A stretch of DNA of 33,410 nucleotides, taken from contig DASWJH010000016.1 of assembly GCA_036397255.1 (NCBI GenBank), positions 1 to 33,410 on the forward strand, given 5' to 3'. The position numbers were made by a program, and so were the translations under genes. The stretch is from Nitrospiria bacterium. Its GTDB lineage: Bacteria; Nitrospirota; Nitrospiria; DASWJH01. The notes under the pieces are model-generated. The model was not told where the DNA came from. It worked only from the letters and a program-made list of their open reading frames with translations, and did no database searches. This document shows, in pieces, positions 1 to 33,410 of this stretch; position 1 is the stretch's first letter, and the number at the start of each line of letters is the position of its first letter.

Positions 1-31
1 CCAAACCAACGATCGTGATAGAATCTTTCAT
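1..31 (-). CDS. 5' end of a leftward gene, product unknown (partial)
   Basis: Reading leftward from an ATG at 29-31, the visible peptide is MKDSITIVGL. An excellent Shine-Dalgarno (AAGGAGGG) sits just upstream. A beta-strand running into V-G-L-G suggests a Rossmann or tetrapyrrole-methylase type start, but ten residues cannot decide the family. The ribosome binding site lies inside one arm of a 9-bp inverted repeat, described separately. Confidence 0.6.
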   Translation of the reverse strand, partial: MKDSITIVGL

Positions 32-119
32 GACCTGCCCTCCTTGTTTTTGGCCCTGTATTGGGTGCAACAACTCTCCCAATATAACCCATGTTGACAA
101 GGGGCAGGTCTTTTTTTTT
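32..119 (-). promoter_or_regulatory. Nested inverted repeat covering the ribosome binding site of the leftward gene
   Basis: GACCTGCCC (32-40) and GGGCAGGTC (102-110) form a perfect 9-bp stem. A second 6-bp stem, ATTGGG (60-65) with CCCAAT (78-83), lies inside it. In the leftward transcript the 3' arm is the stretch running from the AGGAGG-type site to the start codon, so folding would hide the ribosome binding site. In the rightward direction the same structure is followed by nine T (111-119) and would resemble an intrinsic terminator with a long branched loop. I favour a 5' leader element, but both readings are open. Confidence 0.45.
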
Positions 120-320
120 AACTGTCAACCATTATGTCTAGGAGGATTTCAGGGAAAAAGGTGAAAACTCTCTTCTCTATCCCCTCTTTATAAAGGAGGG
201 GAATTTTGTAGATTGCTTTACTTATAATTTGACATGAGAAAGATTAAAACTAACCGAAAACTGATTGACAAAATAGACCCCAAAAACTACAATGACCCCG
301 CAATATCAAGGGGGAGCGGA

Positions 321-3300
321 ATGACCACACAACAAGATTTTGTACATCTGCACTTACATACACAATATAGTTTGCTGGACGGAGCCAACCGGGTTGACCG
401 CTTAATTGATCAGGCCCACCAAATGGGCATGTCTTCCATTGCCATGACCGATCATGGCAACCTTTTCGGCGCCATCGACTTTTACCAGAAAGCCAAAAAG
501 GCAGGAATCAACCCGATTATCGGCTGCGAGGCCTATGTCGCACCCAAAAGCCGATTTGACCGGGATGCCCACCAGCCGCCTTTTCATTTAATCCTGTTAT
601 CCACCAATCTTACCGGGTACAAGAACCTCATTAAATTGATCAGCGCGGCCCATTTGGAGGGGTTTTATTACAAACCCAGAATCGATAAAGAACTTTTATC
701 GGAACATCATGAAGGATTGATAGGCTTAAGCGGATGCCTCCGGGGAGAGGTCCCCCACCTCCTTGATAAAGGGTATAGACAGGAAGCGAAACAAGCGGCC
801 GATGATTATGAGCAGATTCTTGGAAAAGGAAATTTCTTTTTTGAGATTCAAGGAAATCGTCTTCCTGAACAGTTAAAGGTAAATAAAGAGCTGATTCAAA
901 TCTCAAATGAAATGGATCTTCCCTTGGTGGTCACCAACGACTGCCATTACTTGCATAAGGAAGATTGCCGGGCCCATGATATTCTGCTTTGTCTGCAAAC
1001 GGGAAAAACCATCAATGATACAAACCGGATGCGGTTTGAAACCGACCAACTCTATTTCAAATCACCACAAGAGATGTGGGCCGATTTCTGCGAGGTTCCC
1101 GAAGCTCTTTTAAATACAAAACGGATTGCCGAACGGTGTAACCTGGACCTGGATCTCAACACCTCTCACCTTCCCCATTATCACGTCCCCAAGGAGACAA
1201 CCCGCGAAGCCCTCCTTGAAAAACTCGCAAAGGAAGGACTTCAAAACCGGGTCAAGGAAAATTCAGGGGAGCAAAAACTTGACTTAAACCTTTATGAACA
1301 ACGACTAAATGATGAAATCTCCATGATCAATTCCATGGGGTATGCGGGATACTTTTTAATTGTTTGGGACATCATTCATTATGCCAAAGAAAACAAAATC
1401 CCGGTAGGACCCGGCCGGGGATCAGCCGCGGGAAGCCTTGTGGCCTATACACTTCAAATCACCGATATCGACCCTCTCCGTTACGGTCTCATCTTTGAAC
1501 GGTTTCTCAATCCGGAACGTATCTCCCTCCCCGATATCGATATGGACTTCTGCATGGAAAAACGGGATCAGGTCATTGATTATGTCATCGATAAATTCGG
1601 GGCAGACCACGTAGCTCAAATCATCACCTTTGGAACCATGGCCGCAAAGGCGTCGGTCCGGGATGTGGGTAGGGTCCTTGAAATCCCCTATGCAGAGGTA
1701 GACCGCTTCGCAAAGCTTATTCCCAATACCCTTAACATTACACTAGAACAGGCATTGGTCGATGAACCCCGAATTAAAGAAGTGGCCAAAACGGACCCGA
1801 AATTCCAGGAACTTTTAGATTTGGCCAGGGCACTGGAAGGAACCACCCGCCATGCCTCTACCCATGCCGCAGGAATTGTGATTTCCAAGGAGCCCCTTAC
1901 CGAGCACGTTCCTTTATACCGTGGAACCAATAACGAAGTGGTCACCCAGTATGCCATGGGTGATGTGGAAAAAATCGGGCTGATCAAATTTGACTTTTTG
2001 GGTCTGAAAACACTGACTGTCATCGATCACACCCTTCGCCTGGTGAACCATAAAAGAAAAGCGGAAGGGGAAACCTCTCTTCAGCTCTCATCTATTCCCA
2101 TGAAAGACAAAAAGACCTTTTCCCTCTTGGGTAAAGGGGAAACAACAGGAGTGTTTCAATTGGAAAGCTCGGGAATGCGGGATATCTTGGTTAAAATGAA
2201 GCCTGAATCTTTCGAAGATATCATTGCCATTATTGCTTTGTACCGCCCCGGCCCGATCGGCAGTGGAATGATCGATGATTTCATCAAGCGAAAACGGGGG
2301 AAAACAAAAATTCAGTATGAAGTCCCTCAGTTGGAGGAAATCTTAAAAGAAACCTACGGGGTTATTGTTTATCAAGAACAGGTAATGAAAATCGCCAATC
2401 TCCTTGCGGGTTTCTCCTTGGGTGAAGCAGATCTTCTTCGACGGGCCATGGGAAAGAAAAAACCCGAAGAGATGGAAAAAATGAAAACCCAATTTTTAAT
2501 GGGGGCAAAATCCAAGGGGTTGAAACCGAAAAAAGCCGAGAAAATCTTCGATCTCATGGCCTATTTCGCGGGGTACGGGTTTAATAAATCCCACAGTGCC
2601 GCCTATGCCATGATCTCTTATCATACCGCTTTCCTAAAAGCCCATTACCCCATGGAGTTTATGGCGGCCCTTTTAACCTGCGACATGGGAAATTCCGATA
2701 AAGTGGTCAAAAATATTAACGAATGCCGCGCCATGGGAATTCGAATCCTCCCCCCGGATGTCAATGAAAGCCAGCGGGATTTTACCGTCACTAAAAAAGA
2801 AATCCGTTTCGGCCTCGCCGCGGTCAAAAATGTAGGAACGGCGGCCATTGACTCGATTCTCAGCGTCCGAGACCAGGATGGTGGGTTTGTCAGCCTTTCT
2901 CATTTCTGTAGACAGGTAGATTTAAGACGGGTGAACAAAAGGGTTATTGAAGGTTTGATTAAATGCGGTGCTTTTGATTCCACTGGGGGAAAGCGGGCCC
3001 ACCTGATGGAAATCATGGAGAAAACCATCGAAGAGGGAGGAAAATTTCAGGAAGAAAAGGAACGGGGACAAATGTCAATTTTTGGAGGCCCCAGCCCCCT
3101 TCCCCCCCGGGATTTCTCCAATGCTCAAGGATCTCAACTCGAAGAATGGGATGATGCAACGTTATTACGCTATGAAAAAGAGATTTTGGGTTTTTACATA
3201 ACCGGCCATCCCCTTGCAGAACGGAAAGATGAAATTAAACGTCTCGCGTCCCATGCAATGGAACAACTTGGCGATCTCCGCGATGGATCCGAGGTCCGGC

Positions 3301-3785
3301 TGGTAGGGATATTGATTCACCGAAAGATTGCAACCACCAAAAAAGGTGATAAAATGGCCTATGTGAGGCTAGAAGATCTGACCGGGAGCCTTGAGGTGAT
3401 CGTTTTTCCTGACCTCTATAAGACCTGCTCTGATGTGTTAACCACCGATGCCCCACTTTTGGTGGTTGGTAATTTAGACAATGGTGAAAAAGGATTACGG
3501 TTAAAGGCAACGAAACTGGACTCTTTGAATAAAATTAAAACCCGTTTGGCCTCAAAGGTCGAGATTCAAATCAATGCCGATCAAACCCAAAGTCAGGATC
3601 TTCAAAATTTAAAGAATATTCTCTCTAAATACCGGGGTGGTTGTGATGTTTTTCTCAAATTCTCCTCCACCCATCAAGGGGAATCGGTCATTGCTATTCC
3701 TTCGGATTTAAGGGTAACCCCTACTCCCCTATTTATTTCAGAGATCGAAGGTTCCTTTGGGAAAGGAACCGTTTTAATAAAATAG
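321..3785 (+). CDS. dnaE: DNA polymerase III alpha subunit
   Basis: Replicative DNA polymerase catalytic subunit, 1154 residues from ATG 321, close to the E. coli length. I chose 321 over an upstream in-frame ATG at 234 because GGGGGAG lies six bases before it and the protein then begins MTTQQDF, directly before the PHP motif HLHLHT (residues 9-14). The palm carries GPGRGSAAGS, PDIDMDF with D405 and D407, and the third aspartate D558 in KFDFLG, matching the family's catalytic triad. A beta-clamp-binding motif QMSIF is at 917-921, followed by an OB-fold (VRLVGILI...VIVFPDLY) and a C-terminal domain. The PHP domain keeps several metal-ligand histidines (H9, H11, H13 and the TDHG segment), so residual phosphatase or proofreading activity is possible. 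accA follows nine bases downstream and is probably co-transcribed. Confidence 0.97.
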   Translation: MTTQQDFVHLHLHTQYSLLDGANRVDRLIDQAHQMGMSSIAMTDHGNLFGAIDFYQKAKKAGINPIIGCEAYVAPKSRFDRDAHQPPFHLILLSTNLTGYKNLIKLISAAHLEGFYYKPRIDKELLSEHHEGLIGLSGCLRGEVPHLLDKGYRQEAKQAADDYEQILGKGNFFFEIQGNRLPEQLKVNKELIQISNEMDLPLVVTNDCHYLHKEDCRAHDILLCLQTGKTINDTNRMRFETDQLYFKSPQEMWADFCEVPEALLNTKRIAERCNLDLDLNTSHLPHYHVPKETTREALLEKLAKEGLQNRVKENSGEQKLDLNLYEQRLNDEISMINSMGYAGYFLIVWDIIHYAKENKIPVGPGRGSAAGSLVAYTLQITDIDPLRYGLIFERFLNPERISLPDIDMDFCMEKRDQVIDYVIDKFGADHVAQIITFGTMAAKASVRDVGRVLEIPYAEVDRFAKLIPNTLNITLEQALVDEPRIKEVAKTDPKFQELLDLARALEGTTRHASTHAAGIVISKEPLTEHVPLYRGTNNEVVTQYAMGDVEKIGLIKFDFLGLKTLTVIDHTLRLVNHKRKAEGETSLQLSSIPMKDKKTFSLLGKGETTGVFQLESSGMRDILVKMKPESFEDIIAIIALYRPGPIGSGMIDDFIKRKRGKTKIQYEVPQLEEILKETYGVIVYQEQVMKIANLLAGFSLGEADLLRRAMGKKKPEEMEKMKTQFLMGAKSKGLKPKKAEKIFDLMAYFAGYGFNKSHSAAYAMISYHTAFLKAHYPMEFMAALLTCDMGNSDKVVKNINECRAMGIRILPPDVNESQRDFTVTKKEIRFGLAAVKNVGTAAIDSILSVRDQDGGFVSLSHFCRQVDLRRVNKRVIEGLIKCGAFDSTGGKRAHLMEIMEKTIEEGGKFQEEKERGQMSIFGGPSPLPPRDFSNAQGSQLEEWDDATLLRYEKEILGFYITGHPLAERKDEIKRLASHAMEQLGDLRDGSEVRLVGILIHRKIATTKKGDKMAYVRLEDLTGSLEVIVFPDLYKTCSDVLTTDAPLLVVGNLDNGEKGLRLKATKLDSLNKIKTRLASKVEIQINADQTQSQDLQNLKNILSKYRGGCDVFLKFSSTHQGESVIAIPSDLRVTPTPLFISEIEGSFGKGTVLIK

Positions 3786-3794
3786 GAAAACGCT

Positions 3795-4751
3795 ATGTCT
3801 GAATATCTTGATTTTGAAAAACCGATAATGGAAATCGAGGAAAAAATTCAAAAGCTCAGAAGCTATTCAGGGAAAAGCCCCGCAACACTTGTGGAGGAGA
3901 TCAAAAAACTAGAAGCGAAAGCCCGGGAGGTTCAAAAAGAAATCTATGTAAAACTGACCCCCTGGCAGAAAAACCAGATTTCACGTCATCCTAAACGCCC
4001 TCACCTCTCCGACTACATTCCCCTGCTTTTCAAAGATTTTATAGAATTGCACGGAGACCGTCTTTATGCGGACGACCAGGCTCTGGTGGGAGGACTGGCC
4101 ACATTTGCAGAACGCCATGTTATGATTATGGGCCACGCCAAGGGCCGTACTATGAAAGAAAAGGTTCAACGAAACTTTGGGATGCCCCATCCCGAGGGAT
4201 ATCGAAAAGCTTTGAGGTTAATGAGATTGGCTGAAAAGTTTGAAAAACCGGTCATCACCTTCATTGATACCCCCGGGGCATACCCTGGCCTAGAAGCGGA
4301 ATCCAGAGGCGTCTCAGAGGCCATCGCACGCAATTTAATGGTCATGTCCCGATTACGCGTTCCCATTATTTCCGTTGTCATTGGAGAAGGAGGAAGCGGA
4401 GGGGCATTGGCCTTGGCTGTTTCCGATCGTATTTTAATGCTTGAACATTCCGTTTATTCCGTTATCTCTCCTGAGGGCTGTGCAGCAATCCTTTGGAAAG
4501 ATAGCGGAAAAGCGGAAAGCGCTGCAGAGTCTCTCAGGATTACGGCAAAAGATCTCAGGGAATTGGGAGTGATTGACAATATTGTGATGGAACCCGCCGG
4601 GGGAGCCCATCGGAATATGGGACAGGCGGCTCAATCCCTATCCCAGGCCCTTGAGAGCCACCTCAATACATTGGGATCTATCCCGATCGACCTTCTTCTT
4701 GAGGAACGATACAAAAAATTTAAAAAGATGGGTGTTTTCGGGGAAGCTTAA
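3795..4751 (+). CDS. accA: Acetyl-CoA carboxylase carboxyltransferase alpha subunit
   Basis: Alpha half of the carboxyltransferase that moves the carboxyl group from biotin to acetyl-CoA, the first step of fatty-acid synthesis in the cytoplasm. At 318 residues it is the usual length. It shows the crotonase-like core: GDRLYADDQALVGGLA, the K-G-R-T-M-K-E stretch, PEGYRKALRLMRLAEKF, IDTPGAYPG, and the oxyanion-hole region GEGGSGGALALA followed by SVISPEGCAAILWKD. A coiled N-terminal helix of about 50 residues precedes the core, as in other AccA proteins. It starts nine bases after dnaE with AGGAAAA upstream, a pairing known in many bacteria. It ends only six bases from the end of convergent scpB. 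The beta subunit accD is not in the window. Confidence 0.97.
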   Translation: MSEYLDFEKPIMEIEEKIQKLRSYSGKSPATLVEEIKKLEAKAREVQKEIYVKLTPWQKNQISRHPKRPHLSDYIPLLFKDFIELHGDRLYADDQALVGGLATFAERHVMIMGHAKGRTMKEKVQRNFGMPHPEGYRKALRLMRLAEKFEKPVITFIDTPGAYPGLEAESRGVSEAIARNLMVMSRLRVPIISVVIGEGGSGGALALAVSDRILMLEHSVYSVISPEGCAAILWKDSGKAESAAESLRITAKDLRELGVIDNIVMEPAGGAHRNMGQAAQSLSQALESHLNTLGSIPIDLLLEERYKKFKKMGVFGEA

Positions 4752-4757
4752 AGAAAT

Positions 4758-5444
4758 TTAGGAAGGAACGTGAGTTTCCAATCTCAACTCCTCGGAAATG
4801 ATATCCGCCTCTTCTTCCTCTTCCACATTTCCTTTATCAACCGTCTCTAAAGAAGGGGAAATTCCGTTTCCGTTTTCAATTTTGGAATCGTTCTCATCAT
4901 CCCCCTCTCCTTCAGATTTGGCAATTTCTTGAAAATCACGTAGGGTGGGCAATTCCGAAAGGCTCTTTAGCCCAAAATTCATGAGAAAATCTTTAGTGGT
5001 TCCGTAAACAATGGGCCGACCCACCGCATCCCGTCTCCCATTGATTTTAATGAGGTGACGCTCCAACAACGTTTTGATGACCCCCATAGAATCCACCCCC
5101 CGGATCTGTTCAATTTCCGCACGGATCACGGGCTGCTTATAAGCAATTATGGCAAGGGTTTCAAGCGCTGGTTTGGATAAACGTAAACCCGATTTCACCT
5201 TTTCAAGCCGTTTGATCCATGGGGAACATTCAGGACGGGTGACTAAATGGTAGCCTCCGGCAACTTCCACCAATTGGAGTCCATGCCCATTTTGATCGTA
5301 TTGGTCTCGTAAGGTGGAAAGGGTATTTAAAATTCTGCCTTTGTCAATTCCCTCCAGAATTCCATGAAGCCGATCTAGGGGAACCGGTTCACCGCTCATA
5401 AACAAAAGAGATTCAACAATGGGCAACAGTTCCCTATCCTCCAT
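4758..5444 (-). CDS. scpB: Segregation and condensation protein B
   Basis: Dimeric winged-helix partner of the Smc-ScpA condensin, acting in chromosome organisation and segregation. The protein has 228 residues. Recognisable segments are IVESLLFMSGEPV at the N-terminus, LSKPALETLAIIAYKQPVIRAEIEQIRG in the first winged helix, and VGRPIVYGTTKDFLMNFGLKSLSELP in the second. The last 55 residues form an acidic, low-complexity tail (GEGDDEND, EEEEEAD), common and variable in this family. The ATG overlaps the end of scpA by 11 bases, so the two are translationally linked. Confidence 0.95.
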   Translation of the reverse strand: MEDRELLPIVESLLFMSGEPVPLDRLHGILEGIDKGRILNTLSTLRDQYDQNGHGLQLVEVAGGYHLVTRPECSPWIKRLEKVKSGLRLSKPALETLAIIAYKQPVIRAEIEQIRGVDSMGVIKTLLERHLIKINGRRDAVGRPIVYGTTKDFLMNFGLKSLSELPTLRDFQEIAKSEGEGDDENDSKIENGNGISPSLETVDKGNVEEEEEADIISEELRLETHVPS

Positions 5445-6177
5445 TTTTATGTCCCTCCCCTTGAAATAAACGAATCGGCCCGAAAGATTCCACTTGCATC
5501 GCTTTAATCAACCCTAGACGAACCAGCTCCAAAAGGGCAAGAAAGGTTACAACAATTTCCATACGGGTGTGGTCCTTTTGGAACAACATTCTAAAGGCAA
5601 TTGAATTTTCTTTTTCAATTTCCTCCAGAATTAAATTCATTTTATCTTTAACCGATAACTCCTCCATGGTGATGGCCATGGAATGGTTTTCAGGTGCCCG
5701 CTCTAATATTTCTTTGAAGGCATCCAGCAGGTCAAAGAGATTGACCTCCAATGGGGGAAACGCTTCCGGTTCAGAAGCAACGGGTGTGGGTTCCTTCCAG
5801 AACACATTCTGCCAAATTTTCTCTCTCTCCCACAATTGGTCCGCAGCCTCTTTAAACTGTTTATATTCAACCAATCGGCGAACCAACTCGGTCCTGGGAT
5901 CTGTTTCTTCTTCCTCTTCTTCAAATTCCATCGGGGGTAAGAGGGTTTTGGATTTGATGTGAATAAGCGTTGCCGCCATGACCAAAAACTCCCCTGCAAT
6001 GGCCAAATTAAGGGATTTCAACAGGGAAAGGTATTCCAAATACTGGTGGGTTATCAAGGCGATAGGAATATCATAGATATTAATCTCACTTTTCTTAATG
6101 AGATGCAGAAGAAGATCTAGAGGCCCTTCAAAAACTTCTAGCCTCACTTCATAGGGTGCGGTAGATATTTCCTCCAT
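5434..6177 (-). CDS. scpA: Segregation and condensation protein A (kleisin)
   Basis: Kleisin subunit bridging the Smc heads in bacterial condensin. The protein has 247 residues. The N-terminal Smc-binding domain is typical: YEVRLEVFEGPLDLLLHLIKKSEINIYDIPIALITHQYLEYL. It is followed by GEFLVMAATLIHIKSKTLLP and an acidic linker (EFEEEEEETDP). The C-terminal winged helix (VVTFLALLELVRLGLIKAMQ) contacts the other Smc head. The start ATG at 6175-6177 has GAAAGGGAA just upstream. It lies downstream of trpS in a leftward run, after a 137-base gap that may hold its own promoter. M50 protease-trpS-scpA-scpB is a neighbourhood seen in many bacteria. Confidence 0.95.
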   Translation of the reverse strand: MEEISTAPYEVRLEVFEGPLDLLLHLIKKSEINIYDIPIALITHQYLEYLSLLKSLNLAIAGEFLVMAATLIHIKSKTLLPPMEFEEEEEETDPRTELVRRLVEYKQFKEAADQLWEREKIWQNVFWKEPTPVASEPEAFPPLEVNLFDLLDAFKEILERAPENHSMAITMEELSVKDKMNLILEEIEKENSIAFRMLFQKDHTRMEIVVTFLALLELVRLGLIKAMQVESFGPIRLFQGEGHKNGG

Positions 6178-6224
6178 TTCCCTTTCTTTTTGGTATTTTA
6201 CAAAATGGTTGCTAAGGCGGGATC

Positions 6225-6253
6225 ACGTTACTAAAACAGGGTGGGTTTGTCAA
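6225..6253 (-). promoter_or_regulatory. Possible promoter for scpAB
   Basis: On the minus strand a perfect -35 hexamer TTGACA (6248-6253) is followed after 17 bases by TAACGT (6225-6230), which matches the -10 consensus at only three of six positions. It lies about 50 bases upstream of scpA. The weak -10 keeps confidence low, and readthrough from trpS is an alternative. Confidence 0.3.
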
Positions 6254-6314
6254 GCAGATAATCAACAGATAGTATGTTTTCGGGAAAAACCCACTAAATA
6301 TTGTGTAATAAAAT

Positions 6315-7301
6315 TTAAAGTTCCATTGCCCCTTTCACTTCTTTCATGGTTTCACTGGCTTTTTGAGATGCAAAGAGGGAACCCTCATTAAGGATTTCCT
6401 TCAGTTGTTTATCATCTTTTTCCCATTTTTTACGGGATTCCCACACAGGAGCCAATTCTTCCGCCAAATGGTCTGCAACAATTTTTTTGCAGTCTATACA
6501 TCCAATTCCCGCAGTCCTGCAGCCTTGGTCAACCTCTTTGATCTCTTCCAAAGTTGAATAGGTTTGGTGAAAGGAAAAAACAGGACACACCTCGGGATTC
6601 CCGGGATCTGTTCGGCGAACACGCTGGGGATCGGTCACCATAGTTTTTAATTTTTCCCGAAGAACTTTCTCGGAATCGGACAAATAAATAGCGTTATTAT
6701 AACTTTTGCTCATTTTCCGACCATCGGTCCCTAACATTTTCGGCGTTTTTGTGAGTAAGGCCTCCGGTTCAAGAAAAACCGGTTTATAAATATCATTGAA
6801 TCGTCTCGCAATTTCCCGAGTTAATTCCAAATGGGGAAGTTGATCTATTCCCACCGGAACATAATCCGCTCGGTAAATTAAAATATCAGAAGCCTGAAGA
6901 ACAGGGTACCCTAAAAAACCGTAGGTAGACAAATCCCGATGCACCAACTGTTGCTGTTGTTCCTTATAGGTCGGATTTCGTTCCAGCCAAGGAAGCGGAA
7001 CAATCATTGAGAGAAGCAGATGAAGAACCGCGTGATCGGGAACCTTAGATTGAAGAAAAATTGTAGATTTTTCAGGATCCAAACCCACGCTCAACCAATC
7101 GATGAGCATTTGTTTGGATAGTTCTCTAATCTGCCCTGTTTCTTTGTAATTGGTCGAAACCGCATGCCAATCGGCAATAAAAAAGTAGGCATCATAAGTT
7201 TCTTGGAGTTCTTTCCAATTTGACAATGCCCCTACAAAATTCCCCAAATGAAGTTTTCCACTTGGTTGCATTCCACTGAGCACCCTTTTTTTCCTTTTCA
7301 T
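6315..7301 (-). CDS. trpS: Tryptophanyl-tRNA synthetase
   Basis: Charges tRNA-Trp with tryptophan in the cytoplasm; class Ic aminoacyl-tRNA synthetase. The HIGH-type motif appears as SGKLHLGN and the KMSKS loop as GRKMSKSYNN. Other family segments are FIADWHAVSTNY, LLSMIVPLPWLERNPTYKEQ and YPVLQASDILIYRADYVPVGIDQLPHLELTREIARRFN. I start it at ATG 7301 (328 residues, MKRKKRVLSGMQPSG), the usual family beginning, with GGGGCGG upstream. A GTG eight codons earlier (7325) is open but has no ribosome binding site. It carries a C-terminal GCIDCKK stretch seen in many bacterial TrpS. It follows the M50 protease gene closely, suggesting one operon. Confidence 0.96.
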   Translation of the reverse strand: MKRKKRVLSGMQPSGKLHLGNFVGALSNWKELQETYDAYFFIADWHAVSTNYKETGQIRELSKQMLIDWLSVGLDPEKSTIFLQSKVPDHAVLHLLLSMIVPLPWLERNPTYKEQQQQLVHRDLSTYGFLGYPVLQASDILIYRADYVPVGIDQLPHLELTREIARRFNDIYKPVFLEPEALLTKTPKMLGTDGRKMSKSYNNAIYLSDSEKVLREKLKTMVTDPQRVRRTDPGNPEVCPVFSFHQTYSTLEEIKEVDQGCRTAGIGCIDCKKIVADHLAEELAPVWESRKKWEKDDKQLKEILNEGSLFASQKASETMKEVKGAMEL

Positions 7302-7335
7302 CAAAACCGCCCCGATTTCTGACACAGATGGACTT

Positions 7336-8037
7336 CTATATTCGAACCCCTAATATCCCCGTTGTTATGCCTTGAAGAAGGGGATGGAAAATATGGGACA
7401 TAATTCCAAAAGGATTCATGAAAACCAGAAACATTACGATCAAAAAACCAAATGGTTCCAACTGGCTTAAAAACCGGGATTGGGCATCGGGAAGCAAACC
7501 CACCATGACCCTTCCCCCATCTAACGGAGGAATTGGAATCATATTAAAAAGTGCTAACAGGACATTCCACTTAACCCCGGCAATCAACATGAGTAATAGG
7601 GGAACCAAAATAGAAGCAGTTAACCCATTCCCAAATTGACTTGAGGAAGAGAGGGTGTGTGCGGGAAAAAAATAAAGGATAACCCGAAAAAGAATTCCGC
7701 ATGCCAATGCCAGAAGAAGATTCACTCCAGGACCCGCACCTGCCACATAAACCATATCCCGCTTGGGGTGCCTTAGATTAGCAAAATTGACCGGGACCGG
7801 TTTGGCATATCCAATGACAAAGCCGGTGCTGATAAATAAAAAAATGGGAATTAGAATGGTTCCGAAGATATCAATGTGTGCAATGGGATTTAAGGTAAGA
7901 CGCCCGAGGTGCTTCGCTGTGGGATCACCCAGTTTATTGGCCACAAACCCATGGGCCGCTTCATGCAGTGTAATGGCCAGTAAAACAGGAATAGAAATAA
8001 TACTAATTTGCCGAATAATTTCAGGCAGGTCATTCAC
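7336..8037 (-). CDS. Site-2 protease family (M50B) integral membrane metalloprotease
   Basis: Polytopic membrane protein of 233 residues, in the compact YwhC-like branch of site-2 proteases without PDZ domains. The zinc motif HExxH appears as LHEAAHGF in the first membrane segment. The third ligand motif is PIPPLDGGRV near residue 175, and the conserved NP-I-AHID segment lies between. Four to five hydrophobic stretches are visible. The start is a GTG whose last two bases overlap the stop of pycB (GTGA, 8034-8037), with GCGGGG upstream, so translation is probably coupled. The substrate is unknown; in many genomes this gene precedes trpS and scpAB. Confidence 0.9.
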   Translation of the reverse strand: MNDLPEIIRQISIISIPVLLAITLHEAAHGFVANKLGDPTAKHLGRLTLNPIAHIDIFGTILIPIFLFISTGFVIGYAKPVPVNFANLRHPKRDMVYVAGAGPGVNLLLALACGILFRVILYFFPAHTLSSSSQFGNGLTASILVPLLLMLIAGVKWNVLLALFNMIPIPPLDGGRVMVGLLPDAQSRFLSQLEPFGFLIVMFLVFMNPFGIMSHIFHPLLQGITTGILGVRI

Positions 8038-9884
8038 CCCCGCACCACCACCAACACCTCATCGGGATTGACTTTATCACCTTCGGTGACGTAAATTTGT
8101 TTGACTTCTCCGTTAATGGGAGTATGAATTTCATTTTCCATTTTCATCGCCTCGACGGTTAAAACGGTATCACCGGCCTTTACCATATCCCCAACCCGAA
8201 TCTTCACCGAAACCACCGTGCCAGGCATGGCCGTGGTCACATCACCATCTTCCGTGGCCTTAGGACGGGCGGAATGTCCTCCCGCTTTCCGATCAATCCT
8301 TCCCACCTCACTGGGAACCACTTCGACCAGGGATTCTACAAACACTTCTTCCAATTGATCATCCACATATATAAAATAGGGATAACCTCCTTCTCCGGGA
8401 TGGCCCATTCCACCAATTTTAATATGGTAGGATTCTCCATGAACTTTAATATTAAATTCACTGGGAGCCAAATGTATGGGACCCGCATCTTTTTTGATAT
8501 GATTTTTGAGTTCATTTAAAAAATCTTTTCCCAACTCTCCTTTTTTACGTTTCTCAAAGAATTCCAGTGCAACTTTAGGAAACAGACAATAGGTTAAAAC
8601 ATCTTCAATATTTTTGGCTTTATCCTTAACCTCCGCTTTCATTTTTTCCAATTCCGGGGGAATAAGATCAGCGGGACGAACCTCTACCCATTCTTCATTT
8701 CCAATGGCCTTCTTTCGAACCTCTTTATCAATCGGAGCCAAAGGCTTTCCATAAAGCCCTTTCAGGTAACTTTTGGTTTCGCTGGTAATGACTTTATACC
8801 GCTCACCGGTTAACACGTTCAAAGTGGCCTGGGTTCCCACGATCTGGCTGGTGGGGGTAACCAACGGGGGGTAACCAAAATCTTTTCTTACCCTGGGGAC
8901 CTCCTCTAACACCTCTTTCATTCGGTGAAGCGCGTTTTGATCTTTTAATTGAGTGGCCAAATTGGAGGTCATTCCTCCCGGAATTTGATAAAACAAAACG
9001 TTTGGATCGATACCGGTATACTCGCTTTCAAAAGGCTTATATTTTTTCCGAACCTTTGTAAAATAATCGGCAACCTCCGCCAACAAACCAAAATTTAATT
9101 GCGGATCATTTTTACTTTCTTTTAAAATATTGCTGAGCACTTCTACTGCAGGATGGGAGGTTCCCGATGCCAAAGGAGAAGAAGCGGTATCAATAATATC
9201 TACGCCTGCTTCAATCGCCTTCAAGGTTGTGGCCACAGCCATACCGCTGGTGTCATGGCTATGGAGGTGGATCGGAATTTCAACGGCTTTTTTAATCTTT
9301 GAAATTAAATCATAGGCTGCAAACGGGGATAAAAGCCCGGCCATGTCTTTAATGCACAACGTGTCTGAGCCCATATCCTCTAGTCGCTTGGCCAAATCCA
9401 CAAAGTGTTGATGATTGTGAACGGGACTGACGGTATAACAAAGAGTCCCTTCTACTTTTCCCCCGTTTTTGAGGGTTGCTTTAATGGCTGTTTTGAGGTT
9501 TCGAAAATCATTTAACGCGTCAAAAATCCGAATGATCGAAATCCCGTTGGAAATGGCCCGTTCAATAAATTTTTCTACAACATCATCAGCATAATTTCGA
9601 TAACCGACAATATTTTGCCCCCGAAGAAGCATCTGAAAAGGGGTTCTCGGCATGGCCTTTCGAAGAACCCGGATTCTTTCCCACGGGTCTTCCCCTAAAT
9701 ACCGGATCATCGTATCAAAGGTTGCCCCACCCCACATTTCCAAAGACCAATAACCGACCTGATCTATTTTTTCCGCGATGGGTACCATATCCTCGGTACG
9801 AAGGCGGGTGGCCAAAAGGGATTGGTGGGCATCCCTCAGCGTAACATCCGTAATTTTAACGGGTTTGTTTTTCTGTTTGCTCAT
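8034..9884 (-). CDS. pycB: Biotin-dependent carboxylase, transcarboxylase/biotin-carrier subunit (pyruvate carboxylase subunit B type)
   Basis: Carries biotin and transfers carboxyl groups to or from a 2-oxoacid. The HMGL-like barrel has ITDVTLRDAHQSLLATRLRTEDM at the N-terminus, CIKDMAGLL with the expected carboxylated lysine, and the metal-binding HLHSHDTSGMA. The C-terminus is a biotinyl domain with EAMKMEN, the biotinylated lysine being K581 of 616. I start it at ATG 9884 (MSKQKNKPVKITDV); an upstream in-frame ATG would run deep into pycA. This start still overlaps pycA by 29 bases. With the separate biotin carboxylase upstream this is a two-subunit enzyme: pyruvate carboxylase most likely, though oxaloacetate decarboxylase alpha and the reverse-TCA 2-oxoglutarate carboxylase large subunit share the architecture. 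No beta or gamma membrane subunits of a decarboxylase pump are adjacent. Confidence 0.9.
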   Translation of the reverse strand: MSKQKNKPVKITDVTLRDAHQSLLATRLRTEDMVPIAEKIDQVGYWSLEMWGGATFDTMIRYLGEDPWERIRVLRKAMPRTPFQMLLRGQNIVGYRNYADDVVEKFIERAISNGISIIRIFDALNDFRNLKTAIKATLKNGGKVEGTLCYTVSPVHNHQHFVDLAKRLEDMGSDTLCIKDMAGLLSPFAAYDLISKIKKAVEIPIHLHSHDTSGMAVATTLKAIEAGVDIIDTASSPLASGTSHPAVEVLSNILKESKNDPQLNFGLLAEVADYFTKVRKKYKPFESEYTGIDPNVLFYQIPGGMTSNLATQLKDQNALHRMKEVLEEVPRVRKDFGYPPLVTPTSQIVGTQATLNVLTGERYKVITSETKSYLKGLYGKPLAPIDKEVRKKAIGNEEWVEVRPADLIPPELEKMKAEVKDKAKNIEDVLTYCLFPKVALEFFEKRKKGELGKDFLNELKNHIKKDAGPIHLAPSEFNIKVHGESYHIKIGGMGHPGEGGYPYFIYVDDQLEEVFVESLVEVVPSEVGRIDRKAGGHSARPKATEDGDVTTAMPGTVVSVKIRVGDMVKAGDTVLTVEAMKMENEIHTPINGEVKQIYVTEGDKVNPDEVLVVVRG

Positions 9885-11319
9885 TAGGAAACAATTCCTG
9901 TCTAAATTGATCCACAATCGCGGCAGAGACGGCCAATACAAGGCCCACAGGGTCTTTGTTTACAGTATAAACTAATTTTTCGAGGCGGTCATCAATATAA
10001 TGGGTGTCAAATATTCCTTTTCGAAAATTCTCATCCTGCATAATGCGTTGATAAAAGGGAATGGTTGTTTTTACCCCACGGATGATAAATTCTTCCAGTG
10101 CCCGGTCCATCCGCTCTAAAACCGCCTCCCAGGTTCTTCCTCGAACCGTTAGCTTGGCCAATAGCGAATCGTAATAGGGAGGCACCTCATACCCGGAGTA
10201 AACATTTCCATCGATTCGTACCCCAAATCCCCCCGGTGAATAATAGGCTGTAATTTTTCCCGGTGTGGGCATAAAATCCCTCATGGGGTCCTCTGCATTG
10301 ATCCGGCATTCAATGGCATAACCCCGAAGGGTAACATCCCTTTGGGTTACCGTCATCGGTTCTCCCGCAGATATTCGAATCATCTCTTTGACAATATCGA
10401 TTCCAGTCACCTCCTCGGTGACCGTATGCTCTACTTGAATCCGGGTATTCATTTCCAAAAAATAGTAGTTTTTATTTTGGTCCACCAAAAACTCCACAGT
10501 CCCGACATTAGAATACCCAACGGCTTGGGCAGATTTCACAGCCACTTCCCCCATTTCATTGCGGAGGGCTTCATCCAAAAAGAGGGAAGGAGCAATTTCG
10601 ATCAGTTTTTGATGTCGTCTCTGAATGGAGCAATCCCTTTCCCCCAGATGGATAACCGATCCGAAATGGTCCGCGAGAATTTGGAATTCGATATGGTGAG
10701 GTGATTCGATATACTTTTCCATATAAAGATCATCATTTCCAAAAGCCCCCTTGGCCTCAGATTTTGCCAAGGTGAAATTCCGCGTCAATTCCTGGTCATC
10801 CCGACAAATTCGAAGGCCACGGCCTCCCCCCCCGGCAGCGGCTTTTAAAATAACCGGGTAGCCAAACTCACGGGCAATGGTTAAAGCCTCTTTGGAGGAG
10901 GATAAATTTTCCCAAATGCCAGGAACCACTGAAATCCCCGCTTTTTTCATAGCCTGTCTGGCCAGTACTTTGTTGCCCATGGTTCGGATAGCATTCCCAG
11001 AAGGTCCAATAAATGTAATTCCGTTGGCCTTACAGGCATCCGCAAACTCGGGGTTTTCGGCCAAAAAGCCATAACCGGGGTGAATGGCATCCACCCCTTT
11101 TTGTTTTGCCAGATCTATAATACGAAAAATATTGAGGTACCCCGCCACAGGACCCGGTCCTACGAGGCAGGCTTCATCGGCCTTTTTTACATAGAGGGCA
11201 GTGGTATCCGCCTCGGAGTGAATGGCCACAGTGGGAATCCTCAACTCTTTACACGCCCGAATAACCCGAAGAGCAATCTCTCCCCGATTCGCCACCAAAA
11301 CTTTTTTAAATAACGCCAT
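9856..11319 (-). CDS. pycA: Biotin carboxylase subunit (pyruvate carboxylase subunit A type)
   Basis: ATP-grasp enzyme that carboxylates biotin using bicarbonate and ATP. At 487 residues it is longer than typical AccC (about 450) and closer to the PycA type. Motifs in order are KVLVANRGEIALRVIRACKEL, IHPGYGFLAENPEFA, the glycine-rich lid KAAAGGGGRGLRI, the bicarbonate/ADP region ERDCSIQRRHQKLIEIAPS, EMNTRIQVEHTVTE, and ECRINAEDP. The start ATG has AAGGGA eight bases upstream. It overlaps pycB, which supports one complex, and lies 15 bases after the LpoA-like gene. It could also serve acetyl-CoA carboxylase, since no other accC or accB is visible, but the pycB partner argues for a 2-oxoacid carboxylase. 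Confidence 0.9.
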   Translation of the reverse strand: MALFKKVLVANRGEIALRVIRACKELRIPTVAIHSEADTTALYVKKADEACLVGPGPVAGYLNIFRIIDLAKQKGVDAIHPGYGFLAENPEFADACKANGITFIGPSGNAIRTMGNKVLARQAMKKAGISVVPGIWENLSSSKEALTIAREFGYPVILKAAAGGGGRGLRICRDDQELTRNFTLAKSEAKGAFGNDDLYMEKYIESPHHIEFQILADHFGSVIHLGERDCSIQRRHQKLIEIAPSLFLDEALRNEMGEVAVKSAQAVGYSNVGTVEFLVDQNKNYYFLEMNTRIQVEHTVTEEVTGIDIVKEMIRISAGEPMTVTQRDVTLRGYAIECRINAEDPMRDFMPTPGKITAYYSPGGFGVRIDGNVYSGYEVPPYYDSLLAKLTVRGRTWEAVLERMDRALEEFIIRGVKTTIPFYQRIMQDENFRKGIFDTHYIDDRLEKLVYTVNKDPVGLVLAVSAAIVDQFRQELFPNEQTEKQTR

Positions 11320-11334
11320 AGCGGGATCCCTTTT

Positions 11335-13344
11335 TTACTGTATTTGGGTTATTTTACCATTGGTTACGGTAAGAAAAACAAGTTTCTTTTTCATTTCTCC
11401 ATCTGGGCCCGCTGTTGTCAACCCAGTCACCCCTGGAAAATCCTGCATCTTTTCTAAAGCATAACGAAGGCTGCTCCCAGAATCGGCCCCATTTTGAATG
11501 GCTTGAAGAATCATTCGCCCACAATCGAAGGCCAGCGCCGCAAATACATCCGGATCCTCCTGAAAACGGCTGCGATAGCGGTTCACAAAATCCCCTGTCC
11601 GGGGATCTGAATAATTAATAAAAAAAGTGTCGATAAATATGGACCCTTCAATATATTCTCCCCCTACCTTTACCAATTCTTCCGAATTCCACCCATTGGT
11701 TCCTAATAAGGTCACACCTAAAAAATTATGAAAAGCCAATTGGGGTGCCATGAGTCCCACTTGGGGGGCGGTTCCGGGTAAAAAAATGGCATCGAATCCG
11801 GGAACATAAACCATTTCGATTTTTCTTTCCTTTTCTACCCCTCCCTTTTCTTCATTCTCATCGCCAGGAAGAAAAGGGATCACGACCTCCCCTTGCACCC
11901 CATATCGTTTTAAATCGGCCGCTTTCAGTTTTCTCAACACCGGTTTATGATCATTTTCTTCCGGATCAAAAGACTCCATAAAAATCAATTCACCCCCATT
12001 TTCCACAACTTCTTTGGCAAATAAACGGGCCAAATCCGTTCCGTACCTTCCCCGTGGGTATAGAATAACAAAATTTTTTAACCCTAATTTGTTAAGGGCG
12101 TACTCGGCTAAATCATGTGCTTGCATCGGGTTGGTCAGTGCATTCCTAAATAAAAAAGGGCTCATTTGAGTCAAATCGCTCCGGGTAGCTGTGGGGGTTA
12201 TAATGGGAATCTGGAACCGTTCAGCTTTTGAAATAATTTCCTGAACTTCTTTGCTCAGGAGGGGACCCACAATTGCCAGGGGATGCACATTTTCAATTAA
12301 TTCCCTAAACCCCTCATGAATTTTTTGGCTCTTGCCCTGTGTGTCAATGACGTAGAGCCCTATATCCCCCTCCCCTTCGCTTGAATCGGAGGAAAGAGCC
12401 AATTGAAGACCGTTTAGGATAGAGGTGGCATAGGGTTCCAATGGGCCCGTTAAAGGAAGTAACGCCCCCACAGAAAAGGTTTTGCCACGTAACACCTCTT
12501 CCAACTCTCTTTTCAAGACCAGGGCTCTTTCAATAAATTCGTGTTCGGGAAATTCTTTAATAAATCGGTTTAAAATTTTCTGTTCCCTGTATTCGTCATG
12601 GTGAAATTCATAAAGGGCCAATAATTTGATCATGGCAATATCTGAGGGAAATTGGCCAGGAAAATGGTTTATTATTTTTAGGAGGTCTTTTTCCCCCAGC
12701 CCGTGATCCATAACATTTCGGATTTGATCCAATAATAGGCCTTGCCCCTCAGGTTCACTTAAACTCCCTTTCCGATTATATAAAATTTGAATAGCCTTAA
12801 AATAATTCCGCGTTCCGATATAGGATTCCAACAGTTTATTTTCCAGTTCAAATCTTTCTTGGGCACCTCCTTCTAACTCCAATTCGAGTTCAAGCAAGGG
12901 AATGGCCCTTTTATGTTTTCCAACGGCCAAATACGCATCAATCAAACCCCTTCGGATGGGGGACCTCAGTGAGGGTTTCGAATTAGAGGTTAGAGATTTC
13001 AAAAAAATTTCGATGGCTTTATGATAGTTGAGCTGTCGGGAATAGGCTTGTCCTAAAAACAAATAAGCTTGATCGGTCAGTGTATGATGGGGATACCGCT
13101 TAATGAATTCATGAAAACCATTGATAGCCAGAGTGTCTTCCCCGCTTTCAAAATAACCGTTTGCTATATTAAAAAGTTCAACTGATTGCGGATCATGAGA
13201 TAGGGACGGGGGTAAAGGGGTTTGGGCCAAGGGGAAAGAAAAATAAAAAAACTGGCCCATCAAAGAAATAAAAAGGACTCTGGAAACTACCTGAAAAATT
13301 TGAGGAAACCAAAAAATAGTTTTAGTTCTGAACAGGAATTTCAT
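11335..13344 (-). CDS. Exported protein with TPR-like repeats and a LpoA/LppC-type periplasmic binding domain
   Basis: The N-terminus is hydrophobic (VVSRVLFISLMGQFFYFSFPLAQ) and reads as an export signal. Next comes a helical region with tetratricopeptide-like repeats (AYLFLGQAYSRQLNYHKAIEIFLK and following). From about residue 285 a type-1 periplasmic-binding fold begins with VGALLPLTGPLEPYATSILNGLQLAL and includes VGPLLSKEVQ, PTATRSDLT and ILYPRGRYGTDLARLF. This order matches penicillin-binding-protein activators of the LpoA/LppC type and related branched-chain amino-acid receptor proteins. No obvious lipobox cysteine is present, so anchoring is uncertain. An alternative ATG at 13407 adds 21 residues but lacks a ribosome binding site and has a 12-bp inverted repeat in its first codons; I prefer ATG 13344. 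Confidence 0.75.
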   Translation of the reverse strand: MKFLFRTKTIFWFPQIFQVVSRVLFISLMGQFFYFSFPLAQTPLPPSLSHDPQSVELFNIANGYFESGEDTLAINGFHEFIKRYPHHTLTDQAYLFLGQAYSRQLNYHKAIEIFLKSLTSNSKPSLRSPIRRGLIDAYLAVGKHKRAIPLLELELELEGGAQERFELENKLLESYIGTRNYFKAIQILYNRKGSLSEPEGQGLLLDQIRNVMDHGLGEKDLLKIINHFPGQFPSDIAMIKLLALYEFHHDEYREQKILNRFIKEFPEHEFIERALVLKRELEEVLRGKTFSVGALLPLTGPLEPYATSILNGLQLALSSDSSEGEGDIGLYVIDTQGKSQKIHEGFRELIENVHPLAIVGPLLSKEVQEIISKAERFQIPIITPTATRSDLTQMSPFLFRNALTNPMQAHDLAEYALNKLGLKNFVILYPRGRYGTDLARLFAKEVVENGGELIFMESFDPEENDHKPVLRKLKAADLKRYGVQGEVVIPFLPGDENEEKGGVEKERKIEMVYVPGFDAIFLPGTAPQVGLMAPQLAFHNFLGVTLLGTNGWNSEELVKVGGEYIEGSIFIDTFFINYSDPRTGDFVNRYRSRFQEDPDVFAALAFDCGRMILQAIQNGADSGSSLRYALEKMQDFPGVTGLTTAGPDGEMKKKLVFLTVTNGKITQIQ

Positions 13345-13361
13345 TTTTTTTCCGGGGATCC

Positions 13362-13398
13362 ATATCAAGGAAAAAAATAAGGCTAGTTTCCTTGATAT
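13362..13398. repeat. Perfect 12-bp inverted repeat before the LpoA-like gene
   Basis: ATATCAAGGAAA (13362-13373) and TTTCCTTGATAT (13387-13398) are exact reverse complements separated by 13 A/T-rich bases. The repeat lies between the two possible starts of the leftward LpoA-like gene and within about 80 bases of the divergent xerD start. It could be an operator shared by the divergent genes or a leader hairpin. Confidence 0.7.
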
Positions 13399-13476
13399 AA
13401 CTTTCATTTTGAACTATTTTAAATAAACAGGGTGTTTTGGAGAAGAGAAAACCCTCTCACCATAAAAACCCAAAAT

Positions 13477-14355
13477 ATGAACTCACAAATAGAACAATTC
13501 CTCACCTATCTCTTGGTTGAAAAAGGGCTTTCCAAGAACACCATTGAAGCCTACGACCGTGACCTTGCGAGTTTTTTTGAACACTCAAAAAAAAACAAAT
13601 TTAAGACCATTCACACCGAAAACATTATATCATTTCTAAAGGAACTTCGGATCAAAGGCAATTCTCCCTCGACTCAAGCAAGAAAACTCTCCTCTTTAAG
13701 AACCTTTTACCGTTTCCTGGTAGGAGAGGGAAATATAAAAACAGATCCCACGCTTCCTTTGAACTCTCCTAAAAAATGGGTCAAACTTCCCCATGTGCTT
13801 ACGGTCAAGGAAATGGAGCGCTTGCTTGAAATCCAGAAACAAAAAGGGCCCCAAGGCATCCGGGATAATGCATTGCTAGAACTTTTATATGCCACAGGGA
13901 TCCGGGTAACTGAACTGGTCACCTTAAAACTCCAAAACATCCAATGGGAAATGAGTTACCTCACCACATTTGGAAAGGGTTTAAAAGAGCGGATCATCCC
14001 CCTCAGCCACCCTGCACTAACAAAGGTGGAGACGTATCTTCTGGAGGCCAGGCCCCTTCTTTTAATGAAAAAAAAATCGGACTTCCTTTTCCTTAACAGG
14101 AGGGGTCAATCGATGACCCGTCAGTATGTATGGCAATTATTAAAGCGCTATGCAAAATCAGCGGAAATCACAAAACCCATTTCCCCCCACACACTGCGGC
14201 ACTCTTTTGCAAGTCATTTATTGGAGCACGGCGCAGATTTAAGATCCGTACAACAACTCTTGGGGCATGCCGATATATCAACCACCCAAATTTATACCCA
14301 CGTGACCCGAGATCATTTAAAAAAAATTCACCGCCTGTATCATCCCAGACCTTAA
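13477..14355 (+). CDS. xerD: Tyrosine recombinase XerD-like
   Basis: Site-specific recombinase that would resolve chromosome dimers at dif together with XerC. With the start at ATG 13477 (MNSQIEQFLTYL) it has 292 residues, close to E. coli XerD. An upstream GTG at 13432 is open but adds a non-family tail. The N-terminal SAM-like DNA-binding domain (EKGLSKNTIEAYDRDLASF...SSLRTFYRFL) precedes the catalytic domain. All catalytic residues are present: R143 (ATGIR), K167 (FGKGLKER), H238 and R241 (HTLRH), H264 (LGHADIS) and the nucleophile Y273 (TQIYTHV). XerC versus XerD cannot be settled by eye. No ribosome binding site is obvious. The surroundings are housekeeping genes, which argues against a mobile-element integrase. 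Confidence 0.92.
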   Translation: MNSQIEQFLTYLLVEKGLSKNTIEAYDRDLASFFEHSKKNKFKTIHTENIISFLKELRIKGNSPSTQARKLSSLRTFYRFLVGEGNIKTDPTLPLNSPKKWVKLPHVLTVKEMERLLEIQKQKGPQGIRDNALLELLYATGIRVTELVTLKLQNIQWEMSYLTTFGKGLKERIIPLSHPALTKVETYLLEARPLLLMKKKSDFLFLNRRGQSMTRQYVWQLLKRYAKSAEITKPISPHTLRHSFASHLLEHGADLRSVQQLLGHADISTTQIYTHVTRDHLKKIHRLYHPRP

Positions 14356-14424
14356 AGGCATTTCCCCCCTCAAAGAAAAACCCTTAAGGGGTTAGATCCC
14401 AATTTTTCCCATTCTTAGCATTCC

Positions 14425-15360
14425 TCAAGATTCCACAAGTCCCAATTGTTCCGCACGGTGGAGGATGATTCCCTCAAGCAAACCGTAATCGCTAATTTTG
14501 ACCTTTGAAACCCCAAGTAAATCCATGACACAGAGTAATATTAAAACCCCTGGAACAATCACGTCTTCACGGCCGGGCTCAAGACCGGGAATATTTCGGC
14601 GCTGTGTCAAGGTTTTAGAGACCAAGTCGGTTAATACATTTTCAACAAACACTTTTGAAATGAGTTGGTTGTGGATCTTCCTTCGATCAAACTGGCCCAA
14701 CCCCTGGCAAATGGCCCCCAGAGTGGTCAGGGTCCCTGCAGTTCCAATTAAATCAAATTGAGATTCCCTTTGATATAAAAAGGGAATTTCCTTGAGTAAT
14801 TCAATGATCTCTTCTCTGAGTTCTTGGACCTCCTTTTGTTGAATCGGGTCAGATTTTAAATATCTCTCGGTCAAAGAGACTACTCCCAGATAAAGTGATT
14901 TGAGGTTTTCTATTTCTTTTTTGCGTCCAATGATAATTTCAGTACTTCCTCCTCCTATGTCCAAAACACAAAATTCCCCTTCAATTCCTTCCGACCCAAA
15001 CACTATACCATCAAAAGTTCTCTTCGCCTCTTCCTCCCCGGAAATGACCTCAATTTTTAATCCGGTTTCTTGATCTACCTTTTTGAGAAAAAATTCTTGA
15101 TTGTTGGAGGATCGCAACGCACTGGTTCCAACCACCGCCACCTCCTTTACGGAAAAATCGCGGAGAACCCCACAAAATTCTTTCAGCGCTTGAATGGACC
15201 GATTCATTCCATCCTCTGATAATCGCCCGGTTTGAGCCACACCTTCTCCCAACCGGGTAATCTTTCTTTCAAAACGGATCGCTTCCACCTTTTGAGCTTC
15301 CACTCTCCCCACCATTAATCTGAGGGTATTCGATCCGATATCAATTCCCCCAATGAGCAC
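14425..15360 (-). CDS. ppx: Ppx/GppA family phosphatase (exopolyphosphatase)
   Basis: Hydrolyses polyphosphate or pppGpp; ASKHA fold. The two phosphate-binding loops are GIDIGSNTLRL at the N-terminus and CVLDIGGGSTEIIIG near residue 140, and GTAGTLTTLGAI is near 205. At 311 residues it is the short form without the C-terminal HD domain of E. coli Ppx. The start is GTG 15360 with GGAG nine bases before it. It lies downstream of recG and a small coiled-coil gene in the same direction. Exopolyphosphatase versus guanosine pentaphosphatase activity cannot be separated by sequence alone. Confidence 0.92.
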   Translation of the reverse strand: MLIGGIDIGSNTLRLMVGRVEAQKVEAIRFERKITRLGEGVAQTGRLSEDGMNRSIQALKEFCGVLRDFSVKEVAVVGTSALRSSNNQEFFLKKVDQETGLKIEVISGEEEAKRTFDGIVFGSEGIEGEFCVLDIGGGSTEIIIGRKKEIENLKSLYLGVVSLTERYLKSDPIQQKEVQELREEIIELLKEIPFLYQRESQFDLIGTAGTLTTLGAICQGLGQFDRRKIHNQLISKVFVENVLTDLVSKTLTQRRNIPGLEPGREDVIVPGVLILLCVMDLLGVSKVKISDYGLLEGIILHRAEQLGLVES

Positions 15361-15420
15361 CGGTTATCTCCGAAATCATTTTTACCTTTGCTTTTCCAAA
15401 GAAGATGTTAGGGTTTCAAG

Positions 15421-15454
15421 AAAAAAAAATCTTCGGTTGATCACTATTTGATCA
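15421..15454 (-). terminator. Possible weak terminator or operator between the coiled-coil gene and ppx
   Basis: TGATCA occurs twice (15438-15443 and 15449-15454), five bases apart. TGATCA is self-complementary, so the pair forms a 6-bp hairpin. On the minus strand it is followed after eight bases by nine T. The distance from stem to T tract is longer than in a normal intrinsic terminator, so an operator for ppx is equally possible. Confidence 0.3.
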
Positions 15455-15472
15455 TCCCATTTACCATCTCCC

Positions 15473-15805
15473 TCACCCCCCAGACGATTCTTTCTCCTTT
15501 TCAAACTTCTCATGGTTGAGCCTATCTCTTTCATTGACCAGGTCACTGGCTTCCTGAACAAAACGGTTCACTTCAGGATCTTTTGAAAAATCCCCTTCCC
15601 CTTCAGAAACCTTTAAATGGTGCACTCTTTTTCCAATTTCCTGAAAACAGTCTTCCAACTGATTCTCAATCTGGTTCATGCGGAGGCGAAACCCAAAATG
15701 GCTTGATTGATGAGCTACATTCCTACTCCATTCACCTGAGGTTTGAAGAAGCGTTTTTATTCCTTTTTGAAGGTCCTTTTGAATCCGGTTAAAATCCAAT
15801 TTCAT
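15473..15805 (-). CDS. Small hypothetical coiled-coil protein
   Basis: A 110-residue protein I do not recognise. It has a very good ribosome binding site (AGGAGGGG) five bases before ATG 15805, which supports it as real. The sequence is hydrophilic and helical, with charged heptad-like stretches (MNQIENQLEDCFQEIGKRVHHL and DLVNERDRLNHEKFEKEKE). There are no membrane segments and one cysteine. It lies 58 bases after recG and 112 before ppx, in the same direction. The pattern of a basic N-terminal helix and a long acidic/basic coil resembles small cytoplasmic proteins of unknown role. Confidence 0.75.
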   Translation of the reverse strand: MKLDFNRIQKDLQKGIKTLLQTSGEWSRNVAHQSSHFGFRLRMNQIENQLEDCFQEIGKRVHHLKVSEGEGDFSKDPEVNRFVQEASDLVNERDRLNHEKFEKEKESSGG

Positions 15806-15863
15806 CGACCCCTCCTGTTAAAAAAACCATAAAACCTCACCCTTAACGAACCTGAAATATGGA

Positions 15864-17984
15864 TTATCCCATATTCATTAATTCCAACTTGTCTTGCCAC
15901 CTTTTTTCTAGTTGTTTACGGAGACCCTGATGATAAGGAAAACTTAAGTCCGGATCCTTCTCCAATAAATGAAAAGCCTCCTCTCGGGTTTTTTCCAAAA
16001 TTTTGACATCCCGAATGATGGAAGCCAACCTTAGTTCGGGAATGCCAGATTGGCGGGTTCCAAGAAAATCGCCCGGACCCCGGATGGAAAGATCTTCTTC
16101 CGCAATTGAAAACCCATCCTGGAACTTGGCCATTGCGGATAGCCTCATTTTTGCATCCTCGGATAAAGGATAATGCGCCAACAAAAGACAAATGGACGGA
16201 TGGGGTCCCCGGCCAATACGCCCCCGTAATTGATGCAATTGGGAAAGGCCAAATCGTTCGGCATGATCAATCAGCATCACCGATGCATTGGAAACATCGA
16301 TTCCAACCTCAATGACGGTTGTGGTAACCAAAAGGTTAATCTTCCTCTCTTTAAAACTTTTCATCACCGCCCCCCGCTCCTCCGGTGGCATTCTGCCATG
16401 CAGGAGTCCCACCACCCTCTGGGGAAAAACATCTTCTTGTAACGTCTTTGCCATGCTTACCGCTGCTTTTAGGTCTATTTTTTCGGATTCTTCAATGAGC
16501 GGAACAACAACATAGGCTTGTCTTCCCTTTTCCAACTCATGATGGATGGTTTGGTAGACACGGGACCTTTGTGATTCATAGACAATCTTGGTTTGGATGG
16601 GACTTCGACCGGGAGGGAGTTGGTCAATAATGGAGATATCCAAATCCCCATAAACACTTAGGGCCAGGGTCCGGGGAATCGGGGTGGCCGTCATTATTAA
16701 AATATCCGGATGGTAGCCTTTTCTCCTAAGAAGTGCCCTTTGCATAACCCCAAATTTATGTTGTTCATCAATTATTGCCAAACTTAATTTTGAGAAGGAG
16801 ACATCTTCCTGAATCAGGGAATGGGTTCCTATCACCACCTGGGCTTTTCCTGATCGGATCGATTTTAATATTTCCCCACGTTCCTTTTTCTTGACCCGAC
16901 TGGTTAAAAATTCAATTTTAATTCCCACATGATCAAAATGAGTCCTCAGAGTTAAAAAATGTTGTTCCGCTAAAATTTCGGTAGGTGCCATTAAAACCCC
17001 TTGTGACCCATTTTCTACTGCCATCATTAAGGCAACAATGGCTACAATGGTTTTACCGCACCCCACATCTCCTTGGATGAGACGATTCATAGGATAAATA
17101 CTGGACATGTCCTTATGAATTTCATGGATAACCCGTTGCTGGGCCTGTGTGAGGGTAAAGGGGAGGGCCTGAATTAACTTTTGAACCAAAGCGCCAGAAG
17201 TTTGAAGCGGTTTTTCTTTTAATCCTTTCCTGTGGACTTTCCTCCGTATGGCCAAACCCAACTCTAATAAAAACAACTCATCAAAAATAAGCCTTTGGTG
17301 GGCATTACTCTTCCCATGATTGAGCGCTTCTATATCCATTCCTTTTTCCGGAAAGTGAACCAGCTCGATTGCTTTTAATAGGGGAACCAGTTGATTTTTT
17401 TCCCGAAGAGACACAGGTAATATTTCATTGATTTGATCCCCATAAGAATGAAGGGCGCAACGAATTAATACACGGATTTGGCGAGAGGTCAGTTTGAAGG
17501 TTTCATGGTAGATTGGAACAATCCTGCCCGTGTGAATGAGTTCCTCGGTATCTTCTTCCAGAAACTCATATCGAGGATTTTCCATTAAAAGCCGCCCCCG
17601 GTCATAACGGTCAAAAGTAACGGGACCGCTTAAAACCACCCTCTTGTCTTTTTTGAAAATTTCTTTTAGAAAAGGTTGGTTAAACCAAATGGCTTTTAAA
17701 AACCCCGTGGAATCCTCAATGATCAGTTCAAACAGGGAGAAACGCTTTCGAGGGGTAACTCTTGTTCCTGAATATTTTACCCACCCCAACACGGTCTGCT
17801 CTAATCCCGGCCTCAGGTCTTTCAATTGGTTAAGTTGAGACCGATCCTCATACCGCCAAGGCAGATAATAAATTAGATCTTCAATGGTTTTAATGCCCAG
17901 TTTCTCAAATTGTTGGGCCTTATGAGGGCCAATGCCCTTTATATATTGAACCGGGGAATCGAGGGTTTGAATCACTCCTTTCAC
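15864..17984 (-). CDS. recG: ATP-dependent DNA helicase RecG
   Basis: Branch-migrating helicase that regresses stalled replication forks and processes Holliday junctions. The 706 residues fall within the family range. The N-terminal region has VQYIKGIGPHKAQQFEKLGI (helix-hairpin-helix-like) and the wedge OB-fold. Helicase motifs in order are TLTQAQQRVIHEI, Walker A QGDVGCGKT, LMAPTEILAEQH, Walker B DEQHKFG, TATPIPRTLAL, VVPLIEESEK, HGRMPPEE, TTVIEVGIDV and QLRGRIGRG, then the C-terminal RIRGPGDFLGTRQSG-like segment. The start is GTG 17984; another GTG three codons on is possible. Leftward, with the small coiled-coil gene and ppx downstream, and divergent from rpmB. Confidence 0.96.
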   Translation of the reverse strand: MKGVIQTLDSPVQYIKGIGPHKAQQFEKLGIKTIEDLIYYLPWRYEDRSQLNQLKDLRPGLEQTVLGWVKYSGTRVTPRKRFSLFELIIEDSTGFLKAIWFNQPFLKEIFKKDKRVVLSGPVTFDRYDRGRLLMENPRYEFLEEDTEELIHTGRIVPIYHETFKLTSRQIRVLIRCALHSYGDQINEILPVSLREKNQLVPLLKAIELVHFPEKGMDIEALNHGKSNAHQRLIFDELFLLELGLAIRRKVHRKGLKEKPLQTSGALVQKLIQALPFTLTQAQQRVIHEIHKDMSSIYPMNRLIQGDVGCGKTIVAIVALMMAVENGSQGVLMAPTEILAEQHFLTLRTHFDHVGIKIEFLTSRVKKKERGEILKSIRSGKAQVVIGTHSLIQEDVSFSKLSLAIIDEQHKFGVMQRALLRRKGYHPDILIMTATPIPRTLALSVYGDLDISIIDQLPPGRSPIQTKIVYESQRSRVYQTIHHELEKGRQAYVVVPLIEESEKIDLKAAVSMAKTLQEDVFPQRVVGLLHGRMPPEERGAVMKSFKERKINLLVTTTVIEVGIDVSNASVMLIDHAERFGLSQLHQLRGRIGRGPHPSICLLLAHYPLSEDAKMRLSAMAKFQDGFSIAEEDLSIRGPGDFLGTRQSGIPELRLASIIRDVKILEKTREEAFHLLEKDPDLSFPYHQGLRKQLEKRWQDKLELMNMG

Positions 17985-18142
17985 TCACCAAAATGAATTA
18001 AGGAAAAGGCAATAAAACAATCATTGCCTTACATCGCCCTAATCTAAAAAGAATTTGTTTTAAAGCAGCCCTATTTTTTAAACCGTCCATCCACCTGAAA
18101 TCCTTTTGGTAATTTCCCAAACCTCTTGCAACTGAAGCGAAG

Positions 18143-18158
18143 GGTATGTTAACATACC
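18143..18158 (+). promoter_or_regulatory. Palindrome followed by a T tract in the rpmB leader
   Basis: GGTATGTTAACATACC is a perfect 16-bp palindrome, followed by TCTTTTTTT (18159-18167) and 38 bases later by the rpmB start. As RNA it gives a 6-bp stem with a TTAA loop and a T tract, the form of a small intrinsic terminator. No rightward gene precedes it, so it could act as an attenuator in the rpmB leader. As DNA it could be a repressor operator. Confidence 0.45.
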
Positions 18159-18205
18159 TCTTTTTTTGGTTCAAGATTTATCCGATTTGGGAAAAGGAGA
18201 AAAGC

Positions 18206-18397
18206 ATGGCAAAAATATGTGAGATTTGCGGGAAAAACAGGTCCATAGGAAATAATGTGAGTCACGCCAATAACAAAACAAAGCGGGCTTTCTACCCCAA
18301 TTTACGGAAAGTCAAAGTGTTGGTTAAAAACGCCACACAACACCTTAAGATATGTACCCGGTGTATCCGTTCGGGAAAAGTGAAAAAAGCCGTTTAA
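18206..18397 (+). CDS. rpmB: 50S ribosomal protein L28, zinc-binding form
   Basis: Component of the large ribosomal subunit. From ATG 18206 ([10 protein letters not shown]) it has 63 residues, the usual short bacterial length, with AAGGAG seven bases upstream. An in-frame ATG at 18146 would add a non-family hydrophobic tail. Family segments are [19 protein letters not shown] and the basic C-terminus. It keeps two CxxC pairs, C5/C8 and C50/C53, so it is the zinc-carrying (C+) version. It stands alone between divergent recG and a promoter for the following sensory gene. Confidence 0.96.
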
Positions 18398-18404
18398 AGG
18401 ACGT

Positions 18405-18432
18405 TTGACAGATTTTGGAACACCGCTATACT
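18405..18432 (+). promoter_or_regulatory. Strong sigma70-type promoter after rpmB
   Basis: TTGACA (18405-18410) is perfect and, after 16 bases, TATACT (18427-18432) matches five of six -10 positions. It starts eight bases after the rpmB stop and faces right. The predicted start of transcription is near 18440, about 575 bases before the next recognisable gene, so it either makes a long leader for the GGDEF/HD-GYP gene or a separate small RNA. Confidence 0.65.
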
Positions 18433-19014
18433 TGAAAGGAGTTAAGCCATAAATAATTATAGATTAATTTCATTTTTACCTCGGAATTTTCGGGGTTCGA
18501 TTAAAAAACCATGCAAATGTTTTGCCCAACCAAGGCCAAGGAGTCTTATCTCAGCGGGTTGTTTAACCCCCGGGTTCCATCAACGATTTTCTCCCCCTTC
18601 CTTTCATTCTTTTATTTAATCTTAAAGCATCCCCAAAAAAAATTATCTGTCCTAAAAAGGAACCACCCTTCCGGATCAAATGCCTCAAAAAGCAGAAAAC
18701 CTAAACCCTTTTCAATAAAAAAGCCTCAATCTGGGCTAAAGAATTTCCTTTTTTTATTATCTTTTCCAAAGACTATCCAATTGTCCCATTTTCATTATTT
18801 TTTAAAAAAAGGTCTCTCCCTTTTAATTTTTCACCCGTTTTTTTTCGAAAATATTTCAAAAAGATTTAGAAGATGTCTTTTAACGGTCCGCCGATCTCGG
18901 GTCAAAAACATAAACGAAACAGGAAAATATGGAAGCGAAAGTAGTTTGCTTAAAAGCAAGTGGTGCCTAATATTTCTTTTTTATAACCATTTCAGAAACC
19001 CCATAACCTTCTAA
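18433..19014. other. Leader or intergenic stretch with no supported gene
   Basis: A+T-rich, with homopolymer runs. An open frame of 167 codons (18511-19014) ends in TAA directly against the ATG of the next gene, but its translation is a low-complexity mix of S, F, K, P and L with no ribosome binding site, so I do not call it. Small hairpins are visible: GGGTT/AACCC at about 18557-18570 and TTGCTT/AAGCAA at about 18947-18960. I see no recognised riboswitch. Confidence 0.5.
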
Positions 19015-21849
19015 ATGAATATCAAAAGAAAAATTCTAACAAGCCTTCAAACAAAATTGATTCTCATCCTATTTTTAGTGGGGGTAATCCCCATGGGGTT
19101 AGGAACACTATATGCCTACGGTGTTGCAAATAAAGCAAATATGGAAGACCAATTGGACCTTTCCCAAAAACAGCTTGACTACATCAGTTTCGAAATCCTT
19201 GAAACGTTTAAAAATGCTAAAAATAATATTTTAATCTCTGCTGAGAATTTCGTTTTTGAACGCTATTTTACGGACCCAATCAACAAAGACCGTTGGGTTT
19301 CAGAAACCGGACAGGCCCTTCTTTATTTTGCCTCACTTAATCCGGAAACCATCGGAGATGTTTGTTTGGTTGATAAAAAAGGAAGTAAAATTTGCCGGAA
19401 TCTTCAAAATCAAACAACCCCTACCCAGGATCTTTCATCGAATAAAATTTTTAAACCGTTTTCCAAACCAGGATTTGATTTAAAAAAAGGGGAGGTATAT
19501 CAGGGAACCCCTTACTTTTCTGATGAAATTCAAGAATGGGTGGTTCCAACAGTGACTCCAATTATTTTATCCAACGGAGAAAAAGTCGGCATTACCTATT
19601 TTGAAATCAAAATTAATTACTTTAAGGACTTATTAAACCGGGGAATCCGACCCCAAACCATGGCCTTTATTTCAGATTCCAAAGGAAGAATCCTCTCCCA
19701 AACACAACACAATCAAACCCAGGATTTTTTTTTAAAGGGAGAAAAAATAGCCTTTGATAATTACTTTCAAAATGTTCTTCAGGAAATGACTCTGGGTGGA
19801 GATGGAATAAGAAAAACTGAAATTAACGGAAAGGAATACCACATCATTTTTCAGCCAGTCCCTTTGCCAAGCTATAACCAAAACCAATGGTCCGTAGGAT
19901 TTATCTTTCCCACAACCTCTGTGGATTTCAGTTCAGGGGGAGTCAAATATATTTTCTTTTTCTTAACGACAACCTTTGGGGTTATGGGAATAGCCTTTCT
20001 ATTCGGAAGGAGAATTACCCACCCTATACAAACCCTCACCCAAGCGACTCGCGCAATTACCTCTGGAAACTTAAATCAACAAGTTGAGGTAAAAGGAAGT
20101 GATGAAGTTGGAATCTTGGGACAAGCATTTAAAACCATGACCGAATCGCTTTCACAGGCAGGCGAGCAGGAAAGGAGAAGGGTCCGTCAACTTGCCATTT
20201 TAAACGAAATCGGAGTGGCTCTCTCTTCAGAAAACTCACAATTGGAAGACCTCATTTCAATCATTCTGGAAACATCTCAGAAACTCATCAAATCAAAAAA
20301 TGGTGGAATCATACTAATCAATCCAACTACCAAACGAACTGAAAAAATGCTTTTTTCATCGGAATTCCTTGGAAACATCGATCCTGAAACAGCAACCCGG
20401 CATCCACTTCTTTCCCGCCTTTTACTAGAGGGCACTTCGGTTCGAATTACCAAAAATGAAGCCCGGTTTTATGAATCTCCTCTCTCAACAAAATTTCCCG
20501 TTTCCCTTTTGGGAGTCCCTTGTATTCATAAAGGGAAAACCTTGGGAGCCATCATCATTGCCGACAGGGAAGAAGAAGGCCCCTACCGACAGGAAGAAGA
20601 AGACCTTCTTCTTAGCTTGGCCTTTCAGGTCAGCATGGTTATTGAACGAAATCGGTTATTTGAAAAAGCAAAACACCTTTCGGTGACTGATAGTCTAACG
20701 GGCCTTTTCAACCACCGACAATTTCATTACCTTTTAGAAAAGGAAATCGAGCGGAGTGAACGGTACAAACATCAGGTTTCAATTATTTTTATGGATATCG
20801 ATTTTTTTAAGGGAATTAATGATATTTACGGACACCAGGCAGGGGATTCTTTTTTAAAAATATTGGGGATCATTATCAAGGAAATGATTCGGGCCGTTGA
20901 TATTCCTGCCCGATATGGGGGTGAAGAATTTGGAATTATTCTTCCGGAAACTTCGGGAAAGGGTGCCTTTCAATTGGCGGAATCCATCCGCGAGAGAATC
21001 AACGAATATGAATTTCTTACCCCCAACAATCAAATGGTTAAAATTTCAGTGAGTATTGGTGTGGCCACATATCCGGAAAATGCGTCCCAAAAAGATACCC
21101 TCCTCGGTGCTGCCGATCGTGCACTGTATTCAGCAAAGGCTTTGGGACGGAACAATGTTCAGCGGTATCAGGAGGCATTGGAATATGAGGTCAATAAACA
21201 CATTGATCACCTTAAAAATGTTTTTGAAAACCCCACCCTTAAAACCATTGGAAATTTGGCAGCCCTGGTGGACCAAAAATCCATTCATTATAGCCATCAC
21301 TCAAAAGAAGTAACCAAATACGCCCTACTTATGGCGGAAGCCCTTAACCTCAATTCTGAAATGCGTGAATGCCTTCGGATCGCGAGCCTCCTTCATGACC
21401 TGGGGCTTGTGGGCGTTCCCGATTACATACTTAATAAGCCGGGGCCTTTGGATCCCGAAGAAAAAGCCATTATTCATAAACATCCCAAGGCCATCCAAGC
21501 GTTATTTACTCCTAACCCGCAACTGATGGAGGCTATCCCCATTATTGTGGCACATCACGAACGTTTTAATGGGACCGGTTATCCCTCTGGGTTGAAGGGA
21601 CCAGAAATCCCACTTCTCTCCAGAATTCTCAGTATTGCGGAGGCTTATCAGGCAATGACTTCTTTTCGGCCTTATCGCCGTTCCATGACCCATGATGAAG
21701 CCATTCAAGAAATAAAACGCCACAAAGGTACACAATTTGACCCGGAAATCGTAGATACCTTTATTTCGGTTATTTCAAAGGAAAAAAGCAATATTAAGGA
21801 TAAACACCTTCAAAGTGGAGCGGAATTAAATAGGGACATTAAAAAATAA
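19015..21849 (+). CDS. Membrane sensor with HAMP, GAF, GGDEF and HD-GYP domains
   Basis: Cyclic-di-GMP signalling protein of 944 residues. Order: membrane segment about 14-34, extracytoplasmic Cache-like sensor about 35-300, second membrane segment about 311-331, HAMP about 332-385, GAF about 397-545, GGDEF about 555-710, HD-GYP about 745-925. The GGDEF signature is intact (GGEEF, 635-639), and an inhibitory-site RxxD (R626-D629) lies five residues before it, so this half looks like an active, feedback-controlled diguanylate cyclase. The HD-GYP half keeps H762, H794-D795 and H847-H848 but reads HDLGLVG, HHERFNGTGYP and AEAYQAMTS. Thus the usual HD-x-G-K lysine is leucine, the HHExxDG aspartate is N852, and the late ligand aspartate is E876. 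Phosphodiesterase activity may be weakened or changed. There is no ribosome binding site before ATG 19015. Confidence 0.9.
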   Translation: MNIKRKILTSLQTKLILILFLVGVIPMGLGTLYAYGVANKANMEDQLDLSQKQLDYISFEILETFKNAKNNILISAENFVFERYFTDPINKDRWVSETGQALLYFASLNPETIGDVCLVDKKGSKICRNLQNQTTPTQDLSSNKIFKPFSKPGFDLKKGEVYQGTPYFSDEIQEWVVPTVTPIILSNGEKVGITYFEIKINYFKDLLNRGIRPQTMAFISDSKGRILSQTQHNQTQDFFLKGEKIAFDNYFQNVLQEMTLGGDGIRKTEINGKEYHIIFQPVPLPSYNQNQWSVGFIFPTTSVDFSSGGVKYIFFFLTTTFGVMGIAFLFGRRITHPIQTLTQATRAITSGNLNQQVEVKGSDEVGILGQAFKTMTESLSQAGEQERRRVRQLAILNEIGVALSSENSQLEDLISIILETSQKLIKSKNGGIILINPTTKRTEKMLFSSEFLGNIDPETATRHPLLSRLLLEGTSVRITKNEARFYESPLSTKFPVSLLGVPCIHKGKTLGAIIIADREEEGPYRQEEEDLLLSLAFQVSMVIERNRLFEKAKHLSVTDSLTGLFNHRQFHYLLEKEIERSERYKHQVSIIFMDIDFFKGINDIYGHQAGDSFLKILGIIIKEMIRAVDIPARYGGEEFGIILPETSGKGAFQLAESIRERINEYEFLTPNNQMVKISVSIGVATYPENASQKDTLLGAADRALYSAKALGRNNVQRYQEALEYEVNKHIDHLKNVFENPTLKTIGNLAALVDQKSIHYSHHSKEVTKYALLMAEALNLNSEMRECLRIASLLHDLGLVGVPDYILNKPGPLDPEEKAIIHKHPKAIQALFTPNPQLMEAIPIIVAHHERFNGTGYPSGLKGPEIPLLSRILSIAEAYQAMTSFRPYRRSMTHDEAIQEIKRHKGTQFDPEIVDTFISVISKEKSNIKDKHLQSGAELNRDIKK

Positions 21850-21905
21850 AAGGTCGTACTCCTTCATACCCAACGGCCTAATTCGAAAAACAGGAGGGAT
21901 ATACA

Positions 21906-23045
21906 ATGCTACACACAAAGAAATTTAAGGCACGGCCCCTTTTATGGTCTTTATTAGGGGGATGCCTCATGATGATTCTTTCCATCGGTTTTGGAGGAAA
22001 CCTCTTTGCAGAGATTTCCTCTGGTGATCTTCCCAATGAAAAAGATGTGGAAAAAGCTCGAAGAGTGGTTATTAATGTCAAAAACATTGATACATTTGAA
22101 TACCTTCCGGGGGAAATTGGGCCCCTACCCGCAGTTCCCATTCCAGCGGATAATCCCCAAACCCGGGCAAAGATTGATTTGGGGAAAATGCTGTTTTTTG
22201 ATAAACGCCTTTCAGGGGATAATTCCATGAGCTGTGCCACCTGTCATGACCCTGAAAAAGGCTACTCCGATGGGAGAAAAAGGTCCATCGGTTTTGGGGG
22301 AAAAGAATTAGGACGCCATTCTCCCACTGTAATGAACATTGCCTATAATGGCGCCCAATTTTGGGATGGCCGTGCAGGAACCATGGAACAACAGGCCATG
22401 GGTCCGATCGAAGCCGAGGTAGAAATGAATCTCCCCAGGGAAGAAATGGTGATTCGTCTCAATGATGTTCCGGAGTACAAAAAGCGCTTTTTGGGGGTTT
22501 TTGGGGAAGGGCCTAGCCTTGAAAACGTGGGAAGAGCCATTGCGGCTTTCGAGCGAACCATTGTCACTCCCAATTCGGCTTTTGATCAATATATGCGGGG
22601 AAACAAACAAGCCTTGACTAAACAGGAAAAGAAAGGGCTGGTTCTTTTTGTGAGTAAAGCAGCCTGCACCCAATGCCACAATGGAGTGAACTTCTCCGAT
22701 AGTCAATTCCATGTCCTCGGTGTTCCCCAAGTGGGACCGGTAAAGGAGGATTTGGGCCGTTTCGAGGTCACTAAAAATGAAAAAGACAAAGGTGCTTTCA
22801 AAACACCTTCTCTGAGAAATGTTGGAATGTCAGCCCCCTATATGCACGACGGGGCATTTGAAACTTTGGACGAGGTTGTAGCCTTTTACAATAATGGGGG
22901 CGGGGTACACTCCAATAAGTCTCCTAAGATGATGATGTTAAACCTGACGAAAAGGGAACGGAGGGACCTGCTGGCTTTCCTTAAAAATGGTCTCACTGGA
23001 CAGCTTCCGATTGTTATGGCTCCTGATCTTCCGAAGGCCAAGTAA
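21906..23045 (+). CDS. Diheme cytochrome c peroxidase (CcpA/MauG family)
   Basis: Periplasmic enzyme that reduces hydrogen peroxide with electrons from cytochrome c or cupredoxin. The 379-residue precursor has a signal peptide (LLWSLLGGCLMMILSIGFGGNLFA). Two heme-attachment motifs are present: CATCH at C110-H114 and CTQCH at C254-H258. Family segments are PIPADNPQTRAKIDLGKMLFFDKRLS, DGRKRSIGFGGKELGRHSPTVMNIAYN, FWDGRAGTMEQQAMGPI, and KTPSLRNVGMSAPYMHDGAFETLDEVVAFYNNGG. AGGAGG lies eight bases before ATG 21906. It follows the sensor gene by 56 bases and is followed by a terminator. A MauG-like oxidase role is possible, but the sequence fits classical peroxidases. Confidence 0.93.
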   Translation: MLHTKKFKARPLLWSLLGGCLMMILSIGFGGNLFAEISSGDLPNEKDVEKARRVVINVKNIDTFEYLPGEIGPLPAVPIPADNPQTRAKIDLGKMLFFDKRLSGDNSMSCATCHDPEKGYSDGRKRSIGFGGKELGRHSPTVMNIAYNGAQFWDGRAGTMEQQAMGPIEAEVEMNLPREEMVIRLNDVPEYKKRFLGVFGEGPSLENVGRAIAAFERTIVTPNSAFDQYMRGNKQALTKQEKKGLVLFVSKAACTQCHNGVNFSDSQFHVLGVPQVGPVKEDLGRFEVTKNEKDKGAFKTPSLRNVGMSAPYMHDGAFETLDEVVAFYNNGGGVHSNKSPKMMMLNLTKRERRDLLAFLKNGLTGQLPIVMAPDLPKAK

Positions 23046-23068
23046 GCCTTTTGATCATTCATAGAAAT

Positions 23069-23134
23069 GGGAAAGCGGTGCCCAGAGGAATTTGCACAAG
23101 GGGATTAAGGGAAAACCAAAATGCACCGCTTCCC
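23069..23134. repeat. Long-armed inverted repeat after the peroxidase gene
   Basis: GGGAAAGCGGTGC (23069-23081) pairs with GCACCGCTTCCC (23123-23134): 12 pairs with one bulged A and a 41-base loop. It lies 24 bases after the peroxidase stop and just before an intrinsic terminator, so it would be in the 3' end of that mRNA, perhaps stabilising it. Confidence 0.6.
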
Positions 23135-23141
23135 AATCGAT

Positions 23142-23172
23142 AAAAGGACATGGGATGCCCTTTTATTCTTTT
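23142..23172 (+). terminator. Intrinsic terminator of the peroxidase gene
   Basis: AAAAGG (23142-23147) pairs with CCTTTT (23159-23164), with one mismatch inward and then CAT/ATG closing a GGG loop, followed by ATTCTTTT. It suits a rightward transcript ending before the separately expressed cupredoxin gene. Confidence 0.55.
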
Positions 23173-23246
23173 GTGTGGGATTTCAGATTTAGGAATCAAT
23201 TTGTGCTGACCTTAATGATAGGAACCATAAAACAGGGAGGAGATAA

Positions 23247-23834
23247 GTGAAAACGAAACTAATGATTGTTCTACTTCTTTTCGCCATTGGAAACGGTCCC
23301 ATGGTTTACGCGGGAACCATCACAGGGAAGGTTCAAGTCCCTGGAAAAAAAGACCTAAGCAACATTATTGTCTATTTGGAAAATGTTAAAGGAACCTTTC
23401 AGGCACCGAGTAAAAGACCGGAAATGAATCACATCAACCTTCAGTTTGTTCCGGGAAATCTAGCGGTAATCCAAGGGACCACGGTTGATTTTCCTAACAG
23501 CGATCCGGTTTTCCATAGCGCTTTTTCGATTTCAAAAACAAATCCCTTTGATTTGGGAATCTATGGACAAGGCCGGGAAAAATTTGTGGCTTTTCAAAAC
23601 CCAGGTTTAGTGGAAATTTTCTGCCATATTCACAGCCATATGCATGCTTTTGTCTTGGTATTGGAGAATCCTAATTTCGGCATTACGTCCCAGGATGGCA
23701 GCTATACCATTCGGGATGTTCCCAATGGAAACTATAGTGTAAAGGCTTGGGCAAGTCCATCGGTAAACAATGCAAAAGCGGTAAATGTCTCTGGAACCAC
23801 AACGGTAGATTTTACGCTAACTACGGAGAACTAG
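23247..23834 (+). CDS. Exported cupredoxin-like copper protein with C-terminal beta-sandwich
   Basis: A 195-residue protein starting at GTG 23247 with GGGAGGAG six bases upstream. A signal peptide (LMIVLLLFAIGNGPMVYA) is followed by GTITGKV, typical of methylamine-utilisation/plastocyanin-like periplasmic proteins. Probable type-1 copper ligands are H90 (DPVFHSAF), then C126, H129 and M132 in FCHIHSHM, with the same spacing as the family's CSIHPNM. The last 50 residues (DGSYTIRDVPNGNYSVKAW) resemble a carboxypeptidase-regulatory-like fold. It likely carries electrons or binds copper in the periplasm. Its stop is one base from the chemoreceptor start, so the two are probably co-expressed. Confidence 0.85.
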   Translation: MKTKLMIVLLLFAIGNGPMVYAGTITGKVQVPGKKDLSNIIVYLENVKGTFQAPSKRPEMNHINLQFVPGNLAVIQGTTVDFPNSDPVFHSAFSISKTNPFDLGIYGQGREKFVAFQNPGLVEIFCHIHSHMHAFVLVLENPNFGITSQDGSYTIRDVPNGNYSVKAWASPSVNNAKAVNVSGTTTVDFTLTTEN

Positions 23835-23835
23835 A

Positions 23836-26268
23836 ATGGCAAACTTGGGGGACCTTCACAGATCAAAGTTCGGAAGCCTTACACTTCAGAAAAAAATTCT
23901 TTTCCTGATGGTCGTGGTAATGAGCGGACTCATTATCACGACCCTGTTGATCGTTAATTTATTTACAAAAGCCGAACTTGATAAAACACTACAAAAGGAT
24001 CTAAAAAAGACTCAGACCCTTTTTGAGAATTATCAAGCGCTTCGAACCAAAGAAATATCCGTGGAGAATAAATTAATCGGCGAAGTCCCTTTTCTAAAAG
24101 CGCTTTTATCCACACGGGATAGGGAAACCATATTGGGTTTTGCCAAAAGCTTTCAAGCTCAAATTGGAAGTGACCTTTTCTTAATTACCGATGGGGAAGG
24201 AGGCATCCTGGCCAGTACGGATCAGAGCCGCTCCCAAGGCAATTTAACAGGAGAACACTCCATCAAAATAGCTTTAGGGGGGACTGAAACCCATGGGGTT
24301 TTTGTTACCCGAAATGCCCTGTATCAGGTGACCTCCGCTCCCGTTGCCGTCGGGGATTCCATCCTCGGTACCATTACCATTGGGTACAAAATTGATGATT
24401 CCCTGGCAGAAGAAATTAAAAAAATGACCGACAGTGAAATTAGTTTTATTGTCGATGGCTCCCTCGTTGCTACCACCTTAAGCGGAGATAACAGAAAAAA
24501 TATCAATGACCAATTAAAAACAATCAAGGATGAAATCCGGTCTGTTTCGAGCCAACAGAAACCAAGTGAGCATTTTGATGTGGCTATGGGATCGGAAAAT
24601 TATATTTCAGTTTTGGTTCCATTAACTGCTGAAGGGAAAATGGAAGGGGCTTACCTGATCCAAAGAAACCGCGAAGAAGTTGCGGGTTTTTTGGGCACGA
24701 TCATGAATTATATCTTTTTAGTCAGCTTAGGGATATTGCTGGTAGGTTCTTACGTTAGCTATTTGCTAGCCAAACAAATTTCAGACCCCATTATCTCCAT
24801 CGTAAGAGGATCCAAAGCAATGGCCGATGGAGACCTTTCTACTATCGTAACCGTCAAACAAAGGGACGAAATTGGGGTTCTTGCAAAAGCTTTTAATGAA
24901 ATGTCAGGAAGGCTCCGAAATTTAATATCACAGGTCCGGGAAAACACTTTGGCCGTAACGGACGTTTCGCAGAAACTCCATCAAACCAGCGATGGAATAT
25001 CCTCAGAGGTAAACAAACAGGAAAGTGCGGTTGAAGAAACCTCTTCTTCGATCATACAAATGGGGGCTTCGATTACGGAAGTTAATAAAAACGTTGAATT
25101 ATTGTCTTTGTCGGCAAACGATACCTCTAGCTCCATTCTGGAAATGGATGCAACCATTAACGAGATTGCAAATCATATGGATAACCTCTCCAGCGCCATC
25201 GAGGTGACCTCCTCCTCCATTTCTGAAATGACTTCAAGCGTCAAAGAAATTGCTCTAAGTATTGAGACCCTACATAGCGCAACCGATAATACAGCATCTT
25301 CCCTTCACGAACTCAACGCATCGGTACAACAGGTGGAGATAAACGCCCAACGGAGTAATGAGTTATCTGAAAATACAACTTCCGAGGCTCAAAAAGGAAA
25401 AAAATCTATTACTGAAACCATTACCGGAATGCAGGAAATAAAATCCAGTTTTATGGAAGTTCAGGAAATTGTTTCTCGGTTAGCCCAAAAATCAGATTCC
25501 ATCGGAAAAATCGTCAAAGTGATCGACGAAGTGGCTGGGCAAACCAACCTCCTCTCCCTCAACGCCGCCATCATAGCGGCTCAAGCCGGAGAACATGGAA
25601 AAGGATTCGCGGTAGTAGCGGAGGAGGTCAAAAGCTTGGCAGAGCGAACAGCTTCCTCTACACGGGAAATTGCAGTTTTAATCAAGGATGTCCAGGATGA
25701 AACATTAAATGCCGTTAATGCCATGGTTCATGGTTCTGAAAGGGTTCAAAAAGGTGTTTCTTTGTCAAACGAGTCAGGAACCGTGTTGGGAGCCATTATC
25801 GAAAGTTCCCACCTCTCCACAGAAATGGTCAAAGAAATTGTAAAAGCCACCAAAGAGCAATCCAGGGGAATACAAGAAGTGGATAAGGCCATGGTGCAAA
25901 TTAAAGAAATGGTTCAACAAATCAATCGGGCCACGCATGAACAGGAAAGCGCAAGCGTTGAAATTACAAAGGCAGTTGAAAATATGCGCGTATTGGGACA
26001 CGAGGTGAAAAGATCAACCCAGGAACAAAGCAAAGGAAGCAAATTGATAACAACAGCAGTGGAGAAGGTTACTGAAATGATTAATCACATTTTAGAGGCT
26101 ACCCAGGAACAAAGCCAAGGAAGTGAACGAATAAACCATGCTCTTGAAATTTTCAAGGAAACTGCTGAAGAAAACGTTCATCGAGTCGCAGAAATGAATA
26201 ATTTTGTTGGAACCCTAACCTCCCGTTCCCAACAGTTAGAGCAGGAAATTAAAAAATTCAAACTCTAA
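23836..26268 (+). CDS. Methyl-accepting chemotaxis protein with 28-residue repeats
   Basis: Transmembrane chemoreceptor of 810 residues. Membrane segment about 17-40, periplasmic Cache-like sensor about 41-275, second membrane segment about 289-311, HAMP about 312-365, and signalling coiled coil about 395-800. The hairpin tip is recognisable (VAGQTNLLSLNAAI at its start, GKGFAVVAEEVKSLAERTA at its end). Tip residues that are E and R in most receptors are I580 and Q583 here. The ascending helix has four consecutive 28-residue units (E401-E512), each starting with a T-S/A-S-S pattern. The descending helix has four matching units (A671-H782), each starting (A/S)-T-x-E-Q. No CheB/CheR pentapeptide is at the C-terminus, and no che genes are in the window. 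It is coupled to the cupredoxin gene, so redox or copper sensing is a reasonable inference. Confidence 0.93.
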   Translation: MANLGDLHRSKFGSLTLQKKILFLMVVVMSGLIITTLLIVNLFTKAELDKTLQKDLKKTQTLFENYQALRTKEISVENKLIGEVPFLKALLSTRDRETILGFAKSFQAQIGSDLFLITDGEGGILASTDQSRSQGNLTGEHSIKIALGGTETHGVFVTRNALYQVTSAPVAVGDSILGTITIGYKIDDSLAEEIKKMTDSEISFIVDGSLVATTLSGDNRKNINDQLKTIKDEIRSVSSQQKPSEHFDVAMGSENYISVLVPLTAEGKMEGAYLIQRNREEVAGFLGTIMNYIFLVSLGILLVGSYVSYLLAKQISDPIISIVRGSKAMADGDLSTIVTVKQRDEIGVLAKAFNEMSGRLRNLISQVRENTLAVTDVSQKLHQTSDGISSEVNKQESAVEETSSSIIQMGASITEVNKNVELLSLSANDTSSSILEMDATINEIANHMDNLSSAIEVTSSSISEMTSSVKEIALSIETLHSATDNTASSLHELNASVQQVEINAQRSNELSENTTSEAQKGKKSITETITGMQEIKSSFMEVQEIVSRLAQKSDSIGKIVKVIDEVAGQTNLLSLNAAIIAAQAGEHGKGFAVVAEEVKSLAERTASSTREIAVLIKDVQDETLNAVNAMVHGSERVQKGVSLSNESGTVLGAIIESSHLSTEMVKEIVKATKEQSRGIQEVDKAMVQIKEMVQQINRATHEQESASVEITKAVENMRVLGHEVKRSTQEQSKGSKLITTAVEKVTEMINHILEATQEQSQGSERINHALEIFKETAEENVHRVAEMNNFVGTLTSRSQQLEQEIKKFKL

Positions 26269-26277
26269 AATGCTCCC

Positions 26278-26304
26278 TTTTCCCCACTTAAAGAAAGGGG
26301 AAAA
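26278..26304. terminator. Hairpin between convergent genes
   Basis: TTTTCCCC (26278-26285) and GGGGAAAA (26297-26304) make an 8-bp stem with an 11-base loop between the chemoreceptor and the convergent outer-membrane gene. In both directions the stem has U or A runs at its base rather than a long T tract after it, so it may be a modest bidirectional terminator. Confidence 0.45.
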
Positions 26305-26316
26305 CACCTCTCGGGA

Positions 26317-27096
26317 CTAAAACCGGTAAGTCACGCCGGTGTTTACAAAAACATCCGGACTGGCGTCTGTTAAACCAAATCCAAATGATCCGTCAATCGA
26401 TAAGGCGGAAATCAATTGATATAAAGCCCCAAACTGAACCGCTACTGAATCCGTAGGTTGACTGGGATTGCGCTGGGTCTCTCCTGCAAGCTCGGCAATG
26501 ACATGTAAGGGATCAATCACGGTTAAAATATCAAAAGCCAGGGAATATTGAAATACATCTCTAAACGACTGATTATTCGGATTCCCGGTTAAAACATACC
26601 CCAAATTCAGATGCACCAGAATAGGAAAAAACTCCTTACTGGCAATTCCAATCAACCCTACATCGGGTTCGCCAGTACATTCAGGGCTCAAGTTTTTACT
26701 ACGATCACAGGAAGGAAATTTTATAAAAAGTTGTGACGACAGCGACAGCGGGTTGGCTTCCCTTCCTTTCAAAAACCGAAGCTTTGATTTAATTCGAATA
26801 TCTCCAATGCCATCGGATGAATCCCTCCCCGATTTAAAAATAACTGGAACCGAGACACCAAAATCCAAATTATTGATGACCCCCTGAGTAAAATCCACCA
26901 CCCAAGGAAACCTCCGGTCATCGGAATCATACCGTTGAAAGGATATACCTGTTTCCAGTCTGGACTTTCCCCTTTCTATGGGAATGGCATCTTCGGTTAT
27001 AAAGAATGGACGAACCGCAGAGGATGTAGAAGGGGTTAATGGAAAAAAACAAAGGAAAACAAAAAAAACAAAGCCGGGTTTCAGACGGAGTTTCAC
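26317..27096 (-). CDS. Outer-membrane beta-barrel protein, transporter-like
   Basis: A 259-residue exported protein. The signal peptide is FVFFVFLCFFPLTPSTSSA, then RPFFITEDAIPIERGKSRLETG, which resembles the start of the MetA-pathway phenol-degradation/outer-membrane transporter-like family. Alternating polar and hydrophobic strands continue to a C-terminal YRF, the aromatic end used for barrel insertion. Two cysteines (SCDRSKNLSPECTG) may form a loop disulphide. The start is GTG 27096 with AGGA eight bases before it. A good promoter lies about 50 bases upstream. The substrate is not indicated by the sequence. Confidence 0.75.
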   Translation of the reverse strand: MKLRLKPGFVFFVFLCFFPLTPSTSSAVRPFFITEDAIPIERGKSRLETGISFQRYDSDDRRFPWVVDFTQGVINNLDFGVSVPVIFKSGRDSSDGIGDIRIKSKLRFLKGREANPLSLSSQLFIKFPSCDRSKNLSPECTGEPDVGLIGIASKEFFPILVHLNLGYVLTGNPNNQSFRDVFQYSLAFDILTVIDPLHVIAELAGETQRNPSQPTDSVAVQFGALYQLISALSIDGSFGFGLTDASPDVFVNTGVTYRF

Positions 27097-27143
27097 AATT
27101 TTCCTATTCTTTGTTGATTGTATTTTATATAAATTTTTGGATC

Positions 27144-27172
27144 ATTCTACTGGTGGACCCAAACCTTGTCAA
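27144..27172 (-). promoter_or_regulatory. Sigma70-type promoter for the outer-membrane protein gene
   Basis: On the minus strand TTGACA (27167-27172) is perfect and, after 17 bases, TAGAAT (27144-27149) matches five of six -10 positions. Transcription would begin near 27137, giving a leader of about 40 bases before GTG 27096. Confidence 0.65.
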
Positions 27173-27413
27173 GAAAATAACCTGTTCAGAAAATTTTCGG
27201 ATAGGACACCATTATTCCTTGTCTTTTAATATGAATAAGCTCTCAATTGTTTTTTTGAAAACGGATTGTCGGAAATAACCTATCATTAATCTAATCTCAA
27301 AATACGGTTTTTATTTGGATGAAAAAGTAAGACGAAATTATGCCTTTTTATGAAAAATTATTCACACTTAGTGAAAATGTTCAATTCCTAAAAACAATTA
27401 AAAGGGGGCAGGT

Positions 27414-27441
27414 TTGTCTTGTTTTGTCATATAGACATAAT
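27414..27441 (+). promoter_or_regulatory. Possible promoter of the orphan exported protein gene
   Basis: TTGTCT (27414-27419), 16 bases, then CATAAT (27436-27441). An imperfect palindrome TGTCATATAGACA (27426-27437 and its flank) overlaps it. The predicted leader is about 100 bases and contains the two hairpins. Confidence 0.35.
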
Positions 27442-27493
27442 CTCCATTAAAATCAAAAGGTTTCAGTATCTGCAAAAACTGGACCAGGGAATG

Positions 27494-27532
27494 GCAAACC
27501 ATTTGCACTAATTAAGCTGCAGGTAAAGCAGC
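27494..27532 (+). promoter_or_regulatory. Two tandem hairpins in the leader of the orphan exported protein
   Basis: GCAAA-CCA-TTTGC (27494-27506) and GCTGC-AGGTAAA-GCAGC (27516-27532) stand next to each other. They are followed seven bases later by the GGAGG ribosome binding site of the gene at 27551. They could be part of a structured leader or simply stabilise the 5' end. Confidence 0.4.
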
Positions 27533-27550
27533 AATATTGGAGGTAATGGA

Positions 27551-28270
27551 ATGTTCTTGGGTTCTGTTTTTAAAAGAAAACTTAAAAACCCTGCCCTTTT
27601 TCTGGTTATAACCACCATTGCCTTACCTTTAATTTTTACAGGGTCAATTTCCTTCGCAAGCCATCCCATTTCTAGCGCTTCCAAAACCTTTGAACCCTGG
27701 AGGGTTTTTCTTCATAAAATGGATCACCGACTTTCCGGTGAAATCTTATATTTTGTTTCGGAGCTTCCATCGAATTATTATTCCAATTTCACCACTGACC
27801 CTTCAAATAGATCTCCCCTCTCCCCGGTGTTTAGCTTAGAACGGGACCGTGAATTAAACCTAAGCGCCCAGGCGGCCATCCAAAGCACGGTAATTAAAAC
27901 GCTCAACGATCTCCATTGGGTTGCAATAGCCAAAGGGTACCTGGAAGGCCTTACCCATGCCCGCCTGACGATATCCAATGGGATCTCTTTTCAGGGACCA
28001 TCACTGGGAAAATTGAATCAGGATTTAAATCCAAATTCTCCCCCACTTCTGGTCAGTGATTTTTCATTAACCCAGTTTCCCACCCCGGGTTTAGCAATCC
28101 GAACCGCACATCAGCTTTTTGAAACAAGGTTAAACTACATTCCACTCAATGAATTTCCCCTGACGGTCAGGGTGGAACGTTCGTTCATTCTAAAATCAAA
28201 GATCGGTCTCAATTTTAGATGGTCGGAGGAACAGAACGACATTCTCACCACGTTTCAAATGCCTTTCTAA
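27551..28270 (+). CDS. Exported protein of unknown function
   Basis: I do not recognise this 239-residue protein. GGAGG lies seven bases before ATG 27551. A basic N-terminus and hydrophobic stretch (NPALFLVITTIALPLIFTGSISFASHP) read as a signal peptide. The mature part has no cysteines and no membrane helices. Its C-terminal third has alternating strands (LTVRVERSFILKSKIGLNFRWSEEQNDILTTFQMPF) and an aromatic last residue, which could mean outer-membrane association. It is the last gene before the tRNA-Gly fragment and is divergent from the barrel gene. Confidence 0.75.
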   Translation: MFLGSVFKRKLKNPALFLVITTIALPLIFTGSISFASHPISSASKTFEPWRVFLHKMDHRLSGEILYFVSELPSNYYSNFTTDPSNRSPLSPVFSLERDRELNLSAQAAIQSTVIKTLNDLHWVAIAKGYLEGLTHARLTISNGISFQGPSLGKLNQDLNPNSPPLLVSDFSLTQFPTPGLAIRTAHQLFETRLNYIPLNEFPLTVRVERSFILKSKIGLNFRWSEEQNDILTTFQMPF

Positions 28271-28406
28271 ATTTAAAAACCTCCTTTTCTCCTCAAATTC
28301 ACCCTTTTTGTTAAACGCAGGAAAGCAAACCTTCTCTTTGGTTTAATCCCCGGAAATGGTTGAGTGTTAATCGTGATGGGTGAGAAGTGTCTGCGAAAGC
28401 AGCTTT

Positions 28407-28428
28407 TGGAGCGGGCTACGGGAATCGA
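28407..28428 (-). other. 3' end of tRNA-Gly without its body: candidate integration (att) site
   Basis: On the minus strand these 22 bases begin TCGATTCCC and end GCCCGCTCCA. They match the end of bacterial tRNA-Gly: most of the T loop, the T-stem 3' strand CCCGT, the acceptor 3' strand AGCCCGC, discriminator T and encoded CCA. The upstream bases do not continue as a tRNA. A bare 3' fragment is what remains at the far end of an element that integrated into a tRNA gene. The orientation places the element to the right, from about 28429, with the intact tRNA-Gly expected beyond the window. Confidence 0.7.
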
Positions 28429-28443
28429 TCAACAAATCGTAAC

Positions 28444-28466
28444 AAAAAAATTCCTTTTTAAGGATT
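28444..28466 (-). terminator. Intrinsic terminator after trmO
   Basis: On the minus strand TCCTT pairs with AAGGA around an AAA loop, followed by A and seven T (28444-28450). The stem starts two bases past the trmO stop codon. The stem is short, but the T tract is good. Confidence 0.5.
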
Positions 28467-28467
28467 C

Positions 28468-28905
28468 CTACTTTTGATCTAGCCAACCCTGTTGCGCGTC
28501 GGGGCGGCTGTTGAAATGCTTAAGGTAGGGTTTTATATCCAAGACCGGCGTTTTATCCAACACATCCACCCCACGGACAAACAGTCTCCTCCCCTCACGC
28601 TTGAGAAGCTTTACCGTCAGAATGCCGATGGCGTTCGGGCGATGGGGAGACCGGGTGGCAAATACCCCTTTCTCCTTCTTTTGCATCGGCGGGATCACTT
28701 TCAGTGGTTTGACCCTGCTCAGGTGAAAGGCGAAAATAACCAGAAGATGTGAAAACCCGTCGATGTCTATCAGCCCCTCTTCATAGACAGGGTCAATCTC
28801 AATGATTCCCTCTGCCGTGGGCGCTTCACCCAGACTCTTTGGAATGTTCTCCAAAGTCTTATAAGGGGTGTGAATGACCCCAATGGGAGTATAAGTGAAA
28901 TCCAT
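28468..28905 (-). CDS. trmO: TrmO-family tRNA (N6-threonylcarbamoyladenosine-37) methyltransferase
   Basis: SAM-dependent enzyme that methylates t6A at position 37 of certain tRNAs; beta-barrel family formerly called YaeB/VirR. At 145 residues it is the short, single-domain form. Family segments are PIGVIHTPYKTLENIP, AEGIIEIDPVYEEGL, DIDGFSHLLVIFAFH, the signature FATRSPHRPNAIGI and DKTPVLDIKPYLKHF. Its ATG follows directly on the stop of the preceding gene (TAAATG), so translation is probably coupled. G+C content is higher than in the genes to the left. It is the last gene of a three-gene leftward operon inside the proposed island. Several archaeal and metal-linked homologues exist, so the exact tRNA target is open. 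Confidence 0.88.
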   Translation of the reverse strand: MDFTYTPIGVIHTPYKTLENIPKSLGEAPTAEGIIEIDPVYEEGLIDIDGFSHLLVIFAFHLSRVKPLKVIPPMQKKEKGVFATRSPHRPNAIGILTVKLLKREGRRLFVRGVDVLDKTPVLDIKPYLKHFNSRPDAQQGWLDQK

Positions 28906-29523
28906 TTATTCCTGAAAGGCCTCCAAAAACCGGCGTAATCCTAATTTGGCACCGCCGATCCACGGCTCCCCGTGAGCAAATAGAAGATGATCGAATTCCC
29001 GCTCCAGGTGTTTGAAAAAAATGTGATGCAGACCTTTCTTGACGGCTTTCGGATTCTCTCCCATCAGCGCATCAGGCACGAAACCCAGCTCACCATCATA
29101 TCGAACGAGGGCATCGCCGATTGCCAAGATACCTCCGGACTGAGGAAAATAAAATGCCGTCTCCTCCGGACACAGCACGCCGACTTCCAGTGCCAAGACA
29201 TCTCCCGGGAGCCGAACCCCGTGATTGAAACCATGCACTTTCTGTTTTTTGGAAAATTCATGGAGCCCGGTACTGTGACACCAAACCTTTGCTCCAAAGG
29301 AAGCAATAAACCGATTGCTGTTTCGATAATGAAGTCTGTTGGTCAAAAAAATGTGTTTAGGAGGGTTTTGATTTTTAAACCAGGCCATTTCTTCATTCGG
29401 AACCCTCGGGTCGATCAGCACAGCAGGATCGGTGGTACAAAAGTAGTATGAGTGAACATCTTCCTCGATTTCTTCATGGAAAGTCACCCAGTGGAACACG
29501 CCGGGGAGAATTTCCTTAATCAT
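28906..29523 (-). CDS. Metallo-beta-lactamase-fold protein lacking the HxHxDH motif
   Basis: A 205-residue protein with the outline of the metallo-beta-lactamase superfamily: strand VLIDPRVP, the IFLTN strand where the metal motif normally starts, GGILAIGDALVRY and LLFAHGEPWIGGA. The expected T-H-x-H-x-D-H is TNRLHYR at 61-67, so nearly all first-site ligands are gone. The later aspartate (GDA) and histidine (AHGEP) remain. It may be non-catalytic, use a different metal arrangement, or act by binding. GGGAAAGG lies upstream of ATG 29523. It stands 40 bases after the acetolactate-synthase-type gene and abuts trmO. Confidence 0.7.
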   Translation of the reverse strand: MIKEILPGVFHWVTFHEEIEEDVHSYYFCTTDPAVLIDPRVPNEEMAWFKNQNPPKHIFLTNRLHYRNSNRFIASFGAKVWCHSTGLHEFSKKQKVHGFNHGVRLPGDVLALEVGVLCPEETAFYFPQSGGILAIGDALVRYDGELGFVPDALMGENPKAVKKGLHHIFFKHLEREFDHLLFAHGEPWIGGAKLGLRRFLEAFQE

Positions 29524-29563
29524 TTGCCAGCCTTTCCCATGGGATCATTTTTTTCCGTGATGA

Positions 29564-31198
29564 TTACGATGGGCAGATTAACCGCCCCAAACGCTCCATG
29601 AGATGGGAGTTTTCCGAATAATCGACCGGTACGTCGATGACCGATGGCACCTTGAGGGCCAACGCTTCTTTCAGGACAGGTGCCAATTCCGAGGCTGCGC
29701 CGATGCGAAACCCTCTGGCCCCATAGGACTCGGCGAGCTTGACAAAGTCGGGATTCGTTAGCTCGGTGGCAAACGATCCGCCGAAGCGTTGTTTCTGTTT
29801 CCATCGGATCAAACCAAAACCGTTATCGTTGAAGATCAAGGTTACGAAGGCAATCCCCAGCCGGCAAGCCGTTTCCAATTCCGCGCAGTTCATTAGAAAC
29901 CCCCCGTCCCCGCATACCGCCAGGACGTTGCGGTTCGGATGAACCAGTTTAGCGGCAACCGCCCCCGGCAGAGCGATCCCCATGGCGGCAAACCCGTTGG
30001 AGATGATCACCGTATTGGGCAGATAGGCAGGAAAGAGCCGGGCGATCCATATCTTGTGGGCCCCCACATCGCTGATCAGAATATCTTCTCGACCAAGGGC
30101 CCGGCGGATGTCACGGATGATCCGTTGGGGTTTGAGGGGAAACCTGTCTGAGGCGCTGATGGCCTCATATTCCTCAACCAGATAGGCACGGAGCGTCTTG
30201 TTGTAGGTTATCTCTTTCCGGCCCTTCACCTCCCCGGCCAATCGCTCAAAGGTCTCCCGAACGTCCGCCACGATCTCCACATTGGCCTGATAGCAGCCAT
30301 CCACCTCTCCTGGGGTAAAATCGATATGGACGATAGGCTTCTTTCCATCGGGATTCCAGTGGCGCGGGGCGTATTCCACGGGGTCATACCCGGCGGCGAT
30401 AATCAGATCGGCTCGATCGAACCCGCAGGAGACATAGTCCTGGGCCTGGAGCCCGATGGTAAGCAACGACAACTCATGATTCCAGGGCATGACCCCTTTG
30501 GCCATGAAAGTGTTCGCCACCGGGATTCCTGTTTTCTGAGAAAACTGAAGTAGGGCATCGGCGGCATGCCCACGCACCACCCCGTTGCCGGCCAGAATCA
30601 GGGGATAACGGGCACGGTCGATAAGATCGGCAGCGGCCTTCACAGCCGCTCCGTCGGGGGAGGGCCGGCGTGTGTGCGATGACAACAGCGGGGCACCCTG
30701 AACATCCATTTCCGCCACATCCTCCGGTAACGCGATATGGCAGGCCCCCGGCTTTTCCGCCTGGGCAATCTTGAACGCCTTCCGCACCACTTCGGGAATG
30801 GTCGATGCCCGTTCGACGCGGGTGTTCCATTTGGTCAGGGGGGCGAAGAAACGAATAGTATCGACATATTGATGGGACTCTTTGTGGATCTGTTCAAGCC
30901 TCGCCTGAGCCGTGATAGCCACCAACGGAGCGTGGTCAAGATTGGCATCGGCCACACCTGTGGCAAGATTGGTGGCGCCGGGACCCAGCGTGGAGAGGCA
31001 AACCCCCGCTCGCCCGGTCAGGCGCCCATAGAGATCGGCCATAAACGCAGCGCCCTGCTCATGCCGCGTCGGGACGAACGTGATGCTGGATGAACGCAAC
31101 GATTCGAGCAGGTCCAGGTTCTCTTCTCCCGGAAGGCCGAAGATGTACTTTACCCCTTCGCGCTCCAAACATTTCACAAACAGGTCCGAGGCTTTCAT
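29564..31198 (-). CDS. Acetolactate-synthase-type thiamine-diphosphate enzyme (AlsS-like)
   Basis: Joins two pyruvates to acetolactate in related enzymes. The 544 residues contain three domains: N-terminal pyrimidine-binding with the catalytic glutamate in TRHEQGAAFMADLYGRL, a central nucleotide-fold domain (ADLIDRARYPLILAGNGVV), and a C-terminal ThDP-binding domain with GDGGFLMN...NDNGFG. GPGATNLATGVADANLDHAPLVAITAQ and SNGFAAMGIALPGAVAAKL are typical. No ilvN-type regulatory subunit or acetolactate decarboxylase is nearby, which fits the single-subunit catabolic type, but other ThDP enzymes cannot be excluded. One 60-base line (30541-30600) has 37 G+C, far above most of the window. AAGG lies before ATG 31198. 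Confidence 0.88.
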   Translation of the reverse strand: MKASDLFVKCLEREGVKYIFGLPGEENLDLLESLRSSSITFVPTRHEQGAAFMADLYGRLTGRAGVCLSTLGPGATNLATGVADANLDHAPLVAITAQARLEQIHKESHQYVDTIRFFAPLTKWNTRVERASTIPEVVRKAFKIAQAEKPGACHIALPEDVAEMDVQGAPLLSSHTRRPSPDGAAVKAAADLIDRARYPLILAGNGVVRGHAADALLQFSQKTGIPVANTFMAKGVMPWNHELSLLTIGLQAQDYVSCGFDRADLIIAAGYDPVEYAPRHWNPDGKKPIVHIDFTPGEVDGCYQANVEIVADVRETFERLAGEVKGRKEITYNKTLRAYLVEEYEAISASDRFPLKPQRIIRDIRRALGREDILISDVGAHKIWIARLFPAYLPNTVIISNGFAAMGIALPGAVAAKLVHPNRNVLAVCGDGGFLMNCAELETACRLGIAFVTLIFNDNGFGLIRWKQKQRFGGSFATELTNPDFVKLAESYGARGFRIGAASELAPVLKEALALKVPSVIDVPVDYSENSHLMERLGRLICPS

Positions 31199-31405
31199 CG
31201 GATCGGCCTTTCAACGGTGGTGTGGTATCAGAAAACGATTATAGCTTCCCTACCGATGAACACAAATCAGTCGGAATTGGCAGGCTTCGGGAAAGTAATC
31301 TCATATGGTTAATCAGGAAACCAGATGCCCTGAGCCTGGAGAACTGCTTTCCCATTGGTACACATGAAGATCATTCGGCATTGTAATATAGCATCGTTTG
31401 GGCAC

Positions 31406-31425
31406 AATTGAAAATCAATTCAATT
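31406..31425. repeat. 7-bp inverted repeat in the gap between DUF488 and the acetolactate-synthase gene
   Basis: AATTGAA (31406-31412) and TTCAATT (31419-31425) are separated by AATCAA. The repeat lies about 60 bases beyond the 3' end of the leftward DUF488 gene and 208 bases upstream of the acetolactate-synthase-type start. It could be a terminator without a T tract or an operator. Confidence 0.4.
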
Positions 31426-31484
31426 TGCACATATAGATATAAGTTTACCTCCAATGGGAACCCTTCCTTTGCCAGAGTCAATCC

Positions 31485-31838
31485 CTAAATTTTCAAACCC
31501 GTAATGACCTCCTTCAAGGCAACTGCGTTATTGTGTTTTTGATCTTTAGCAGCATAAAGAAACGTAATTATTTTTTCCTCTCTTTCCAATTTTCTAACCT
31601 TTTCCAATGATTCCTTTTTATCTTTTAATTCCGTTCTGTATTTGGCCTTAAACTCATCCCATTTTTTGGGATCGTGGGAAAACCATTTTCTCAATTGGTC
31701 GGTGGGAGCAATCTCTTTTAACCAAAGGTCTATCTTAGCCTTTTCTTTTGGCAAACCCCTCGGCCAAAGTCTATCCACCAATATTCTGTACCCATCTTTC
31801 TTTTCCGGCAAAGCATAAACTCTTTTAACTTTTATCAT
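31485..31838 (-). CDS. DUF488 family protein (YeaO-like)
   Basis: A 117-residue protein with the family's [61 protein letters not shown] and a late [22 protein letters not shown]. The core has conserved R, W and H residues that may bind a nucleotide or nucleic acid; no biochemical role is established for the family. It is A+T-rich, unlike the operon to its left. The ribosome binding site is weak. A remnant of a hemerythrin gene lies immediately upstream, in the same direction. Confidence 0.85.
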
Positions 31839-31860
31839 ACAGATTAAGGTCCTCGACCTT

Positions 31861-32046
31861 TTAAACGTTTATTATCCTGGGATTAATACCTCGTCGCTGG
31901 GCCATTACCCGCCCAATGGCTTCAATCTCGGAATTCTCGAGAACTTTTTCCGCAAGCTGGAAAACTTAACCCTCTTCCATGCGGATATGGCTTTGATAAA
32001 GAATAGAGAGCGTATCGGGGGAACCGTTCGTGGTGAGAAAGTATAT
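31861..32046 (-). pseudogene. Remnant of a hemerythrin (HHE) domain protein with an internal stop
   Basis: Reading leftward in one frame gives ILYQSHIRMEEG, a stop at 31966-31968, then VFQLAEKVLENSEIEAIG and [16 protein letters not shown] with a natural stop at 31861-31863. This strongly resembles the C-terminal helix of HHE hemerythrin domains (family pattern: L-Y-x-x-H-I-R-x-E-E-x-x-V-F-P-L-A-E followed by a-I-G-x-x-M-A-x-R-R-G). One base change, CAA to TAA, explains the stop. The N-terminal part fades out near 32046, so the gene is truncated as well as interrupted. Hemerythrin domains bind oxygen or protect iron centres, for example in nitrosative stress. Confidence 0.65.
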
Positions 32047-32184
32047 TGAGATCGTTGAAACATATCAAGAGAATTGATTAGGTTTTTCCTCGGATTTGGA
32101 TTAAAAAAGGTTAGAAGAAAATAGGTTGAGGATCGAGGCAAATCCTGCAATTTGGAGGAAATTTAAGGATTGAAAAAAAGGATT

Positions 32185-32262
32185 CTGGATAGGATTTGAA
32201 CCTTTGACATCAAGCCTTGACACTTAGGGCCGAACCTGATTCTAATCCAGTATCACCCAACA
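32185..32262 (-). other. Degenerate tRNA-like sequence
   Basis: On the minus strand AAAGG-TTCAAAT-CCTAT is a good T arm (four of five pairs). Before it lies a possible anticodon arm GCCCT-AAGTGTC-AAGGC (four of five pairs), and before that CTG/CAG, which could be a D stem. The acceptor arms do not pair convincingly, and loop position 33 is A instead of U. I read it as a decayed tRNA, not a functional gene. CTGGAT (32185-32190) and ATCCAG (32245-32250) flank most of it as an inverted repeat. Confidence 0.3.
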
Positions 32263-32340
32263 TGACTTACCAGCGCCTAAAAAATCCGCTCTTCCCGGAG
32301 CAGGCGATGGGTTGCATTTTAGATCATTTGAAATGGGGTA

Positions 32341-32369
32341 TTGACAATATGACCAGAAATGGTCATAAT
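32341..32369 (+). promoter_or_regulatory. Promoter of the toxin-antitoxin pair
   Basis: TTGACA (32341-32346) is perfect and, after 17 bases, CATAAT (32364-32369) is the -10. Transcription should begin near 32376, only about three bases before the antitoxin ATG at 32379, and there is no Shine-Dalgarno, so the mRNA looks essentially leaderless. Confidence 0.65.
32349..32366. promoter_or_regulatory. Inverted-repeat operator within the toxin-antitoxin promoter
   Basis: ATGACCA (32349-32355) and TGGTCAT (32360-32366) are exact reverse complements separated by GAAA, between the -35 and -10 and overlapping the -10. A further half-site AGACCAT follows at 32371-32377. This is the usual layout for autorepression by an antitoxin or toxin-antitoxin complex. 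Confidence 0.6.
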
Positions 32370-32378
32370 TAGACCATC

Positions 32379-32648
32379 ATGAAAACACCTAAAGAATCCG
32401 CCGTACGCATCGCTGAATTCAAGGCTCATCTCAGTCAATATCTAAGGAACGTTCGTCGAGGTCATCCTTTGACGCTTCTTGACCGGGAAACGCCAATTGC
32501 AAGAATTCTTCCTTATCCCTCAGCACCAGGCAAACTGGCGATTCGAAAACCCCTCCGGTCTGCAAAGGATGTCCACCTCCCCTCTCCGATCAAGAAACAC
32601 CTCAACAGTCTAAAGGTACTCCTTGAAGAGAGGCAAAAAGAGCGGTGA
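32379..32648 (+). CDS. Phd/YefM-type antitoxin
   Basis: An 89-residue DNA-binding antitoxin. The N-terminal half (SAVRIAEFKAHLSQYLRNVRRGHPLTLLDRETPIARILPY) is the Phd/YefM fold that makes a dimer, binds the operator and continues into a toxin-binding tail (about 55-89, basic and helical). It precedes a PIN-domain toxin and overlaps it: its TGA is within GTGA at 32645-32648. The start ATG has no ribosome binding site, consistent with a leaderless transcript. Expression of the toxin is probably coupled to antitoxin translation. Confidence 0.88.
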   Translation: MKTPKESAVRIAEFKAHLSQYLRNVRRGHPLTLLDRETPIARILPYPSAPGKLAIRKPLRSAKDVHLPSPIKKHLNSLKVLLEERQKER

Positions 32649-33061
32649 ACGCTTACATGGACTCTTCGGTCATTCTGCGCCTGATCCTGGGAGAGCCAGG
32701 CCAACTGACCGGATGGGACCGTTTTGACCGGCTGGTGTGCAGTGAGCTGGCCGAACTGGAATGTCTCAGGGCGGTTGACCGGCTACGTATCAGACACCAT
32801 CTCGCTGAAGAAGAGGTTCTAACCCGCCGGGAGGCCGTTTTCCATTTACTGGAAGCCATGGAGATCGTTGGGGTGACTAGACCTATCCTCAAAAGGGCAG
32901 CGAACACCTTTCCAGTCATGATAGGAACTTTGGATGCAATCCATCTGGCAACCGCTTTGGCTTGGCAGGATGAATATGGTGCAGACCTGACCGTCGCAAC
33001 GCATGATCGAATGCTCGGACAAGCCGCAAGGGCTTTGGGCCTAAAAACCATAGGGGTATAG
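32645..33061 (+). CDS. vapC: PIN-domain toxin (VapC-like ribonuclease)
   Basis: A 138-residue PIN-domain nuclease. The start is GTG 32645, overlapping the antitoxin stop; an ATG five codons on (32657) is an alternative. The acidic site is complete: D6 (MDSSVILRL), a glutamate in CSELAELECLRA, the aspartate in GTLDAIHLATA, and the aspartate in ATHDRML. In the VapC family these bind metal and cut RNA, often tRNA or rRNA; the target here is not visible. Its base composition is G+C-richer than the flanks, suggesting transfer with the antitoxin. Confidence 0.88.
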   Translation: MNAYMDSSVILRLILGEPGQLTGWDRFDRLVCSELAELECLRAVDRLRIRHHLAEEEVLTRREAVFHLLEAMEIVGVTRPILKRAANTFPVMIGTLDAIHLATALAWQDEYGADLTVATHDRMLGQAARALGLKTIGV

Positions 33062-33410
33062 AACAAAAGGGAAATGTTTTTTCTCCACTGGGCCTTCCCC
33101 AAAAACTCCTATCCCTCTCTTAAAGCTCCTTCACTTAATCCATTCATAGTTAATGTTATCATGATCTGGTAAAGAGCCCCTGATAGTGGTCCTTAATCCA
33201 TTTTAGATTTAATAAACAAAAAAAATGTTCCCTCCACTCAGGGATTTGTTGAATCATTCAACACATTACAACAGTAGTGTCCCAACGTTGAATGGGTTGC
33301 CTGTTCTAACTTATAGAGAAATATTGGTTTTTCTTTTAAAGTGCAATTTTTCGATTTGAAATATTTCTGTCCGATAGGCCACACTTCCGCATACCTGCAG
33401 AAGGAGATGG
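33062..33410. other. Non-coding tail with a palindrome
   Basis: I see no gene in this stretch. TGTTGAAT-C-ATTCAACA (33247-33263) is a perfect 8-bp inverted repeat, and a third GTTGAAT half-site is at 33287-33293. TCCCT/AGGGA forms a small hairpin just before. AAGGAG at 33401-33406 may be the ribosome binding site of a gene starting past the window end. Confidence 0.5.

Follow-up and report, generated by a model that had tools for sequence, protein, structure and literature searches.

How did the 3′ end of a glycine tRNA gene come to lie, without the rest of that gene, on the minus strand at 28407-28428? The window analyzed here is the complete contig C16 of a Nitrospiria bacterium, 33,410 bases long, and the 22 bases in question read TCGATTCCCGTAGCCCGCTCCA. 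Integration into the 3′ end of a tRNA gene is textbook biology, and a preliminary description had proposed that these bases mark the left edge of a genomic island. We favor, with a probability of roughly 0.78, a reading in which they are the original 3′ end of tRNA-Gly(CCC), displaced by an element that integrated site-specifically in the 3′ half of the tRNA and that reaches contig C63 of the same assembly. The fragment can be described as follows.

28407..28428, minus strand: probable displaced 3′ end of tRNA-Gly(CCC), positions 55-76, keeping part of the T loop, the T-stem strand, the acceptor strand, the discriminator and CCA; single copy in the genome, two mismatches to C63:554-629.

The exact 22-mer occurs once in the assembly (3,346,016 bases, 122 contigs), and the only other matches at three or fewer mismatches are to tRNA-Gly(CCC) on C63 (two mismatches) and tRNA-Gly(TCC) on C18 (three); the third glycine tRNA, tRNA-Gly(GCC), differs at five positions. 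Alignment to tRNA-Gly(CCC) starts at position 55 and runs three nucleotides (AAA) beyond CCA, to 28404, covering 25 nt with two mismatches. No similarity is seen in this alignment upstream of position 55, and position 54 is an A in the fragment, so that the T loop is present only in part. Within the 33,410-base window ARAGORN called no tRNA gene and no Rfam tRNA match was found. Position, uniqueness and the absence of tRNA calls all agree with the earlier claim of a tRNA-Gly-like 3′ end lacking a body. The accompanying statement that it is identical in form to such an end, T loop included, is right about the tRNA-Gly 3′ end but too strong otherwise, as the T loop is incomplete and each of the three tRNA-Gly genes found in the genome differs from the 22-mer at its 3′ end. 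Two mismatches are understandable, as selection would not be expected to maintain a displaced copy.

The match is far beyond chance. In 100 shuffles of the window the 22-mer had no match even at three mismatches, and a reversed control pattern had none at up to three mismatches across the whole assembly. The 3′ ends of 28 non-glycine tRNAs compared with the window gave best matches of 5-8 mismatches, and the 22-mer was absent, at one mismatch or fewer, from 57 other genomes. Judged by its sequence, 28407-28428 is the 3′ end of a tRNA-Gly gene standing alone, without the tRNA body.

A displaced 3′ end on the minus strand predicts an element to its right and, beyond that element, an intact tRNA gene also on the minus strand. 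Since the window is the entire contig, that gene cannot lie within it. An intact tRNA-Gly(CCC) is encoded on the minus strand of C63, a 5.1-kb contig, at 554-629, its 3′ end toward the contig's left end. The preliminary description had expected an intact minus-strand tRNA-Gly with the same 22 bases further right, and had taken the lack of any matching tRNA-Gly as grounds for abandoning the island; the C63 gene matches and has the expected strand, but it is on another contig and differs at two positions. Both contigs stop in repeated DNA. C16 ends where it does because its final 139 bases belong to a repeat that four other contigs carry at 99% identity:

33272..33410, no strand assigned: repeated DNA at the contig end, probably the end of an insertion sequence; matches four other contigs at 99% identity.

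On C63, bases 1-452 are repeated on C95, start 101 bp from the tRNA and contain a putative transposase gene (read by eye). A repeat at each of these two contig ends would break an assembly. From their sequence, the two ends appear to be oriented as island flanks and are compatible with one bridging element, which is no proof of it, and the two contigs are not joined. Their linkage by a single element, its size and history, and the extent of the island are what we infer from this arrangement.

Comparison with relatives, the nearest of which belong to the same class only, provides an independent test. The other ground named for abandoning the island, conservation of 28430-33410 at this place in all close relatives, did not arise, since no closer genomes were found. 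On the minus strand the window reads tRNA-Gly 3′ end, hypothetical gene, Phenol_MetA_deg gene, other genes, L28 and recG; the two genes nearest to the fragment are:

26317..27096, minus strand: Phenol_MetA_deg family gene, chromosomal flank; its counterpart follows an intact tRNA-Gly(CCC) in four f5 relatives.
27551..28270, plus strand: hypothetical gene of the chromosomal flank, located between the tRNA end and the Phenol_MetA_deg gene.

Four genomes of family f5 (G004, G010, G019 and G025) carry an intact tRNA-Gly(CCC), then on the same strand a homologue of the Phenol_MetA_deg gene (42-49% identity), then L28, with recG seen in three of the four stretches. As order and direction of this flank are shared, these relatives therefore have an intact tRNA-Gly(CCC) where the window keeps only a 3′ end. 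The spacing between the 3′ end and the Phenol_MetA_deg gene is 1.3 kb in the window, 1.1-1.2 kb in three f5 relatives and 3.9 kb in G019. The Phenol_MetA_deg gene adjoins L28 in many other genomes of the class. For the 239-aa hypothetical flank protein f5 homologues exist, and the stretches surrounding them yielded no tRNA-Gly. The flank of the intact gene is matched in family f4, where the large TPR protein of C63 has a homologue upstream of tRNA-Gly(CCC). Each proposed flank thus has its match in one family of relatives, though both together occur in none of them. We regard the f5 synteny as the strongest new evidence, an apparent equivalent of an empty site drawn from class-level relatives of one family. 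The empty site envisaged earlier is accordingly approached by f5 genomes with an intact tRNA-Gly(CCC) beside the same flank, but only at class level and with one flank at a time.

Content after this tRNA varies among relatives. Besides the 3.9 kb preceding the flank gene in G019, G022 has about 9.7 kb of other genes ahead of its TPR-Phenol_MetA_deg flank (C14, L137), and the contig that bears its tRNA-Gly(CCC) stops about 150 bp past the tRNA (end of C62, L099); this is possibly another insertion at the same place. No convincing displaced tRNA ends were found at the f5 sites of variable content or in the TrmO region of G003. Because of this variation one might propose that the site 3′ of tRNA-Gly(CCC), beside Phenol_MetA_deg, L28 and recG, is a recurrent insertion hot spot in the class, taking up cargo of tRNA-associated elements that crosses phyla, such as TrmO and the MBL-like gene described below, although we consider so broad a role rather doubtful.

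To the right of the fragment the window carries these genes:

28468..28905, minus strand: TrmO family gene (TIGR00104, PF01980), first gene inside the proposed island; patchy in the class.
28906..29523, minus strand: MBL-fold-like gene (weak PF14597 match); closest relative found in a Dadabacteria MAG (65%).
29564..31198, minus strand: large subunit of acetolactate synthase (ALS), G+C 0.58; NF006187 above cut-off.
31485..31838, minus strand: DUF488 protein (PF04343, PF22752).
32379..33061, plus strand: Phd-like antitoxin and PIN-domain toxin pair (PF02604 just below cut-off, TIGR01552, PF01850).

A terminator scan found no terminator between the fragment and TrmO, a gene present in 16 of 197 genomes of the class, this one included, with its best match (73%) in another family. 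Two relatives of TrmO in family f4 have suggestive neighbors: in G003 (stretch 9841-12320 of L181) about 1 kb separates it from an integrase-like gene, and in G009 (9942-10576 of L182) it directly follows the 3′ end of a tRNA-Ala(GGC) gene, a hint that tRNA sites repeatedly take up TrmO. The MBL-like protein is 65% identical to its Dadabacteria counterpart versus 56% or less to any class member sampled, and no relatives of it were found in viral contigs or plasmids. ALS has a G+C of 0.58 against 0.40-0.48 at seven other loci of the genome, and in f5, where G+C is high, it has relatives with 73-74% identity. Two f5 genomes of a single genus carry ALS on the contig of tRNA-Gly(CCC), about 44-51 kb upstream of that tRNA, so the origin of ALS is ambiguous and it could be an old local gene moved closer by rearrangement; in f5, counterparts of TrmO and the MBL-like gene are missing beside ALS.

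Taken together, the first 5 kb on the right look like a mosaic with foreign or patchy affinities, which fits imported DNA. Genes of mixed origin agree with the change in gene types proposed at this point, and the prediction, from orientation, that the element lies to the right agrees with these genes, with the orientation of tRNA-Gly(CCC) on C63 and with the f5 synteny. G+C does rise as claimed, from 0.432 left of the site to 0.495 right of it, but unevenly: TrmO, the MBL-like gene, ALS and the toxin-antitoxin pair account for the increase, whereas DUF488 and the gaps are low. An excess of pseudogenes on the right was not established.

In the history that we favor, an element carrying a copy of the tRNA-Gly(CCC) 3′ end would have recombined into the 3′ half of the gene. 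The element's own 3′ end would have restored the 5′ part of the tRNA, giving the intact gene now on C63, and the native 3′ end would have been pushed to the far junction, 28407-28428. The element would then span from 28429 rightward, past the end of C16 and across a gap, to the C63 tRNA; it or its descendants would have gained insertion sequences and perhaps lost the integrase. We thus consider the element probably tRNA-targeted and the island probably decayed, with 28407-28428 as its distal edge.

The presumed agent is a tyrosine integrase, and an integrase beside the tRNA-Gly had been anticipated. Among the PF00589 matches of the assembly none is a candidate for tRNA-Gly, and the stretch beyond the C63 repeat, which begins 101 bp from the tRNA, is unassembled. 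The match in the window is a XerC/D-like gene (13432-14355). Another, on C94, lies beside frames reading as TrmFO and HslU and is probably a housekeeping gene, because the pairing of integrase and HslU recurs in G005. Matches at the starts of C31 (L042) and C3 (L040) are two integron-integrase-like genes, one of them a fragment, as judged by reading the sequences, and the match on C91 is weak and partial. The cognate integrase was presumably lost or disrupted by insertion sequences, or it is located in the gap between C16 and C63.

Two further candidates on C63 were set aside. A 14-residue open frame beside the tRNA could be the tail of an integrase but is too short to be assigned. The direct repeat GTGACTAAATGGTGACTA (480-497, L039), which lies between the contig-end repeat and the tRNA, 57 bp from the tRNA 3′ end, was considered as integrase arm sites and dropped when scans of viral sequences gave no clear support: the exact form is absent from viral contigs, and a looser form occurs in 12, mostly within unrelated coding sequence. 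At L168 a looser match is separated by about 60 bp from a tRNA-Arg 3′ end, but its orientation relative to the tRNA is the opposite one.

The same arrangement might instead be a scar of deletion or rearrangement, in which an IS-mediated deletion or inversion cut tRNA-Gly(CCC) or a duplicate of it and brought local chromosome up to the 3′ end, no integrase element ever having been involved. The repeats at both contig ends, the upstream location of ALS in the two f5 genomes mentioned above and the failure to find an integrase for the site in the assembly all speak for such an event, and because of the ALS location part of the right-hand DNA could indeed be rearranged local chromosome rather than island. 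A break in the T loop together with a clean CCA end, however, is the usual sublocation of integrases. The intact tRNA-Gly(CCC) elsewhere, oriented as an insertion predicts, likewise argues for integration, as does the lack of f5 counterparts of TrmO and the MBL-like gene beside ALS, and we consider a history of deletion or rearrangement alone unlikely.

Far less probable still is an insertion at tRNA-Gly(TCC), which would make the fragment the displaced end of the C18 gene. The tail of that tRNA differs at only three positions, but tRNA-Gly(CCC) is closer with two, and it is tRNA-Gly(CCC), not TCC, that relatives carry beside the shared flank genes; tRNA-Gly(TCC) itself sits in a Thr-Tyr-Gly-Thr cluster both here and in relatives, with another tRNA-Thr directly following it. 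That the bases match by chance, or are unrelated sequence resembling a tRNA end, has nothing in its favor beyond the absence of an exact copy among the intact tRNAs, and it is very improbable given the empty shuffles, the lack of any other non-tRNA match in 3.35 Mb and the presence of tRNA-Gly(CCC) at the corresponding place in relatives.

Displacement of the tRNA-Gly(CCC) end by an integrating element would place the site among known systems. Partial tRNA genes left by integration are well documented and widespread in prokaryotes, an example being the island PYG1 in a tRNA-Gln of Pyrococcus yayanosii (PMC9897764). As in such tRNA-targeted islands, the partial 3′ copy in the window is on the same strand as the intact copy, and foreign or patchy genes adjoin the scar where in relatives the tRNA stands alone; unlike them, the intact copy is here on another contig, no integrase was found, and the partial copy has diverged at two positions. 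The nearest relative found for the MBL-like gene of the window (65%) is in the Dadabacteria MAG nzgw197, on L134 (2037-7774). There the 3′ end of a tRNA-Ala(GGC) (7699-7774, minus strand), a target different from that in the window, is 30 bp away from the end of an integrase-like gene (6517-7668). No displaced tRNA 3′ end was seen on this contig, nor were TrmO and ALS found there. Elsewhere in the genome studied here, on C111 (L005), a 5′ partial copy lies upstream of tRNA-Gly(GCC) (779-853); it begins like that tRNA, AGAGCGGGAATAGCTCAGTGGTAGAGCG, and does not continue as a tRNA.

The site is most likely a new instance of an ordinary, well-known insertion scar. Synteny can test a bare tRNA 3′ end that was recognized without database searches, even if the opposite end of the element is unassembled. 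Here, in a lineage whose nearest genomes found belong only to the same class, the scar delimits a region that was probably acquired horizontally.
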